This document shows, one piece after another, positions 1 through 64,000 of a stretch of DNA of 64,000 nucleotides (positions are counted from its first letter, which is position 1; the number at the start of each line of letters is the position of its first letter). The position numbers were made by a program, and so were the translations under genes. The notes below the pieces were generated by a model. The model saw nothing but the letters and a program-made list of their open reading frames with translations. It did no database searches and was not told where the DNA came from. Source of the stretch: Streptomyces mirabilis (lineage in GTDB: Bacteria; Actinomycetota; Actinomycetes; Streptomycetales; Streptomycetaceae); contig NZ_JBCJKP010000001.1 in NCBI RefSeq assembly GCF_039503195.1, forward strand, positions 3,162,001-3,226,000, written 5' to 3'.

Positions 1-1
1 G

Positions 2-775
2 CGGTGCGTGGCCCGCCGGGTGGAATTCCGCTTCGAAGCCCCGGTCGCGCGGATCGTAGAGAAGGACGGCCGGGCCACGGGTGTGGAGCTGGCCGACGGC
101 GAGGTCGCGGACGCCGACTTCGTGGTCGCCGGTGTCGCGCCCGGAGCACTCGACGTCCTGGCCCCCGGGACGGCGCTACGGGGCGGTGACGAGGTCGCGC
201 CGCAGCGCGGGGCACCGAGCAGGCTGACCGTGCTGCTGGCGCTGCGCGGAGGGCGCCCCGAGGGGGTGGCACACCGGACGGTGGTGCACGCGGCGGACCG
301 TACGGAGGAGTTGGACCGGCTCTTCGGTGAGCGTCCGGGGTTCTCCTCCTCGCCCACCGTGACGGTGTCGTGCCCGGACGACCCCGCCCTCGCGCCGGAC
401 GCGGAGCACGAGGCGGTCACGCTGAGCGTCACGGTCCCGTCGGGCCTGTCGGTGTCCGAGGCGGACGTGGAGGGGGTGCTCGGTGTCGCCGAGCGCGCGA
501 TACCGGACCTGCGCGACCGTCTGCTGTGGCACGAGGCCCGCACTCCTGCCGACTGCGCGGAAGAGACGGGCACGGACGGCGGCGCCGTCCCCGCCCCGGC
601 GCTCGCCGCGGCGGACGGGCGGCTGCTGCACGCGTCGAACACCACCCGTGTGCCGGGGCTGTTCGTGGTCGGCGGCTGGGCCCACCCGGGCGGCGGCCTC
701 CCGCACGCGGGCATGTCGGGCGCCCTGGTGTCCGGACTGATCGTGGAGGGACCGCAGTTCCGGGGCTCTCAGTGA
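2..775 (+). CDS. NAD(P)/FAD-dependent oxidoreductase, phytoene-desaturase/amine-oxidase family (C-terminal part, 5' truncated by window edge)
   Basis: The frame is open from the first bases of the window to a TGA at 773-775, so only the last ~257 residues are present. The C-terminus carries the family's FAD-contacting signature: a VPGLFVVGGWAHPGGGLPHA stretch followed by GMSGALVSGLI, as in CrtI-like desaturases and related amine oxidases. The N-terminal dinucleotide-binding motif lies outside the window. A GTG at 8 is not needed as a start because the frame continues upstream. In other actinobacteria a prenyl-diphosphate synthase often lies near metF, which would suit an isoprenoid substrate, but nothing inside the window proves the substrate. 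Confidence 0.8.
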   Translation, partial: RCVARRVEFRFEAPVARIVEKDGRATGVELADGEVADADFVVAGVAPGALDVLAPGTALRGGDEVAPQRGAPSRLTVLLALRGGRPEGVAHRTVVHAADRTEELDRLFGERPGFSSSPTVTVSCPDDPALAPDAEHEAVTLSVTVPSGLSVSEADVEGVLGVAERAIPDLRDRLLWHEARTPADCAEETGTDGGAVPAPALAAADGRLLHASNTTRVPGLFVVGGWAHPGGGLPHAGMSGALVSGLIVEGPQFRGSQ

Positions 776-815
776 GCGCATCGGCGCGCCGGAGGCCGCC
801 CGGGGAGGGCGGCCT

Positions 816-1817
816 TCAGTACCGGTACTGCTCGTCGTACCCGGCGCCGTTGGCGTTGCCGTTGCCCTGGTACGGGTAGGGCTGCTCCGGCGGGAGTTCG
901 CCGCCGTAGGGGTCGTCGGTGTTGCGCTGCTGCGGGACCCAGACGCCGCCGGCCGGGGTCTCGCCGCCGTAGCCGCCGGTGGCGTACTGGTCCTGGCCAT
1001 AGCCCTGCTGCTGCGTGTACTGCTGGTCGCCGCCGCCGTAGGTCGTGTCGTACGAGGCGCCGTTGTAGGACTGCGTGCCGATGTACGGGTCGGAGTAGGC
1101 GGCGTACTGCTGCTGGCCGTTGTCGTAGCCGTACTGCTGCTGGTCGTACCCGGTCGCGTAGCCGTCGTAGGCGTACGCCTGCTGGTCCTGGGACTGGGCC
1201 GCGGCGGCGTAGGACTGGTCAGTGGCGGCGGCCGCGTAGGCGGTGTCGCTGTAGACGCCGTAGGAGCCGGTGTCGTCGGGCAGGGGCTGGGGCTCGTACA
1301 CGGCGGCGGCCTCGGCGGCCGTCAGGTCGCCGGAACCGGGCGGCATGAACCGGTCGGAGTGCGCGGGCGAGAACACGTCGTCCTCGCGGGTGAAGTCGTC
1401 GCCCTGGGGATACGCCGCGTCTCGGGCCAGTCCTGCGGCCCTGGCCTCGGCCCCCTCGGCCGTTTCGAGGTCGGAGACCTCCAGCGCCGGGTCCTGGTGC
1501 TCCTCACCGCGGCGTCGCTTGCTCTTGCCGAAGCCCTTGCCGGCGCCGCTCTCGGCACCCTGCCGGTTGCCCACGGCCCAGCCCTCCGCGAAACCGCGGC
1601 GGAACGACAGGGTGACGTACGTCTGGCCGACCGCGAAGGCCGCCGCGCCGAGCCCGATGACGATCACGGAGGGAATCAGCACGCCGAAGACGACACCGAG
1701 GAAGCCCACGAACGCGAGCAGGCGCCAGCGCAACCGCGCCTTGTACTGCAGCAGGACCTCGCCGAGCAGCCACAGCGCGACGATGCCGAACGCGATATAG
1801 AGGACCGTCCAGCCCAT
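816..1817 (-). CDS. Membrane protein with a long Tyr/Gln-rich low-complexity tail
   Basis: 333 residues, starting at an ATG behind a GGAGAGGGG ribosome-binding site. The first ~70 residues contain two to three hydrophobic segments (about 5-24, 31-49, 50-68). A charged linker follows, rich in Lys/Arg around residue 100. From about residue 185 to the end the protein is dominated by Tyr, Gln, Gly, Ala and Asp (repeats such as QQYGYDNGQQQYAAY), ending GYDEQYRY. No enzymatic motif is visible. Orthologues are annotated as hypothetical membrane proteins in Streptomyces. It lies 56 bp downstream of metF on the same strand and may be co-transcribed. The tail resembles disordered, self-associating segments; that is inference from composition only. 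Confidence 0.85.
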   Translation of the reverse strand: MGWTVLYIAFGIVALWLLGEVLLQYKARLRWRLLAFVGFLGVVFGVLIPSVIVIGLGAAAFAVGQTYVTLSFRRGFAEGWAVGNRQGAESGAGKGFGKSKRRRGEEHQDPALEVSDLETAEGAEARAAGLARDAAYPQGDDFTREDDVFSPAHSDRFMPPGSGDLTAAEAAAVYEPQPLPDDTGSYGVYSDTAYAAAATDQSYAAAAQSQDQQAYAYDGYATGYDQQQYGYDNGQQQYAAYSDPYIGTQSYNGASYDTTYGGGDQQYTQQQGYGQDQYATGGYGGETPAGGVWVPQQRNTDDPYGGELPPEQPYPYQGNGNANGAGYDEQYRY

Positions 1818-1873
1818 GTACGCCCCTCTCCCAGTGGCCGCTACGCAGTGTGTCGTACGTGGGTGCGACCGGT

Positions 1874-2832
<959 letters not shown>

Positions 2833-2900
2833 CCGAACCGACGCCAATTGTCCGATTTGTCGACTTCTTGTCCACCCCTCGGACACCTGGCGGGACGACC

Positions 2901-2921
2901 GGTCCGATCGTTGATCGGACC
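2901..2921 (-). terminator. Perfect 9-bp inverted repeat between thiE and metF
   Basis: GGTCCGATC and GATCGGACC are separated by GTT. It lies 45 nt downstream of the thiE stop and about 70 nt upstream of the metF promoter candidate. No T-run follows on the minus strand, so it may be a weak thiE terminator or a protein-binding dyad for metF. Confidence 0.4.
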
Positions 2922-2965
2922 ATCGACCCGCCCGGGGGCACGGCCTGTGCCCGACGCGGCCCCAC

Positions 2966-3616
2966 TCACACCTGACGCAGCCGCTTCGCGAACTCTGCCG
3001 CCGCCGCGCCGGGATCCGCCGCCTCGGTGATCGCCCGCACGACGACGACGCGGCGGGCGCCCGCCTCCAGGACCTCGTCGAGGTTGCCGAGGTCGATGCC
3101 GCCGATGGCGAACCACGGGCGGTCGGTGACGAGGGAGGCCGTGTGACGGACCAGGCCGAGGCCCGGGGCGTGGCGGCCGGGCTTGGTGGGGGTGGGCCAG
3201 CAGGGGCCGGTGCAGAAGTAGTCCACGCCGTCCTGGACGGCGGCGGCCGCGGCCTCGGACTCGGCGTGCGTGGAGCGGCCGATCAGGACCTCGTCGCCGA
3301 GGATCGCGCGGGCGGCGGGGACCGGGAGGTCGCCCTGGCCCAGGTGGAGTACGTCCGCGCCGATGGCGTGGGCGACGTCCGCCCGGTCGTTGACCGCGAG
3401 GAGCTTGCCGTGGCGGGCGCAGGCGTCCGCGAAGACCTGGAGGTGGTCCAGTTCCTCGGCGGCCTCCATGCCCTTGTCGCGCAGCTGCACGATGTCGACG
3501 CCGCCGGTCAGGACCGCGTCCAGGAAGTCGGCGAGGTCGCCCTGGCGCTTGCGGGCGTCCGTGCAGAGGTAGACGCGGGCGTCGGCGAGGCGGGTGCGGG
3601 CGGCGTTCTCAGGCAT
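2966..3616 (-). CDS. thiE: Thiamine-phosphate synthase
   Basis: 216 residues, the normal ThiE length. It joins the pyrimidine diphosphate and thiazole phosphate moieties to give thiamine monophosphate. Visible family motifs are [11 protein letters not shown] (phosphate and Mg contacts), [26 protein letters not shown], and [12 protein letters not shown] near the C-terminus. The ATG follows GGGGGA by 7 nt. It is encoded apart from, and divergently to, the riboswitch-controlled thiO-thiS-thiG operon 2.4 kb away, and no THI element is visible in front of it, so it appears not to share that control. Confidence 0.95.
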
Positions 3617-3628
3617 GCGTGTGTCCCC

Positions 3629-3688
3629 CGTGGTGCGGTGCGTACGGATGTCGTACGCACCCTACGGACGTGGTGCGGTGCGTACGGA
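3629..3688. repeat. 20-bp direct repeat pair and nested inverted repeat upstream of thiE
   Basis: CGTGGTGCGGTGCGTACGGA occurs at 3629-3648 and again at 3669-3688, a 40-bp period. Inside the first unit GCGTACG-GATGT-CGTACGC (3640-3658) is a perfect 7-bp inverted repeat. The block fills the spacer between the Rv2175c-like gene and thiE, close to the thiE start. It could hold operator sites or simply be a local tandem duplication. Confidence 0.8.
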
Positions 3689-3748
3689 CCGCGGCGGCCG
3701 GGGTGGTCCGGGGCCGGCCGTGGTCCGTACGCCGGAGGGTCGGTCGAA

Positions 3749-4120
3749 TCAGACGGCGAGCGCCTGGGCGCGGCGCTTCACCTCCGTGCCGCGATTCTCG
3801 CTCAGAGCCTGCGCGGGGGTGCCGGGCAGGCTCGGGTCGGGGGTGAAGAGCCACTCGAGCATCTCTTCGTCGGAGAAGCCGTCGTCCCGCAGGAGCGTCA
3901 AGGTGCCGGTCAGGCCCTTGACGACCTTCTGCTCGTTCCCGTCGATGAAGGCGGCGGGGACGTGCAGCGCGCGGTTCTCACCACGGCGTACGGCGATCAG
4001 CTGGCCCTCCTTGACCAACTGCCGGACGCGGGTCACCTCGACGCCGAGCTGTTCGGCGATGTCGGGGAGGGTGAGCCAGGCGGGGACGAGAGCATCGATC
4101 TTTGCGTCAATCTCGGTCAC
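3749..4120 (-). CDS. Rv2175c-family winged-helix DNA-binding protein
   Basis: 123 residues from a GTG start. The N-terminal helix-turn-helix (about residues 15-40, LTLPDIAEQLGVEVTRVRQL) is followed by KEGQLIAVRRGENRALHVP, then KVVKGLTGTLTLLRDDGFSDE and WLFTPDPSLPGTP, ending EVKRRAQALAV. The blocks VVKGL/SLPG-LTLL, EWLFTPDPSL and RRAQA-A match M. tuberculosis Rv2175c as I recall it; that protein is a DNA-binding substrate of kinase PknL. A Ser/Thr kinase gene lies 4.3 kb away here (8413-10401), so a kinase-regulator relationship is plausible but not shown. Thr2 is the only N-terminal Thr comparable to the mycobacterial phosphosite region. Confidence 0.85.
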   Translation of the reverse strand: MTEIDAKIDALVPAWLTLPDIAEQLGVEVTRVRQLVKEGQLIAVRRGENRALHVPAAFIDGNEQKVVKGLTGTLTLLRDDGFSDEEMLEWLFTPDPSLPGTPAQALSENRGTEVKRRAQALAV

Positions 4121-4166
4121 GGGACAAGCCTGCCATCCCGGACTGACACTCGGTACCCGAGCGCCC

Positions 4167-4184
4167 CCCGGACCGCCGTCCGGG
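4167..4184 (-). terminator. Hairpin after the FAD oxidoreductase gene
   Basis: CCCGGAC and GTCCGGG form a 7-bp perfect stem around CGCC, 18 nt past the stop of the minus-strand oxidoreductase. No T-run follows, which is common for Streptomyces terminators. Confidence 0.5.
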
Positions 4185-4201
4185 CGACGGAAACCGGGCG
4201 G

Positions 4202-5440
4202 TCATGCCGTGGCGTCCTTCAGGGGGCGGGACGGGTCGGCCAGGATGTCCGGGTTCATGGGCATGCCCGCCTCGATCAGGCGGCGGCCCTGGGCCAGGTC
4301 ACGGGGACGCCCCACGGCCAGCAGGGCGACGAGGCGGCTCTCGCGGAGCCAGCACACCGTCCAGGCCGCGCCCGACGGGTCGCCCCGCCAGATGGTCGTA
4401 TCGGCGGGGGCGTGATGGCCGACGTACTGGACGAAGCGGCCGAACTGCTCGGACCAGAAGTACGGGACCGGGTCGTACGCCACCGGGGCCTCGCCGATGA
4501 TGTTCGCCGCGACCGTGCGCGGCGCCTGGAGTGCGTTGTCCCAGTGGTGGACGAGGAGGCGCTCCTCGTAGCGGCCCGACGGGAAGGAGGCGCAGTCGCC
4601 GACCGCGTAGACGTCCGGCACGGAGGCGCGCAGGTGGCTGTCGGCGACCACTTCGCGGTGGGCGCCGAGCTCGATGCCGGAGCCGGACAGCCAGGCGGTG
4701 GCGGGGCGCGCGCCGATGCCGACGACCACGGCGCCCGCCGGCACCCGCGTGCCGTCGTCAAGGACCACCGCGCCGGGCTCGACGCGCTCCACGCGCGCGT
4801 GGGTGCGCAGCGACGCGCCGCTGTCCGCGTACCAGGCGGTCATCGGCGCGGCCACCTCCGCGGGCAGCGCGCCGGCCAGCGGCCGGTCGGCGGCCTCGAC
4901 GACCGTGACCGCGCACCCGGCCTCACGTGCCGCCGTCGCGAACTCCGCACCGATCCAGCCCGCCCCGACGACCACGATGTCGTGCTGCTGGGCGAGCACG
5001 GGGCGCAGCCGCTCGGCGTCGTCCAGGGTCCGCAGCAGATGGACGCCGGGAACGCCCTCCGAGCCCGGCAGCTGGATCGGTTCCGCGCCGGTCGCGAGGA
5101 CCAGGACGTCGTAGGGCACCGGTCCCGCCTCGGTGTCCAGCTCGTGGTCCGCGGGGCGCAGGCCCAGCGCCTCGCAGCCGAGCCGCAGTTCGATGTCCAG
5201 CGCCTCGAAGTCGATGTCGAAGGCGGAGCCCTCGGCCTTGCCGAGCAGCACCGCCTTGGACAGGGGTGGCCGGTCGTACGGCTGGTGCGGTTCGGCCCCG
5301 ATCAGCGTCACGTCCCCGGTGAAACCCTGTTCCCGCAGGGCGACCGCCGTCTGTACGCCGGCCATGCCCGCGCCCACGATGACGACCCGCCGTGCCGTAC
5401 GCTCCTGCGCCCGCACCTGTGCCCGCGTCTGCTCGCTCAC
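4202..5440 (-). CDS. FAD-dependent NAD(P)H oxidoreductase (ferredoxin/rubredoxin-reductase type)
   Basis: About 412 residues when started at the GTG at 5440, which begins the SEQTRAQVRAQERTARRVV segment; the frame is open further upstream but that part runs over a palindrome and looks non-coding. The FAD Rossmann motif VVIVGAGMAGVQTA is at residues ~18-31. PYDRPPLSK follows, a second dinucleotide motif DIVVVGAGWIGAEFA lies mid-protein, and VYAVGDCASFPSG lies near the C-terminal FAD contact. This is the architecture of ferredoxin reductases partnered with P450s or dioxygenases. No partner gene is adjacent. It follows the small gene 5473-5823 on the same strand. Confidence 0.88.
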   Translation of the reverse strand: MSEQTRAQVRAQERTARRVVIVGAGMAGVQTAVALREQGFTGDVTLIGAEPHQPYDRPPLSKAVLLGKAEGSAFDIDFEALDIELRLGCEALGLRPADHELDTEAGPVPYDVLVLATGAEPIQLPGSEGVPGVHLLRTLDDAERLRPVLAQQHDIVVVGAGWIGAEFATAAREAGCAVTVVEAADRPLAGALPAEVAAPMTAWYADSGASLRTHARVERVEPGAVVLDDGTRVPAGAVVVGIGARPATAWLSGSGIELGAHREVVADSHLRASVPDVYAVGDCASFPSGRYEERLLVHHWDNALQAPRTVAANIIGEAPVAYDPVPYFWSEQFGRFVQYVGHHAPADTTIWRGDPSGAAWTVCWLRESRLVALLAVGRPRDLAQGRRLIEAGMPMNPDILADPSRPLKDATA

Positions 5441-5457
5441 CTGATCACCATAGACAA

Positions 5458-5472
5458 CTGACAATCTGTCAG
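5458..5472 (-). promoter_or_regulatory. 15-bp palindrome upstream of the FAD oxidoreductase
   Basis: CTGACA-ATC-TGTCAG is a perfect 6-bp inverted repeat. It begins directly after the stop codon of the upstream gene and ends 17 nt before the GTG start of the oxidoreductase. Size and position suit a dimeric repressor site. The regulator is unknown. Confidence 0.45.
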
Positions 5473-5823
5473 TCAGGGGACGTGCGCAGTGACCTGTTCC
5501 ACAACGCTCGTACCGCTCCCGTCCTGGGACTCCCACTCCCAGGTCTCCTCCAGGCGCAACCGTCCGTCGGGCAGCTCCACGACCAAGGACACGCAGTGGC
5601 CCGACGAGGTGCTGCCGTCGTGCTTCAGCTGCACGTACCGGAAGTCGAGGCGGTCGCCCTCCCGTGTCCCCACGAGGTGACCGCGTACGACGTCCCCGCC
5701 CGCGTACTCGGCCCAGATCTCGCCGTCCTTCTCGTGGTACGTGAACCGGGTGCGCGTACCGACCTGCCCGGGGGCCTGGTCGGCGACCGGGGCGAGGACC
5801 AGGCCGTCGAGCGTACGGGTCAT
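5473..5823 (-). CDS. Conserved small protein, lipocalin-like fold likely
   Basis: About 116 residues from the ATG at 5823, which has a GGGAG ribosome-binding site ~10 nt upstream; the longer frame to 5883 would run toward the TPP riboswitch region. The sequence is a run of short beta-strand-like segments: TRFTYHEKDGEIWAEYAGG, VRGHLVGTREGDRLDFRYVQ, GRLRLEETWEWESQDGSG. This family is widespread in actinobacteria and Bacteroidetes and is sometimes misleadingly labelled N-acetylglutamate synthase; no acetyltransferase motif is present here. Function unknown. It is divergent from the thi operon. Confidence 0.8.
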   Translation of the reverse strand: MTRTLDGLVLAPVADQAPGQVGTRTRFTYHEKDGEIWAEYAGGDVVRGHLVGTREGDRLDFRYVQLKHDGSTSSGHCVSLVVELPDGRLRLEETWEWESQDGSGTSVVEQVTAHVP

Positions 5824-5885
5824 GGACGGAGGCTCCCTTACTGAGACATACGGCAGCGGGCTAGGGTGGCCAACGTAAAGCACTC

Positions 5886-5974
5886 GCGGGAGCCCGGACG
5901 CACCGGGCTGAGAGGGAGGCTGGCGGCCTCCGACCGTACGAACCTGATCCGGGTCATGCCGGCGAAGGGAGGGG
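5886..5974 (+). promoter_or_regulatory. TPP riboswitch (THI element)
   Basis: The hallmark blocks are present in order: GGGAGCCC...CACCGGG, CTGAGA at 5908-5913, a variable GC-rich stem (5914-5932), then ACCTGATCCGGGTCATGCC (5942-5960) and GGCGAAGGGA (5961-5970). The thiO ATG is at 5985. The only ribosome-binding sequence, GGGAGGGG, is fused to the 3' end of the aptamer. TPP binding should therefore hide it and block translation of thiO-thiS-thiG. Confidence 0.95.
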
Positions 5975-5984
5975 CTGGACGCCC

Positions 5985-7190
5985 ATGTCGCCTACGCGTA
6001 CACCTGCACGTTCCTCGGATGCGCCGTCATCGGACGCACGTGTGTCAGACGTCCTCGTCATCGGGGGCGGGATCATCGGTCTCGTGACCGCCTGGCGGGC
6101 CGCGCAGCGCGGGTTCACCGTCGCGGTCGTGGACCCCGAGCCGGGCGGCGGGGCGGCACGGGTGGCCGCCGGAATGCTCGCCGCCGTCACCGAGCTGCAC
6201 TACGGCGAGCAGACCCTGCTGGGCCTGAACCTCGCCTCCGCACGCCGCTATCCCGACTTCGCCGCCGAACTCACCGAGGCCAGCGGCCAGGACCTCGGCT
6301 ACCGCCGGTGCGGCACGCTGGCCGTCGCCATGGATGCCGACGACCGGGCCCACCTGCGCGAACTGCACGCCTTGCAACACCGCTCGGGGCTCGAATCGGA
6401 GTGGCTCAGCGGCCGGGAGTGCCGCCGTCTGGAGCCCATGCTCGCGCCGGGCGTGCGCGGCGGGCTGCGGGTCGACGGCGACCACCAGATCGACCCGCGC
6501 CGGCTCGCGAAGGCCCTGGTCACGGCGTGCGAGCGGGCCGGAGTGGAGTTCCACCGGACGTGGGCGGAGCGCCTGACCGTCGTACGGGACCGGGCCGCCG
6601 GGGTCCTCACGACGGGCGGCGAACAGCTGGGGGCGGGGCAGGTGGTGCTCGCCGCCGGGAGCCTCAGCGGAAAGCTCCCGGGCGTGCCCGCCGACGTACT
6701 GCCGCCCGTACGGCCCGTGAAGGGTCAGGTGCTGCGGCTGACCGTGCCGAAGCGTTACGCGCCGTTCCTGAGCCGGACCGTGCGGGCCGTGGTGCGCGGC
6801 AGCCAGGTCTATCTGGTGCCGCGGGAGAACGGTGAGCTCGTCGTGGGCGCCACCAGCGAGGAGCTGGGCTGGGACACGACGGTGACCGCGGGCGGGGTCT
6901 ACGAGCTGCTGCGCGACGCCCACGAGCTGGTGCCCGGGATCACCGAGCTGCCGCTCACCGAGACGCGCGCGGGCCTGCGCCCGGGTTCGCCCGACAACGC
7001 GCCGCTGCTCGGCCCGACCGCGCTCGACGGGCTGCTGGTGGCCACCGGGCACTACCGCAACGGCGTCCTGCTCACGCCCGTCACCGGGGACGCCATGGCG
7101 CACGTCCTGACCACCGGCGAGCTCCCGGAAGAGGCCCGCCCCTTCGCCCCCGGCCGCTTCAGCACCGCACTCACGGAGCAGACCGTATGA
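5985..7190 (+). CDS. thiO: Glycine oxidase ThiO
   Basis: 401 residues. This FAD enzyme oxidises glycine to the dehydroglycine used by ThiG to build the thiazole ring. The FAD Rossmann motif VLVIGGGIIGLVTAWRA lies near residues 22-38. The DAO-family core follows, with AAGMLAAVTE, CERAGVEFHRTWAE and a C-terminal ETRAGLRPGSPDNAPLLGP...GHYRNGVLLTP block that closes the flavin site. The ATG is the first after the TPP riboswitch. It overlaps thiS by 4 nt (ATGA), so translation is probably coupled. Confidence 0.95.
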   Translation: MSPTRTPARSSDAPSSDARVSDVLVIGGGIIGLVTAWRAAQRGFTVAVVDPEPGGGAARVAAGMLAAVTELHYGEQTLLGLNLASARRYPDFAAELTEASGQDLGYRRCGTLAVAMDADDRAHLRELHALQHRSGLESEWLSGRECRRLEPMLAPGVRGGLRVDGDHQIDPRRLAKALVTACERAGVEFHRTWAERLTVVRDRAAGVLTTGGEQLGAGQVVLAAGSLSGKLPGVPADVLPPVRPVKGQVLRLTVPKRYAPFLSRTVRAVVRGSQVYLVPRENGELVVGATSEELGWDTTVTAGGVYELLRDAHELVPGITELPLTETRAGLRPGSPDNAPLLGPTALDGLLVATGHYRNGVLLTPVTGDAMAHVLTTGELPEEARPFAPGRFSTALTEQTV

Positions 7191-7387
7191 ACATCTTCGT
7201 CAACGGAGAGCGACGGCTCGTCGCCGCCGACACGGCCCTCGACACGCTCGTCGCCACCCTCACCGTCGCGCCCTCCGGCGTCGCCGCCGCGCTCAACGAA
7301 ACCGTCGTCCCGCGCACGCAGTGGTCGTCCACGGCCCTCTCCGAGGGAGACCGCGTCGAAGTCCTCACCGCAGTCCAAGGAGGCTGA
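7187..7387 (+). CDS. thiS: Sulfur carrier protein ThiS
   Basis: 66 residues, typical length. It has the ubiquitin-like fold and the invariant C-terminal Gly-Gly (AVQGG), which is adenylated and converted to thiocarboxylate to deliver sulfur to ThiG. MNIFVNGER and LNETVVPRTQW are the usual beta-grasp segments. It overlaps the thiO stop and sits 3 nt before thiG. No thiF is in the window; Streptomyces normally uses a separate MoeB/ThiF-like enzyme. Confidence 0.95.
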   Translation: MNIFVNGERRLVAADTALDTLVATLTVAPSGVAAALNETVVPRTQWSSTALSEGDRVEVLTAVQGG

Positions 7388-8184
<797 letters not shown>

Positions 8185-8185
<1 letters not shown>

Positions 8186-8209
8186 GCGCCCGGCGCCGGT
8201 GTGTTTTTT
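8185..8209 (+). terminator. Terminator of the thiOSG operon
   Basis: A GGCGC-CCG-GCGCC stem (8185-8197) begins at the last base of the thiG stop codon and is followed by GGTGTG and a run of six T (8204-8209). Confidence 0.7.
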
Positions 8210-8412
8210 CTCCCGCCCGCGCACCGCCCGTTTCCAGTCGGCTGGAAAGTGTGCGTCGCCTGTGAGGGTGGGGCGCCGTTGGCGGCTGGGGGGTGGAGGG
8301 GCAGGCTGCCTTACCTTCCCTGTGCACGACATGGGGACCGGATCGATCTGGCGTGCGAGATCCGTCACAGGTCGGCTGCAGTCCCGCTCCGGAATTGGCC
8401 GGAAGGGTGGGG

Positions 8413-10401
8413 GTGACAGTGGCGACTCGTAGACTCGCCTGCGTGGATACGACCCTTCAGGACCCGCTTGTCGGGCAAGTGCTCGACGGCCGCTACCGCG
8501 TCGACGCACGGATCGCGGTCGGCGGGATGGCCACGGTCTACCGGGCCCTGGACACCCGCCTCGACCGCGTGCTCGCACTCAAGGTGATGCACCCGACGCT
8601 GGCCGCCGACGGCTCGTTCGTCGAGCGGTTCATCCGGGAGGCCAAGTCGGTGGCCCGCCTCGCGCACCCCAACGTGGTGCAGGTCTTCGACCAGGGCGCG
8701 GACGGGTCGTACGTCTATCTGGCCATGGAGTACGTCGCCGGCTGCACCCTGCGTGACGTGCTGCGCGAGCGGGGGGCGCTGCAACCGCGGGCCGCCCTGG
8801 ACGTCCTGGAGCCGGTGCTCGCCGCGCTCGGCGCCGCGCACCGCGCCGGGTTCGTGCATCGCGACATGAAGCCGGAGAACGTCCTGATAGGGGACGACGG
8901 CCGGGTCAAGGTGGCCGACTTCGGCCTCGTCCGGGCCGTGGACACCATCACGAACACGACAGGGGCCGTCCTTGGCACCGTGTCGTACCTCGCGCCCGAA
9001 CAGATCGAGCACGGCACCGCGGACACCCGCGTCGACGTCTACGCCTGCGGGGTCGTCCTCTACGAGATGCTCACCGGCGGCAAACCACACTCCGGGGACT
9101 CCCCCGCCCAGGTGCTCTACCAGCACCTGCACGCGGATGTGCCGCCGCCCTCGGCCGCCGTGCCCGGAATGCCGTACGCCCTGGACGGGCTGGTCGCCGC
9201 GGCGACCGCCCGCAACCCCGAGGCGCGCCCGCACGACGCGGTGGCGCTGCTCGGCCAGGTCCTCCAGGCGCGAGCCGGTCTCACCGCCGAGCAGCTCGAC
9301 GCCATACCCCCGCAGGCGCTCGCCGTGGGACACGACAACGCGGGCGACCGTACGAGTGTGATCCCGCGCTCGCTCTCCGTGCCCCGCCTGCTGCCGGTGA
9401 ACGAGGGCCACGAGGACGGCGGCGACTCCGGCGACCCGGTGAACCGGACCAGTCGGTTCGAGCAGACCAGCCGGTTCGAGTCCGGACCGCCCGCTCCCCC
9501 GCGGCGCGGCGCACGGCCCCGGCGCGGCATGTTCGCGATCATCGCCGCGGTCGTGCTGGTGCTCGGGCTCGGCGCGGGCGTCTGGTACATCAATTCCGGC
9601 CAGTTCACCAAGGTCCCGCTGCTGCTGGCGAAGACCGAGGCGCAGGCCAGGACGCGGATCGAGCACGCCGGTCTCGACGTCGGGCAGATCAAGCACGCCT
9701 ACAGCGACACCGTGAAGCGCGGCACTGTGATCAGCAGCGACCCGGCGCCCGGCGCCCGTATCCGGGACAACGACTCCGTGACGCTGACCATCTCCAACGG
9801 CCCGGAGACGGTGAAGGTGCCCGACCTGACGGGACTCGCGCTGTTCAAGGCGCGAGAGGTCCTGAAGGGGGACGGGCTCGCCGCGGGCATGGTCACCCGG
9901 GAGTTCAGCCAGGACGTCCCCAAGGGCTTCGTGATCAGTTCGGATCCGGGCGCGGGCACGGAGCGGCACGCCGGTTCGGCCATCGCCCTCACCGTCAGCA
10001 AGGGCAGCCCGGTGGAGGTCGCGGACGTCACGGGCGCGTCCGTCGCGGACGCCACCTCGGAGCTGGAGCAGGCGGGCCTGAAGGTGAAGATCGCCACCCA
10101 GCAGGTCAACTCGGAGTTCGACCAGGGCCAGATCGCCCAGCAGTCGCCGAAGGCGGGCAGCCAGGTCGCCGGGGGCGACACCGTCACGCTGACCGTCTCC
10201 AAGGGCCCCGAGATGGTCTCGGTGCCGGACGTGGTGGGCGCCAGCGTGGACGACGCGAGGAAGACGCTGGAGGACGCCGGCTTCCAGGTCAACGAGGACC
10301 GGGGGCTGCTCGGGCTCTTCGGGGACCACGTCAAGAGCCAGTCGGTGGAGGGCGGCAGGACCGCGCCCAAGGGGTCGACGATCTCCATCGTGATCCGCTG
10401 A
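8413..10401 (+). CDS. Transmembrane Ser/Thr protein kinase with four PASTA repeats (PknB/PknL type)
   Basis: 662 residues from the GTG at 8413, preceded by GGAAGGG with 5-nt spacing; a GTG at 8443 is the alternative. The kinase domain spans ~26-290: a P-loop-like VGGMATVYRA, Lys57 in ALKVM, HRDMKPEN (Asp151), DFG at 169-171, and an activation loop with NTTGAVLGTVSYLAPEQ. A juxtamembrane Pro/Arg-rich linker leads to one membrane helix at ~375-392 and four extracellular PASTA repeats to the end, each with a VPDLTG/GASVADA-type core. PASTA domains bind peptidoglycan fragments, so it probably senses cell-wall state. Synteny with an Rv2175c-like gene and DAHP synthase suggests the PknL position, although mycobacterial PknL lacks this PASTA tail as I recall. 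Confidence 0.93.
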   Translation: MTVATRRLACVDTTLQDPLVGQVLDGRYRVDARIAVGGMATVYRALDTRLDRVLALKVMHPTLAADGSFVERFIREAKSVARLAHPNVVQVFDQGADGSYVYLAMEYVAGCTLRDVLRERGALQPRAALDVLEPVLAALGAAHRAGFVHRDMKPENVLIGDDGRVKVADFGLVRAVDTITNTTGAVLGTVSYLAPEQIEHGTADTRVDVYACGVVLYEMLTGGKPHSGDSPAQVLYQHLHADVPPPSAAVPGMPYALDGLVAAATARNPEARPHDAVALLGQVLQARAGLTAEQLDAIPPQALAVGHDNAGDRTSVIPRSLSVPRLLPVNEGHEDGGDSGDPVNRTSRFEQTSRFESGPPAPPRRGARPRRGMFAIIAAVVLVLGLGAGVWYINSGQFTKVPLLLAKTEAQARTRIEHAGLDVGQIKHAYSDTVKRGTVISSDPAPGARIRDNDSVTLTISNGPETVKVPDLTGLALFKAREVLKGDGLAAGMVTREFSQDVPKGFVISSDPGAGTERHAGSAIALTVSKGSPVEVADVTGASVADATSELEQAGLKVKIATQQVNSEFDQGQIAQQSPKAGSQVAGGDTVTLTVSKGPEMVSVPDVVGASVDDARKTLEDAGFQVNEDRGLLGLFGDHVKSQSVEGGRTAPKGSTISIVIR

Positions 10402-10477
10402 GACCACGGCGGCGCTGAGGCCACGGCAGTGAGGTCCGCCGACGGGCCGTCCGGGAGCGCGTGACACCCTGAAGGGC

Positions 10478-11347
10478 GTGACCAGCAAGCAGCTCCGCAA
10501 CCCCGTCGGCGGCCACGTCCCCGTGGCCGGCGGCCTCAGCTCCGTCGGCCTGACCTACGCACGCGAGATGGGCGCCGAGACCGTCCAGGTCTTCGTCGCC
10601 AACCCGCGCGGCTGGGCGACACCCGTCGGTAGTCCCCGCCAGGACGAGGAGTTCCGGGCGGCCTGCGCCGCCGAGTCGATACCCGCGTACGTCCACGCCC
10701 CCTATCTGATCAATTTCGGCTCGCACACCGAGGCGACGGTCGAGAAGTCGGTGGAGTCGCTGCGGCACTCGCTGCGGCGGGGCCGGGAGATCGGGGCGCT
10801 CGGCGTGGTCGTGCACACGGGGAGCGCCACGGGAGGCCGGGAGCGGTCCGTCGCCCTGAGGCAGGTACGTGAGCATCTGCTGCCCCTGCTGGACGAGCTG
10901 ACGCATGACGACGACCCGTATCTGCTCCTGGAGTCGACCGCGGGCCAGGGCGCCTCGCTCTGCTCGCGCACCTGGGACTTCGGGCCGTACTTCGAGGCGC
11001 TGGACGCCCATCCGAAGCTGGGCGTGTGCCTCGACACCTGCCACATCTACGCGGCGGGGCACGACCTGACCGGGCCGAGCGGCATGCACCAGACGCTCGA
11101 CCTGCTGATGGACACGGTCGGCGCGGGCCGGCTCAGGCTGATCCACGCCAACGACTCCAAGGACGTGGTCGGCGCCCACAAGGACCGCCACGAGAACATC
11201 GGCTCCGGTCACATCGGAGAGGACCCGTTCCGCGCGCTGATGACCCACCCCGCCACCGAGGGCGTACCCCTGATCATCGAGACGCCGGGCGGGAAGGAGG
11301 GGCACGCGGCGGACGTGGAGCGCCTGAAGAAACTCAGGGACGGCTGA
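10478..11347 (+). CDS. nfo: Deoxyribonuclease IV (endonuclease IV)
   Basis: 289 residues from a GTG. It cleaves 5' to abasic sites in base-excision repair and is a TIM barrel with three zinc ions. Metal-ligand motifs appear in family order: YVHAPYLINFGS, LLLESTAGQG (Glu), GVCLDTCHIYAAGHDL (Asp and His), LIHANDSKDVVGAHKDRHENIG (His, Asp, His) and PLIIETPG (Glu). It follows the kinase gene by 76 bp on the same strand, so co-transcription is possible. It is convergent with the molybdopterin oxidoreductase. Confidence 0.95.
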   Translation: MTSKQLRNPVGGHVPVAGGLSSVGLTYAREMGAETVQVFVANPRGWATPVGSPRQDEEFRAACAAESIPAYVHAPYLINFGSHTEATVEKSVESLRHSLRRGREIGALGVVVHTGSATGGRERSVALRQVREHLLPLLDELTHDDDPYLLLESTAGQGASLCSRTWDFGPYFEALDAHPKLGVCLDTCHIYAAGHDLTGPSGMHQTLDLLMDTVGAGRLRLIHANDSKDVVGAHKDRHENIGSGHIGEDPFRALMTHPATEGVPLIIETPGGKEGHAADVERLKKLRDG

Positions 11348-11348
11348 C

Positions 11349-11366
11349 CCCGCCCGAAAAGGCGGG
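11349..11366. terminator. Bidirectional hairpin between nfo and the molybdopterin oxidoreductase
   Basis: CCCGCC and GGCGGG form a 6-bp stem around CGAAAA, filling the 24-bp space between the two convergent stop codons. Flanking GACCC/GGGTC can extend it imperfectly. Confidence 0.6.
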
Positions 11367-11371
11367 CCGGG

Positions 11372-12004
11372 TCAGAGCTCGGGGCCGTCCCCGGGCTCCT
11401 CCTGGTAGGAGTAGCGCTGTTCGCGCCAGGGGTCGCCGACGTTGTGGTAGCCGCGCTCCTCCCAGAAGCCGCGACGGTCGGCCGTCATGTACTCGACGCC
11501 GCGCACCCACTTGGGGCCCTTCCAGGCGTAGAGGTGGGGGACGACGAGGCGGAGCGGGAAGCCGTGCTCGGCGGTGAGGAGTTCGCCGTCCTTGTGGGTG
11601 GCGAAGATCGTGCGGTCGGAGGCGAAGTCGTCGAGGCGCAGATTCGAGCTGAAGCCGTACTCCGCCCAGACCATGACGTGGGTGACGGCGGGCGCGGGCG
11701 GGGCGATCTCCAGGATCGTGCGCGCCGGGATACCGCCCCATTCGGCCCCGATCATGCTGAACTTCGTGACGCAGTGCAGATCGGCCACGACCGAGGTGTA
11801 CGGCAGGGCCGTGAACTCCTCGTGGGTCCAGCAGTGCTTCTCACCGTCGGCGGTGGCGCCGAAGACCCTGAACTCCCAGCGTTCGGGACGGAACTTGGGT
11901 ACGGGACCGTAGTGCGTGACCGGCCAGCCGCGCTGCAGTCGCTGCCCCGGCGGAAGCTCCGACTGTGCCGCTTCTCCCGTTCCACGTCCCACCGGCTGAC
12001 CCAT
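11372..12004 (-). CDS. Sulfite-oxidase-like molybdopterin-binding protein
   Basis: 210 residues from the ATG at 12004, 7 nt after a GGAG; the frame is open to 12064 but lacks a better start. A single oxidoreductase molybdopterin-binding domain fills the protein. Cys78 in LHCVTKFSMIG is at the position of the molybdenum-ligating Cys of the sulfite oxidase/YedY family. Other conserved stretches are YGFSSNLRLDDFA, LLTAEHGFPLRLVVPHLYAWKGPKW and WEERGYHNVGDPWREQRY. There is no signal peptide or heme domain, so it is a cytoplasmic short member with unknown substrate. The dimerisation domain of true sulfite oxidases is missing. Confidence 0.88.
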   Translation of the reverse strand: MGQPVGRGTGEAAQSELPPGQRLQRGWPVTHYGPVPKFRPERWEFRVFGATADGEKHCWTHEEFTALPYTSVVADLHCVTKFSMIGAEWGGIPARTILEIAPPAPAVTHVMVWAEYGFSSNLRLDDFASDRTIFATHKDGELLTAEHGFPLRLVVPHLYAWKGPKWVRGVEYMTADRRGFWEERGYHNVGDPWREQRYSYQEEPGDGPEL

Positions 12005-12159
12005 GGCTCCATCCTGACAGACCCGGGACAGTGCACATGACCAGCCCAGTACGGAATCGGGCAACTCGTACTAAGCATGCACTTACTGGACGGCCCGGGA
12101 CGCCGATGCAAGGATGCGGCGCAATCTGCCCAGTCCCTCGCTTGGAAGGAGCCTCTGCG

Positions 12160-12639
12160 ATGCAGGGCGACCCCGAGGTCATCGAATTCCTCAACGAGCA
12201 GCTGACCGGTGAGCTGACCGCGATCAACCAGTACTTCCTGCACGCGAAGATGCAGGAGAACTTCGGCTGGACGAAGCTCGCGAAGTACACGCGCCACGAG
12301 TCCTTCGACGAGATGAAGCACGCGGAGGTGCTCACCGACCGGATCCTCTTCCTGGAGGGCCTGCCGAACTACCAGCGGCTCTTCCACGTCCGGGTGGGCC
12401 AGACCGTCACCGAGATGTTCCAGGCCGACCGGCAGGTGGAGGTCGAGGCGATCGACCGCCTCAAGCGCGGGATCGAGGTGATGCGCAACAAGGGCGACAT
12501 CACGTCCGCGAACATCTTCGAGTCGATCCTCGAGGACGAGGAGCACCACATCGACTACCTGGACACTCAGCTGGAGCTGGTGGAGAAGCTCGGTGAGGCG
12601 CTCTACATCGCCCAGGTGATCGAGCAGCCGGAAAGCTAG
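12160..12639 (+). CDS. bfr: Bacterioferritin
   Basis: 159 residues from the ATG at 12160, behind GGAAGGAG. It forms the 24-subunit iron-storage cage. Ferroxidase ligands Glu18, Glu51 and His54 are visible, with a second EDEEHHID cluster (around residues 125-132) supplying the other site ligands. Met52 is the heme-axial ligand of true bacterioferritins. The gene converges on bfd, and the two stop codons overlap within one CTAG, leaving no intergenic terminator. Confidence 0.96.
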   Translation: MQGDPEVIEFLNEQLTGELTAINQYFLHAKMQENFGWTKLAKYTRHESFDEMKHAEVLTDRILFLEGLPNYQRLFHVRVGQTVTEMFQADRQVEVEAIDRLKRGIEVMRNKGDITSANIFESILEDEEHHIDYLDTQLELVEKLGEALYIAQVIEQPES

Positions 12640-12887
12640 GCGGCCTCTTCCAGGCCTTGTGCCGAGGACAGCTCGGCCAGTACCGGCTTGCCCTTCTCGG
12701 CCAGCTCACGGCGGGGGCAGGCGCCACGGCCGAGGATCGCCTGGATGCTGCGGACGCAGGAGCCGCAGTCCGTGCCCGCCTTGGAGGCGGAGGCTATCTG
12801 GCGGGGCGTGCAGGCGCCGTTCTCCGCGTGCTGCTTGACCTGCTGTTCGGTGACTCCGAAGCAGCTGCATACGTACACGCGGTTCAC
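12636..12887 (-). CDS. bfd: Bacterioferritin-associated ferredoxin
   Basis: 83 residues. Bfd docks on bacterioferritin and passes electrons to the heme so that stored iron is released. The [2Fe-2S] cysteines are Cys7 and Cys9 (VCSCFGVTE) and Cys41 and Cys44 (TDCGSCVRS), the BFD-type arrangement. The tail after residue 55 is longer than in enterobacterial Bfd. An iron box lies 39 nt upstream of its start, so it is probably repressed by DmdR1/IdeR when iron is ample, opposite to the storage role of the convergent bfr. Confidence 0.93.
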   Translation of the reverse strand: MNRVYVCSCFGVTEQQVKQHAENGACTPRQIASASKAGTDCGSCVRSIQAILGRGACPRRELAEKGKPVLAELSSAQGLEEAA

Positions 12888-12925
12888 CTCCCGACGGGAT
12901 TGAAATGTCTGGTGCCGTCCCGTTA

Positions 12926-12944
12926 ATCGGTGAGGCTAACCTAA
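12926..12944 (-). promoter_or_regulatory. DmdR1/IdeR-type iron box upstream of bfd
   Basis: The 19 bp at 12926-12944 match the actinobacterial iron-box consensus TTAGGTTAGGCTAACCTAA at 16 of 19 positions; GAGGCTAACCTAA is identical to the consensus apart from its first base pair context. It lies just upstream of the bfd start on the minus strand. The site is seen; binding is inferred. Confidence 0.75.
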
Positions 12945-12979
12945 CCTTACCCATCACTCAGGAACCGCAAAAGTGGGAG

Positions 12980-13009
12980 GGGGCGCGGATCGTATGTGAT
13001 CCGCGCCCC
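12980..13009 (-). terminator. Terminator of the DAHP synthase gene
   Basis: GGGGCGCGGATC and GATCCGCGCCCC form a perfect 12-bp stem with a 6-nt loop, 29 nt past the aroH stop. On the minus strand it is followed by CTCCCACTTTTG, giving a short U-run. Confidence 0.8.
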
Positions 13010-13038
13010 ACTTCACTCAGGTGTAACAGGCGAACCCG

Positions 13039-14529
<1,491 letters not shown>

Positions 14530-15735
14530 TTAGCCCACGTCGAGCCGGTCGCGGTCGATGGAGATCGTCACGCCGCCGTGCGTCTCGGTCGTGTCGCCCA
14601 CGTACTGGTGGATGCGCTGGTGGTCGGCCCACAGGTTCGCGGGGATCGTCGGGTCGGTGGTCGTCGACTTGCCGTTCCAGCGGGCGAAGTGGAGCACGTC
14701 GGGCAGGGTGGCGCGGCTCTTGTGGGCGACCAGGTCGGTGACCAGGGACGAGGTGTTGCCGTAGACGCCGGAGCGGTAGCCCAGTGCGTGCAGGCGCTTG
14801 GTGTAGGCGTCGAGGTACGACAGCACCCGGCTGGTGACGGTGGAGCCGGGGGTGTAGTTCTCCAGGTCGTCGTAGATCACCGTGCCCTTGGCGAAGCCCA
14901 GCGTGGTGGCCTGCTCGACGGCGTCGTCGGCGGCCTCGGTGCCCTGCGGCACGGGGTCGGTGATCGCCTCGCAGCCGCCTTTGCAGCTGCCCCCGTCGGA
15001 AGTGGGCTGGCGGCCGACGTACAGCGGGAAGAACCGCCAGCCGTTCGCGTACTGCGTCCGCAGCCAGCCGGCGGTGAGCCTGCTCTGGGCGCAGGCACGG
15101 TTGACCCCGCCGATGTAGACGCCGACGGCCCCGTAGTCGGAGTCGTCCCGCCAGGCGTCCATCGCCGTCTGGCCCGGCGCGGTGCAGGCGTCGAAGCCCT
15201 CGCCGCGGAAGGACGTCGCGTCGGCGGGCAGCGGTGCCGCCGCGGGCGCGCCGGCGGTCACGTCGGTCCCCGCGGCGGCGTCCGGCAGACCGGCGTCGCG
15301 CAGGATGTCCTGGATCCTCGTACGGTCCTTCGCGTACGCGGCGGTCACGGCGATCCGGTCGGCGGTGACCCGGAACGTGCCGGCCGTGCGGTTCTCGCTG
15401 GCGGTGCGGCCCTTGACGACGGACGGCTGGATCAGGAACGCCTCGGTGCGTCCCCTCGCCCCCGCCGGACACCGCTGCTGGTCGCCGGGCGTGCCGAGGT
15501 ACACGGCGTGCCGGTCGAAGCGGACACAGACGTCCGGATGTTTCTCCAGGTCCACGATCGGCCAGGAGGCGGGGACGGTGAACTCGTGGCCGCGGTAGGT
15601 GACCTTGACGGTGTCGTCGGTCCCGGTGGCGCGTGCGGTGCCGAGCGGGCCGGCGGCGAGGGCCGCGGCGGCGGCGCACACGGTGAGCGTTCGGACGCCG
15701 CCACGGCGGGGCCGGGGTGAACGGGCTGCGTACAT
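14530..15735 (-). CDS. Secreted DUF1906 (Rv2525c-like glycoside-hydrolase-fold) protein
   Basis: 401 residues. The N-terminus has an Arg-rich stretch, then a hydrophobic segment and AAGPLGTARA, a signal peptide cut near residue 37. Residues ~175-400 form the DUF1906 domain: GEGFDACTAPGQTAMDAW, YGAVGVYIGGVNRAC, FFPLYVGRQ, GTVIYDDLENYTPGS, LGYRSGVYGNTSSL, ending in IHQYVGDTTETHGGVTISID. This is a TIM-barrel fold related to GH25-type muramidases; the YDDLE and D-rich end resemble the catalytic side. An extracellular cell-wall-related role is likely. The first 150 residues are less conserved. Confidence 0.85.
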   Translation of the reverse strand: MYAARSPRPRRGGVRTLTVCAAAAALAAGPLGTARATGTDDTVKVTYRGHEFTVPASWPIVDLEKHPDVCVRFDRHAVYLGTPGDQQRCPAGARGRTEAFLIQPSVVKGRTASENRTAGTFRVTADRIAVTAAYAKDRTRIQDILRDAGLPDAAAGTDVTAGAPAAAPLPADATSFRGEGFDACTAPGQTAMDAWRDDSDYGAVGVYIGGVNRACAQSRLTAGWLRTQYANGWRFFPLYVGRQPTSDGGSCKGGCEAITDPVPQGTEAADDAVEQATTLGFAKGTVIYDDLENYTPGSTVTSRVLSYLDAYTKRLHALGYRSGVYGNTSSLVTDLVAHKSRATLPDVLHFARWNGKSTTTDPTIPANLWADHQRIHQYVGDTTETHGGVTISIDRDRLDVG

Positions 15736-15824
15736 GGTTGTCTCCTCGGTCGGGCTTCCTGGGCCATGCCATCCATGGCCGGTGACCGAGCAGTAGGAAC
15801 GCAGGGCGCGGACGGTTCACGCTG

Positions 15825-15852
15825 TTGCCCGCCCCCTGACGTCGGGTAAGGT
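15825..15852 (+). promoter_or_regulatory. Candidate trp promoter
   Basis: TTGCCC (15825-15830), a 16-nt spacer and TAAGGT (15847-15852). The expected start lies 7-8 nt on, at the ATG of the leader peptide (15860), so the leader mRNA may begin with its start codon. Confidence 0.55.
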
Positions 15853-15859
15853 GCGGCGC

Positions 15860-15916
15860 ATGTTCGCGCACTCGACCCAGAACTGGTGGTGGACCGCTCA
15901 TCCGGCGGCCCACTGA
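15860..15916 (+). CDS. trpL: trp leader peptide with three consecutive Trp codons
   Basis: An 18-codon reading frame encodes MFAHSTQNWWWTAHPAAH. Codons 9-11 (15884-15892) are TGG TGG TGG. Tryptophan is rare, so three in a row 30 nt ahead of a terminator hairpin and 144 nt ahead of anthranilate synthase identify an attenuator leader. No Shine-Dalgarno sequence precedes the ATG; translation may be leaderless. Attenuation of a Streptomyces anthranilate synthase gene is known from the literature. Confidence 0.92.
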   Translation: MFAHSTQNWWWTAHPAAH

Positions 15917-15970
15917 CTGCGCGTACGCAAGACTTCGCGAAGGCCGCCCGAGGGGCGGCCTTCGGTGTTT
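15904..15970 (+). terminator. trp attenuator (antiterminator and terminator hairpins)
   Basis: Terminator: GAAGGCCGCC (15939-15948) pairs with GGCGGCCTTC (15954-15963) around CGAGG, followed by GGTGTTT. Antiterminator: GGCGGCC inside the leader peptide (15904-15910) is complementary to GGCCGCC (15942-15948), the 5' arm of the terminator. The first Trp codon is 20 nt upstream of that segment, the spacing expected for a stalled ribosome to leave it free. Confidence 0.88.
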
Positions 15971-16036
15971 GCGGACACGGGCCGTTCCTCTCCGAGTTTT
16001 CGGGAATCCGAGAATCCGAGTGAAGGAACAGGACCG

Positions 16037-17917
16037 ATGCACCTGCTCGACCTGCTGGACGATCCCCGTCCGTTCGCCCTGCTGCGGCGCCGCGCCCCCG
16101 GTCACGATCACGACACCGTCGAGCTGCTGCTCGGACCGGTCAGCACCTGCGACCGCCTCGCCGACCTCCCCGACGAGGGACTCGCGCTCGTCCCCTTCCG
16201 CCAGATCAGGGAGCGCGGCTTCGACGTCCGCGACGACGGCACGCCGCTCACGGTGCTGACCCCCGAGGAGACACACGTCCTGCCGCTGGAGCGGGCGCTG
16301 GCGGAGCTGCCGACGCACGGGGTGCGTGTCACGGGCGGGGGCTTCGACGTCGACGACGAGGAGTACGCCGGGATCGTCGGGCGCGTGCTGGAGGAGGAGA
16401 TCGGGCGCGGCGAGGGCGCGAACTTCGTGATCCGGCGTACGTACGAGGGCGCGATCCCGGGGTTCGGGCGGCCCGACGCGCTGGCCCTGTTCCGGCGGCT
16501 GCTGGTCGGCGAGCGGGGCGCGTACTGGACGTTCGTCGTGCACACCGGGGAGCGCACGCTGGTGGGCGCGAGCCCCGAGGTGCACGTGCGGATGTCGGGC
16601 GGGACCGTCGTGATGAACCCGATCAGCGGCACGTACCGCTATCCGGCCGAGGGGCCCTGCGCGGACGACCTGCTCGGTTTCCTCGCCGACGGCAAGGAGA
16701 TCGAGGAGCTCTCGATGGTCGTCGACGAGGAGCTCAAGATGATGTGCACGGTCGGAGACATGGGCGGCGTGGTGATCGGCCCGCGGCTCAAGGAGATGGC
16801 CCACCTCGCGCACACCGAGTACGAGCTGCGGGGCCGGTCCTCGCTGGATGTGCGCGAGGTCCTGAAGGAGACCATGTTCGCGGCGACCGTCACGGGGTCG
16901 CCGGTGCAGAACGCGTGCCGGGTGATCGAGCGGCACGAGGTCGGCGGGCGGGGCTACTACGCGGGGGCGCTGGCCCTCATCGGCCGCGATGCGGGCGGTG
17001 CCCAGACCCTCGACTCGCCCATCCTCATCCGGACCGCCGACATCGACGCGGACGGGCGGCTGCGGGTGCCGGTCGGCGCCACCCTGGTCCGGGGATCGGA
17101 TCCGGCGGGCGAGGTCGCCGAGACGCACGCGAAGGCGGCGGGGGTACTGGCGGCGCTGGGGGTCGTGGAGGCCGGGGCCCGTGGGGAGGGCGTACGGCCG
17201 AGGCTGGCCGACGATCCGCGGGTGCGGGCGGCGCTCGACGGGCGGCGGGCCTCGCTCGCGCCGTTCTGGCTGCGGATGCAGGAGCAGGCGCGTGAGTTGG
17301 AGGGCCATGCGCTGGTCGTGGACGCCGAGGACACCTTCACGGCGATGCTCGCGCATGTGCTGCGGTCCTCGGGGCTCGAGGTGACCGTGCGGCGCTACGA
17401 CGAGCCGGGGCTGCGGGAGGCGGTGCGGGCGCACGAAGGGCCGTTGGTCCTGGGCCCCGGCCCGGGCGACCCCTCGGACCTGGACGATCCCAAGATGCGG
17501 TTCCTGCGGGAGCTCACCGCCGAGGTGGTCGAGGGGCACGGGCACGGCGTGCTGGGCGTCTGTCTCGGGCACGAGCTGATCGCGGCGGAGCTGGGCCTGG
17601 AGATCGTACGCAAGGAGGTCCCGTACCAGGGCGCGCAGACGGGGATCGATCTCTTCGGGCGGGCCGAGACCGTCGGTTTCTACAACAGCTTCGTGGCGCA
17701 CTGCGACGAGGAGACGGCGGCCGAGCTGTCGGCCCACGGCATCGAGGTCAGTCGCACCGAGAGCGGTGAGGTGCACGCGCTGCGCGGGCCGAGGTTCGCG
17801 GGTGTGCAGTTCCACCCGGAGTCGGTGCTGACGCTGAACGGGACGGTCGTCGTGCGGGAGTTGGTCGGTCGGCTGCGGGGCGCCGGCGCGCTGTCGGAGC
17901 GGCGGCCCTCCGTGTAG
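16037..17917 (+). CDS. trpE: Anthranilate synthase, fused TrpE-TrpG
   Basis: 626 residues from the ATG at 16037 (GAAGGAACAGGA upstream). The N-terminal half is the chorismate-binding domain: ISGTYRYPAEGP, VDEELKMMCTVGDMGG, LRGRSSLDVREVLKETMFAATVTGSP, GGRGYYAGALALIG. The C-terminal half (~435-615) is a class I glutamine amidotransferase: VLGPGPGDPSDL, Cys~511 in GVCLGHE, and GVQFHPESVLT supplying His and Glu. One polypeptide therefore makes anthranilate from chorismate and glutamine, as in other Streptomyces fused enzymes. Phenazine PhzE proteins share the architecture, but the trp attenuator argues for tryptophan synthesis. trpD is 28 kb away. Confidence 0.93.
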   Translation: MHLLDLLDDPRPFALLRRRAPGHDHDTVELLLGPVSTCDRLADLPDEGLALVPFRQIRERGFDVRDDGTPLTVLTPEETHVLPLERALAELPTHGVRVTGGGFDVDDEEYAGIVGRVLEEEIGRGEGANFVIRRTYEGAIPGFGRPDALALFRRLLVGERGAYWTFVVHTGERTLVGASPEVHVRMSGGTVVMNPISGTYRYPAEGPCADDLLGFLADGKEIEELSMVVDEELKMMCTVGDMGGVVIGPRLKEMAHLAHTEYELRGRSSLDVREVLKETMFAATVTGSPVQNACRVIERHEVGGRGYYAGALALIGRDAGGAQTLDSPILIRTADIDADGRLRVPVGATLVRGSDPAGEVAETHAKAAGVLAALGVVEAGARGEGVRPRLADDPRVRAALDGRRASLAPFWLRMQEQARELEGHALVVDAEDTFTAMLAHVLRSSGLEVTVRRYDEPGLREAVRAHEGPLVLGPGPGDPSDLDDPKMRFLRELTAEVVEGHGHGVLGVCLGHELIAAELGLEIVRKEVPYQGAQTGIDLFGRAETVGFYNSFVAHCDEETAAELSAHGIEVSRTESGEVHALRGPRFAGVQFHPESVLTLNGTVVVRELVGRLRGAGALSERRPSV

Positions 17918-18167
17918 GGCCTGTCCGGTCGATCAAGTCGCAGAAAAGCGGCGGGGCCTCGGCAGTGCCGGTGAGCGGGGTCCGGTGCGCGCAGCTGCCA
18001 GGCGGAGGAGGGAAGCGACGCGAGGGGGGTCCCCCTGTTCGAGCGAAGCCGAGAACTTGGGGGAGTCGTTGACCGACGACAACGCCGCCGGGAGCACCCC
18101 CTGCTCGAAGAGCTGGGAGGAGTGCGTGCCAGACTCCGCGCCTGCGGCATGATCGGCCGGACAGGCT
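17918..18167. mobile_element. MITE-like 250-bp element with terminal inverted repeats
   Basis: The element fills most of the 336-bp gap before pfkA. Its left end (17918-17935, GGCCTGTCCGGTCGATCA) and right end (18150-18167) are inverted copies agreeing at 16 of 18 positions. Inside are two stem-loop units: CCCCCTGTTCGAGCGAAGCC paired with GAGAACTTGGGGG (18031-18063), and a shorter CCCCCTGCTCGAAGAGCTGG unit (~18097-18116). Such sequences recur in Streptomyces intergenic regions. There is no transposase and no clear target duplication. It starts at the first base after the trpE stop codon and may also act as its terminator. The remaining ~85 bp show nothing definite. Confidence 0.6.
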
Positions 18168-18253
18168 CTGGTCGTGGCAGCCGTGGTCGAGACGCCGGCC
18201 GCACGGGTGTCGGGAGGCCCGTGCGGCCGACGGGATCGCGGGGAGGGGGCGCG

Positions 18254-19282
18254 TCAGCCGAAGAAGACCCCGACCTCCTCGTACAGCTTCGGGTCGACCG
18301 TCTTGAGCTTGGCCGTGGCGTCCGCGATCGGGACCCGGACGATGTCCGTGCCGCGCAGGGCGACCATCTTGCCGAAGTCTCCGTCGCGGACGGCCTCGAT
18401 GGCGTGCAGTCCGAAGCGGGTGGCGAGCCAGCGGTCGAAGGCGCTGGGGGTGCCGCCGCGCTGGATGTGCCCGAGGACCGTGGTGCGGGCCTCCTTGCCG
18501 GTGCGCTTCTCGATCTCCTTGGCCAGCCACTCGCCGACCCCGGAGAGGCGTACGTGGCCGAAGGAGTCGAGGGACTCGTCCTTCAGGACCATCTGGCCGT
18601 CCTTGGGCATCGCGCCCTCGGCGACGACCACGATCGGCGCGTACGAGGCCTTGAAGCGCGAGGTCACGTAGGCGCACACCTGGTCGACGTCGAAGCGCTG
18701 TTCGGGGATGAGGATGACGTTGGCGCCGCCGGCGAGGCCCGAGTGGATGGCGATCCAGCCCGCGTGACGGCCCATCACCTCGCAGACGAGGACGCGCATG
18801 TGCGACTCGGCGGTGGTGTGCAGGCGGTCGATCGCCTCGGTGGCGATGCCGACGGCGGTGTCGAACCCGAAGGTGTAGTCGGTGGCGGACAGGTCGTTGT
18901 CGATGGTCTTCGGTACGCCGACGACGGGCACGCCGTACTCGTCGGTGAGGCGCGCGGCGACGCCGAGCGTGTCCTCGCCGCCGATCGCGATGAGCGCCTC
19001 GACCTCCTGCTTGGCGAGGTTCTCCTTGATGCGGCGGATGCCGCTCTCCTGCTTGAGCGGGTTCGTCCGCGAGGAGCCGAGGATGGTGCCGCCGCGCGGC
19101 AGGATGCCGCGCACGGCGGGGATGTCCAGCCGGACGGTGTCGTTCTCGAGAGGTCCGCGCCAGCCGTCCCGGAAGCCGACGAAGTCGTATCCGTACTCCT
19201 GTACGCCCTTGCGGACGATGCCCCGGATGACGGCGTTGAGTCCGGGGCAGTCGCCGCCTCCGGTCAGTACTCCGACCCGCAT
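18254..19282 (-). CDS. pfkA: 6-phosphofructokinase
   Basis: 342 residues from the ATG at 19282 (MRVGVLTGGGDCPGLNAVI). It phosphorylates fructose 6-phosphate. The GGEDTLG segment replaces the GGDGS of E. coli PfkA, placing Asp at the phosphoryl-donor position, and PKTIDNDL carries Lys where ATP enzymes usually have Gly. Both residues are typical of pyrophosphate-dependent enzymes, yet the S. coelicolor enzymes of this group are reported as ATP-dependent. MGRHAGWIA and HIQRGGTPSAFDR are intact. Streptomyces normally has several pfkA paralogues. It lies downstream of macR, 167 bp away, on the same strand, with a dyad in the promoter region. Confidence 0.93.
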   Translation of the reverse strand: MRVGVLTGGGDCPGLNAVIRGIVRKGVQEYGYDFVGFRDGWRGPLENDTVRLDIPAVRGILPRGGTILGSSRTNPLKQESGIRRIKENLAKQEVEALIAIGGEDTLGVAARLTDEYGVPVVGVPKTIDNDLSATDYTFGFDTAVGIATEAIDRLHTTAESHMRVLVCEVMGRHAGWIAIHSGLAGGANVILIPEQRFDVDQVCAYVTSRFKASYAPIVVVAEGAMPKDGQMVLKDESLDSFGHVRLSGVGEWLAKEIEKRTGKEARTTVLGHIQRGGTPSAFDRWLATRFGLHAIEAVRDGDFGKMVALRGTDIVRVPIADATAKLKTVDPKLYEEVGVFFG

Positions 19283-19327
19283 GGAAAAGTCCCTTCGCCG
19301 CGATTGCCTGAGGGGACTCACGCTAAT

Positions 19328-19343
19328 AGTGATCCAGGTCACT
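19328..19343. promoter_or_regulatory. 16-bp dyad upstream of pfkA, DasR-box-like
   Basis: AGTGATCCAGGTCACT pairs at six of eight positions. Its reverse complement agrees with the dre-type consensus AGTGGTCTAGACCACT at 12 of 16 positions. It lies 45 nt upstream of the pfkA start. DasR control of glycolysis is plausible, but the match is weak. Confidence 0.35.
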
Positions 19344-19449
19344 TCGTCATGGGGCGGAGGGTCAATTCCGGTGAATTGTGCGGGTGTTGATCACTCGCCT
19401 TCACTCGATGGTGGGTCAACCAGGGTTTACGCCACCCACTCGTCAGGGT

Positions 19450-20142
19450 CTACGCCTCGTCGAGACCGCGCTCTATGGCATAGCGCACCAGCTCGACCCG
19501 GTTGTGGAGTTGGAGCTTGCCCAGGGTGTTCTGCACATGGTTCTGGACCGTGCGGTGGGAGATGACCAGGCGCTCGGCGATCTGCTTGTAGCTCAGGCCC
19601 TTGGCCACCAGGCGCAACACCTCGGTCTCGCGGTCGGTGAGCTGCGGGGCCTTGGGCTCGTCGGCGCCCGCGGCGGGGACGGGCTCGGAAGCCAGCCGGC
19701 GGTACTCGCCGAGGACCAGGCCCGCGAGGCCCGGCGTGAACACCGGGTCGCCGACGGCCGTACGGCGCACCGCGTCGATCAGCTCCTCCGTGGACGCCGA
19801 CTTCAGCAGATAGCCGGTGGCGCCGGACTTCACCGCCTCCAGGACGTCCGCGTGCTCGCCGCTGGCCGACAGGACGAGGACGCGCAGCGCCGGGTTGCTG
19901 CCGACCAGTTCCTTGCAGACCTGGACGCCGGGCTTGGCGGGCAGGTTCAGGTCGAGCACCAGGACGTCGGGCGCGGCGGCCCGGGCACGGCGCACCGCCT
20001 GCTCACCGTCGCTCGCGGTGGCGACCACGGCGAAACCGGACGCGTCCAGGTCGCGGGCGACCGCGTCGCGCCACATGGGGTGGTCGTCCACCACCATGAC
20101 CTTGATCGGCCCCTGCCTCACCACGTCGGTGACCTCCGTCAT
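19450..20142 (-). CDS. macR: NarL/LuxR-family response regulator, probable MacR orthologue
   Basis: 230 residues. The receiver domain (1-125) has VMVVDDHPMWRD, phosphoacceptor Asp64 in LVLDLNLP, and the conserved Lys in GYLLKSAS. The C-terminal LuxR helix-turn-helix is at ~165-225 (LTDRETEVLRLVAKGLSYK...ISHRTVQNHVQNTLGKLQLH). Its ATG overlaps the stop of the kinase gene by 4 nt. Context (plsC, kinase, regulator, pfkA) matches S. coelicolor SCO2120/SCO2121, described as MacRS, which controls morphogenic membrane-protein genes. The symbol rests on that recalled context and family. No MacR-type palindrome was found in its own promoter region. Confidence 0.85.
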   Translation of the reverse strand: MTEVTDVVRQGPIKVMVVDDHPMWRDAVARDLDASGFAVVATASDGEQAVRRARAAAPDVLVLDLNLPAKPGVQVCKELVGSNPALRVLVLSASGEHADVLEAVKSGATGYLLKSASTEELIDAVRRTAVGDPVFTPGLAGLVLGEYRRLASEPVPAAGADEPKAPQLTDRETEVLRLVAKGLSYKQIAERLVISHRTVQNHVQNTLGKLQLHNRVELVRYAIERGLDEA

Positions 20143-21374
20143 CGCTGCTCCGCCTTCCCCCGTGAAACCCTGGAAACCTTCGGTACCTTCAGCTCGACCT
20201 CCGTGCCCTGGCCGGGCACCGAGATCAGTTCGGCCGCGCCGCCGAGGTCGCGCAGCCGGCCCCTGATCGACAGGGCCACACCGAGCCGCCCCTCCCCCTC
20301 GGCCTGGGCGAGCCGCCCCGCCGGGATGCCCGGGCCCTCGTCGCGTACGGTCACGATCACCTCGTGCGGCTCGTCCTCGACGAGGATCCAGGCCCGGGCG
20401 TCCTCTCCGACGTGCCCCCGGACATTGTCCAGCGCGGCACCGACAGCGGCGGCCAACTCCCGGGCCGCGGCCGGGGGCAGAGGAACCGGGGCGCCCGGCT
20501 CCGAGAAGGTCACGCGCGCGCTCGCGTACGGGGCGAGCAGCGTGCGCAGGTCGACAGGGCCCCGGGGGTCCCGGTCCTCGTCCGGTTCCTCGACGGCCCG
20601 TACGACCGCGCCGAGCGCGGCGTCCTCGGACACCCGCGAGACGGGCACCAGGCCGCCCGAGACCAGGCTGCGCAGCGCGACCTCCTGCTCGCCGGCCATC
20701 CGGCCCAGCTCCGCGGCCTCGCCGCCGAGCGCGGAGGCCCGTCGCTGCACCATGGCGAGGACCTGCAGGACGCCGTCGTGGATGTCACGGGCGAGACGCT
20801 CGCGCTCGCGGGTCGCGGCCTCGATCTCCAGTGCGCGGGCGAGGGTGAGCTCGGAGGCGCGGGCGACCTCGACGACGTATCCGATGGCGATGGAGGCGAC
20901 CCAGACGAGGATCACGTTGTGGACCGTGTCGCGGGTGGGGGCACCGCGCTCGACGAGGTTGGCGGCCGCCACGAGCGTCGAGGCGAAGGCCGCCCAGCGC
21001 CAGCCGCCCTTGATGGCGAAGGCCAGGACGGAGCCCGCGGTCCATATCGACGGAAGTGTGGGGCCGCCGGTCACCACGCGGTGGTGGGTGTCCGCGACGG
21101 GCGTGAGCATGATGCCGGTGAGCGCGACGGTCAGGTCGACGGCGAGGAAGCGCTTGGTGCAGCTCGCCGCGTTCGCCACCCTGGGCAGAGTGGCGAGCGT
21201 CCAGACGAACAGGACCGCGTAGTACCCGATGGCCACCCAGGGATGGGCGAACTTGCGGAACGCGGTGGCGAAGAGCCCGATCGCGTACAGCATCGTCAGC
21301 ACGCGGTAGGCGGTGAGCGCACGCCACAGCGGCTGCTCGACCGACATCCTCATGACTCTCTCGCGCTTGGCCAT
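20139..21374 (-). CDS. macS: Sensor histidine kinase (HisKA_3 type), probable MacS orthologue
   Basis: 411 residues from the ATG at 21374, behind GGGGGTGGGGGA; the open frame further upstream is Arg/Pro-rich and looks non-coding. Five to six hydrophobic segments fill residues ~20-165 with no extracellular sensor domain. The dimerisation helix carries the phosphoacceptor His199 in RLARDIHDGVLQ. The ATPase domain has AALDNVRGHV, VRDEGPGIP and GRLGVALSIRGR. It is translationally coupled to the regulator. It follows plsC by 34 bp, so lipid synthesis and this sensor may share a transcript. Confidence 0.85.
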   Translation of the reverse strand: MAKRERVMRMSVEQPLWRALTAYRVLTMLYAIGLFATAFRKFAHPWVAIGYYAVLFVWTLATLPRVANAASCTKRFLAVDLTVALTGIMLTPVADTHHRVVTGGPTLPSIWTAGSVLAFAIKGGWRWAAFASTLVAAANLVERGAPTRDTVHNVILVWVASIAIGYVVEVARASELTLARALEIEAATRERERLARDIHDGVLQVLAMVQRRASALGGEAAELGRMAGEQEVALRSLVSGGLVPVSRVSEDAALGAVVRAVEEPDEDRDPRGPVDLRTLLAPYASARVTFSEPGAPVPLPPAAARELAAAVGAALDNVRGHVGEDARAWILVEDEPHEVIVTVRDEGPGIPAGRLAQAEGEGRLGVALSIRGRLRDLGGAAELISVPGQGTEVELKVPKVSRVSRGKAEQR

Positions 21375-21408
21375 GTCCCCCACCCCCACCGTCCCCCGAC
21401 GCAAGCGT

Positions 21409-22194
21409 CTAGGTGCCGGCCCGTCCTTCTTCGGTTTCGGCTTCGGCCGCCTTCGCGGCCTCCTTCTGCGCCTGTTCGGCATCCTTGAGCGCCTGCTTCT
21501 CGGCCTTCGCCGCGTCCGCGATCTGCCGCTTGGCGGCCGTCGCGTAGATGTCGACGTACTCCTGGCCGGAGAGCTTCATGATCTCGTACATGACCTCGTC
21601 GGTCACCGCGCGCAGCACGAAGCGGTCGTGCTCCATGCCGTTGTAGCGGCTGAAGTCGAGCGGCTTGCCGATGCGGATGCCCGGGCGCATCAGCTTGGGC
21701 ATCACCTTGCCCGGCGGCTGGATCTTCTCGGTGTCGATCATGGCGACCGGGATGACCGGGGCGCCGGTGGCGAGCGCCACGCGCGCGAGGCCGCCCGGCT
21801 TGCCGCGGTACAGCCGCCCGTCGGGCGAGCGCGTGCCCTCCGGGTAGATGCCGAACAGCTCACCGCGCTCGATGACGTCGATGCCGCTCTTGACCGCCGC
21901 CTCGCCCGCGCCGCGTGCCCCTGAGCGGTCCACCGGGAGCTGGCCGACGCCCTTGAAGAAGGCGGCGGTCATCCGGCCCTTGACGCCGGGCGTCGTGAAG
22001 TACTCGGCCTTCGCGATGAAGGTCACCTTGCGGTCGAGGACCGCGGGCAGGAAGAACGAGTCCGAGAACGAGAGATGATTGCTGGCCAGGATGGCGGGGC
22101 CCTCGGCGGGAATGTTCTCGAGGCCTTCCACCCAGGGTCTGAAGGCAAGCTTCAGCGGCCCTCCGATGGAAAACTTCATGGCGCCGTAGATCAA
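21409..22194 (-). CDS. 1-acyl-sn-glycerol-3-phosphate acyltransferase family protein (PlsC)
   Basis: 261 residues from a TTG at 22194, chosen because a perfect AGGAGG lies 7 nt upstream; the ATG five codons in has no such site. The acyltransferase motifs are NHLSFSD (His40, Asp45), FIAKAEYF, and IYPEGTRSPDGRLYRGKPG, with VPVAMID as the fourth block. It should acylate lysophosphatidate or a related glycolipid at the membrane. The last ~45 residues are a charged Ala/Lys/Glu helix. The M. tuberculosis counterpart in the same gene order is Rv2182c. It is divergent from the hydrolase gene. Confidence 0.9.
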   Translation of the reverse strand: MIYGAMKFSIGGPLKLAFRPWVEGLENIPAEGPAILASNHLSFSDSFFLPAVLDRKVTFIAKAEYFTTPGVKGRMTAAFFKGVGQLPVDRSGARGAGEAAVKSGIDVIERGELFGIYPEGTRSPDGRLYRGKPGGLARVALATGAPVIPVAMIDTEKIQPPGKVMPKLMRPGIRIGKPLDFSRYNGMEHDRFVLRAVTDEVMYEIMKLSGQEYVDIYATAAKRQIADAAKAEKQALKDAEQAQKEAAKAAEAETEEGRAGT

Positions 22195-22333
22195 CCGAAT
22201 GCCTCCTGTGTCGTCGGTCAGACCTTATCCCGGAGCACTGTCAAAGGCCTCGACGACCCTGGTCGGTGTCAGTGCCGTCGCGTACGGTGAAGTACGCCTC
22301 GCATTCCGCCCGTCTGATGAACAGGAGACCGAA

Positions 22334-23143
22334 GTGCCGGTCCTTCCTGGAGCCGAGCCGTTCCGCCACGAGGGCGGAGAGGTCGGTGTCCTTCTCTGTC
22401 ACGGCTTCACCGGTTCCCCGCAGTCGCTGCGCCCCTGGGCGGAGTATCTCGCCGAGCGCGGTCTGACCGTCGCGCTGCCCCTGCTGCCCGGGCACGGCAC
22501 GCGCTGGGAGGACATGCAGCTCACGGGCTGGCAGGACTGGTACGCGGAGGTGGACCGCGAGCTGCGTGGCCTGCGGGAGCGCTGCGCCCAGGTGTTCGTC
22601 TTCGGCCTGTCCATGGGCGCCGCGCTGGCCCTGCGGCTCGCCGCGAAGCACGGGGACGAGGTGAGCGGCATCGTCGTCGTCAATCCGGCGAACAAGGTGC
22701 ACGGGGCGGCGGCCCACGCCCTCCCGGTGCTCCGCCACCTCGTCCGGACGGTGAGCGGCATCACCAGCGACATCGCCAAGGAAGGCGTCGCGGAGGTGGG
22801 ATACGACCGGGTGCCCCTGCACGCCGCCCACTCCATGCGGAACTTCTACCGGATGGTCGACGGGGAACTGCCCCAGGTCACCCAGCCGATGCTGCTGCTG
22901 CACAGCCCTCAGGACCATGTGGTGCCGCCCGTCGACTCGGCCCGGATCCTGAGCCGGGTGTCGTCCACCGACGTGACGGAGATCCTGCTGGAACAGAGCT
23001 ACCACGTGGCGACGTTGGACCATGACGCGGACCGGATCTTCGAGGAGAGCTACGCGTTCATCGCCCGGCTCGCGCCCAGTGTCGGCAAGCGGTCCGACAC
23101 GGGCCAGGCGGGTCAGCAGGAAGGGACGGCCACTGGTGGCTGA
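22334..23143 (+). CDS. Alpha/beta hydrolase, carboxylesterase/monoacylglycerol-lipase type
   Basis: 269 residues from the GTG at 22334, 6 nt after AGGAG. The oxyanion segment LLCHGFTGSP, nucleophile elbow GLSMG (Ser93), the Asp in HSPQDHVVPP and His in SYHVATLDHD give a complete catalytic triad. The fold and motif spacing resemble Est30/bacterial monoacylglycerol lipases, cytoplasmic enzymes with a small cap. No signal peptide is present. Its stop overlaps the next gene by 8 nt (GTGGCTGA), and it is divergent from plsC, so lipid turnover is a reasonable guess. Confidence 0.88.
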   Translation: MPVLPGAEPFRHEGGEVGVLLCHGFTGSPQSLRPWAEYLAERGLTVALPLLPGHGTRWEDMQLTGWQDWYAEVDRELRGLRERCAQVFVFGLSMGAALALRLAAKHGDEVSGIVVVNPANKVHGAAAHALPVLRHLVRTVSGITSDIAKEGVAEVGYDRVPLHAAHSMRNFYRMVDGELPQVTQPMLLLHSPQDHVVPPVDSARILSRVSSTDVTEILLEQSYHVATLDHDADRIFEESYAFIARLAPSVGKRSDTGQAGQQEGTATGG

Positions 23144-23821
23144 GCACGACGCGGAGCGCGGCGAGCCCGACGAGAAGGGCGTACCCGTCGGCGAGCCTCT
23201 CGGTGACGGGCAGGGGGTGCCGTTCGACGAGGACGCCGCGTGGCAGGCGATCGTGGCGGGGTACGGCGAGGAACCGCCGGACCCGCCCGGCGCGAAGCCG
23301 TTCAAGTCGATCGAGCACCTGGCGCTCCTCGACCCGGTGACGAACGACGCCCCGGGCGGCGGGGACGCACCCGAGAGGCCCGAGAAGGGCAAGAAGAACG
23401 GGACCGGCGGGACCGTCGGGACGAGCGAGAAGGACGGGACCGGCGACGAGACCGGGAAGCCGCCCGTTGCGGCGAAGCCCCTCGGCGGCTCCGTCTCCTT
23501 CGCGCCGGGCGTCGGCGGTCCGCGCGACTACCAGGCGCCCGAGCCCTCCGAGGACGACTTCGACGGGGACGACGAGGGCCACTTCGTCCCCCGGAGCCGC
23601 CTCCGCTGCCCACCGCGGACACCACGGCCAAGTTCGCCTGGCTCGCCGTCGTCGGTGGCCCGATCGTGCTCCTGCTGGCCGTCCTGCTCGGCTGGGACAT
23701 GACGTGGTGGCTCGCCACGGTCGGCATCGGCGGCTTCCTGGGCGGCTTCGCCACCCTCGTGGCGCGCATGAAGCCCGACGACGAGGACGAGGACGATCCC
23801 GGGCGGGGCGCGGTGGTCTGA
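23136..23821 (+). pseudogene. Conserved membrane protein, apparent single-base frameshift
   Basis: From the GTG at 23136 the frame encodes an acidic, Gly/Asp/Glu-rich segment (IVAGYGEEPPDPPGAKPFKS, SIEHLALLDPV, SVSFAPGVGGPRDY) to about residue 151 (GHFVP). The frame then becomes Arg/Ser-rich noise and stops at 23702. In another frame the expected continuation PPEPPPLPTADTTAKFAWLA, two membrane helices (VVGGPIVLLLAVLLGWDM and WWLATVGIGGFLGGFATLV) and an acidic tail run to 23821. One extra C in the five-C run 23588-23592 restores a ~228-residue protein. Function unknown. Translation is coupled to the upstream hydrolase. Confidence 0.85.
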
Positions 23822-23830
23822 CGCGGCCGG

Positions 23831-24583
23831 TTACGCGGCGGGCACTCTGAGGGCGGCCAGTACGGGCAGATGGTCCGTGGCCGCCCTCAGGTCTGTCTCC
23901 GTGACCCCGGGGTGGCCGTACGGGACCCCGCAGCCGAGGACCTCGATGCCGCGGGTGGCGAAGATCGCGTCGATGCGCTGGTGGGGGTCGGTGGGCGTCG
24001 AGGTGTACTCCGTGCCCCAGGGGGCGGTGGCCCAGCAGTCCTGGAGGCCGGCGGCGAGGCGGGTGAAGGTGGGGCCGTCGGGGCGTTCGTTCAGGTCGCC
24101 GCCGGCGAGGGCGTGCGGGGTGCCGAGGGCTGCGAGGCGGTCGAGGAGCAGGCCGCTCTGCGTGTACCGCTCGTCCTTCTGGAGCGAGAGGTGGCAACTC
24201 ACCACGCCGAGCCGGGCGGCGCCGAAGCGGACGACGGCGGTGGCGAGGCCGCGGCGGTGCAGGCCGGGGGTGAGGGGCAGCAGGACGTCCTCGGTGCGTT
24301 CGACGGTGGCCCGCATCGAGCAGAGGAGCGCGGGGCCCGCGGCGGTCGCGCCGCCGGACAGGATCGTCTGGCCGGACGCGGCCGCGAGCCGGGCCAGCTT
24401 CTTGCGCCAGCGGAAGAAGCGGGGGGCTTCCTGGACGAGGACCAGGTCGGGGGCGCAGGCGTGGATGACGCGGGCGAGGGCGGTGGTGTCGTCACGCATC
24501 GAGCGGATGTTGTAGCTGAGGACGCGGATGACGGCGGAGCCGTCGGGTTCGGTGTGGGAGCCGGGCAGCGGGGTCGTCGCCAT
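23831..24583 (-). CDS. Endonuclease/exonuclease/phosphatase-family protein
   Basis: About 250 residues from the ATG at 24583 (MATTPLPG); the frame is open to 24688 without a better start and no Shine-Dalgarno sequence is clear. The family motifs are present: LSYNIRSMRDD (Asn), LVLVQEAP (Glu), LGVVSCHLSL (His), LAGGDLNERPDG (Asp, Asn), RIDAIFATRG (Asp), and TDHLPVLAAL (Asp, His). It is a DNase-I-like fold hydrolysing phosphodiesters or phosphomonoesters; the substrate cannot be told from sequence. No signal peptide is apparent. It is convergent with the frameshifted membrane-protein gene, 9 bp apart. Confidence 0.85.
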   Translation of the reverse strand: MATTPLPGSHTEPDGSAVIRVLSYNIRSMRDDTTALARVIHACAPDLVLVQEAPRFFRWRKKLARLAAASGQTILSGGATAAGPALLCSMRATVERTEDVLLPLTPGLHRRGLATAVVRFGAARLGVVSCHLSLQKDERYTQSGLLLDRLAALGTPHALAGGDLNERPDGPTFTRLAAGLQDCWATAPWGTEYTSTPTDPHQRIDAIFATRGIEVLGCGVPYGHPGVTETDLRAATDHLPVLAALRVPAA

Positions 24584-24650
24584 TGGATCAACATACGTGG
24601 ATGCGCTGCTCGACGGCGCCGGAACGCCGCGGTGGTTCGTTGGCTGCGGG

Positions 24651-24710
24651 GTGGTGGGGGCTGGGCGCGCCGCGCGGCGGAGCCGCATGATGTCACAGCC
24701 CCGCGCCCCT
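24651..24710. repeat. Dispersed Streptomyces intergenic repeat, copy A (diverged)
   Basis: A GTGGTGGGGGCTGG ... CACAGCCCCGCGCCCCT segment shares its ends with copies at 27621-27675, 46012-46066, 52133-52165 and 56940-56990, but its centre is replaced by other GC-rich sequence. It lies between glkA and the phosphatase-family gene; the rest of that 220-bp gap shows nothing definite. Confidence 0.55.
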
Positions 24711-24803
24711 GAGCCCCCGCCGAAAGGGGCACGGTACGACCTCGCCCGCCGTACCCCTGAAGGGCGCGGCGGGCGAGGTGTGCGTACTGCGTGATCAAGT
24801 CGG

Positions 24804-25757
24804 TTACATGATCGGGTCGGGTTCCCGGGCCAGGTCCGCCGCGCCCACGAGGCCGGCTTCGTTGCCGAGCTGGGCGGCGATCACCTCGGCCACCGGACGC
24901 CAGTTGCCGCCCACGAGCCAGCGCTTGTACGACTTGCGGATGGGGTCGAGGACCAGCTCGCCCTCGTCCGAGAGGCCGCCGCCGACGATGAAGGCGGAGG
25001 GGTCGAAGAGCGAGGCCAGGTCGGCGAGGCCGGCGCCGGCCCAGCGGGCCAGCTCGCGGTAGGAGTCCACCGCCACCGGGTCGCCCTGGCGTGCGGCCAC
25101 CGAGATGTGCTTGCCCTCGATGCCGTCGGGGGTGCCGTTGCCCAGCGCGAGCAGGATCTCCGCGTTCTCGGGGGTGGCGTTGGCCCGCTGCTTGGCGTAG
25201 CGGACGAGGGCGCGCCCGGAGGCGTACTGCTCCCAGCAGCCCTGCGAGCCGCAGCCGCACAGCAGACCGTCCGGCACCATGCGGATGTGGCCGAACTCGG
25301 CGGCCACACCGAAGTGCCCGCGGCGCAGCTTGTTGCCGATGATGATGCCGCCGCCCAGGCCCGTGCCCAGGGTGATGCAGATGACGTTCCGGTGGCCCTT
25401 GCCCGCGCCGAACTTGTACTCGCCCCACGCCGCCGCGTTCGCGTCGTTCTCGACGACGACGGGCAGCCCCACGCGCGCCTCGACCTCGGCCTTGAGCGGC
25501 TCCTGCCGCCAGTCGATGTTGGGCGCGAAGTACACGGTCGAGCGCTGGCGGTTCACGTATCCGGCGGCACCGATGCCCACGCCGACGATGTCGTGACCTG
25601 CGCGCGCGCCCTCCACCGCGGCGGCGATGGCGTCCACAATGGCCTGCGGCGTGGTGGGGGTCGGCACCTTGTGCGTCGAGAGGATGTTGCCTTCCTCGTC
25701 GACCACACCGGCCGCGATCTTCGTGCCGCCGATATCGACGCCGATGGTGAGTCCCAT
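24804..25757 (-). CDS. glkA: Glucokinase, ROK family
   Basis: 317 residues from an ATG with GAGGG upstream. It phosphorylates glucose with ATP and is the key kinase for carbon catabolite repression in Streptomyces. The ATP phosphate loop IGVDIGGTKIAAGVVDEEG is at the N-terminus. Catalytic Asp lies in VVENDANAAAWGE. LGTGLGGGIIIG and the ROK zinc motif (His in GHFGVAAEFGHI with CGCGSQGCWEQ) are complete. It follows the SCO2127-like gene by 54 bp on the same strand, the known glucose-control pairing in S. coelicolor. Confidence 0.96.
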   Translation of the reverse strand: MGLTIGVDIGGTKIAAGVVDEEGNILSTHKVPTPTTPQAIVDAIAAAVEGARAGHDIVGVGIGAAGYVNRQRSTVYFAPNIDWRQEPLKAEVEARVGLPVVVENDANAAAWGEYKFGAGKGHRNVICITLGTGLGGGIIIGNKLRRGHFGVAAEFGHIRMVPDGLLCGCGSQGCWEQYASGRALVRYAKQRANATPENAEILLALGNGTPDGIEGKHISVAARQGDPVAVDSYRELARWAGAGLADLASLFDPSAFIVGGGLSDEGELVLDPIRKSYKRWLVGGNWRPVAEVIAAQLGNEAGLVGAADLAREPDPIM

Positions 25758-25811
25758 GAATCCCTCAGTTTCGGTCGAGCCCCGCTACGGCCAACCGTAC
25801 CCGAGCAGCCT

Positions 25812-26278
25812 TTAGTCCAAGTCAATCCGCTCCCCGGACCGGTCCCCTCGTCGCGGGGGCCATGCTCCCGGGTGGTCCAGCGTCGTTCCTGGGCCTCGAC
25901 GGCCGAGCGGTAGGCGGCGAGCAGCTCGTTGCCCGCGGCCGCGAGGTGATCGAAAACATCGGGGTTGCGCTCTATGACCGGCTCGACGGCGGCCTTGGCC
26001 TGCTGTACGACCTGGTTGACCATCTGCTGGGCGGTGCCGGAGGCGACCATGCCGAAGAGCGGCGAGTTCAGTCCGGACAGCTTGTCGGCGACCGTGTCGA
26101 CCAGCTTGCGCAGTTCCTCTGCGGCCGAGCCGGGCGGCGGACCGTACTGGGCGCGGCGGCGGGCCTTCTCCGCCGCGAGGTCCTCGGCGCAGGCCTTCGC
26201 CCAGGCGTCGGCGTCGCTCGCGCGCGCTTCGTCGCTCGCCTCCTGAGCGGCGTCGGACGTGGGGCGCTCTTCGCTCAT
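25812..26278 (-). pseudogene. DUF5304/SCO2127-like protein, apparent frameshift near the 3' end
   Basis: MSEERPTSDAAQEASDEARA starts an acidic, Ala-rich protein with ARRRAQYGPPPGSAAEELRK, LSGLNSPLFGMVASGTAQQ and VVQQAKAAVEPVIERNPDVF. After about residue 145 the frame fails to stop and would run 200 bp into glkA. In another frame GERIDLD and a TAA at 25812 give the expected ending. One extra G in the minus-strand four-G run (25832-25835) yields ~155 residues ending GPGERIDLD. The orthologue SCO2127 is linked in the literature with glkA and glucose sensitivity. No catalytic motif is visible. Confidence 0.85.
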
Positions 26279-26335
26279 GGCGGACTCCTGCCTGTGGTTC
26301 TTCCTTTCGACGGTACCCGAACGGGGGTACGCCGT

Positions 26336-27505
26336 TCACCGTGTCCGGGGCCACAGATCCGGGTCCGGCGCGAAACGCACCCTGAGTTCCCCCTCGCGCA
26401 GGGCGGCGCCTGCCACGGTGCAGCGGCGCAGCGCGGACGGCAGCGGCACGATCCTGCGGAACTGGCCCACGGTGACGACGAGTTCGTCGCCCCGGCGGAT
26501 CAGGTCCAGTTCCTCGCGTATCGCGCCGGGCAGCGGGATGTGCCAGACGAGGACGCCGTCGTCGGCGAGGTGGTCGAGAACGGGCCACTCGACCGGGACG
26601 GGCACCCGGTTGACGCCGGGCACGGGGAGCGCGCCGAGGTCGTCGGTGCCGCGCGGGTCGCGGCCGAGGTGCGGGACCTCGTGGACGGTGTACGTCTCCT
26701 GCCACTCGTCCAGCGCCTTGCGCTGCTGGGCGGCGAGGGCGCCCAGCCAGGCGTCCGCGCTCGCGGCGGGCAGTACCCGGTTCGCGACCAGCGCGTCGAC
26801 GCGCAGCCCGTGCAGGGCGAGGGCGGTGGTGGCGGCGTGCACGGCGTCGGTGCCGGCCGGGCCCGGCTCGGCGACCAGCCGTACGGTCGTGGCGCGGTCC
26901 TCGACGACCGCCGCGACGGCGGCCAGCTCGATGTCCCAGCGTGCCGCCGTCTCGTACAGCCACTCGGCGGGCATCGGGACGCCCGCGAGGCGGCCGAGGA
27001 CGGGGCGCAGGGCGCGGGCCGCCTGGCGCTCCGGCGGGAGCAGTCGGCGCAGGTAGCGGCGGAGCTCCTCCGGGAGGGCGAGGAGGGCGAGTGCCTGTGG
27101 GGTCGGCGGGAGGTCCACGACCAGCAGGTCGTACGTCTGCGAGGTCGCCGCGTCGCGCAGGGCGCGCAGCAGGGCGAGTTCCTCGGCGCCGGGCAGGGGG
27201 GTGAGTTCCTCGGCGTCCAGGCGGGCGGCGCCGAGCAGGTCCAGGGCGGTGGTCGCGCGGTCCTGGAAGGCGGTGAGGTCCGCACGGAAGCGGGCGTTGG
27301 CGTCGGGGCGCCAGGTCGTGAGACGGGGCGCGGTGTCGGTGGGTTCCGCGCCGGTGGGTACGCCGAGGACGGCGCCGAGGGTGTCGGTGCGGTCGGCGGT
27401 GAGCAGGAGGGTGCGGGTGCCCTCGCGGGCGGCCTTCAGCGCGGTGGCCGCCGCGACCGTCGTACGGCCCGTGCCGCCCTGGCCTGTGATCAGGATGGTG
27501 CGCAT
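26336..27505 (-). CDS. ArsA/GET3-like ATPase with a lysine-less P-loop
   Basis: 389 residues. The N-terminus ILITGQGGTGRTTVAAATAL aligns with the deviant Walker A GKGGxGKTT of ArsA/MinD proteins, but both lysines are changed (Gln and Arg). LLVVDLPPTPQALALL is the Walker B region; LVANRVLP matches the ArsA nucleotide-specificity segment. The C-terminus (GELRVRF region) looks like the small beta domain of ArsA-type proteins. The gene order ATPase-SRPBCC-fadD matches Rv2184c-Rv2185c-Rv2187. Arsenite export is unlikely: no metal cysteines are seen. A membrane-lipid or protein-sorting role is inferred from neighbours only. Confidence 0.8.
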   Translation of the reverse strand: MRTILITGQGGTGRTTVAAATALKAAREGTRTLLLTADRTDTLGAVLGVPTGAEPTDTAPRLTTWRPDANARFRADLTAFQDRATTALDLLGAARLDAEELTPLPGAEELALLRALRDAATSQTYDLLVVDLPPTPQALALLALPEELRRYLRRLLPPERQAARALRPVLGRLAGVPMPAEWLYETAARWDIELAAVAAVVEDRATTVRLVAEPGPAGTDAVHAATTALALHGLRVDALVANRVLPAASADAWLGALAAQQRKALDEWQETYTVHEVPHLGRDPRGTDDLGALPVPGVNRVPVPVEWPVLDHLADDGVLVWHIPLPGAIREELDLIRRGDELVVTVGQFRRIVPLPSALRRCTVAGAALREGELRVRFAPDPDLWPRTR

Positions 27506-27553
27506 GGCATGAACGCTACCTGCGCCGAGCGCCCCCGCCGCCCCCGCCCGTGC

Positions 27554-27572
27554 CTGGGGGCTCCGCCCCCAG
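27554..27572. terminator. Hairpin between the SRPBCC and ATPase genes
   Basis: CTGGGGGC and GCCCCCAG form a perfect 8-bp stem with a TCC loop, 49 bp upstream of the ATPase start. It lies beside repeat copy B and may terminate or attenuate read-through from the SRPBCC gene. Confidence 0.5.
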
Positions 27573-27620
27573 CTCCCCGGTCGGCCTCGTCCTCACACGC
27601 CGGACGGGCTGAAACGCGGG

Positions 27621-27675
27621 CGCGCCCCGTCAGGGGCGCGGGGAACTGGGCGACCAGCCCCCACCAACCCGCGGA
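27621..27675. repeat. Dispersed Streptomyces intergenic repeat, copy B
   Basis: CGCGCCCC-GTCA-GGGGCGCG hairpin followed by GGGAACTGGGCGACCAGCCC and CCACCAACCCGCGG. This is the fullest copy of the family in the window. It lies between the SRPBCC gene and the ArsA-like ATPase. Confidence 0.75.
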
Positions 27676-27742
27676 CAAGACACCTCAGCCCGACGGGATC
27701 CGGGGCGATGCCCCGACTTCAGGGGCGACCCTCGGAGCGTGG

Positions 27743-28189
27743 TCAGCCCGCCTCGCCCGACTCCACTCGCTTCTTCAGACCCGCCAGCGCCCGGTCGATG
27801 ATGACCTTCTCGGCCTTGCGCTTGATCATGCCCAGCATGGGGATCTTGACGTCGACCGTGAGCCGGTAGGTGACCTCGGTGGCACCGGCGCCCGCGGGCT
27901 TGAGGATGTACGAGCCGTCCAGGGAGCGGAGCATCTGGGACTTGACCAGGGTCCAGGAGACCTCGTGGTCGCCGGTCCAGGTGTACCCCAGGGTCTGGTC
28001 GTCCTTGATCGCGCCGGCGTCCATGACGAGGCGTACCTGCTCGGCGCGGCCCTGCCCGTCCGTGGCGAGTACCTCCGCCTCCTTCACCTCTCCCGTCCAG
28101 TCCGGGTAGCGGGCGAAGTCGGCGATGACCGCCATGACATCAGCCGGTGCCGCCTCGATCGTGATGCTCGAGCTGGTGTGTTCCGCCAT
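27743..28189 (-). CDS. SRPBCC/polyketide-cyclase-like lipid-binding protein
   Basis: 148 residues from the ATG at 28189, behind GGAGGAG. It is a START/Bet v1-type fold: EHTSSSITIEAAPADVMAVI, FARYPDWTGEVKEAEVL, VSWTLVKSQMLRSLDGSYIL, and a C-terminal long helix (KRKAEKVIIDRALAGLKKRV). Such proteins have a deep hydrophobic pocket for lipids or polyketides. In M. tuberculosis Rv2185c holds the same place beside an ATPase and fadD15, so a membrane-lipid ligand is more likely than a polyketide; no polyketide genes are nearby. Confidence 0.85.
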   Translation of the reverse strand: MAEHTSSSITIEAAPADVMAVIADFARYPDWTGEVKEAEVLATDGQGRAEQVRLVMDAGAIKDDQTLGYTWTGDHEVSWTLVKSQMLRSLDGSYILKPAGAGATEVTYRLTVDVKIPMLGMIKRKAEKVIIDRALAGLKKRVESGEAG

Positions 28190-28296
28190 CGCGGTGGCTC
28201 CTCCAGATGCGGTCCGGTGAGGGAGGGTGGTACGCACGTGTGTGCAGCGTGAAGGCTACCGCGCGCCCGCCGAAGCATCGCCACCCCACCTGGTGT

Positions 28297-29094
28297 TCAC
28301 CATTCCAGGACCCACGGGCGGCCCGACGCCGCGAAATGGCCGACGTTCACGCACTCGGTCGTCCCGATCCGCATCCGGCGCGCGAGCGGCTGGTGGACAT
28401 GGCCGAAGAGGGAGTAACGGGGACGGATGCGGCGGATCGCGCCCAGGAGGGCACGGGAGCCGCGTTCGAAGCGGCGCGCCACCGTGTCGTAGACCAGCTC
28501 CGGTACGTCCGGCGGGATGTGCGTGCACAGCACGTCGACCTCGCCGACCGCCTCGATCTTCGCCGCGTACTCCTCGTCGTCGATCTCGTAGGGCGTCCGC
28601 ATGGGGCTGCGCAGCCCCCCGCCGACGAAGCCGAAGACCCGGCCGCCGATCTCCACCCGCTCACCGTCGAGGACCGTCGTGCCGGGTCCGGCGTACTCCG
28701 CCCACAACGGGGGCATGTCGACATTGCCGTAGGTCGCGTACGTCGGTGTCGGGAACGCGGCGAACAGCTCGGCGTACTGCTTGCGCACCGCCTTCTCGAT
28801 GGCCACGGAATGGTCCATCCCGATCTCGTCCCACAGCCGCCGCCCGAACTCCCGTGCCTCGGCGAAGCGGCGGGCGGTGCGCAGCTCGACGATCCGGTCG
28901 GCGTTCTCGGTGCCGAAGAGGTCGGGGAAGATGCCGCGCGCGTGGTCGGCGTAGTCGAGGAAGAGCACCAGGTCACCGAGGCAGAGCAGGGCGTCCGCGC
29001 CGTCGCCGGCCCGGGCCAGGTCGCGCGCGTTGCCGTGCACGTCACTGACCACATGAATGCGCGTCCTGCGGTTACCGCCTGGTGTGGGTGCCAT
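28297..29094 (-). CDS. Calcineurin-like metallophosphoesterase
   Basis: 265 residues from the ATG at 29094. The metal-binding blocks are complete: HVVSDVHGNARDL (Asp, His), LLCLGDLVLFLDY (Asp), YATYGNVDMP (Asn in place of GNHE-type), VLCTHIPPDVP (His), and YSLFGHVHQPL (His, His). GNVDMP replaces the usual GNHD/E, so the general-acid His is missing at that position. It is cytoplasmic with no signal peptide. It is divergent from fadD across 313 bp. The substrate is unknown. Confidence 0.87.
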   Translation of the reverse strand: MAPTPGGNRRTRIHVVSDVHGNARDLARAGDGADALLCLGDLVLFLDYADHARGIFPDLFGTENADRIVELRTARRFAEAREFGRRLWDEIGMDHSVAIEKAVRKQYAELFAAFPTPTYATYGNVDMPPLWAEYAGPGTTVLDGERVEIGGRVFGFVGGGLRSPMRTPYEIDDEEYAAKIEAVGEVDVLCTHIPPDVPELVYDTVARRFERGSRALLGAIRRIRPRYSLFGHVHQPLARRMRIGTTECVNVGHFAASGRPWVLEW

Positions 29095-29203
29095 GACGAT
29101 CAAGCGTAGGCGTGTGCGGCAAACGTGAATAGAGGCGGTCGGACCTGCGGTTACTGGCATGGCAAGAAGAGCGTGGACTACTGTGCGTGAAGGAACGCCA
29201 TCG

Positions 29204-29216
29204 GGTGCGACGCACC
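29204..29216. promoter_or_regulatory. Palindrome in the metallophosphoesterase-fadD divergent region
   Basis: GGTGCG-A-CGCACC is a perfect 6-bp inverted repeat in the 313-bp gap 29095-29407. The gap probably holds the promoters of both divergent genes; a TACTGT near 29179 could be a -10 for fadD. Nothing else definite is seen there. Confidence 0.3.
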
Positions 29217-29407
29217 AACCTGTGTGACGCAGGGAACATCTCGGCGGGACCCCCTATCGAAAAAGCCGTACCGGTGGGTAACGTCCGGGCAGTCCAGTCG
29301 TACTCAGGATTTCAACAATGATGTTCCTGGGTACCTGCCCGAGCCTTGGACCGCTCCGTCGCATCACACACCGTCGTGGCGTCGGCGCCCTATGAGGAGC
29401 AGCAGTC

Positions 29408-31204
29408 TTGCGCGAGTTCAGCCTTCCGGCTTTGTACGAGGTCCCTGCGGACGGAAATCTGACCGACATCGTCCGCAGAAACGCCGCGCAGCATCCCGAC
29501 GTCGCCGTCATCGCCCGCAAGGTGGGCGGCACGTGGACGGACGTCACCGCCACCACCTTCCTCGCCGAGGTGCGGTCCGCGGCCAAGGGCCTGATCGCCT
29601 CGGGCGTCCAGCCCGGCGACCGGGTCGCCCTGATGTCCCGTACCCGCTACGAGTGGACACTGCTCGACTTCGCGATCTGGAGCGCGGGCGCGATCACCGT
29701 GCCGGTGTACGAGACCAGCTCGGCCGAGCAGGTGCAGTGGATACTCGGCGACTCGGGCGCGAGTGCCTGCATCGTCGAGCTGGACACGCACGCGGCCTCC
29801 GTGGAATCGGTGCGCGACCGGCTGCCCGCCCTCAAGCACGTCTGGCAGATCGAGGCCGGCGGGGTGGAGGAACTGGGGCGCGCGGGCAAGGACGTCAGCG
29901 ACGCCACCGTCGAGGAGCGCAGCTCGCTGGCCAAGGCGGACGATCCGGCGACCATCGTCTACACGAGCGGTACGACCGGCCGCCCCAAGGGCTGTGTCCT
30001 CACCCACCGTGCCTTCTTCGCGGAGTGCGGCAACATCGTGGAGCGGCTGCGCCCCCTGTTCCGTACGGGCGAGTGTTCCGTCCTCCTCTTCCTGCCGCTC
30101 GCGCACGTCTTCGGACGGCTGGTGCAGGTCGCGCCGATGATGGCGCCGATCAAGCTGGGCTGCGTCCCGGACATCAAGAACCTCACCGACGAGCTGGCCG
30201 CGTTCCGGCCGACGCTGATCCTCGGTGTGCCGCGTGTCTTCGAGAAGGTCTACAACTCGGCGCGCGCCAAGGCGCAGGCGGACGGCAAGGGCAAGATCTT
30301 CGACAAGGCGGCGGACACGGCGATCGCCTACAGCCGCGCCCTGGACACCCCCTCCGGCCCGTCGCTCGGCCTGAAGATCAAGTACAAGACGTTCGACAAG
30401 CTCGTCTACAGCAAGCTGCGCGCGGTGCTGGGCGGTCGCGGTGAGTACGCGATCTCCGGCGGCGCCCCGCTCGGCGAGCGGCTGGGCCACTTCTTCCGCG
30501 GCATCGGCTTCACGGTCCTGGAGGGCTACGGCCTGACGGAGTCCTGTGCGGCCACCGCCTTCAACCCCTGGGACCGTACGAAGATCGGTACGGTCGGCCA
30601 GCCGCTGCCCGGCTCCGTGATCCGCATCGCCGACGACGGCGAGGTGCTGCTGCACGGCGAGCACCTGTTCAAGGAGTACTGGAACAACGAGGCCGCGACC
30701 GCCGAGGCGCTCGCGGACGGCTGGTTCCACACGGGTGACATCGGCACCCTCGACGAGGACGGCTACCTCCGGATCACCGGCCGCAAGAAGGAGATCATCG
30801 TCACCGCGGGCGGCAAGAACGTCGCCCCGGCCGTGATCGAGGACCGGATCCGCGCGCACGCGCTGGTCGCGGAGTGCATGGTGGTCGGCGACGGGCGCCC
30901 GTTCATCGGCGCGCTGGTCACCGTCGACGAGGAGTTCCTGGGCCGCTGGGCCGAGGAGCACGGCAAGCCGGCGGGTTCCACCGCGGCGTCGCTGCGCGAG
31001 GACCCGGATCTGATCGCTGCGATCCAGGACGCGGTCGACGACGGCAACGCCGCGGTGTCGAAGGCGGAATCGGTGCGGAAGTTCCGCATTCTGTCCTCCC
31101 AGTTCTCGGAGGAGTCGGGCCACCTCACGCCGTCCCTGAAGCTCAAGCGCAACGTGGTGGCGAAGGACTACGCGGACGAGATCGAGGCCATCTACCGGGG
31201 CTGA
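29408..31204 (+). CDS. fadD: Long-chain fatty-acid-CoA ligase (AMP-forming)
   Basis: 598 residues from a TTG at 29408, selected because GAGGAG ends 8 nt upstream and translation begins MREFSLPALYEVP. It activates fatty acids to acyl-AMP and then acyl-CoA. AMP-binding motifs are in order: IVYTSGTTGRPKGCVLTHRA, FLPLAHVFGR, LEGYGLTESCA, WFHTGDIGTLDEDGYLRITG and GRKKEIIVTAGGKNV. It is FadD15-like, cytoplasmic, and its position beside SRPBCC and PimB'-like genes matches Rv2187. It is convergent with cholesterol oxidase, 19 bp apart. Confidence 0.93.
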   Translation: MREFSLPALYEVPADGNLTDIVRRNAAQHPDVAVIARKVGGTWTDVTATTFLAEVRSAAKGLIASGVQPGDRVALMSRTRYEWTLLDFAIWSAGAITVPVYETSSAEQVQWILGDSGASACIVELDTHAASVESVRDRLPALKHVWQIEAGGVEELGRAGKDVSDATVEERSSLAKADDPATIVYTSGTTGRPKGCVLTHRAFFAECGNIVERLRPLFRTGECSVLLFLPLAHVFGRLVQVAPMMAPIKLGCVPDIKNLTDELAAFRPTLILGVPRVFEKVYNSARAKAQADGKGKIFDKAADTAIAYSRALDTPSGPSLGLKIKYKTFDKLVYSKLRAVLGGRGEYAISGGAPLGERLGHFFRGIGFTVLEGYGLTESCAATAFNPWDRTKIGTVGQPLPGSVIRIADDGEVLLHGEHLFKEYWNNEAATAEALADGWFHTGDIGTLDEDGYLRITGRKKEIIVTAGGKNVAPAVIEDRIRAHALVAECMVVGDGRPFIGALVTVDEEFLGRWAEEHGKPAGSTAASLREDPDLIAAIQDAVDDGNAAVSKAESVRKFRILSSQFSEESGHLTPSLKLKRNVVAKDYADEIEAIYRG

Positions 31205-31223
31205 CGGCCCGACCGAGCGGTTC

Positions 31224-32921
<1,698 letters not shown>

Positions 32922-32997
32922 TAGGGTTTTTGCCGGGATTTCAGGGGGCGCCGCGATGAGTGGGGAGAGTGCGGGTTGCTTGTGACCGGCCGCGCAC

Positions 32998-34140
32998 CTA
33001 GAGCAACTCCTTCAGGCTCTCCGCCAGCAGGTCCCAGCGCCATTTCCGCTCCACCCATTCCCGTCCCCGTTCGCCCATGTGGCGGCGGAGTTCGGAGTCG
33101 GCGAGGAGGGTGATGATGCGGTCGGCGGAGTCGTCCGGGCAGTCGCCTCGGACGACCCAGCCCGTTTCGCCGTCGAGGACCGCGTCGGGGGCGCCGCCCG
33201 AGTCGCCCGCGACGACCGGCAGGCCCGTCGCGGAGGCCTCCAGGTAGACGATGCCCAGGCCCTCGACGTCGAGGCCGCCCCGGCGGGTGCGGCAGGGCAT
33301 CGCGAAGACGTCGCCCGCGCCGTAGTGGGCCGGCAGCTCCGACCAGGGGACCGCGCCGGTGAAGCGGACCGAGGCGGCGACCCCCGTGTCGTACGCCAGT
33401 TTGCGCAGGTCCTGCTCGTACGGCCCGCCGCCGACGATCAGCAGCACCGCCTCCGGCTCCTTGGCGAGGATGCGGGGCATGGCGAGGATCAGCGTGTCCT
33501 GGCCCTTGCGCGGGACCAGACGGGAGACACAGACCACCACCGGGCGGTCGGTGAGGCCGAGGCGGGCGCGGACCACGTCGCCGCCCGAGCCGGGGTGGAA
33601 GGTCTTCTCGTCGACCCCCGGAGGCAGCTGGACCATGCGGGAGGCGGCCTCGGGCGTCAGCGCGGACGCGATGCGCGAGCGCGTGTACTCGCCGAGGTAG
33701 GTGATCGTGTCCGTGGACTCGCCGATCCGGCGCAGCAGCTGCCGTGCGGCGGGCAGCTGGGCCCAGCCCGCCTCGTGGCCGTGCGTGGTGGCCACCAGGC
33801 GCTCGGCGCCCGCCCTGCGCAGCGCGGGCGCCATCAGGCCGAGCGGGGCCGCCGCCCCGAACCACACCGACGTACAGCCGTGCTCGCGCAGCAGCCCGAC
33901 GGCGCGCCGGGTGGCACCCGGTGTGGGCAGCAGCATCGTCGTACGGTCCCGGACGACGGTGAAGGGCTGCTCGGCGTCGAAGGCGGCCGTCGCCTCGATG
34001 CCCTCCCGGCTCCGCTTCCAGGTGGATGCGTAGACTACGAACCGCTCCGGGTCCAGTCGTAGCGCCATGTTGTGCAGGAACGCCTGGATGCCGCCGGGGC
34101 GGGGCGGGAAGTCGTTGGTCACGATCAAGGTCTTGTGCAT
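32998..34140 (-). CDS. pimB: GT4 glycosyltransferase, PimB'-like mannosyltransferase
   Basis: 380 residues from the ATG at 34140. MHKTLIVTNDFPPRPGGIQA followed by FLHNMALRLDPERFVVYAST is the PimB' N-terminal signature. Donor-site features are VCVSRLVPRKGQDTLI, IVGGGPYEQDL and the EX7E motif (EGLGIVYLE) in residues ~280-300. PimB' adds the second mannose to phosphatidylinositol monomannoside using GDP-mannose. The same neighbour order occurs in M. tuberculosis (fadD15 next to Rv2188c). It is divergent from the GT87 gene. Confidence 0.85.
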   Translation of the reverse strand: MHKTLIVTNDFPPRPGGIQAFLHNMALRLDPERFVVYASTWKRSREGIEATAAFDAEQPFTVVRDRTTMLLPTPGATRRAVGLLREHGCTSVWFGAAAPLGLMAPALRRAGAERLVATTHGHEAGWAQLPAARQLLRRIGESTDTITYLGEYTRSRIASALTPEAASRMVQLPPGVDEKTFHPGSGGDVVRARLGLTDRPVVVCVSRLVPRKGQDTLILAMPRILAKEPEAVLLIVGGGPYEQDLRKLAYDTGVAASVRFTGAVPWSELPAHYGAGDVFAMPCRTRRGGLDVEGLGIVYLEASATGLPVVAGDSGGAPDAVLDGETGWVVRGDCPDDSADRIITLLADSELRRHMGERGREWVERKWRWDLLAESLKELL

Positions 34141-34329
34141 CGCGCTCGACACTACCGAAACCTTCGAATCCCCACGCGAGCGGTCCACAGCGGCGAAGCT
34201 GTATTCCACCGGTGGTCACAGCTCCGTACGGCCGCGCTTCATGGGCCTCGCACAGCCCCGCACGTCATCATGTTTCCGCACCACCGCACCACGTCACCAC
34301 CGCACAGACAGCCGACGAACGAGGGCCAG

Positions 34330-35568
34330 GTGAGCATGAAGGGCACACGGGGGGCGGGGTTTCCGTACGCGTTGCTGGGAACCTGGGGCCTGACCAGGCT
34401 TCTGCTCCTGCTCTTCGTCTTCAAGGTGTTCGTCTTCCCGGGACCGGACGTCACGAGTGACGTCTCGGTGATCTACCAGGGCTGGTACGAGATCCTGCGC
34501 ACCGGCACCTTCCCGCTCGACGACGTGACCTGGCAGTACCCGCCGGCCGCCGCGCTCGCGGTCCTCTCCCCCGGACTGCTGCCCTTCCTCGACTACGCGC
34601 ACGCCTTCTTCCTGCTGGCCTTCGTCGCCGACGTGGTGGTGTACGCGCTGCTCCACTACGCCGGCCGGCGCCCCGGCAAGACGCTGCGCGGCGCCTGGGT
34701 GTGGGTGATCGGCGTCCCACTGCTCGGACCGACCGTCTACGCCCGCTACGACGTGATGGTGACGGCCGTGGCGGTCGCGGCGCTCCTCGCGGGAGCCCGC
34801 CATCCGCGGGTGATGGGCGCTCTCGTGGGCTTCGGGGCGCTGGTGAAGGTGTGGCCGGCGCTCCTGCTCCTGGGGGCCGTGAAGCGGCGCGCGTGGGCCG
34901 CGGCGGCGGTGACCGCGGGCGGGATCGCGGTGCTGTTCGGGCTGTCGATGCCCGGCGCCTTCTCCTTCCTGACCTTCCAGCGCGACCGGGGCACCGAGGT
35001 GGAGTCGCTGGGCTCCCTCGTCTTCCACGTGGGCCGGCACTTCGGCTGGGACGGTCAGGTGCTGCTCAACTACGGCTCGGTGGAGTTCCTCGGCCCGTAC
35101 GTCGACGTGGTGAGCAGGCTGGCCCTGGCGCTCACCGCGATCGCCTTCGCGTGGCTGCTGCTGTGGCGGCTGCGCGTCCAGCGCTTCCGGCCGCACACGC
35201 TCGCCGACGCCGCGTTCGTGGCGGTGCTGATGTTCACGGCCACCAGCCGGGTCATCAGCCCGCAGTACATGGTGTGGCTGGTCGGGATCGGCGCGGTCTG
35301 CCTGTGCTTCCGGGGCAGCCGGATGACCCTGCCGGTCACCCTGGTGCTGGCCGCGTGCTTCGCGACCGTCCTGGAGTTCCCGATCTGGTTCTCGCACGTC
35401 GTGGGCAGCGACCGGCTGGGCATCACCCTGCTCTTCGTGCGCAACGGTCTGCTGGTGGTCGCGGCCCTGATCGCCGCCCTCGAACTGTGGTGGAGCACGG
35501 TGTCCGACCCGGCCCCGACCCTGCCCGCTCAGGCCACCCGCAGCAAGGAGCGCCTGAGCTCCTCCTGA
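34330..35568 (+). CDS. GT87-family polyprenyl-phosphomannose-dependent mannosyltransferase-like membrane protein
   Basis: About 412 residues from the GTG at 34330 (an ATG two codons on is an alternative). Nine or more hydrophobic helices span the protein. The first extracellular loop has DVTSDVSVIYQGWYEILRTG and the TWQYPPAAALAVLSP motif typical of GT87/DUF2029 enzymes; YARYDVMV and TSRVISPQYMVWL are further conserved loops. Such enzymes transfer mannose from polyprenyl phosphomannose outside the membrane. The divergent PimB' gene supports a lipomannan-type pathway (compare Rv2181). Its 3' end overlaps the convergent MATE gene by 40 bp. Confidence 0.85.
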   Translation: MSMKGTRGAGFPYALLGTWGLTRLLLLLFVFKVFVFPGPDVTSDVSVIYQGWYEILRTGTFPLDDVTWQYPPAAALAVLSPGLLPFLDYAHAFFLLAFVADVVVYALLHYAGRRPGKTLRGAWVWVIGVPLLGPTVYARYDVMVTAVAVAALLAGARHPRVMGALVGFGALVKVWPALLLLGAVKRRAWAAAAVTAGGIAVLFGLSMPGAFSFLTFQRDRGTEVESLGSLVFHVGRHFGWDGQVLLNYGSVEFLGPYVDVVSRLALALTAIAFAWLLLWRLRVQRFRPHTLADAAFVAVLMFTATSRVISPQYMVWLVGIGAVCLCFRGSRMTLPVTLVLAACFATVLEFPIWFSHVVGSDRLGITLLFVRNGLLVVAALIAALELWWSTVSDPAPTLPAQATRSKERLSSS

Positions 35569-36851
35569 CGGCGGCGGGCGCGGGCGAGAAGCAGTCCGAC
35601 GGCCGTGCACTGCACCGCCATGGACAGTGCCAGCGCCAGACAGATCCCGGGCAGTCCGAGCCCCGACAGGGCGTACGCCAGGGGCAGCTGGACCGCGGTG
35701 CCGAGCAGTGTCACCCGCAGCAACAACGGGGCTCCCCCGCTCCCCTCGAAGACCCCGCCCAACGCGATGAAGCAGGCCATCAGCGGCAGGTACGGGCCGA
35801 CGCAGCGCAGGAACAGCACACCGTCGTGGGCGACCGCGCCCCCGGCTCCGAAGGCCCGCGTGATCCAGGGGGCGAACGCGCCGAGCAGGACGGCTGCCAC
35901 CAGGCCCACCGCCCCGGAGACGATCACCGCCTGCCGCCCGATCGCACCCCGCTCGTCCCGGCCGGTGCCCCGGGTGTGCGCGGTGTGGATCGAGGCGGCC
36001 TGCCGCACCGCGTAGAAGGCCATGGTCGCGACGTACATGACCTTGTACGCGATGGAGTACGCGGCCACGGCCGTCACCCCGAGCCGGGCCACGATCGCGA
36101 CCAGGACCAGCGCCCCGCCCTGGCGCACGGTGAAGTCGGCGGACATGGGCAGTCCGGTCCGCAGGGTGCGGCGCAGCGCGGGGCCGGTGGGCTCGGCGGG
36201 GCGGACGGCCGCGGCCTCGCGCAGCGGCGCGTTGCGGCGCAGGGCGCGCAGGCCGGCGGCGAGGGCGACGCAGCGGCACAGGACCGTGGAGGCGGCGGCG
36301 CCCCGGACGCCGTACGCGTGGATGAGCAGCGGGTCGAGGCCGAGAATCAGCCCGTTGGCCAGCAGGGCGAGGCGCATCGGGGTGCGGGTGTCACCGGCGC
36401 CCTTCAGGATGCCGTCGACGAGGTTCTGCGCGAAGAAGACGGCGATGCCCGGCAGGGAGATCCCGAAGTAGGCGACCGCCAGGGCCAGGGCGTGCCCGTC
36501 GCCGCCCAGGACCAGTCGGGCCAGCGGCTCGCGCAGCAGGTATCCGCCCACGGCGACCACGGGCGTCACGACCGCGCACAGGGCCCCTCCGCCGCGTACG
36601 GCCGCCCGGAGCGCGCCCGGATCCCGGGCCCCTCTGGCGTGGGCGACGAGGACGGTCGTGCCGGAGGCGAAGACCAGGGCGACGCCGAGGAGCACGTTCT
36701 CGGAGTTGGTCGCGACGGCGACGGCGGCCACGGCGGGACCGCCGAGCCGGGAGACCCAGACGGTGTTGATGATCCCGGCGGCGACGGAGGCGAGCAGGGA
36801 GAGGTACACGGGGTGGGCGAGCGATATGAGCTGCTTCCGGTGGGCGTTCAC
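35529..36851 (-). CDS. MATE-family efflux transporter
   Basis: 440 residues from the GTG at 36851, 7 nt after AGGGA. Twelve hydrophobic segments in two six-helix halves make up the whole protein; FGISLPGIAVFFAQNLVDGI followed by LKGAGDTRTPM and the matching VFEGSGGAPLLLR in the second half are the internal duplicate motifs of MATE transporters. It should exchange cations for drugs or metabolites. A PadR-family regulator is divergent across a 121-bp region holding a large inverted repeat, the usual layout for a regulator controlling its neighbouring pump. Confidence 0.9.
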   Translation of the reverse strand: MNAHRKQLISLAHPVYLSLLASVAAGIINTVWVSRLGGPAVAAVAVATNSENVLLGVALVFASGTTVLVAHARGARDPGALRAAVRGGGALCAVVTPVVAVGGYLLREPLARLVLGGDGHALALAVAYFGISLPGIAVFFAQNLVDGILKGAGDTRTPMRLALLANGLILGLDPLLIHAYGVRGAAASTVLCRCVALAAGLRALRRNAPLREAAAVRPAEPTGPALRRTLRTGLPMSADFTVRQGGALVLVAIVARLGVTAVAAYSIAYKVMYVATMAFYAVRQAASIHTAHTRGTGRDERGAIGRQAVIVSGAVGLVAAVLLGAFAPWITRAFGAGGAVAHDGVLFLRCVGPYLPLMACFIALGGVFEGSGGAPLLLRVTLLGTAVQLPLAYALSGLGLPGICLALALSMAVQCTAVGLLLARARRRQEELRRSLLRVA

Positions 36852-36886
36852 CGACGAGTCCCTCGATTCCCTTGAATTCCCTTGAT

Positions 36887-36933
36887 TACCTCTTATCGAG
36901 CTACCTCGTTTAGAGGTAGCTCGATAAGAGGTA
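36887..36933. promoter_or_regulatory. Perfect 21-bp inverted repeat, probable PadR operator
   Basis: Arms 36887-36907 and 36913-36933 are exact inverted copies around GTTTA. Each arm contains the hexamer TACCTC (or GAGGTA) twice, spaced 15 bp centre to centre, giving four half-sites. A plus-strand promoter TTTAGA-17-TATCAT (-10 at 36932-36937) overlaps the right arm. It sits between the divergent MATE and padR genes. Confidence 0.8.
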
Positions 36934-36972
36934 TCATGGACGTCCGGCACCCGCAAGCAAGGAGCGCCCCGC

Positions 36973-37506
36973 ATGCTGGAGCTGTCGATCCTCGGATTTC
37001 TGTTCGAAGAGCCCTTGCACGGCTATGAGTTGAAGGAGCGCATCAAGGCGCTCAGCAGCCATGTCCGCCCGGTCAGCGACGGCGCGCTCTACCCGGCGAT
37101 CACCCGCCTGGTGGCCGCAGGACAGCTGGACCAGCACACGGAGCCCGGCAGCGGCGCCGCCCCGCGTCGCATCCTGTCGCTCACCGAGAAGGGCCGTGCG
37201 GACCTCCTGGAGCGGCTGCGCCACCCCAAGCAGGCCGAGATCACCGACCACGTCCGCTTCAACACCCTGCTGGCGTTCCTGCGCCACCTCCCGGACCCGC
37301 GGGAGCAGGCCGCGGTCCTGCGCCGCCGCCAGGAGTTCCTTCTGACGCCCGCGAGCTTCTTCTACCGGGACGGCGAGCCCGTACGGGCGGAGGAGGCCGG
37401 CGACCTGTTCCGGCAGGGGATGCTGCGGGTGGCGCGGGCGACGGGCGAGGCGGAGCGGGAGTGGCTCGCCGAGGCCATCGCCCGACTGGACACGGCGACG
37501 GGCTGA
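36973..37506 (+). CDS. PadR-family transcriptional regulator
   Basis: 177 residues; ATG after AAGGAG. The N-terminal winged helix has the PadR signature LSILGFLFEEPLHGYELKER, then SDGALYPAITRLVAAGQLDQ and APRRILSLTEKGRADLLERL. The C-terminal half is the helical dimerisation domain with a Gln-Glu-Phe-rich helix (RRRQEFLLTP), of the PadR-s2 type. It probably represses both itself and the MATE pump by binding the 21-bp inverted repeat just upstream, being released by a pump substrate. Confidence 0.92.
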   Translation: MLELSILGFLFEEPLHGYELKERIKALSSHVRPVSDGALYPAITRLVAAGQLDQHTEPGSGAAPRRILSLTEKGRADLLERLRHPKQAEITDHVRFNTLLAFLRHLPDPREQAAVLRRRQEFLLTPASFFYRDGEPVRAEEAGDLFRQGMLRVARATGEAEREWLAEAIARLDTATG

Positions 37507-37521
37507 TGCAGCCGAGCCGAT

Positions 37522-38718
37522 TCAGGCGAGCTGCGCCTTCAGGTACGCCTGCCACTGCTGGGTGAACTTCTCCGGCGTCGTGTGCAGTACGTCCCGCAGC
37601 GCGCCCTCGACGGCCCCCGCCCGCTTCTCGTGGTCGCCGACGGCCCGGTAGAACTCGTTCAGCCGGACCTCGCCCCAGTGGTCGGCGATCAGCCTGCAGG
37701 CCATCCAGCCGCCCTCGTACGCCCGCGCCAGCCGCGCCGCGTCCCCGGCGAACCCGAAGTCCTTGTCGTCCGGCAGCGCGGCCGGTACGTGCCCGTCCAG
37801 CACCGCCCGCCCCAGCTCCGGCGCCGCCTGCGTCGCCGTACGGCCGCTGCCGCGGTAGCCGACCCAGTCCGCGAAGCCCTCGGAGAGCCACAGGGGTGTG
37901 GCGGCGGTGGTGTGGGCGCGGGTGGCCACGTGCGTCGTCTCGTGGGTGAGCACGACCTGCTTGCCGAAGTCACCGAGGAGGCCGTACGCATCGGGGTTGA
38001 CGATGATCCGGTCCGCGGGCGCCCTGGCCGTCCCACCCGCCTCGCCCGTGGTGACCGCCGCGATCCCCCGGTACCCGGACGCGGGCGCCCCGAGCAGCCC
38101 CGCCATGCCCTCCAGCGACTTCGGTACGAGGACGACGACGTGCCCCGTCCAGTCGGCGCCCCAGGCGTCCGTCACGGCGGGCACGGCGCGGTCCGCGAGG
38201 CCGGCGTACGCCCGCAGCCGCTCACCGGACTGCCCGACCCCCAGGACGAGGCTGTGCGCGCCCCGTACCACCGTCACCGCCCCCTGCTCCCACAGCTGCT
38301 GGCTGGCCCGCTCGGCGGGCACGTCGGAGGCGATTCGCCAGGTCCCGCCCTCGCGGACCAGGCGCAGGGTGCGGGCCGCCGTGACGGGCGCCCTGTCGTA
38401 GCCCTCGATGCGGTAGCGCAGCTCGGCGCCCGCGATGGCGCGGTCGCCGGAGCGGTGCAGGTCCGTCAGGCGGTACGACCAGGCGGCCAGCGGGACCGCG
38501 CGCAGCCGGGTGAACTCCGCGGTCGAGCCGGACGGTTCCTCCGTGGCCCGGTACGCCGACTCGTTCCGGTCCAGGACCGCGGCCGCCCGCCGGTCGAGGA
38601 CCCGCTGCACATCGGCGGACGCGGTGTCCGGGGTGGGCCTGCCGCCGCAGCCCACCAGCACGGCGAGCAGCAGTACCAGGGAGCACCCCGCCCGCGACGC
38701 ACGCCTTCGACCAGCCAC
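37522..38718 (-). CDS. Lipoprotein zinc metallopeptidase-like protein (HExxH gluzincin)
   Basis: 398 residues from the GTG at 38718. A short basic N-terminus and LLLAVLVGCGG form a lipobox, so the protein is probably anchored outside the membrane. The catalytic segment VVLTHETTHVATRAHTTA gives HETTH, and LWLSEGFADWVGY supplies the third Glu as in gluzincins. The upstream region contains an NTF2-like stretch (AYRATEEPSGSTAEF to TWRIASDVP). Neighbouring genes encode two secreted NlpC/P60 hydrolases, so a cell-envelope role is likely. Long open frames that continue past 38718 on this strand are shadows. Confidence 0.85.
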   Translation of the reverse strand: MAGRRRASRAGCSLVLLLAVLVGCGGRPTPDTASADVQRVLDRRAAAVLDRNESAYRATEEPSGSTAEFTRLRAVPLAAWSYRLTDLHRSGDRAIAGAELRYRIEGYDRAPVTAARTLRLVREGGTWRIASDVPAERASQQLWEQGAVTVVRGAHSLVLGVGQSGERLRAYAGLADRAVPAVTDAWGADWTGHVVVLVPKSLEGMAGLLGAPASGYRGIAAVTTGEAGGTARAPADRIIVNPDAYGLLGDFGKQVVLTHETTHVATRAHTTAATPLWLSEGFADWVGYRGSGRTATQAAPELGRAVLDGHVPAALPDDKDFGFAGDAARLARAYEGGWMACRLIADHWGEVRLNEFYRAVGDHEKRAGAVEGALRDVLHTTPEKFTQQWQAYLKAQLA

Positions 38719-38750
38719 GTTCCCGATCGTACGGCGCCCGGGCGCGGGGG

Positions 38751-39782
38751 TCAGACCCGCGTGACGGACGAGATGGGCATCATGCCCACCGGGTCGTAGC
38801 GCACCGGCGCACCCGGATAGGGCGCATGGATCACCTGGCCGTTGCCCACGTACATCGCGACATGGCTCGCGTCGGAGCGGTAGGTGATGAGGTCGCCGGG
38901 CTGCGCCTGGGAGAGCGACACCTGCCGTCCGGCGTAGCGCTGTTCCTGGGAGGTGCGCGGCAGACCGACGCCCGCCTGCCGGTACGACCACTGCATGAGG
39001 CCGGAACAGTCGAATCCGCCGGGCCCGTTGGCGCCCCACATGTAGGGGCGGCCGAGTGCGGAGCGGGCCGCGGCGAGGGCGGCGGCGGCGCGCCCCGAGG
39101 CGGGCGTGACACCGCCGGGTTCGGGCAGGTCGGAGCGTCCGGAGCGAGAGGCCCGGTCGTAGGCGGCGCGCTCGGCGGACGGCAGCGAGTTGAGCAGTAT
39201 GCGCGCCTTGGCGAGTTTCTTTTCGACGGTCCGCTTGTGCTGGGCGACGGCCTTGGTGCTCTTCTCCAGCTCGGCGAGTTCGGCGGTCGCCTCCTCGCGC
39301 TCCTGGGCGAGGTCGCGCATGGCGAGCTGGAGGTCCTTGAGTTCGCCCGCCTGGTGGGCGTTGATCCGGTCGAGCGCGGCGGCCTTGTCGAGGTACTCGG
39401 CGGGGCTGTCGGAGAAGAGCAGCGCCAGGGAGGGGTCGAGGCCGCCCGCGCGGTACTGGGCCCCGGCGAGCGAACCGAGCGCGTCCCGCATGGTGTTGAT
39501 GCGCTCCTGCTGCCGGGCGATGCGGTCCTGTGCCGTGCTCACCTCTTCGCGCAGGACTCCCGTGCGCTCGTCGGCCTTGTTGAACGCCTCGGTTGCCTTC
39601 TCCGCCTGGATGTACAGGCGGTCCACCTCGGCCCGGGTGTCGTCCTTCGGTGCTGCGGCGGCCGGTACGGCCCCGAGGGCGGCGGCCGCGACGGACACCA
39701 CGGTCACGGCGATGCCGGCGATGCCCGCGGCGCTGGCGCCCCGGTCGAACCCGGACGGTGGACGGCGGCGATGGGACCCCAC
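38751..39782 (-). CDS. Secreted NlpC/P60 cell-wall hydrolase with coiled coil (RipC type)
   Basis: 343 residues from the GTG at 39782. A signal peptide (AGIAGIAVTVVSVAAAALGA, cut near AAAAPKDD) is followed by a long coiled coil at ~65-215. The C-terminal NlpC/P60 domain spans ~225-343, with Cys in GGFDCSGLMQWSY, His in SDASHVAMYVG and the third polar residue in VIHAPYPG. It cleaves gamma-D-Glu-meso-DAP stem peptides. The coiled coil probably autoinhibits or binds an FtsEX-like partner, as in related proteins. It is 235 bp downstream of a paralogue on the same strand. Rv2190c is the positional counterpart. Confidence 0.92.
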   Translation of the reverse strand: MGSHRRRPPSGFDRGASAAGIAGIAVTVVSVAAAALGAVPAAAAPKDDTRAEVDRLYIQAEKATEAFNKADERTGVLREEVSTAQDRIARQQERINTMRDALGSLAGAQYRAGGLDPSLALLFSDSPAEYLDKAAALDRINAHQAGELKDLQLAMRDLAQEREEATAELAELEKSTKAVAQHKRTVEKKLAKARILLNSLPSAERAAYDRASRSGRSDLPEPGGVTPASGRAAAALAAARSALGRPYMWGANGPGGFDCSGLMQWSYRQAGVGLPRTSQEQRYAGRQVSLSQAQPGDLITYRSDASHVAMYVGNGQVIHAPYPGAPVRYDPVGMMPISSVTRV

Positions 39783-40016
39783 GAGTAGCCGCTCTCCCTT
39801 CCGCTGACGGTCCCCCGGAGTTGGGGGAAACGCGCCAGACAGTAGCCGTGCGACTACGCACCGGCCAAAAACCTCCGGGGGCGCACAACGCGGCGCCCCG
39901 CCGGAGACGCAGGTCACCGACGGGGCGTGGGGTCAGCGGGAGTTACCGCGATTCGCCCGTTCGGGCGGTATGGCGAGGGGGCCTCGAAAGGCTCTCGGAG
40001 GGTTCGGGGAGCCGGA

Positions 40017-41056
40017 TCAGACCCGGACGCCGAACTGGAACGCTCCACCGATGGTGCTCATCGACTCGTAGCGCACGACGGTTCCGGTGCGCGGGGCGTG
40101 CAGCACCTGGCCGTTGCCCGCGTAGAGGCCGACGTGGTGCAGGTCGCCGAAGAAGAAGACCAGGTCGCCGACCTGCAGATCGCTCTGCGAGTAGATGCGG
40201 GTGCCGATGGTCGCCTGCGACTCCGAGGTGCGCGGGATGGAGACACCGGCCTGGGCGTACGCCCACGAGGTGAAGCCCGAGCAGTCGAAGGAGCTGGGCC
40301 GGAGGCGCCGTAGACGTACGGCGAGCCGATCTTGGTCTGTCCGGCGGAGAACGCGGCACCGGCGCGCCCGGACGCGGGTGTACCGGGGTCGCTGAGAACG
40401 GTGCGCTCGCTGGCACGGGTGGCGCGGGACTGCTGCGCGTCGAGAGCCGCCTTCTCCTTGGCCGTCAGGGAGTTGAGGAGCTTCTGCGCCGCGGCGAGCT
40501 TGGTCTGGACCGTCTTCTTCTGCTTGGCCAGTTCCGTACGGGTGTCGGCGAGGTCCTTGAGCTTCGCGGAGGCTTCCTGCCGCTGCTGGGCGAGCGAACG
40601 CTGCTTCTCCTGGACCTTCTTCAGCGCCTCGACCTGCTGACTGCTCAGCTGGTCCATCGCGGACGCCTTGTCCAGGTAGTCGTCCGGGTTCGAGGAGAGG
40701 AACAGCGCCACGGAGGGGTCGATGCCGCCGGTGCGGTACTGGGCGCTGGCCATCGAACCGAGTCCGTCACGCAGGGCGTTGAGCTCGTCCTGGCCGCGGG
40801 CCACGTTGTCCTGCAGGGTGCTGATTTCCTTCTCCAGCTTGTCCTGCTTCTCCTTGGCCCCGTCGAGCTTCTCGGTGGCCTGCTCGGTCTCCTCGTAAAG
40901 CTTGTCGACCTTGCTCTTGACCTCGTCCTTGCTCGGCTTCTCGCTGGGCGCGGCGTTGGCGGCGTTGGCGCTGAGGACAACGGCAGCGGCTGCGGCGGTG
41001 GTGAGCACGGTCACACGGGTGCGGCTCGGCTGCTTGGGTCGACGGTGGGACGCCAC
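40017..41056 (-). pseudogene. Second NlpC/P60 hydrolase, apparent frameshift just before the catalytic Cys
   Basis: GTG start at 41056 with AAGGAG upstream. Signal peptide (VTVLTTAAAAAVVLSANAAN), coiled coil (~40-215), then PASGRAGAAFSAGQTKIGSP and YVYGASGP in frame. The frame then turns into Arg/Ser-rich noise. One added C (plus-strand GGG at 40296-40298) restores GPSSFDCSGFTSWAYAQAGV, GDLVFFFGDLHHVGLYAGNG and GTVVRYESMSTIGGAFQFGV ending at a TGA at 40017-40019. The restored protein has a complete Cys/His dyad. It is a paralogue of the adjacent gene (~347 residues) and probably functional in the organism. Confidence 0.88.
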
Positions 41057-41372
41057 GAAGGCGAGCTCCTTCTTCCTCCAGCCGCCTGCCGAGACGCCGA
41101 CGGGCGGTGTCCCCCCACCGTCACTCCCAATGAGTGATCACCCGAGTGGAGGTTCGAGCCCAGACCCTAGTGACCTTCCTGTGATCAGTTCAAATCCAAA
41201 CCTGAAAATTCTTAGTCACCCAGCGGATTCTTTGCACTCAACTCACGTGCAGTGATGTGGGACTGACGCTACGTTGCGTGAAGGTTTCGCCAATTCGGGC
41301 ACAACGCCTGGATGTTACGGATGGGGCGTACGGGCCTTTTGGGGCGTACGACGCAGATCGCCGACGACTGTT

Positions 41373-42722
41373 TCAGCCGCGCGAAAAGCGCTTGAGGAGC
41401 ACCACGGAGGCCACCGGGCGAGCGCCGGCCTTCGCGATCCCGTCGGCCACCTCACGGTCGGTGGAGACCACGATGACGGGCCGCCCGGGCGGCTCGGCGC
41501 GCACCAGCTGACGGATCAACTCGTCCGCCGTGACACCCGCCTTGGAGAACAGCACCCGCACCCCGCGCGGCGGCGCGAGCAGCACGGGCGCCGCCAGCTC
41601 GGCCCCGTCGAAGACACACGTCACCTCGGCCCCGGTCTGCGCGGCGAGCTGCGAGAGCTGCCCCAGCAGCCTGAGCCGCTGCTTCTCCAGCGGCATCTGC
41701 GGATAGCCGGTCTTGGTGACGTTGTAGCCGTCGACGACCAGATGCGCCTGCGGCAGCGCGAGCAGCTGGTCGAGGATCGCGGGATCATTTTCGGACAGGG
41801 CTCGGGCCGCGATGTCCTTGGGCGTCATGCGCCCCGGTTCGACCGCGTCGACGGTCTCCGCCGGCCGTACGGACACGGGCGGCAGCGCGAGCTCCCGGCG
41901 CAGCCCCTGGGTCGCCTCCAGCACGGTGTCGAGCAACAGCCGTACGCGCATGTCCTCGACGCTGCGACCCTCGCGCGCCGCCTTGCGGGTGGCCTCCAGG
42001 GCCGCCTCGGCCTCCGAGAGCCGCGCCTTGAGCCGCCGGGTCTCGCTCTCGGCGGCCGACACCTGGGCCTGCCCGTCCGCCCGCGCGGTGTCCATCTCGC
42101 CCTGCAGCTTGCGCAGCGCGGCCTCGCCCCGCTTGACGTCGCTGAGGGCGCCGCGCAACTTGCGGTGAAGCGATTCCGCTTCCCTCTTCGCGGACTCCAA
42201 CTCCGTGCGCAACCGCTCGGTTTCGGCCTTGGTCTGACCACGTGCCTGCGCGAGCTCCTCGCGCAGCCGCTCCAGCTCCGCCCGGCTCTCCTCGTCCGCG
42301 CGCTCGGCGTCCGCCCGCAGGGCCTCCTCGCCCGCGGCGGTCACCAGCTTCACCCAGCCCGTGGGGCGCAGCACATAGGCCGCGGCCGCCACGTCCAGCG
42401 GATCCGCGGCCGGCGGTGGCGCGCCCGAGTCGAGGGCGCCGGCGAGCTCCGGCTGCGCCTCTCTGAGCTTCTCGGCGATACGCTGCCGGAACAGCGGATC
42501 GGTCTCCAGCGCGGCGGCCATGGCGTTGCCGGCGAACTTCGCGCGCCGATTGGGGGCGAACCGCGCATACTGCCGCAATTGGGCGGGGAGTTCGGCAACG
42601 GTCAGCCCGCCGAAGCCGTCCGACACGATCTGTACGACCCGCCGGCGCACCCCGTCGGGCAGCGGACGGTCGAGCACCTCAGCGGCGCCGTCGTCCGGCT
42701 CCCCGCCTGTGGTCTCCACCAT
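41373..42722 (-). CDS. NYN-domain (PIN-like) RNA-associated protein with coiled coil
   Basis: 449 residues. The N-terminal ~115 residues hold a helical domain (LPAQLRQYARFAPNRRAKFA). Residues ~130-260 are a long heptad-like coiled coil rich in Glu, Arg and Ala. The C-terminal ~165 residues form a YacP/NYN domain with LVVDGYNVTKTGYPQ, TCVFDGAELAAP and VIVVSTDREVADG, supplying the acidic residues of a PIN-like nuclease. NYN proteins are thought to act on RNA, and this type is called an RNA-binding protein in Streptomyces. The 316-bp gap after it (41057-41372) holds the start region of the NlpC paralogue and a GGGGCGTACG repeat. Confidence 0.85.
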   Translation of the reverse strand: MVETTGGEPDDGAAEVLDRPLPDGVRRRVVQIVSDGFGGLTVAELPAQLRQYARFAPNRRAKFAGNAMAAALETDPLFRQRIAEKLREAQPELAGALDSGAPPPAADPLDVAAAAYVLRPTGWVKLVTAAGEEALRADAERADEESRAELERLREELAQARGQTKAETERLRTELESAKREAESLHRKLRGALSDVKRGEAALRKLQGEMDTARADGQAQVSAAESETRRLKARLSEAEAALEATRKAAREGRSVEDMRVRLLLDTVLEATQGLRRELALPPVSVRPAETVDAVEPGRMTPKDIAARALSENDPAILDQLLALPQAHLVVDGYNVTKTGYPQMPLEKQRLRLLGQLSQLAAQTGAEVTCVFDGAELAAPVLLAPPRGVRVLFSKAGVTADELIRQLVRAEPPGRPVIVVSTDREVADGIAKAGARPVASVVLLKRFSRG

Positions 42723-42756
42723 CCGTCACCCCAATGTCTGTGCGGGGCCCGCTCCC

Positions 42757-42996
42757 TCAGGAGCCGGCGCCCGGCCTGTCCACCAGTTCCACCTGGTCCA
42801 CCGCGTTGCACCACCGGCAGCGCACCGACTCGATGGTCTCACTGACCACCTTGCGCTCCTCGACGTTCGGCTCACCGGCCAGGTCCAGGTGCACATACTC
42901 GACGACCTTGGACGAGCGGGTCACGTCGAATCGCGTGAGGTTGCCGCAGAGTGTGCAGCGCCAGCGCGTCTCGGCGGTCGGGAGGGGAACCGTCAT
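42757..42996 (-). CDS. Small zinc-ribbon-like protein
   Basis: 79 residues from an ATG behind AAGGAAAG. Two CxxC pairs, WRCTLCGNLTRFDV near residue 14 and VRCRWCNAVDQVEL near residue 60, are spaced as in a zinc ribbon, with EERKVVSETIES between them. It precedes the NYN-domain gene on the same strand (34 bp), so the two may be co-transcribed and act together on nucleic acid. No homologue of known function is recognised. Confidence 0.8.
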   Translation of the reverse strand: MTVPLPTAETRWRCTLCGNLTRFDVTRSSKVVEYVHLDLAGEPNVEERKVVSETIESVRCRWCNAVDQVELVDRPGAGS

Positions 42997-43148
42997 GTGG
43001 CAGTCGCTTTCCTTCTAGTGTCCGTCCAGCGCCGGTCTCCGGCGCGTGTGGCTCGTTACCCTACGGCCTGGCGGGTACTCGACGCTCGGCCGTCCATGGC
43101 GGCGAGGCATTCTGCGTGTATCGGTGCGGTTACGTCATGCTCTGTCCC

Positions 43149-43880
43149 ATGATCAGCACCTGGGGTACGGCGGTCGGCAGGACGATGCGCGGTCAGTCCG
43201 CGCCGGTGACGTACGGGCTGATCTTCCTGTGCTGCCTGATCTTCCTGATCGGTCCCGCCTCGGGACTCAATCCGTCGTTCGGCAGCGGGGACGCGCTGGT
43301 GGTCGCCCAGCGGGCCTACTTCCGGCGCTGGGGCGTGATCCCCGCCGAGCTCTTCGACGGGACCCCGAGCGCCTGGCTCACCCCGGCCACGGCCCTGTTC
43401 ATCCATGGCAGCTGGCTCCACCTCCTGGGCAACATGCTCTTCTTCTACGTCTTCGGAGCGATGACCGAGGAACGCATGGGCCACATCCAGTTCGCCGTCT
43501 TCTACGTGGTCTGCGGCTACCTCGCTCTGCTGGGTTACGCGATCGCCAATTCCGGCTCCGAGCAGTCCCTGGTCGGCGCCTCGGGGGCGATCTCCGCGGT
43601 CCTCGGAGCGTTCCTGTACCTGTTCCCCAGGGCCCGGGTGACCAGTCTCTTCCCGTTCCTCTTCTTCCTGCCGCTGCGCTTCCCCGCCTGGGTCGTGCTG
43701 CCCTTCTGGGTGACCCTGCAATGGCTGGCGGCGGGCCGCAGCCCCTCGGGCCCCGGGGTCGCCTATCTGGCCCACCTGGTGGGCTTCTCGCTGGGGTTCG
43801 TCTACGCGTGGGTGCGGTTCGGGCGGCCGACTAGAGTGAAAACCCCAGCAGCAGCCCCCGAGGGAGAAAACCAGCCGTGA
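43149..43880 (+). CDS. Rhomboid-family intramembrane serine protease
   Basis: About 243 residues from the ATG at 43149 (MISTWGTAVGRTMRGQ); an ATG at 43137 is an alternative and neither has a strong ribosome-binding site. Six to seven membrane helices. The rhomboid features are HGSWLHLLGNMLFFYVFG (the conserved His and Asn of helix 2), nucleophile Ser145 in LVGASGAISAV and His209 in GVAYLAHLVGF. It cleaves within membrane helices of unknown substrates. It overlaps the AsnC-type gene by 4 nt (GTGA), indicating coupled translation. Confidence 0.9.
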   Translation: MISTWGTAVGRTMRGQSAPVTYGLIFLCCLIFLIGPASGLNPSFGSGDALVVAQRAYFRRWGVIPAELFDGTPSAWLTPATALFIHGSWLHLLGNMLFFYVFGAMTEERMGHIQFAVFYVVCGYLALLGYAIANSGSEQSLVGASGAISAVLGAFLYLFPRARVTSLFPFLFFLPLRFPAWVVLPFWVTLQWLAAGRSPSGPGVAYLAHLVGFSLGFVYAWVRFGRPTRVKTPAAAPEGENQP

Positions 43881-44158
43881 TCACCGCGATCGTGCTCATC
43901 AAGACCAGCGTGGACCGGATCCCCGAGATCGCCGAGTCGATCGCCGCGCTGGACAGTGTCAGCGAGGTCTTCTCCGTCACCGGTACGTACGACCTGATCG
44001 CCATGGTCCGGGTGAAGGCCCACGACGACCTGGCGGACGTCATCCCCGGCAAGATCAGCAAGATCCCCGGCGTCGAGGGGACGGACACCCACGTCGCGTT
44101 CCGCACGTACTCCCAGCACGACCTGGAGGCGGCGTTCGCCATCGGCCTCGACAGCTAG
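43877..44158 (+). CDS. Lrp/AsnC-type ligand-binding (RAM) domain protein without DNA-binding domain
   Basis: 93 residues from a GTG overlapping the rhomboid stop. MITAIVLIKTSVDRIPEIAE followed by SIAALDSVSEVFSVTGTYDL and a second alpha-beta half is the RAM/AsnC ligand domain. The helix-turn-helix is absent, so it is a stand-alone effector-binding or oligomerising module, as seen in other actinobacteria. The ligand is likely an amino acid, by family. It may modulate a full-length Lrp regulator elsewhere. A strong bidirectional hairpin follows. Confidence 0.9.
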   Translation: MITAIVLIKTSVDRIPEIAESIAALDSVSEVFSVTGTYDLIAMVRVKAHDDLADVIPGKISKIPGVEGTDTHVAFRTYSQHDLEAAFAIGLDS

Positions 44159-44184
44159 GCACAGCCGCGCGGCCCCATCGGGGA

Positions 44185-44205
44185 TGTGGGGGCGGAGCCC
44201 CCACA
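44185..44205. terminator. Bidirectional terminator hairpin
   Basis: TGTGGGGGC and GCCCCCACA form a perfect 9-bp stem with a GGA loop in the 63-bp space between the convergent AsnC-type and SufS-like genes. Confidence 0.7.
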
Positions 44206-44221
44206 CACCCCCAAGCCGCTC

Positions 44222-45583
44222 TCAGACCGCCGGGACGCAGCGGCCGTCCTCCGTGCGGTAGTTCCACTTCGCCCCGTCCCGCACCAGTTCCTTCACCGCG
44301 CGCACGAACCGCTCCACATGCTCGTCGGGCGTACCGGCCCCGAAGCTGACGCGGATCGCGTTGAGGGACTTCTCCCCGGGCGCCGCCTCGGGCGCCCCGC
44401 ACTCCCCCTGCGTCTGCGGATCGCTGCCGAGCAGCGTCCGCACCAGCGGGTGCGCGCAGAAGAGACCGTCCCGCACCCCGATCCCGTATTCGGCGGACAG
44501 CGCAGCCGCGAAGTGCGAGCTGTTCCAGCCCTCGACGACGAACGAGATGACGCCGACGCGCGGGGCGTCGTCGCCGAAGAGCGACAGGACGCGGACCTCG
44601 GGCACCTCGGCCAGACCGGCGCGGACGGCCCCGATCAGCTGCTCCTCGCGGGCGACGAGCGTGTCGAAACCGGCCTCGGTCAGCGCCTTGCAGGCGGAGG
44701 CGATGGAGTAGGCGCCGATCACGTTCGGCGAACCGGCCTCGTGCCGGGCCGCGCTCTCGTGCCACTCCACGTCCACGCCGCCGTCCACCCGCCGCGTGAC
44801 CTTGCGGCTGGCGCCGCCGCCCGCGAGATACGGCTCGGCCTCGCGCAGCCAGTCGGCGCGGCCCGCGAGCACGCCGGAACCGAACGGCGCGTACAGCTTG
44901 TGCCCGGAGAAGGCGACCCAGTCGACGTCGAGGTCCCGCACGGACACCGGGTGGTGCGGGGCGAGCTGGGCGGCGTCCAGGACGATCCGGGCACCGTGCG
45001 CGTGCGCGGCGGCGGCCAGCTCGCGCACCGGCCACAGCTCGCCGGTGACGTTCGAGGCCCCGGTGACGCAGACGAGGGCCGGGCCGTGGGGGTCGCGGGC
45101 GGCGAGGGCCCGCTCCAGAGCCGTGACGGCCTCCTGCGGGGTGCGGGGCGCGTCGAGGTAGGTGACCTGGGCGTCCTTCCACGGCAGCAGCGAGGCGTGG
45201 TGTTCCGTCTCGAAGACGAACACCTGGCAGCCGGCCGGGAGGGTGGCGGCGAGCAGGTTGAGGGAGTCGGTCGTGGAGCGGGTGAAGACGACCTGGTCGT
45301 CGCCCCGGCAGTCGAGGAATTCCGCGACGGTCCTGCGGGCGTTCTCGAAGAGGTCGGTGGACAGCTGGGAGAGGTACCCGGCGCCGCGGTGCACGCTGCC
45401 GTAGTACGGGGCGTACGCGGCGACGTCGTCCCACACCCGCTGGAGGGCGGGGGCGCTGGCGGCGTAGTCGAGCGCGGCGTAGGTGACCTCACCGCCGGTC
45501 ACGAGCGGGACGGTGACATCTCGCCCCAGAACGGGCAGAGGGGCACAAACGGCCTGGTCGGCGGCAGTGGTGGAGACAGACAT
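44222..45583 (-). CDS. SufS-like class V aminotransferase/cysteine desulfurase, SAM-IV controlled
   Basis: 453 residues from the ATG at 45583, behind AGGAG. PLP fold I: LDYAASAPALQ, TRSTTDSLNLLA, ETEHHASLLPW, IVLDAAQLAPHHP, and the Schiff-base Lys in VAFSGHKLYAPFGSG. VRDGLFCAHP near residue 380 matches the SufS-type RxGxxCxxP loop, so the persulfide-carrying Cys is present. An extended segment (GSDPQTQGECGAPEA) near the C-terminus is unlike SufS. A SAM-IV riboswitch lies 193 nt upstream, which ties the enzyme to methionine/cysteine metabolism rather than routine Fe-S assembly. The exact substrate is open. Confidence 0.85.
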   Translation of the reverse strand: MSVSTTAADQAVCAPLPVLGRDVTVPLVTGGEVTYAALDYAASAPALQRVWDDVAAYAPYYGSVHRGAGYLSQLSTDLFENARRTVAEFLDCRGDDQVVFTRSTTDSLNLLAATLPAGCQVFVFETEHHASLLPWKDAQVTYLDAPRTPQEAVTALERALAARDPHGPALVCVTGASNVTGELWPVRELAAAAHAHGARIVLDAAQLAPHHPVSVRDLDVDWVAFSGHKLYAPFGSGVLAGRADWLREAEPYLAGGGASRKVTRRVDGGVDVEWHESAARHEAGSPNVIGAYSIASACKALTEAGFDTLVAREEQLIGAVRAGLAEVPEVRVLSLFGDDAPRVGVISFVVEGWNSSHFAAALSAEYGIGVRDGLFCAHPLVRTLLGSDPQTQGECGAPEAAPGEKSLNAIRVSFGAGTPDEHVERFVRAVKELVRDGAKWNYRTEDGRCVPAV

Positions 45584-45740
45584 GGCGAGCTCCTGTGAGA
45601 GGCAGGCGGAATCGCTGCGCGGGCCGGGTGCACGGGGGTACGGGTGTGCGGCTGCACGGCTCGGCGCAGGGAGGAAAGGCAAAAGGGTGTGCGGAGGCGG
45701 GGCTCTACGCCCTATCGCATTCGCTTGCTCACAGAAGGCT

Positions 45741-45776
45741 CCCTCGAACGACCAGGACCCCTGGGATTCTCGAGGG
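45741..45776 (-). terminator. Expression-platform hairpin next to the SAM-IV aptamer
   Basis: CCCTCGA and TCGAGGG form an outer 7-bp stem, with an inner CAGG/CCTG pair. It begins at the 3' edge of the riboswitch, so folding of the two may compete. No U-run follows. Confidence 0.5.
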
Positions 45777-45892
45777 GTCCGCGCTTGCCGCAGACCTCGC
45801 TGCCTGCGGCCTGGTCTTCACCCGGGGCACCCCGCCACGGACGGAGGGTTGCCGGACAGCCGGCCGGGGCCTGATGGCTGTCGCTCATGACC
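45776..45892 (-). promoter_or_regulatory. SAM-IV riboswitch
   Basis: Minus-strand landmarks occur in order: GGTCATGAGCGACAGCC, then CCCCGGCCGGCTGTCCGGCA and ACCCTCC, then GGGGTGCCCCGGGTGAAGACC, and a final GCGGCAAGCGCGGACC. The GTCATGAG, CCGGCAACCCTCC, GTGCCCCGGGTGA and GGCAAGCGCGG blocks match the known actinobacterial SAM-IV aptamer closely, including the downstream pseudoknot stem that separates SAM-IV from SAM-I. The first gene downstream on this strand is the SufS-like enzyme. Confidence 0.92.
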
Positions 45893-45928
45893 TGATACGG
45901 CATCCTGCCACAAGATCTTCCACCCGCA

Positions 45929-45958
45929 ACCCGGCGTCCGCATACCGGGACGCCGGGT
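45929..45958 (-). terminator. Hairpin between trpD and the SAM-IV leader
   Basis: ACCCGGCGTCC and GGACGCCGGGT form a perfect 11-bp stem with an 8-nt loop, 117 bp past the trpD stop and 37 nt upstream of the riboswitch. It probably ends trpD transcription; no clear U-run follows. Confidence 0.6.
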
Positions 45959-46011
45959 GAGAGGCAGCGCCACTACCTGGGGACTCCGCACCCAGACCCC
46001 CAAAAGATCGC

Positions 46012-46066
46012 CCCGCCCCGGGGGCGCGGGGAACGGCGCGGGCAACCCCCACCGGTCCGCAGACGA
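46012..46066. repeat. Dispersed Streptomyces intergenic repeat, copy C
   Basis: CCCCGCCCCGGGGGCGCGGG followed by GAACGGCGCGGGCAACCCCC and ACCGGTCCGCAGACG. Same family and orientation as copy B. It lies just downstream of trpD. Confidence 0.65.
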
Positions 46067-46075
46067 ACAACCAGG

Positions 46076-47140
46076 CTACGACTGGCTCGCAGCCACCCAG
46101 CGTTCCAGCGTCCGCTTCGCCGCCCCCGAGTCGATCGCCTCCGCCGCCTTCGCCATCCCGGCGCGGAGCTGGTCCGCGAGCGGTGCGTCGGTCGGGGACA
46201 GGGCGACGAGGGCCGCCGCGGAGTTCAGCAGCACGGCGTCCCGTACGGGCCCCGTCTCACCGTTGAGCAGGCGACGGGCGACGTCCGCGTTGTAGGACGC
46301 GTCGGCGCCGCGCAGGGCCTCCACGGGGACGAGTTCGAGGCCGACGTCACGCGGGTCGAACCGCTCCTCGGTGACCTTGCCGTCGCGGACGATCCAGACC
46401 CGGGACGTCGCGGTGGTGGTCAGCTCGTCCAGGCCGTCGTCGCCGCGGAAGACGAGCGAGGAGTTGCCGCGCTCGGCGAACACGCCCGCCACGATCGGTG
46501 CCATGCGCAGGTCCGCGACTCCGACGGCCTGTGCCCTCACCCGCGCCGGGTTCGTCAGCGGACCCAGCACGTTGAACGTGGTCCGGATCCCCAACTGCCC
46601 CCGCGCCGCCGCGACATGACGCAGCGCCGGGTGGAACTTCACCGCGAAGCAGAAGGTGATCCCGGCCTCCTCCGCGACCTCGGCCACCCGCTTCGTCGTC
46701 AGGTCCAGATTGACGCCGAGCTTCTCGAGGACGTCCGAGGCGCCGGACGCGGAGGACGCGGCCCGGTTGCCGTGCTTGACGACCTTGGCGCCGGTCCCGG
46801 CGACGACGATCGACGACATCGTGGAGATGTTCACCGTCTTCGCGCCGTCACCGCCCGTACCGACGATGTCGACGGTGTCCCCCGGCACCTCGATCACATT
46901 GGCGTGTTCGTACATCGTCCGGACGAGACCGGAGATCTCCTCGACCGTCTCGCCCTTGGCCCGCAGCGCCACCGCGAACCCGGCGATCTGCGCGTCCGTC
47001 GCCTCGCCGCTCATGATCCGGTCCATCGCCCAGGCCGTGTCGTCCGCGCTCTGGTCGCGGCCCTCGAGCAGGCCGTTCAGCACCACGGGCCAGGAACGGC
47101 CCGCCGCGGTGTTGCCTCCAGCGGGGTTCACAGCGCTCAT
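46076..47140 (-). CDS. trpD: Anthranilate phosphoribosyltransferase
   Basis: 354 residues from the ATG at 47140, behind AGGAGCGG; the longer frame to 47221 has no site. It adds phosphoribose from PRPP to anthranilate, the step after TrpE-TrpG. The PRPP loop [19 protein letters not shown] is complete, and [20 protein letters not shown] and [10 protein letters not shown] are the anthranilate-side and hinge motifs. No leader peptide or attenuator was seen upstream. It is separate from trpEG and from any other trp gene in the window, next to the bc1 genes as in M. tuberculosis. Confidence 0.95.
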
Positions 47141-47221
47141 AAGCCGCTCCTGGGTCCGTCGTCCCGGCAGAGGGACGCCTCGTGTAGATGGGAACACCCT
47201 ATCCAGGCCCGGAGACGGCAA

Positions 47222-47254
47222 AGAGCCCCCGTCCAGGCAATGGACGGAGGCTCT
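47222..47254 (-). terminator. Terminator of the ctaE-qcrCAB unit
   Basis: AGAGCC...GTCCA and TGGAC...GGCTCT form a long imperfect stem around GGCAA, 41 nt past the qcrB stop. On the minus strand it is followed by TTTGCCG. Confidence 0.7.
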
Positions 47255-47295
47255 CGCCGTGGCGATCAGTGAAGACCGGTCAACCGGTCGGAGGA

Positions 47296-48936
47296 TCAGT
47301 GGTGGCCGTGGCCGCTCGTGATCTCCTTGTACTCCTCGACCGTGGGCTTCGGGATCTGGCTGTCCTCCCCGTAGAAGCCCTCGCTGAGCTTGGAGCGCAG
47401 CCTCTCCGAGCCCTTCACCTTGCGCTCGACACCGTTCTCGTCGACCGTCGCGCCGATCACGGCCGGCTGGTACTGCTCGTGCGCGGTGAGCGTGTGCAGG
47501 GCGTCCTGGCTGAGCGGCTCGTGCACCTCGATGAACTCACCGTGCGGCAGGCGCTTGATGATGCCCGACTCGCGGCCGTGCAGCACCTTGTCCCTGTCGC
47601 GGCGCTGGAGGCCGAGGCAGACCCGCTTGGTGATGACGAACACGATGACCGGCACGACGAAGAAGCCGATGCGCACGAACCAGGTGATCGAGTTGATCGA
47701 CAGGTGGAAGTGCGTGGCCCAGATGTCGTTGCCGCCACCGACGAGCAGGACGAAGTACCAGCTGATCCAGGCGGCGCCGAACGCGGTCCGGGTCGGGACG
47801 TTGCGCGGGCGGTCCAGGATGTGGTGCTCGCGCTTGTCGCCGGTGACCCAGGACTCGATGAACGGGTAGACCGCGATCGCGACCAGGACCAGCGGGAAGA
47901 TCACCAGCGGGATGAACACGCCCAGCACGAGCGTGTGACCCCAGACGTTGATCTCCCAGCCCGGCATGACACGGATCAGGCCCTCGGAGAAGCCCATGTA
48001 CCAGTCGGGCTGGGCGCCCGTGGACACCATGTCCGGACGGTAGGGGCCCATGGACCAGATCGGGTTGATCGAGGCGATCGCCGCGATGGCCGCGATGACA
48101 CCGAAGACCAGGAAGAAGAAGCCTCCCGCCTTGGCCATGTACACCGGCAGCAGCGGCATTCCGACGACGTTGTTGTTCGTCTTTCCGGGGCCCGCGAACT
48201 GCGTGTGCTTGTGGTAGAAGACCAGGATCAGGTGGCCGACCACCAGGCCGAGCATGATGCCCGGCAGCAGCAGGATGTGGACCGAGTAGAACCGCGCGAC
48301 GAAGTCGCCGCCCGGGAACTGCCCGCCGAAGAGGAAGAACGCCAGGTACGTGCCGACGACGGGCACGGACAGGACCGCGCCCTCCATGAAGCGGACACCG
48401 GTGCCGGAGAGCAGGTCGTCCGGGAGCGAGTAACCGGTGAAGCCGGTGAACATGCCCAGGACGAACAGCAGGAAGCCGAACAGCCAGTTGACCTCACGCG
48501 GCTTGCGGAACGCACCCGTGAAGAACACACGCATCATGTGCACGAACATGCCGGCGAGGAAGATCAGCGCCGCCCAGTGGTGGATCTGCCGGACCAGCAG
48601 ACCACCGCGCACCTCGAAGGAGATGTGCATGGTCGAGTTGAACGCCTCGGACATCAGCTGTCCCTGCAGGGGGACGTAGCTGCCGTGGTACGTGACCTCG
48701 TTCATCGACGGGTGGAAGAACAGCGTCAGGTACACACCCGTGAGGATGATGATGATGAAGCTGTAGAGGCAGATCTCACCCAACATGAACGACCAGTGGT
48801 CGGGGAAGATCTTGCGCATGTTGGACTTGGCCAGGGAGTAGATCCCGAGCCGTCCATCGGCCCAGTCGGCGACTTTCTCGCCGGCCGGAGCCTTCTCGCG
48901 CGAGGGGCGCGAGTCGGAAGTGGTGGTAGTGCTCAT
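47296..48936 (-). CDS. qcrB: Cytochrome bc1 complex cytochrome b subunit
   Basis: 546 residues from the ATG at 48936, overlapping the qcrA stop by 4 nt. Cytochrome b with the two diheme-ligand helices ([20 protein letters not shown] and [20 protein letters not shown]), the quinol-site loop with [20 protein letters not shown] then DWYMGFSEG, and about eight to nine membrane helices. The C-terminal ~120 residues are a cytoplasmic extension typical of actinobacterial QcrB. It oxidises menaquinol in the bc1-aa3 supercomplex. Confidence 0.97.
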
Positions 48937-49997
48937 CCGCGCTCCCAGAAGGCAGGACCGACGGGCTCTTCGAAGTCGCCGAGCGCTTCGAGGTAGCCCT
49001 GTTCGTTCACACCGATGCGCAGCTGCGGCAGGGCGTGACCGGCCGGGCCGAAGATCACTCGGGCACCGTCGGAGAGGTCGAAGGTGGACTGGTGGCAGGG
49101 GCAGAGCACGTGGTGCGTCTGCTGCTCGTACAGAGAGATCGGGCAACCGACGTGGGTGCAGATCTTCGAGTACGCCACGATGCCCTCGTGCGACCAGGCG
49201 AGCTCACGCTTGTCCTTGATGTTCTCCGGCTGGAGCCGGACGATCATCAGGGCCGCCTTGGCGATCTGGAGCTGGAAGTCCTCGTCGTGCTCCTCCAGGC
49301 CCTCGGGCTTGGCGAAGGTGAGCGAGCCGACGGCGACGTCGGAGGCGCGCAGCGGCTCGTTCGTGTTCATGTTGACGAGCAGCTTGCCCTTGGACCAGAG
49401 CGTGTGGCGCAGCTTGGTGCCGGGCAGCGGACCCAGGTCGCGCAGCAGCATGACGCCGGAGAGCGGGAACAGGGCCAGCGCGCCGAACATCGTGTTGCGG
49501 ATCAGCTTGCGGCGGCCGAGCGCGGACTCCTTGGCGCCCTGCTTGAAATCGGCCAGGACCTTGGCCTTGACCTCGGGCTCCGCCTCGATCGGGTGACGCT
49601 GGTCGGCGATCTCCACGTCGGACATCAGGGTGCGGGCCCAGTGGACCGCGCCGGCACCGATCGCGAACAGCGCCACACCGAGGGTCATCCCCAGCGCGAA
49701 GTTCAGCGCGCTGATGTGCCCGAGCGGGAAGACGAAGATCGACTTGTCCCTCGGGATCGCCACGTACGAGGCGATGAAGCCGACAGTGGCCAGCATCGAC
49801 AACGTGAACAGCATGGCGACGGCGCGCTCGGACCGCTTGGCGGCCCGCTCGTCGATGTCCTGGATGCGGGGCTCGTGGGGCGGCAGGCCCGGGTCCGCGA
49901 ACGGGTTGGTCTCGTCCGCGAGGGCTACCGCACCGTGACCGTGCTCGTCGACCTGCTCAGCGGGCAGGTTCTCTTCTGGAATGTCTTGGCTACTCAT
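48933..49997 (-). CDS. qcrA: Cytochrome bc1 complex Rieske iron-sulfur subunit
   Basis: 354 residues. Three N-terminal membrane helices (LFTLSMLATVGFIASYVAI, ALNFALGMTLGVALFAIGAG, and a third after RRKLIRNTMFGALALFPLSG) as in actinobacterial Rieske proteins; the third carries a twin-arginine-like motif. The [2Fe-2S] ligands are Cys-His in CTHVGCPIS and LCPCHQSTFD (two Cys, two His). The ATG overlaps the qcrC stop, and the stop overlaps qcrB. It passes electrons from menaquinol to QcrC. Confidence 0.96.
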   Translation of the reverse strand: MSSQDIPEENLPAEQVDEHGHGAVALADETNPFADPGLPPHEPRIQDIDERAAKRSERAVAMLFTLSMLATVGFIASYVAIPRDKSIFVFPLGHISALNFALGMTLGVALFAIGAGAVHWARTLMSDVEIADQRHPIEAEPEVKAKVLADFKQGAKESALGRRKLIRNTMFGALALFPLSGVMLLRDLGPLPGTKLRHTLWSKGKLLVNMNTNEPLRASDVAVGSLTFAKPEGLEEHDEDFQLQIAKAALMIVRLQPENIKDKRELAWSHEGIVAYSKICTHVGCPISLYEQQTHHVLCPCHQSTFDLSDGARVIFGPAGHALPQLRIGVNEQGYLEALGDFEEPVGPAFWERG

Positions 49998-50803
49998 GAC
50001 TTCTTGGCCTTTGCGGTCCGAGCGGCGACCCAGACGGCGACGGCGACCAGGGCGCCAAGACCGAAGATCCAGCCGAAGAGGCCTTCACTGACCGGCCCGA
50101 GGCCGCCCAGCTCCAGACCGCCGGGGCTCTCGGTGTCGTCACCGTTGACCGCGTTGAGGTACGCGATGATGTCCTTCTTGTTCTTCTCCGACAGCGTGGT
50201 GTCGGGGAAGGACGGCATGTTCTGCGGGCCGGTCTGCATGGCCTCGTAGATGTGCTTGGGGTCGACACCCTCAAGACTCGGCGCGTACTTGCCGTGCGTC
50301 AGCGCGCCGCCCTTGCCGGTGAAGTTGTGGCACTGCGCGCAGTTCGTACGGAAGAGCTCGCCGCCCTTGGCGATGTCCGCGCCCTCGGGGCTGACCTGGC
50401 TCTTCGTCGGAATCGTGGGACCGGCGCCGAGCGAGGCGACGTACGCCGCGAGCTGGTCGATCTCGGCCTGCGAGTAGATGACCTTCTTGCGCGGGATCTG
50501 AGCACCCGGCTGCTGGGCCGGCATACGGCCGGTGCCGACCTGGAAGTCGACCGCCGCGGCGCCCACACCCACCAGGCTCGGCCCGTCGGAGGACCCCTGA
50601 CCGCCGGTTCCGTGGCAGCTGGCGCAGCCCACGGAGTAGAGCTTCTTGCCCTCGTCGATGGCAAGGGACTGGGCGGTCGTATCGGCCTGCGCCTTGCTCG
50701 CGGGTGCGAACGCGGCGTACAGCCCCCCGGTGGCCGCCAGCGCGAGGAGTAGGACGACGACCGCCGCCAGCGGATGGCGTCGTCGTGCGGAGAGCTTTTT
50801 CAC
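49994..50803 (-). CDS. qcrC: Cytochrome bc1 complex diheme cytochrome c subunit
   Basis: 269 residues from a GTG. An N-terminal signal/anchor (HPLAAVVVLLLALAATGGLY) and a C-terminal helix (LFGWIFGLGALVAVAVWVAA) anchor it. Two CXXCH heme motifs: Cys60-Ala-Ser-Cys-His64 (GCASCHGTGG) and NCAQCHNFTG near residue 161. It replaces the separate cytochrome c of other bacteria and hands electrons directly to cytochrome aa3. It is coupled to qcrA by a 4-nt overlap. Confidence 0.96.
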   Translation of the reverse strand: MKKLSARRRHPLAAVVVLLLALAATGGLYAAFAPASKAQADTTAQSLAIDEGKKLYSVGCASCHGTGGQGSSDGPSLVGVGAAAVDFQVGTGRMPAQQPGAQIPRKKVIYSQAEIDQLAAYVASLGAGPTIPTKSQVSPEGADIAKGGELFRTNCAQCHNFTGKGGALTHGKYAPSLEGVDPKHIYEAMQTGPQNMPSFPDTTLSEKNKKDIIAYLNAVNGDDTESPGGLELGGLGPVSEGLFGWIFGLGALVAVAVWVAARTAKAKKS

Positions 50804-50850
50804 GGATTACCCCGGTGTCAGGATCTTCTGCGTCGATGCTTCTGGAAATG

Positions 50851-50883
50851 GATCGGTTCGTCGCGTGCGATCGGTTCGCCGCG
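50851..50883. repeat. Short direct repeat between ctaE and qcrC
   Basis: GATCGGTTCGTCGCG at 50851-50865 and GATCGGTTCGCCGCG at 50869-50883 differ at one position, with an 18-bp period, in the 92-bp spacer of the operon. Significance unknown. Confidence 0.6.
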
Positions 50884-50895
50884 GACGCCGCCCGG

Positions 50896-51516
50896 TTACT
50901 TGATCATGTAGATCGTGGCGAAGAGGCCGATCCAGACGACATCGACGAAGTGCCAGTAGTAGGACACGACGATGGCTGCGGTTGCCTGCTCGTGAGTGAA
51001 CCTCTTGGCCGCGTAGGTACGACCGAGGACAAACAGGAAGGCGATGAGTCCACCCGTCACGTGCATGCCGTGGAAACCGGTGGTCAGGTAGAACACCGAG
51101 CCGTACGGGTCGGAGGAGAGCGAGAGCCCGTCCTTCTTGACCAGCTCGGTGTACTCGAAGATCTGACCGCCGATGAAGATCGCACCCATCACGAACGTGA
51201 CGGTGAACCACATCCGGAGCTTCTTCACGTCCCCGCGCTCGGCGGCGAACACGCCGAGCTGGCAGGTCAGGGAGGAGAGCACCAGGATCGTGGTGTTCGA
51301 GGCCGAGAACGGGAAGTTGAGATGGCTCGCCATCTCCTTCCAGTGATCCGGTCCGGTCACTGATCGCAGGGTGAAGTACATCGCGAAGAGGGCCGCGAAG
51401 AACATCAGCTCGGAACTCAGCCAGATGATGGTTCCGACGCTGGTGAGGTTCGGCCGATTGACCGACGGGTGCGCGTGCCCGGTTTCTACTGTCGTTGCTG
51501 TCGCCACGACCGACAT
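50896..51516 (-). CDS. ctaE: Cytochrome c oxidase subunit III
   Basis: 206 residues from the ATG at 51516. Five membrane helices: [78 protein letters not shown] (with the conserved His pair), and [20 protein letters not shown]. Small actinobacterial form of subunit III lacking the first two helices. It heads the ctaE-qcrCAB unit. The start region lies inside a 21-bp palindrome and lacks a Shine-Dalgarno sequence. Confidence 0.95.
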
Positions 51517-51527
51517 TATGTCGGTCG
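51507..51527. promoter_or_regulatory. 21-bp palindrome overlapping the ctaE start codon
   Basis: Arms CGACCGACAT (51507-51516) and ATGTCGGTCG (51518-51527) are exact inverted copies around one T. The ATG of ctaE lies at the inner end of one arm. It could be a repressor site for the bc1 operon or an mRNA hairpin hiding the start. Confidence 0.6.
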
Positions 51528-51562
51528 CTTATCCCGCCCTCACGCCCGGGGGTGCCGTTCGG

Positions 51563-51632
51563 GGTGTTGATGGGGTGTGTCCAGCCCGTATGGCCCATCG
51601 AAGCCCTGTCCGAACCGGTGTTGACGGGGTGT
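51563..51632. repeat. Direct repeat in the ctaE / response-regulator-like divergent region
   Basis: GGTGTTGATGGGGTGT (51563-51578) and GGTGTTGACGGGGTGT (51617-51632) match at 15 of 16 positions with a 54-bp period. TTGACG in the second copy is a candidate -35, with TAGCAT 15 nt on, for the plus-strand gene. Confidence 0.5.
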
Positions 51633-51709
51633 TCGAGGGGGTAGCATCCGCGCCATCGGTACCAGGAGTTCCCGAGCAATGCCGTGCTTCTTAGATGCGT
51701 GGAGGAACA

Positions 51710-52111
51710 ATGCAGCCGACCGCCACGGTGCTGGTCTACAGCGACGACTCCAACACCCGGGGGCAGGTGCGGCTGGCGACCGGCCGCAGACCGGCCCCCG
51801 ACGTCCCCCAGGTCGAGTTCGTCGAGTGCGCCACGCCCGCCGCCGTCCTGACGGAGCTGGACAAGGGCGGGATCGACGTCTGTGTGCTGGACGGCGAGGC
51901 GGTTCCGATGGGCGGCATGGGCGTCTGCCGGCAGATCAAGGACGAGATCTTCAACTGCCCGCCCGTGCTGGTGCTCATCGGGCGTCCTCAGGACGCCTGG
52001 CTGGCCACGTGGAGCCGTGCGGACGCGGCGGTGACCCTTCCGGTGGACCCGGTCGAGTTCGCCTCCGCGTTGGCCTCGCTGCTCCGCCGCAAGGCCCTTC
52101 TGGGCGCCTGA
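51710..52111 (+). CDS. Stand-alone receiver-like protein
   Basis: 133 residues from the ATG at 51710, behind GGAGGA. The sequence follows the response-regulator receiver fold: VLVYSDDSNTRGQVRLATG (acidic pair), VCVLDGEAVPMGGMGVCRQI with an Asp at the phosphoacceptor position, PPVLVLIGRPQDAWL, and AAVTLPVDPVEFASALASLL where a conserved Lys would be replaced. With no output domain and an atypical switch region it may act as an unphosphorylated adaptor. It is divergent from the bc1/ctaE operon, hinting at a respiration-linked role. Confidence 0.8.
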   Translation: MQPTATVLVYSDDSNTRGQVRLATGRRPAPDVPQVEFVECATPAAVLTELDKGGIDVCVLDGEAVPMGGMGVCRQIKDEIFNCPPVLVLIGRPQDAWLATWSRADAAVTLPVDPVEFASALASLLRRKALLGA

Positions 52112-52139
52112 GAGCGCGGAGCGGCGGAAGAACACAGCC

Positions 52140-52161
52140 CCGCGCCCCTTTCGGGGCGCGG
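52140..52161 (+). terminator. Hairpin in repeat copy D
   Basis: CCGCGCCCC and GGGGCGCGG pair perfectly around TTTC, 28 nt past the receiver-like gene. It belongs to the dispersed-repeat family (52133-52165 with the ACACAGCCCCGCGCCCC end) and serves as a bidirectional terminator facing the L,D-transpeptidase. Confidence 0.65.
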
Positions 52162-52176
52162 TGGCGAGGGTCTGGG

Positions 52177-53439
52177 TCACACGGACTCGGGGCGCAGGCG
52201 GGCCCGGTCCGTCAGCTTCGGGCCCTCCGGGGTGCCCGCCGTCAGGGCGCTGCCGTTGCGCCAGTCCTTCCAGGCGACGTTCCAGTCGCCGAAGCCGTTG
52301 TTGAACGGGGTCATCGCGTCGCCGTTGGAGTTCTGGACCTTCACGATGTCGCCCGGTCGGACGTTCTTGAAGAACCACTCCGCGTTGCTGGTGCTCATCC
52401 CGGTGCAGCCGTGGCTGACGTTGGCGGACCCCTGCTCCCCCACCGACCAGGGCGCGGCGTGCACGTACTCGCCGCTCCAGGTGACCCGGGTCGCCCAGTA
52501 GACGGGCAGGTCGTAGGAGTCCGCGCTGCCCTCGGCGATACCGACGGTGGTACCGCGCATGCGTACGTAGGGCTCCTTGCTCAGTACGACCTTGACACCG
52601 TTGCGGGTCTCGTAGCCCGGCTTGCCGGTGGTCACGGGGATCTGGTTGATCACCTGGTCGTTCTTGTAGATCGTCATGGAGTGCGCGGCGGCGTCCGTGA
52701 CGGCGACGAAGCGGTCCCCGGTGGTGAGCGTCAGGGGCTTCGCGTCGCCGCCCCAGAGCCGGTCGGCGACCTTGATGCCCTTCAGGTTGCTGTGGGCCTG
52801 GATGGTGGCGTGGATGGGCCAGTACTCCTTGGGACGGTAGTGCAGCGTCTTGTCGTCCACCCAGTGCCAGGCGCCCTCCACGGCGGGCACGGAGTCGACC
52901 TTCAGGGCTCCTTCGACGATCGCGCGAGCGGCCTTGTCCTTGACCGGGGCACTGAGTTCGGCGGTGATGGGCTGACCGACGCCGTACTCGCCCGAGGCGG
53001 GCCCCAGGGTCACGCCCAGGGGCTTGTTCGTGGTGGGCGCGGTGGTCTCGAAGTCGACGATCTGGCGGCCGGGGGCGCCGTCCTCGTCCTCCGTGCTCAC
53101 GTGCACCGTGTAGTGGGCGCCCGCGGCCAGTGGTGAGGTGCTGTGCCATCGGGAGCCGTCGGCGGCGAGTTCGCCCGCCACATAGCGCCCCGACGCGTCG
53201 AAGGCCGTCACATCGGTGATGCGCTCGTCGTCGCCCTTGGAGGTGATTTCCAGGGGCTTGTCCGGGTCGACCTTGCGGCTGTCGCCGACCACGTCGGTGA
53301 AGGAGAGCTGACCCGCCGCGTCGTACGGCCTGGCGGAGAGCGGGTGGCCGCTTCCGCCGCAGGCAGCGGCGGCCGCGCCGAGGGCGACCACCAGCGTGGT
53401 GCGGCTGACGACCGTGCGGATTCGCGGTGCGTGATTCAT
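52177..53439 (-). CDS. L,D-transpeptidase with Ig-like domains, lipoprotein (LppS/LdtMt2 type)
   Basis: 420 residues. A lipobox (LGAAAAACGG) gives a lipid-anchored extracellular protein. Two Ig-like domains (~45-240, LGVTLGPASGEYGVGQPITA) precede the YkuD catalytic domain (~245-370) with the IPVTTGKPGYETRNGV strand and SHGCTGMSTSNAEW, which holds the catalytic His and Cys. A C-terminal subdomain ends NVAWKDWRNGSALTAGTP. It makes 3-3 peptidoglycan cross-links. It lies between the ctaE and ctaF/D/C units in the cytochrome region; no functional link to respiration is seen. Confidence 0.92.
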   Translation of the reverse strand: MNHAPRIRTVVSRTTLVVALGAAAAACGGSGHPLSARPYDAAGQLSFTDVVGDSRKVDPDKPLEITSKGDDERITDVTAFDASGRYVAGELAADGSRWHSTSPLAAGAHYTVHVSTEDEDGAPGRQIVDFETTAPTTNKPLGVTLGPASGEYGVGQPITAELSAPVKDKAARAIVEGALKVDSVPAVEGAWHWVDDKTLHYRPKEYWPIHATIQAHSNLKGIKVADRLWGGDAKPLTLTTGDRFVAVTDAAAHSMTIYKNDQVINQIPVTTGKPGYETRNGVKVVLSKEPYVRMRGTTVGIAEGSADSYDLPVYWATRVTWSGEYVHAAPWSVGEQGSANVSHGCTGMSTSNAEWFFKNVRPGDIVKVQNSNGDAMTPFNNGFGDWNVAWKDWRNGSALTAGTPEGPKLTDRARLRPESV

Positions 53440-53516
53440 GGACTCACGCTATGAACACCCGCCGACCATGGCGCGGCGAGTGAGCCGTGTGGGGGATGTG
53501 ACGTGCGGCAAAAGAG

Positions 53517-53552
53517 GAAGCCCGGACTCTCCATCAGGAGAGTCCGGGCTTC
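53517..53552 (-). terminator. Terminator of the ctaC-ctaD-ctaF operon
   Basis: A perfect 16-bp stem (53517-53532 with 53537-53552) and a 4-nt ATCA loop, 37 nt past the ctaF stop. On the minus strand it is followed by CTCTTTTG. Confidence 0.9.
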
Positions 53553-53589
53553 CGGGGTGTCCAGCGATCACTACGGGACCGCGTGCGTG

Positions 53590-53988
53590 CTACTGGGTGC
53601 GGTTCTCACCGTGGTAGTACTCGAAGACCCAGCCCCACAGACCGATCAGGATGAGCGGGAACCCGAAGTACAGCAGCCACCAGCCGAAGACGACGGCCAT
53701 GAAGGCGATCGCACCGCCGACGCCGAGCGCGAGCGGCTGCCAGCTGTGCGGGCTGAAGAAGCCCACCTCGCCGGCCTCGTCCGCGACATCGGCCTCGTCG
53801 TTGTCCTGCGCCAGCTGGTCGACCCGCCGGGCCGTGAAGGCCAGGTAGTAGCCGATCATCACGCTCAGACCGAAAGCCAGGAAGAGCGCCGTGGTGCCGG
53901 CCGGCTCCTTCGACCACACGCCATAGACGATCGCGATGACGAGGATGAAGGCAGCCAGCCAGAGGAACATCTTGCCTTGGACCTTCAC
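53590..53988 (-). CDS. ctaF: Cytochrome c oxidase subunit IV
   Basis: 132 residues. Four hydrophobic segments ([77 protein letters not shown]) with no cofactor motifs. It is the small actinobacterial aa3 subunit, the counterpart of Rv2199c. Its start overlaps the ctaD stop by 4 nt. It is the last gene of the operon. Confidence 0.93.
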
Positions 53989-55721
53989 TTGCCGGCCTCC
54001 TTGCCACCAGCGAGGGCCTTCTCACCGTGACCAGCGTTCTCGAGCTGGTCGAGAGCGGCGATCTCCGGGTGGTGCAGGTCGAAGGCCGGGGATTCGGAAC
54101 GGATCCGCGGCAACGTGAGGAAGTTGTGGCGCGGCGGCGGGCAGGACGTGGCCCACTCCAGCGAGCGGCCGTAGCCCCACGGGTCGTCGACCTCGACCTT
54201 CTTGCCGTACTTGGCGGTCTTCCACACGTTGTAGAAGAACGGCAGGATCGACAGGCCGAGCAGGAACGAGCTGATCGTCGAGATCGTGTTCAGCGCGGTG
54301 AAGCCGTCGGCGGCGAGGTAGTCCGCGTAGCGACGCGGCATGCCCTCGACACCCAGCCAGTGCTGCACCAGGAACGTGCCGTGGAAGCCCACGAACAGCG
54401 TCCAGAAGGTGATCTTTCCGAGGCGCTCGTCGAGCATCTTGCCGGTGAACTTCGGCCACCAGAAGTGGAATCCGGAGAACATCGCGAACACGACCGTACC
54501 GAAGATCACGTAGTGGAAGTGCGCCACCACGAAGTACGAGTCCGAGACGTGGAAGTCCATCGGCGGCGAGGCCAGGATGACACCGGTCAGACCACCGAAG
54601 GTGAAGGTGATCAGGAAGCCGACCGCCCAGAGCATCGGGGTCTCGAAACTCAAGGACCCCTTCCACATCGTTCCGATCCAGTTGAAGAACTTCACGCCTG
54701 TCGGTACGGCGATGAGGAACGTCATGAAGGAGAAGAACGGGAGCAGGACACCACCGGTGACGTACATGTGGTGCGCCCACACGGTCACGGACAGACCGGC
54801 GATGGAGATCGTCGCGGCGATCAGGCCCATGTAGCCGAACATCGGCTTGCGGGAGAACACCGGGATGACTTCGGAGATGATGCCGAAGAATGGTAGAGCG
54901 ATGATGTACACCTCTGGATGGCCGAAGAACCAGAAGAGGTGTTGCCATAGCAAGGCTCCGCCATTGGCGGCGTCAAACACATGCGCACCGAATTTTCGGT
55001 CCGCCTCCAGCGCGAACAGCGCCGCCGCGAGCACGGGGAAGGCCAGCAGCACCAGCACCGCGGTGAGCAGTACGTTCCACACGAAGATCGGCATGCGGAA
55101 CATCGTCATGCCGGGAGCGCGCATGCAGATGATGGTCGTGATGAAGTTGACCGCACCGAGGATCGTGCCGAAGCCGGAGAAGGCCAGACCCATGATCCAC
55201 ATGTCGGCGCCGACACCCGGCGAGCGGACCGCGTCCGACAGCGGGCTGTAGGCGAACCAGCCGAAGTCGGCCGCGCCCTGCGGGGTGAGGAAGCCACCGA
55301 CCGCGATGAGCGAGCCGAACAGGTAGAGCCAGTAGGCGAACATGTTCAGCCGCGGGAACGCCACGTCGGGCGCGCCGATCTGCAGCGGCATGATCCAGTT
55401 CGTGAAGCCGGCGAACAGCGGCGTCGCGAACATCAGCAGCATGATCGTGCCGTGCATCGTGAACGCCTGGTTGAACTGCTCGTTCGACATGATCTGCGTG
55501 CCGGGGCGAGCCAGTTCGGCGCGCATCAGCAGCGCCATGACGCCACCGATGCAGAAGAACGCGAACGACGTGACGAGGTAGAGCGTGCCGATCGTCTTGT
55601 GGTCAGTGGTGGTGAGCCACTTGATCACGACGTTGCCCGGCTGCTTGCGCCGCACCGGCAGCTCGTTCTCGTACGAGTCTTCGGCTGCCCCGGCACCCTG
55701 AGGTTCGTTGAGGATGCTCAC
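53985..55721 (-). CDS. ctaD: Cytochrome c oxidase subunit I
   Basis: 578 residues from a GTG overlapping the ctaC stop. The twelve-helix heme-copper oxidase core: [12 protein letters not shown] (heme a His), [19 protein letters not shown] (CuB His-Tyr crosslink), [11 protein letters not shown] (two CuB His), and [20 protein letters not shown] (heme a and a3 His). The proton-channel Asn/Asp region is present. It is the catalytic subunit of aa3 oxidase, reducing O2 and pumping protons. Confidence 0.97.
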
Positions 55722-56677
55722 AGGTTGTTCGTCTCCCGGTTCTTCTCGTGGCCCGTCTGCTCAATGCCGGCCGGGACGTAACCGGTCTGTCCCTGCGCCG
55801 CGAGCTGCTTGAGGTGGGCCTCATAGCGCTCGGGGGAGACGACCTTCACGTTGAAGAGCATCCGGGAGTGGTCGACGCCGCACAGCTCGGCGCACTTGCC
55901 CAGGAAGGTGCCCTCCCTGTTGGGGGTCACCTGGAAGGAGTTGGTGTGGCCCGGGATGACGTCCATCTTCATCAGGAACGGCACCACCCAGAAGGAGTGG
56001 ATGACGTCACGCGAAGTGAGGACGAAGCGGACCGTCTTGCCCTTGGGCAGCCAGAGGGTCGGACCGGGGTTGCCCGTCTGCGGGTTCCGCTCACCCGGCG
56101 TACCGACCTCGTAGACACCGCCGGCGTTCGCCGGGAAGTCCTTCTTGAACCGGTCCGGAATGGCGGCCAGGTTCGGGTCGATCTTGGCGTTGCCGGTGAC
56201 ACCGGGAACGTCCTCGATGTAGTTGAAGCCCCAGCTCCACTGATAGCCGACCACGTTGACCGTGACGTCGGGCTTCTGCTTGAGGCTGAGGAGCTTCGTC
56301 TCGTCGCGGGCGGTGAAGTAGAACAGCACCGAGACGATGATCAGCGGGACTACCGTGTACAGCGCCTCGATGGGCATGTTGTACCGGGTCTGCGGAGGAA
56401 CTTCGACCTTGGTGCGGCTGCGCCGGTGGAAGAACACACTCCACAGGATCAGGCCCCACACCAGCACGCCAACGGCGAGCGCGGCCGCCCAGGACCCCTG
56501 CCACAGGGAGAGGATCCGCGGACCCTCTTCTGTGGTCGGGGTGGGCATACCAAGGCGGGGGAAGTCCTTGTATGTGCAACCGGTGGCGGTCGCCAGGACC
56601 AGGCCCGCAGTCAGTGCCTGCAGCAGCTTCCGCCGCATCGGGCGCCGCGGCGAGCGGTCGGAGCCGTTGGGACTCAC
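55718..56677 (-). CDS. ctaC: Cytochrome c oxidase subunit II
   Basis: 319 residues. Lipoprotein signal with [14 protein letters not shown], and two membrane helices ([20 protein letters not shown] and [20 protein letters not shown]). The CuA domain carries [29 protein letters not shown], and [16 protein letters not shown] with both Cys, His and Met ligands. A longer insertion after QWSWGF is actinobacterial. It receives electrons from QcrC. First gene of the ctaC-D-F operon; an inverted repeat lies in its promoter region. Confidence 0.96.
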
Positions 56678-56756
56678 GTAGCGCCTTCCCGAGAGTCTCG
56701 CCCGCGCGGTCGGCTGCGGCCTTCTCGCTGGTCGGTCGCCGCCCTGCGTCGGGCAG

Positions 56757-56785
56757 GGGTTTGGATGTTTATGCGGACCAAACCC
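56757..56785. promoter_or_regulatory. Inverted repeat upstream of ctaC
   Basis: GGGTTTGG (56757-56764) and CCAAACCC (56778-56785) form a perfect 8-bp inverted repeat with a 13-nt AT-richer spacer, 80 bp upstream of the ctaC start in the 333-bp gap 56678-57010. Candidate operator for the oxidase operon. The rest of the gap holds repeat copy E and otherwise nothing definite. Confidence 0.5.
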
Positions 56786-56939
56786 TACTGGACGCTATTT
56801 GGGGTCGCGCGGGGAGGGTGCCCAACGCGCCGCTGGGTCAGCCGAAGGGGGTGGGTTGCCCTGCTCCGGGCTACTTCTGACGGAGGTTTGGGGCGCCCAG
56901 GAGCTCGGAGCGGGAGGACATCACAGCGGCTGCGGGCTC

Positions 56940-56990
56940 GTTGTGGCTTGTCGCGCCGTTCCTCGCGCCCCTTTGGGGCGCTGCCCTGAC
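56940..56990. repeat. Dispersed Streptomyces intergenic repeat, copy E
   Basis: GTTGTGGCTTGTCGCGCCGT followed by TCCTCGCGCCCCTTTGGGGC. Same family in opposite orientation to copies B and C. It lies just before the desulfurase-TusA gene. Confidence 0.65.
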
Positions 56991-57010
56991 CGGGGCCTTA
57001 GCGTTGGGGT

Positions 57011-58402
57011 GTGGCCTACTTCGATGCTGCTTCCGCTGCTCCTCTCCATCCCGTCGCCCGGCAGGCCCTGCAGGCCTCGCTCGACGAGGGGTGGGCCGAT
57101 CCCTCGCGGCTCTACCGGGAGGGGCGGCGGGCCCGGCTGTTGCTCGACGCGGCGCGCGAGGCGGCGGCCGAGGCGGTGGGGTGCCGCCCGGACGAGCTGA
57201 CCTTCACCTCGTCGGGCACCCGGGCGGTGCACTCGGGGATCGAGGGTGCGCTGGCGGGCCGCCGACGGGTCGGACGCCACCTGATCGTGTCAGCTGTCGA
57301 ACACTCGTCGGTACTCCATTCGGCAGAGGTCCACGAGGCGGCCGGCGGCTCGGTGACGACGGTGCCCGTCGACCGCGCGGGCACCGTCTCCCCTTCTTCC
57401 TACGCCGCCGCCCTGCGCCCCGACACCGCGCTCGCGTGCCTCCAGTCCGCCAACCACGAGGTGGGCACGGAGCAGCCGGTGCGGGAGGTCGCGGAGGCGT
57501 GCCGGGCGGCGGGGGTGCCGCTGTTGGTGGACGCGGCGCAGTCACTGCCCTGGCGCCGGGTGGAGGGCGACTGGTCCCTGCTGACGGCAAGTGCCCACAA
57601 ATGGGGCGGGCCTTCGGGAGTCGGACTGCTCGTCGTGCGCAAGGGGGTGCGGTTCGCTCCCCAAGGGCCCGTGGACGAGCGGGAGTCGGGGCGGGCGGCG
57701 GGCTTCGAGAACATCCCTGCCGTCGTGGCCGCGGCGGCGTCGCTGCGCGCGGTACGGGCGGAGGCGGTCGCGGAGGCGGCCCGCCTGCGGGAACTGACGG
57801 AACGGATCCGCGTACGGGTGCCCGAACTGGTCCCGGACGTCGAGGTGGTCGGGGACGCGGTTCACCGTCTGCCGGGGATCGTCACCTTCTCCTGCCTGTA
57901 CGTCGACGGGGAGACGCTCCTGCACGAACTGGACCGGGCGGGCTTCTCCGTCTCCTCCGGCTCCTCCTGCACGAGCAGCACGCTGACCCCGAGCCATGTC
58001 CTGAAGGCGATGGGCGTCCTGAGCGAGGGCAACGTCCGGGTCTCGCTGCCACCGGGTACGCCGTCCGAGGACGTCGACCGGTTCCTGTCGGTGCTGCCGG
58101 ACGCGGTCGCGGACGTACGCGAGAAGCTCGGCGCCCCGACGGCGTCGGCGCCGCCCTCCCCGTCCCCCTCCGACTCCGACGCGCTCGTGGTGGACTCCCT
58201 CGGCAAGCTCTGCCCCATCCCGGTCATCGAACTGGCCAAGGTCATCGGGGACGTGCCGGTGGGCGGCACGGTCCGCGTCCTCTCGGACGACGAGGCCGCC
58301 CGGCTGGACATCCCGGCGTGGTGCGAGATGCGGGGGCATGAGTACGTCGGGGAGGAGCCGGCGGACCACGGCTTCGCCTATGTGGTCCGCCGGGTGTCCT
58401 AG
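57011..58402 (+). CDS. Cysteine desulfurase fused to a TusA-like sulfurtransferase domain
   Basis: 463 residues from a GTG at 57011. The N-terminal ~375 residues are an IscS/NifS-type PLP enzyme: TSSGTRAVHSGIEGAL, SAVEHSSVLHS, LVDAAQSLPW, PLP-Lys197 in SAHKWGGPSG, and the persulfide Cys320 in SSGSSCTSSTLTP. A Pro/Ser/Asp-rich linker (~376-392) leads to a TusA/SirA domain (~393-463) with the CPxP motif, Cys401-Pro-Ile-Pro in LGKLCPIPVIEL. The fusion would pass sulfur from cysteine to Cys401 and on to an acceptor. Neighbours are adoK, erpA and nadA, so Fe-S, thiouridine or cofactor sulfur are candidate sinks. Confidence 0.9.
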   Translation: MAYFDAASAAPLHPVARQALQASLDEGWADPSRLYREGRRARLLLDAAREAAAEAVGCRPDELTFTSSGTRAVHSGIEGALAGRRRVGRHLIVSAVEHSSVLHSAEVHEAAGGSVTTVPVDRAGTVSPSSYAAALRPDTALACLQSANHEVGTEQPVREVAEACRAAGVPLLVDAAQSLPWRRVEGDWSLLTASAHKWGGPSGVGLLVVRKGVRFAPQGPVDERESGRAAGFENIPAVVAAAASLRAVRAEAVAEAARLRELTERIRVRVPELVPDVEVVGDAVHRLPGIVTFSCLYVDGETLLHELDRAGFSVSSGSSCTSSTLTPSHVLKAMGVLSEGNVRVSLPPGTPSEDVDRFLSVLPDAVADVREKLGAPTASAPPSPSPSDSDALVVDSLGKLCPIPVIELAKVIGDVPVGGTVRVLSDDEAARLDIPAWCEMRGHEYVGEEPADHGFAYVVRRVS

Positions 58403-58425
58403 ACGGTCGGCCGAAGGAGTGTCCC

Positions 58426-58479
58426 GATCAGGCCAGGTGGGCCCGGACCTGGGTGATCAGGCCAGGTGGGCCCGGACCT
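58426..58479. repeat. 25-bp tandem repeat at the adoK 3' end
   Basis: The 25 bp at 58426-58450 (GATCAGGCCAGGTGGGCCCG then GACCT) recur exactly at 58455-58479, a 29-bp period. The second copy holds the adoK stop codon and last codons; the first lies beyond the stop. The unit contains a near-palindrome and may serve as a terminator between the convergent genes. Confidence 0.9.
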
Positions 58480-59431
58480 CGATGGCCGCGTCGTCGCCGT
58501 ACGCCTTGGTGAAGCGGTCCATGAAGTGGGCGCGGCGGAGCTGGTACTCCTGGGTGCCGACCGTCTCGATGACCAGCGTCGCGAGCATGCAGCCGACCTG
58601 GGCGGCGCGCTCCAGGGAGACTCCCCAGGCGAGGCCGGAGAGGAAACCGGCGCGGAACGCGTCGCCGACGCCCGTCGGGTCCGTCTTGCGCTCCTCGTCC
58701 GGGCAGCCGACCTCGATCGGGTCCTCACCGGCCCGCTCGATGCGCACGCCCCGGGCGCCGAGGGTCGTCACCCGGTGACCGACCTTCGACAGGATCTCCT
58801 CGTCGCTCCAGCCGGTCTTGGACTCGATGAGCCCCTTCTCGTACTCGTTGGAGAAGAGGTAGGTCGCCCCGTCCAGCAGTATCCGGATCTCGTCGCCGTT
58901 CATACGGGCGATCTGCTGCGAGAAGTCGGCGGCGAAGGCGATCGCGCGGGAGCGGCACTCCTCCGTGTGGCGGAGCATCGCCTCCGGGTCGTCGGCGCCG
59001 ATCAGGACGAGGTCGAGGCCGCCGACCCGGTCCGCGACCGACTTGAGCTCGATCAGCCGGGCCTCGCTCATCGCGCCCGTGTAGAAGGAGCCGATCTGGT
59101 TGTGGTCGGAGTCCGTGGTGCACACGAAGCGCGCGGTGTGCAGCACCTCGGAGATCCGGACCGAGTCGGTGTCGACGCCGTGGCGGTCGAGCCACGCCCG
59201 GTACTCGTCGAAGTCGGAGCCCGCGGCCCCGACCAGGATCGGCCGGGTGCCCAGCTGTCCCATGCCGAAGGCGATGTTCGCGCCGACGCCACCCCGGCGT
59301 ACGTCGAGGTTGTCGACCAGGAAGGACAGGGAGACCGTGTGCAGCTGGTCCGCGACGAACTGGTCGGCGAAACGGCCGGGGAAGGTCATGAGGTGGTCAG
59401 TGGCGATGGAGCCGGTGACTGCGATACGCAC
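58457..59431 (-). CDS. adoK: PfkB-family carbohydrate kinase, probable adenosine kinase
   Basis: 324 residues from a GTG at 59431. The ribokinase-fold signatures are present: MRIAVTGSIATDHLMTFPGR, the RRGGVGANIAFGMGQLG glycine pair, and the C-terminal ATP-site motif KTDPTGVGDAFRAGFLSGLAW with the catalytic Asp. FSNEYEKGLIE and LGARGVRI are nucleotide contacts. The M. tuberculosis gene in the same neighbourhood (Rv2202c) is an unusual bacterial adenosine kinase, and the sequence fits that subfamily. It would salvage adenosine, for example from S-adenosylhomocysteine hydrolysis. Confidence 0.9.
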   Translation of the reverse strand: MRIAVTGSIATDHLMTFPGRFADQFVADQLHTVSLSFLVDNLDVRRGGVGANIAFGMGQLGTRPILVGAAGSDFDEYRAWLDRHGVDTDSVRISEVLHTARFVCTTDSDHNQIGSFYTGAMSEARLIELKSVADRVGGLDLVLIGADDPEAMLRHTEECRSRAIAFAADFSQQIARMNGDEIRILLDGATYLFSNEYEKGLIESKTGWSDEEILSKVGHRVTTLGARGVRIERAGEDPIEVGCPDEERKTDPTGVGDAFRAGFLSGLAWGVSLERAAQVGCMLATLVIETVGTQEYQLRRAHFMDRFTKAYGDDAAIEVRAHLA

Positions 59432-59565
59432 GGCGAGGACACGCTCCTGCGACGGAAGGGGATTGACAGTTCACGCTACCCGGTCGACCCGTGCCGTCTG
59501 AAGCGGTCAAAACTACCCGATAGTAGGTCTTTCTTCGTAACGCTCGGCGTGCATACGGTTCCGTC

Positions 59566-59781
59566 ATGACGAACCGCAAGGTCCACGGCTCCGTTCCGCA
59601 CGACCTCGAAGGAGATCTGGCGTCGCTGCGCGGCGACGGCGCCTTGGCCCGGGACTGGGCGGCACCGGACCCGATCATCCCCCGCGCCGACCTTCCCGTG
59701 TCCCCGTCGCGCATCCACGGGGTGACCGTGCCTCCCGCGTCCGCCCGCCTGCTGGACGCGATGTCCGACTACGGCGACTGA
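59566..59781 (+). CDS. Small conserved Streptomyces protein
   Basis: 71 residues (MTNRKVHGSVPHDLEGDLAS...ARLLDAMSDYGD). No recognised domain; it is polar and Pro-rich in the middle (AAPDPIIPRADLPVSPSR). No Shine-Dalgarno sequence precedes the ATG, but TACGGT lies 6 nt upstream of it, so the transcript could be leaderless. A 6-bp hairpin follows the stop. Similar short proteins are seen next to adoK in other Streptomyces, as I recall. Function unknown. Confidence 0.65.
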   Translation: MTNRKVHGSVPHDLEGDLASLRGDGALARDWAAPDPIIPRADLPVSPSRIHGVTVPPASARLLDAMSDYGD

Positions 59782-59782
59782 C

Positions 59783-59799
59783 AGGACCCGGAAGGTCCT
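59783..59799 (+). terminator. Short hairpin after the 71-residue gene
   Basis: AGGACC-CGGAA-GGTCCT directly follows the stop codon. Six base pairs, no T-run; weak terminator. Confidence 0.4.
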
Positions 59800-59910
59800 C
59801 GAAAAGGGCGGCCCCGAGCGGCGCCCGCAGGGAACCGTGCGCTCCCCCGCTGCGTCCCATCGCTGTCCCCCGTAAAGGGGATGCGGTGTACGACCAGAAG
59901 GAGCGATGCG

Positions 59911-61440
59911 GTGAGCACCGAGCGACCCGAGACCGAAGCGCCCGAGCCCCCCGAGGACGGCGGCGAGTCGGCGAAGCCGCGCCGCCGCCATTCCCCGGCG
60001 GCCGTCGCCTCCGTCGCGGCCGCGGTGCTGCTCGTCGGGGGCGGCGGGGCCTATCTCGCCGCGACCGCGTCCGGCGGCGGGAGCGACCGCGACCACTCCG
60101 CGAGCCCCGGCGCCGACGGCACTCCCCCGCCGCTGGTCCTCGACGGCTACACCGAGGGCGGCACGGGTGGCACGGGCGGCGATATCGCGCCCGGTGAGCC
60201 CAACCCCTACGGCGCGGCCTACCACGCGAACGGCACCCTGCCCGCCGGCCCGGACTCCGCGCCCGTCTACGCGGCGAAGGGCGAGGTCACGGCGGCCGAG
60301 GTGGCCCGCCTCGCAAAGGCCCTGGACATCGCTGGCACCCCGAAGCTCACCGGCGAGACCTGGAAGGTCGGCCAGGACAAGGACGGTTCGGGACCCAGCC
60401 TCCAGGTGAACCAGCGGGCCCCCGGGACCTGGACGTTCAGCCGGTACGCGCCCGGCACCGACAACTGCAAGGGCGCCGTGTGCACGAGCGACCCCGGCTC
60501 CCCGAGCAGCCACGCGGTGACCGAGACCGCCGCGAAGAAGGCCGCCGTGCCCGTGCTGAAGGCGCTGGGCCAGGACGACGCCAAGCTGGACGCGAGCGAG
60601 CTCATGGGCGCCGTACGGGTGGTGAACGCGGACCCGAAGGTCGGGGGCCTGCCCACGTACGGCTGGACGACCGGCGTCCAGGTCGGCCCGGACGGCCAGG
60701 TGGTGGGCGGCAACGGCCAGTTGAAGACGCCGGTCGAGGGAGACACGTATCCCGTGATCAGCGCGAGCAGGACCCTGGATCTGATGAACGGCAAGGCCTC
60801 TCTCGCGACGCCGGGCGGCGGGCGCGTGGGACCCGGCGGCTGCGCCAGTGCCGTACCGCTGAAGGACCGTGACGAGACGCCGTGCCGTGCGTCGACGGCG
60901 GTGCCGAAGCGGGAGTCGGTGGCCGTCGAGAAGGCCGTCTTCGGGCTGGCCTCGCACTTCGTGTCCGGGCACCAGACACTGGTGCCGTCCTGGCTGTTCG
61001 AGGTACGGCCGACGGGCACGGACTCCGCCTTCACGGTGACGCATCCGGCGGTCGCCCCGAAGTACCTGACCTCGCCGGAGCCGACCGCGGCACCGACGCC
61101 GACCGCCACCCCCAGCCCGCGGCCGACCGCCGCGCCGACGTCCCGTGACGTCAAGGTGCAGGGCTACACGGCCGACGGCAAGGACCTGACCGTGAGCTTC
61201 ACGGGCGGGGTGTGCGCGGACTACTCCGCCTCCGCGAGCGAGAGCGCGGACAAGGTGATCGTCAAGGTGACCGAGACACCGTGGCAGGGCAAGATCTGCA
61301 TCCTCATCGCCAAGGTGTACGAGAAGACGGTGCACCTCGACCAGCCGCTCGGCGACCGGAAGGTCGTCGGGTCCGACGGCACGCCGATCCCGGAGGGCAA
61401 GCCGGCCGGCGCCTCGGTGAAGACGCCCCGGGCACGGTAG
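59911..61440 (+). CDS. Large membrane-anchored extracytoplasmic protein
   Basis: 509 residues from the GTG at 59911, 9 nt after AAGGAG. A short acidic cytoplasmic N-terminus (~40 residues), one membrane helix (SPAAVASVAAAVLLVGGGGAYLA region) and a long extracellular part rich in Gly, Thr, Ala and Pro. Four to six Cys occur at ~185-355 (DNCKGAVCTSD; GGCASAVP; ETPCRAST), and two more in TGGVCADYSA and GKICILIA, probably disulfide bonded. PTAAPTPTATPSPRPTAAPT is a Pro-Thr linker before a C-terminal domain. No enzyme motif is recognised. Known from Streptomyces as a hypothetical large membrane protein. Confidence 0.85.
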   Translation: MSTERPETEAPEPPEDGGESAKPRRRHSPAAVASVAAAVLLVGGGGAYLAATASGGGSDRDHSASPGADGTPPPLVLDGYTEGGTGGTGGDIAPGEPNPYGAAYHANGTLPAGPDSAPVYAAKGEVTAAEVARLAKALDIAGTPKLTGETWKVGQDKDGSGPSLQVNQRAPGTWTFSRYAPGTDNCKGAVCTSDPGSPSSHAVTETAAKKAAVPVLKALGQDDAKLDASELMGAVRVVNADPKVGGLPTYGWTTGVQVGPDGQVVGGNGQLKTPVEGDTYPVISASRTLDLMNGKASLATPGGGRVGPGGCASAVPLKDRDETPCRASTAVPKRESVAVEKAVFGLASHFVSGHQTLVPSWLFEVRPTGTDSAFTVTHPAVAPKYLTSPEPTAAPTPTATPSPRPTAAPTSRDVKVQGYTADGKDLTVSFTGGVCADYSASASESADKVIVKVTETPWQGKICILIAKVYEKTVHLDQPLGDRKVVGSDGTPIPEGKPAGASVKTPRAR

Positions 61441-61483
61441 CCACGGGAGTGGTCGGGGCGGCTCAGGCATGGCCCCGGATGCG

Positions 61484-61522
61484 CGAAGGCGGCGTCCCTG
61501 TCGGAGGGGGACGCCGCCTTCG
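61484..61522. terminator. Bidirectional terminator before erpA
   Basis: CGAAGGCGGCGTCCC and GGGACGCCGCCTTCG form a perfect 15-bp stem with a 9-nt loop, between the convergent membrane-protein and erpA genes. Confidence 0.85.
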
Positions 61523-61554
61523 TACGCGTTACGCGTTCGCCAGTTGGCCGGGGC

Positions 61555-61911
61555 TCAGCTGAAGGAGTCGCCGCAGGCGCAGGAGCCCGTCGCGTTCGGG
61601 TTGTCGATCGTGAAGCCCTGCTTCTCGATGGTGTCCACGAAGTCGATGGAGGCGCCGCCCAGGTACGGAGCGCTCATGCGGTCGGTGACGACCTTGACGC
61701 CACCGAAGTCCTTGACGACATCGCCGTCGAGGGAGCGCTCGTCGAAGAAGAGCTGGTAGCGCAGACCGGAGCAGCCACCGGGCTGAACGGCGACGCGCAG
61801 CGCCAGATCGTCGCGGCCTTCCTGGTCGAGCAGGGCCTTGACCTTGCCCGCGGCGGCGTCGGACAGCATGATGCCGTCGCTCACGGTGGTCTTCTCGTCC
61901 GATACGGACAT
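61555..61911 (-). CDS. erpA: Iron-sulfur cluster insertion protein (A-type, ErpA/HesB)
   Basis: 118 residues from the ATG at 61911, behind GGGAGAAG. The three cluster cysteines are Cys47 (VQPGGCSGLRYQLFF) and the C-terminal GSCACGDSF pair (Cys111, Cys113). It receives Fe-S clusters from the scaffold and delivers them to target proteins. It is divergent from nadA, whose product needs a [4Fe-4S] cluster, and about 3 kb from the desulfurase-TusA fusion. Rv2204c is the positional counterpart. Confidence 0.95.
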   Translation of the reverse strand: MSVSDEKTTVSDGIMLSDAAAGKVKALLDQEGRDDLALRVAVQPGGCSGLRYQLFFDERSLDGDVVKDFGGVKVVTDRMSAPYLGGASIDFVDTIEKQGFTIDNPNATGSCACGDSFS

Positions 61912-62106
61912 CTGCTTCTCTCCCGGGTTGTACGGAGACTGCTTGCCGACGATTGCAACCGCCGGGGCCGCGGATTCATTCCGGGCCGAGAGTCTGCCTT
62001 TCCGTGGGCTTTCCGTTCTCGCCTCCCATGCTCGCACACGCGCCGGAGAGCGGACAGCGGCCTGTGGACAACCTCCGGGATTCACGTCACATCGACACTA
62101 TGGACA

Positions 62107-62135
62107 TCGTCAACATGACATGAAGCGGTTATGAT
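62107..62135 (+). promoter_or_regulatory. Candidate nadA promoter
   Basis: TCGTCA (62107-62112), a 17-nt spacer and TATGAT (62130-62135). It leaves a ~90-nt 5' leader before the GTG start. In the 319-bp gap 61912-62230 it is the clearest promoter-like pair; nothing else definite is seen there. Confidence 0.5.
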
Positions 62136-62230
62136 AGATAGCGTCATTTCGACGAAAAGGCTAGTCCGAATGTCCCGCTGGGTCGCCCCCCGTGATCCAA
62201 GCGAGCCGCAGAACAGAAAGGGTGCGTGTC

Positions 62231-63415
62231 GTGACCACCGCCCAGACCCAGGAGCTCGACGTACAGCCGACGCCCCTCGCCCTACTGCTGCTCGGCCGCG
62301 AGGCCGACCCGAGGAGCGAGCGCGGCGTGGAGTGTCCCGGAGACCTGCCCTCGCCGTCCGACCCGGACCTCGTGGAGCGGGCCCGCGCGGCCAAGGAGAA
62401 ACTCGGGGACAAGGTCTTCGTGCTCGGCCACCACTACCAGCGCGACGAGGTCATCCAGTTCGCCGACGTCACGGGCGACTCCTTCAAGCTGGCCCGCGAC
62501 GCCGCCGCGCGCCCGGAGGCCGAGTACATCGTCTTCTGCGGTGTGCACTTCATGGCCGAGTCCGCGGACATCCTGACGTCCGACGACCAGAAGGTGGTCC
62601 TCCCCGACCTCGCCGCCGGCTGCTCCATGGCCGACATGGCGACGGCCGAGCAGGTCGCCGAGTGCTGGGACGTGCTGACCGAGGCCGGGATCGCCGAGCA
62701 GGTCGTACCCGTCTCCTACATGAACTCGTCCGCCGACATCAAGGCGTTCACCGGCAAGCACGGCGGCACGATCTGCACCTCCTCCAACGCCCAGCGGGCC
62801 CTGGAGTGGGCGTTCGAGCAGGGTGAGAAGGTCCTCTTCCTCCCCGACCAGCACCTCGGCCGCAACACCGCCGTCCGCGACATGGGGATGAGCCTGGAGG
62901 ACTGCGTCCTCTACAACCCCCACAAGCCGAACGGCGGCCTCACCGCGCAGCAGCTGCGCGACGCCAGGATGATCCTGTGGCGCGGCCACTGCTCGGTCCA
63001 CGGCCGCTTCTCGCTGGACTCGGTGAACGACGTCCGCGAGCGCATCCCCGGCGTGAACGTCCTCGTCCACCCCGAGTGCAAGCACGAGGTCGTGTCGGCG
63101 GCGGACTACGTCGGCTCCACGGAGTACATCATCAAGGCCCTGGAGGCCGCCCCGGCGGGCTCCAAGTGGGCGATCGGCACGGAGCTGAACCTGGTCCGCC
63201 GCCTGGCGAACCGTTTCGCGGCCGAGGACAAGGAGATCGTCTTCCTCGACAAGACGGTCTGCTTCTGCTCCACCATGAACCGCATCGACCTCCCCCACCT
63301 GGTGTGGACCCTGGAGTCCCTCGCCGAGGGCAACCTGGTCAACCGCATCGAGGTGGACAAGGAGACGGAGGCGTTCGCCAAGCTGGCACTGGAGCGGATG
63401 CTGGCGCTGCCGTAA
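62231..63415 (+). CDS. nadA: Quinolinate synthase NadA
   Basis: About 394 residues from the GTG at 62231 (VTTAQTQELDVQPT), with AAAGGG upstream. It condenses iminoaspartate with dihydroxyacetone phosphate to quinolinate, using a [4Fe-4S] cluster. The cluster cysteines lie in YIVFCGVHFMAE (Cys103), VLVHPECKHEV and KTVCFCSTMNRIDLPHLV, the last a CFC motif. VLGHHYQRDEV, YMNSSADIKA and FLPDQHLGRNTA are substrate motifs. Long actinobacterial form. nadB and nadC are not in the window, and no NadR/NrtR site is evident. Confidence 0.95.
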   Translation: MTTAQTQELDVQPTPLALLLLGREADPRSERGVECPGDLPSPSDPDLVERARAAKEKLGDKVFVLGHHYQRDEVIQFADVTGDSFKLARDAAARPEAEYIVFCGVHFMAESADILTSDDQKVVLPDLAAGCSMADMATAEQVAECWDVLTEAGIAEQVVPVSYMNSSADIKAFTGKHGGTICTSSNAQRALEWAFEQGEKVLFLPDQHLGRNTAVRDMGMSLEDCVLYNPHKPNGGLTAQQLRDARMILWRGHCSVHGRFSLDSVNDVRERIPGVNVLVHPECKHEVVSAADYVGSTEYIIKALEAAPAGSKWAIGTELNLVRRLANRFAAEDKEIVFLDKTVCFCSTMNRIDLPHLVWTLESLAEGNLVNRIEVDKETEAFAKLALERMLALP

Positions 63416-63431
63416 CGCGGAGACCATTGCG

Positions 63432-63474
63432 CCCTCGGGCGTACCAGGATCACTCCACCCTCGGGCGTACCAGG
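63432..63474. repeat. 17-bp tandem repeat at the response regulator 3' end
   Basis: CCCTCGGGCGTACCAGG at 63432-63448 and again at 63458-63474, a 26-bp period. The second copy encodes the last codons of the response regulator; the first lies past its stop. Same arrangement as the repeat at the adoK 3' end. Confidence 0.9.
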
Positions 63475-64000
63475 CCCGACTCGTAGGCGATGACGACGAG
63501 TTGGGCCCGGTCGCGGGCACCGAGCTTGGCCATGGCCCGGTTGACATGGGTCTTCACGGTGAGCGGGCTGACCTCCAGCCGCTCGGCGATCTCGTCGTTG
63601 GAGTGTCCTCCCGCGACCTGGACGAGCACCTCGCGCTCGCGCCCGGTGAGCGCCTCGAGCCGCTCGGCCCGGGCGGAGTCCCGGCCCTCGTCCGAACCGT
63701 CCCCCTGGGCGAGGAACTTGGCGATCAGTCCCTTGGTGGCCGCCGGGGACAGCAGCGCCTCGCCGCCCGCCGCGATCCGGATGGCGTTCAGCAGCTCCTC
63801 CGGCTCCGCGCCCTTGCCGAGGAAGCCGGAGGCGCCGGCCCGCAGCGACTGCACCACGTACTCGTCGACCTCGAAGGTCGTCAGCATGACCACCCGTACG
63901 TGCGCGAGTCCCGGGTCGGCGCTGATCAGCCGGGTGGCGGCGAGGCCGTCGGTGCCCGGCATCCGGATGTCCATCAACACCACGTCGGCGCGGACCTCCC
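63450..64000 (-). CDS. NarL/LuxR-family response regulator (5' end outside the window)
   Basis: About 183 residues of the C-terminal part are visible; the N-terminal acidic pocket is beyond the window edge. The receiver phosphoacceptor Asp is in VLMDIRMPGTDG, the conserved Thr in VVMLTTFEVDEYV, and the Lys in GASGFLGKGAEPEE. The LuxR helix-turn-helix follows (LTGREREVLVQVAGGHSNDE...VSPLTVKTHVNRAMAKLGAR), ending LVVIAYESGLVRPRVE. A histidine kinase partner is probably just to the right. The regulated genes are not known. Confidence 0.9.
   Translation of the reverse strand, partial: EVRADVVLMDIRMPGTDGLAATRLISADPGLAHVRVVMLTTFEVDEYVVQSLRAGASGFLGKGAEPEELLNAIRIAAGGEALLSPAATKGLIAKFLAQGDGSDEGRDSARAERLEALTGREREVLVQVAGGHSNDEIAERLEVSPLTVKTHVNRAMAKLGARDRAQLVVIAYESGLVRPRVE

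Follow-up and report, generated by a model that had tools for sequence, protein, structure and literature searches.

The window analyzed here is a 64,000-nt stretch of the Streptomyces mirabilis genome (11.1 Mb on two contigs; NZ_JBCJKP010000001.1, positions 3,162,001 to 3,226,000). On its minus strand, a SAM-IV riboswitch aptamer (RF00634, 45776-45892) precedes the gene of a cysteine-desulfurase-like class V PLP enzyme of 453 aa (44222-45583). In cmscan, the aptamer scores 110.3 bits (gathering score 38; E 1.8e-19) over model positions 1-116, the full length of the model, with non-standard pairing flagged at two positions of the P5 hairpin. The first-pass annotation had claimed a strong SAM-IV match and named a covariance score below threshold as one outcome that would refute it; the score lies far above the cut-off and the identity of the element as SAM-IV is certain. 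The RNA is predicted to sense SAM. Complementarity read from the sequence assigns pseudoknot PK-2 to a loop strand GUCCGUG (45836-45842, minus strand) and a 3′ strand CGCGGAC (45777-45783, minus strand), at the 3′ end of the aptamer as reported for the SAM-IV structure determined by cryo-EM (PMC6890682).

The enzyme ATG lies at 45583, 192 nt beyond the aptamer (193 nt had been given before). The gene is flanked upstream by a Glycos_transf_3 (trpD-type) gene at 46076-47221 (minus strand) and on its other side by an Lrp/AsnC ligand-binding gene at 43877-44158 (plus strand). The same genome carries a second SAM-IV element with a score of 74.7 bits (locus L002, 1501-1646, minus strand), and the window itself holds a TPP riboswitch at 5876-5987 (plus strand; 64.9 bits, gathering score 54.3).

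The enzyme is desulfurase-like but distinct from housekeeping SufS

The enzyme matches Pfam PF00266 with 252.1 bits, which assigns it to the class V aminotransferase fold, and the solved proteins closest to it in sequence carry the name cysteine desulfurase or aminotransferase. Its Cys loop reads R371-D-G-L-F-C376-A-H-P, of the R-x-G-x-x-C type, and the earlier description as a class V PLP enzyme with a SufS-type Cys loop is borne out. Among the matches listed, the closest named locus is that of Streptomyces diastatochromogenes ATCC 12309 with 99% protein identity.

We aligned 135 members of the enzyme family, comprising that of the window, 79 out of 80 loci from the enzyme search (L033 was left out) and 55 of 60 further loci; L156, L175, L196, L197 and L199 are absent, having no usable frame. 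All 135 members share Cys376, the PLP lysine Lys229, His128, Asp203, Gln206 and Arg411; we take these to correspond to catalytic residues of known SufS. Phe375 and His378, which flank the cysteine, are invariant as well, and the genome's own SufS, whose N-terminal part is poorly aligned, has His and Arg in their place (G-H-H-C-A-R compared with G-x-F-C-A-H in the enzyme).

While the two proteins belong to the same fold family, the enzyme scores 251.7 bits with the SufS family TIGR01979, below the cut-off of 475.1, and its gene lies behind a SAM-IV riboswitch and apart from sufB, sufC and sufD. The suf cluster is found elsewhere in the genome, where a separate SufS (621.2 bits) sits beside SufC, SufD and SufB. 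Because of the low score and this separate SufS, a housekeeping role in Fe-S assembly is unlikely, as had been surmised from the sequence alone. The enzyme probably acts as a cysteine desulfurase or lyase.

SAM-IV and the enzyme are paired across the class

We compared the locus with 296 genomes of the class. Under the stricter filters, SAM-IV is present in 188 of them, and relatives of the enzyme (E ≤1e-60) occur in 112, of which 27 belong to the same genus and 85 to others. Loci from 60 of these 85 genomes served as the comparison set outside the family. By Rfam, SAM-IV exceeds the cut-off in 52 of the 60 loci (14/14, 15/16, 14/15 and 9/15 in the four batches), and in all 52 it lies upstream of the enzyme on the same strand. 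Rfam gave no SAM-IV in the remaining eight (L163, L187 and L196-L201), of which L200 and L201 are contigs of ~4-5 kb. The association is not due to chance, and with SAM-IV upstream on the enzyme strand in 52 of 60 loci outside the family, it must be of long standing in the class. Approached from the riboswitch, 17 of the 30 best SAM-IV matches in the class have the enzyme within 1.5 kb. Behind the other 13 we scanned ten genes; nine of these score above the cut-off of the bifunctional O-acetylhomoserine/O-acetylserine sulfhydrylase family, and the tenth matches no family.

Gene neighborhood gave little guidance on the substrate: a context was obtained for 56 of the 60 loci, and most of the neighbors are not shared. 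Three loci, L159-L161, have genes of a PAPS_reduct-domain cluster and of a CysN-like GTPase cluster behind the enzyme (domain scans of L160 and L161), presumably CysD and CysN. These neighbors, together with the sulfhydrylase genes behind other SAM-IV elements, fit a role in sulfur supply or sulfur amino-acid metabolism, the latter being where the first-pass annotation had placed the enzyme. An uncharacterized desulfurase-like family thereby joins O-acetylhomoserine sulfhydrylase in the SAM-IV regulon, which hints at the route by which actinomycetes provide the sulfur of methionine.

Two of these loci hold further riboswitches. L162 contains a divergent SAM-IV pair (1956-2073, minus strand; 2175-2291, plus strand), one for the enzyme and the other facing two luciferase-like monooxygenases, one of the MsnO8 family and one NtaA/DmoA-like (below cut-off), an arrangement that is likewise consistent with sulfur supply. 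In L164, a SAM-I element (3793-3882, minus strand) diverges from SAM-IV and faces a 2OG-Fe(II) oxygenase with weak similarity to the WelO5 halogenase.

A conserved six-codon frame lies between riboswitch and enzyme

Comparing leaders side by side, we found a short open reading frame, GTGAGCAAGCGAATGCGATAG, at 45712-45732 (minus strand), behind a Shine-Dalgarno sequence GAGGGAG at 45739-45745 (minus strand). It would encode MSKRMR, starting with GTG and ending with TAG, and its sequence has a single site in its own genome at up to two mismatches. The family used for comparison is that of the source genome, taken as Streptomycetaceae. A strict search pattern for this mini-ORF matched 124 of 297 family genomes (reversed-pattern control: 0) and a looser one 183 of 297 (reversed-pattern control: 1). 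Twenty matches to the looser pattern were read individually, and 19 of these have the aptamer motif; others overlap the leader set described below, and the rest stand by pattern alone. One match, locus L304 in G324, is due to chance: it has no aptamer motif upstream and is the only match in its genus (g118). Its removal lowers the number of supporting genera from 11 to 10 of 17. Genus g127 has no genome matching the mini-ORF pattern, and its leaders L257 and L260 start the enzyme directly behind the riboswitch.

Among 196 family loci, 183 contain the enzyme and 182 of those also the aptamer motif; L256 is without the motif as defined, yet has the mini-ORF. Of these 182 leaders, 170 have the frame M-x-x-R-M-x-stop; as some genomes occur twice, 155 of the 170 are distinct. 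In these 170 leaders, (i) the start codon is GTG in 152, ATG in 12 and TTG in 6; (ii) codons 2 and 3 vary in amino acid; (iii) codon 6 is CGA in 114, CGC in 28, CGT in 20, CGG in 4 and another codon in 4, and thus CGN in 166; and (iv) the stop codon is TAG in all 170, though the pattern allowed TGA and TAA and TAG accounts for 10 of 47 stops in the window. Codon 4 is constantly CGA, though CGA makes up 45 of 1225 CGN codons in the 47 ORFs of the window. The search pattern, which also fixed the first base as A, G or T, in part dictates that CGA and ATG are constant, and the 12 leaders that fail the pattern provide the unbiased measure. None of them fails on account of a different first base. 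Eight have a direct start of the enzyme (L050, L249, L251, L257, L259, L260, L282 and L286), in frame and 43-71 nt after the aptamer motif; in L050 (S. flaveus), the mini-ORF is lost and the enzyme ATG lies behind the same GAGGGAG. The other four have variant small frames, namely MSKRM (L239), MSQHMP (L277), MQMMR (L265) and, doubtfully, L264. AUG is retained in L277 and L265 and forms the last codon in L239.

The variation at the start codon, at codons 2 and 3 and at the last Arg codon is coding-like, and we infer that the mini-ORF is translated. A different reading is that the conserved stretch acts untranslated, as an RNA element that forms the 5′ arm of an attenuator hairpin or binds a protein, in a leader governed by transcription attenuation alone. 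GCGAATG is near-invariant including the third base of CGA, which goes beyond coding constraint and could mean such an element. Likewise, the near-invariant GCGAATGCG folds in the window with the downstream GCCCCGCCUCCGC into one long hairpin, and a premature transcription unit reported for a gene of the same description (PMC8269248; see below) agrees with attenuation. Against this reading, the base before TG alternates between G, A and T, the third base of codon 6 varies, the frame ends in a stop and is preceded by a well-placed Shine-Dalgarno sequence, and the outer 3′ arm CGCCUCCGC is missing from several other genera while the frame persists. We therefore regard an untranslated element as unlikely.

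Two proposed, mutually exclusive helices at the mini-ORF Shine-Dalgarno sequence

Directly after the aptamer, a helix that we call P6 can form between GGACCCC (45774-45780, minus strand) and GGGGUCC (45755-45761, minus strand); we propose it as the ON helix. Its 5′ arm has GGAC in common with the 3′ strand of PK-2 (45783-45777). The strand CCCUCGA (45770-45776, minus strand) is complementary to 45747-45741, which overlaps the mini-ORF Shine-Dalgarno sequence, and this proposed OFF helix excludes P6. A 6-bp P6 is present in 138 of 138 distinct long leaders. Among 123 less redundant leaders, the P6 columns hold letters in 111 and show changes from C-G to U-A, with no broken pair in six columns. 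The Shine-Dalgarno helix varies in sequence; with at least 5 bp and G-U pairs allowed, it is found in 111 of 138 long leaders, compared with 25% when the inserts are shuffled, and is absent by the same rule in the other 27. A folding model paired the Shine-Dalgarno sequence both when folding freely and with the PK-2 strands withheld, and thus gives no ON state by thermodynamics alone.

P6 is missing in 17 distinct short leaders, so that the P6 switch is not universal. In these, the mini-ORF starts 16-20 nt after the conserved CAAGCGCG-type aptamer motif, which puts the 3′ edge of the aptamer at the Shine-Dalgarno sequence, and therefore only the mini-ORF ribosome-binding site is in reach of the riboswitch.

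Outside the family, 47 of 52 loci have an in-frame enzyme start, preceded by a Shine-Dalgarno sequence, at a distance of 15-69 nt from the aptamer (median 37); the other five fall outside the start-calling rule. A frame of the type start-x-x-x-AUG-x-stop occurs in 0 of these 52 loci within the first 150 nt after the riboswitch. The locus in the window differs from these in its interposed mini-ORF, and from this comparison the riboswitch seems to have been re-targeted, in this family, from the enzyme start to the mini-ORF. The claim that SAM-IV controls the enzyme thus holds as far as the riboswitch stands ahead of the gene. Control looks indirect, because the conserved mini-ORF owns the Shine-Dalgarno sequence of the switching platform and the enzyme starts 128 nt past the mini-ORF stop. 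Direct action on the enzyme's own ribosome-binding site, with the mini-ORF incidental, has precedent outside the family and in 8 of 182 family leaders, but at this distance and with platform helices that involve the mini-ORF Shine-Dalgarno sequence it is very unlikely, and we reject it as the main reading for this species.

The leader downstream of the mini-ORF

Starting at the G of the UAG stop codon, a hairpin GGGC GUAGA GCCC spans 45700-45712 (minus strand). Its arms co-vary between leaders (GGGC/GCCC, GAGG/CCTC, GGGG/CCCC, GGCG/CGCC and GGCC/GGCC, with wobble forms). Of 175 sequences, 171 have a stem of at least 4 bp within 30 nt, and the chance match L304 is among the four that do not; within 28 nt, such a stem is found in 152 of 155 leaders, compared with ~82% in shuffles. 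Over a span of 60 nt, shuffles match or beat the observed stems, and the mean z is -1.03 compared with -0.70 in a control window. The excess over shuffles is modest; stem length at the stop codon is weak as standalone evidence, and we retain the hairpin for its co-variation. The stem is much longer in L305 and, by eye, apparently opened by a long insertion in L016.

Between the hairpin and the enzyme lies a C-rich, A-poor stretch (45595-45699, minus strand), whose composition makes it a possible Rho loading region. In 155 distinct leaders, the stretch between mini-ORF and enzyme contains 45% C, 23% G, 23% T and 9% A. A scan of 45500-46150 gave no canonical intrinsic terminator in the leader; terminator-like sites in this interval occur only upstream of the riboswitch, at 46094-46009. 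We also considered whether GCGAAT pairs with an ATTC(N)GC close to the enzyme, but this combination occurs in 28% of 155 leaders (4% in shuffles), and we discarded it as present in too few.

Discussion

We propose, with a probability of about 0.62, that SAM-IV acts at the level of translation to turn off a six-codon mini-ORF (M-x-x-R-M-R-stop), and that translation of this mini-ORF licenses expression of the enzyme. With SAM bound, PK-2 would hold the strand that P6 needs; the freed CCCUCGA would pair with the mini-ORF Shine-Dalgarno sequence and silence the mini-ORF. The untranslated C-rich leader and the stop-codon hairpin would then lead to an early end of transcription, most likely by Rho. 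At low SAM, P6 would form, and ribosomes translating the mini-ORF would open the stop-codon hairpin. Transcription would then continue into the gene of the enzyme, where a separate ribosome-binding site is present. Comparison of leaders supports this proposal through the conservation of the mini-ORF, its coding-like variation, its position, the two exclusive helices and, for loci outside the family, the direct arrangement; that the mini-ORF is translated, in which direction the switch works and that termination follows are inferences.

That SAM-IV precedes such a gene has been published before; new here is the mini-ORF, which has apparently captured the riboswitch. In S. lividans, SAM-IV is reported ahead of SLIV_26975, listed as a cysteine desulfurase of thiamine metabolism (PMC8079986), and in S. 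clavuligerus ahead of CRV15_21540, there with a premature transcription unit (PMC8269248). Both are presumed orthologues of the enzyme by gene description, not by alignment. The mini-ORF is mentioned neither in the passages on these two genes nor in the titles and abstract openings of the listed papers on SAM-IV with Streptomyces, aminotransferase or leader peptide, or on riboswitch uORFs and leader peptides in Streptomyces or Actinobacteria.

Riboswitch-controlled uORFs are known from Mycobacterium tuberculosis, and the arrangement described here differs from them in aptamer, ligand and ORF. The pe20 Mbox is reported to control the uORF rv1805A, with Rho-dependent termination (PMC12810186); it shares with the model proposed here a translational platform on a small upstream ORF and termination in the leader, while here the ORF has six codons with a near-invariant CGA-AUG and the organism is another. 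Its authors place the main termination site upstream of the uORF (PMC12810186). The ppe2 B12 riboswitch, with its translated leader, has a controlled leader ORF that is needed for the downstream gene, as is proposed here, and differs in ligand, ORF and the reported route, which is mainly termination-reinitiation (PMC11260477).

The ppe2 example favors translational coupling or re-initiation, instead of transcription termination, as the link between mini-ORF and enzyme. For re-initiation, however, the distance from mini-ORF stop to enzyme start, 57-291 nt with a median of 101 in 129 measured leaders, is variable and long. The premature transcription unit in S. clavuligerus (PMC8269248) also speaks against coupling, which we consider quite improbable; given this unit, translation of the mini-ORF probably prevents premature termination, a link that we rank first, ahead of re-initiation.

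The near-terminal Met codon invites the idea of methionine sensing. In a two-input gate, SAM would gate ribosome entry at the mini-ORF, and the charging of methionyl-tRNA would set how long the ribosome waits at AUG, one codon before the stop and after the rare codon CGA; a waiting ribosome would cover the 5′ arm of the stop-codon hairpin and keep transcription going. We advance this extension tentatively and hold it to be doubtful. A Xanthomonas SAM-I riboswitch is reported to sense uncharged initiator tRNA as well (PMC7270179), and similarly combines SAM and methionine-tRNA information in one leader; there the RNA itself binds the tRNA, whereas here the ribosome at the AUG codon would be the sensor.

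If the proposed control of the mini-ORF by SAM-IV is correct, it would show that evolution can shift the target of a riboswitch from a gene to a six-codon ORF, assign a testable role to a very short, conserved ORF of bacteria, and suggest a reason for the premature transcript reported for a gene of the same description. Since six-codon frames escape gene annotation, similar devices may be present in the leaders of other riboswitches. The combination of SAM-IV with a leader peptide may be a general design in the family: a leader peptide with a V/I-D-L-x-x-V core lies behind 7 of 59 other SAM-IV loci of the family, a lower bound from one regular expression with no shuffle control, and also behind the second SAM-IV of the source genome (L002, minus strand), where the frame ends in TRRLHIDLQRVSSAY and a stop. 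In five of these seven family loci (L254, L262, L263, L290, L291, L295 and L296), the peptide has a Cys near its end.
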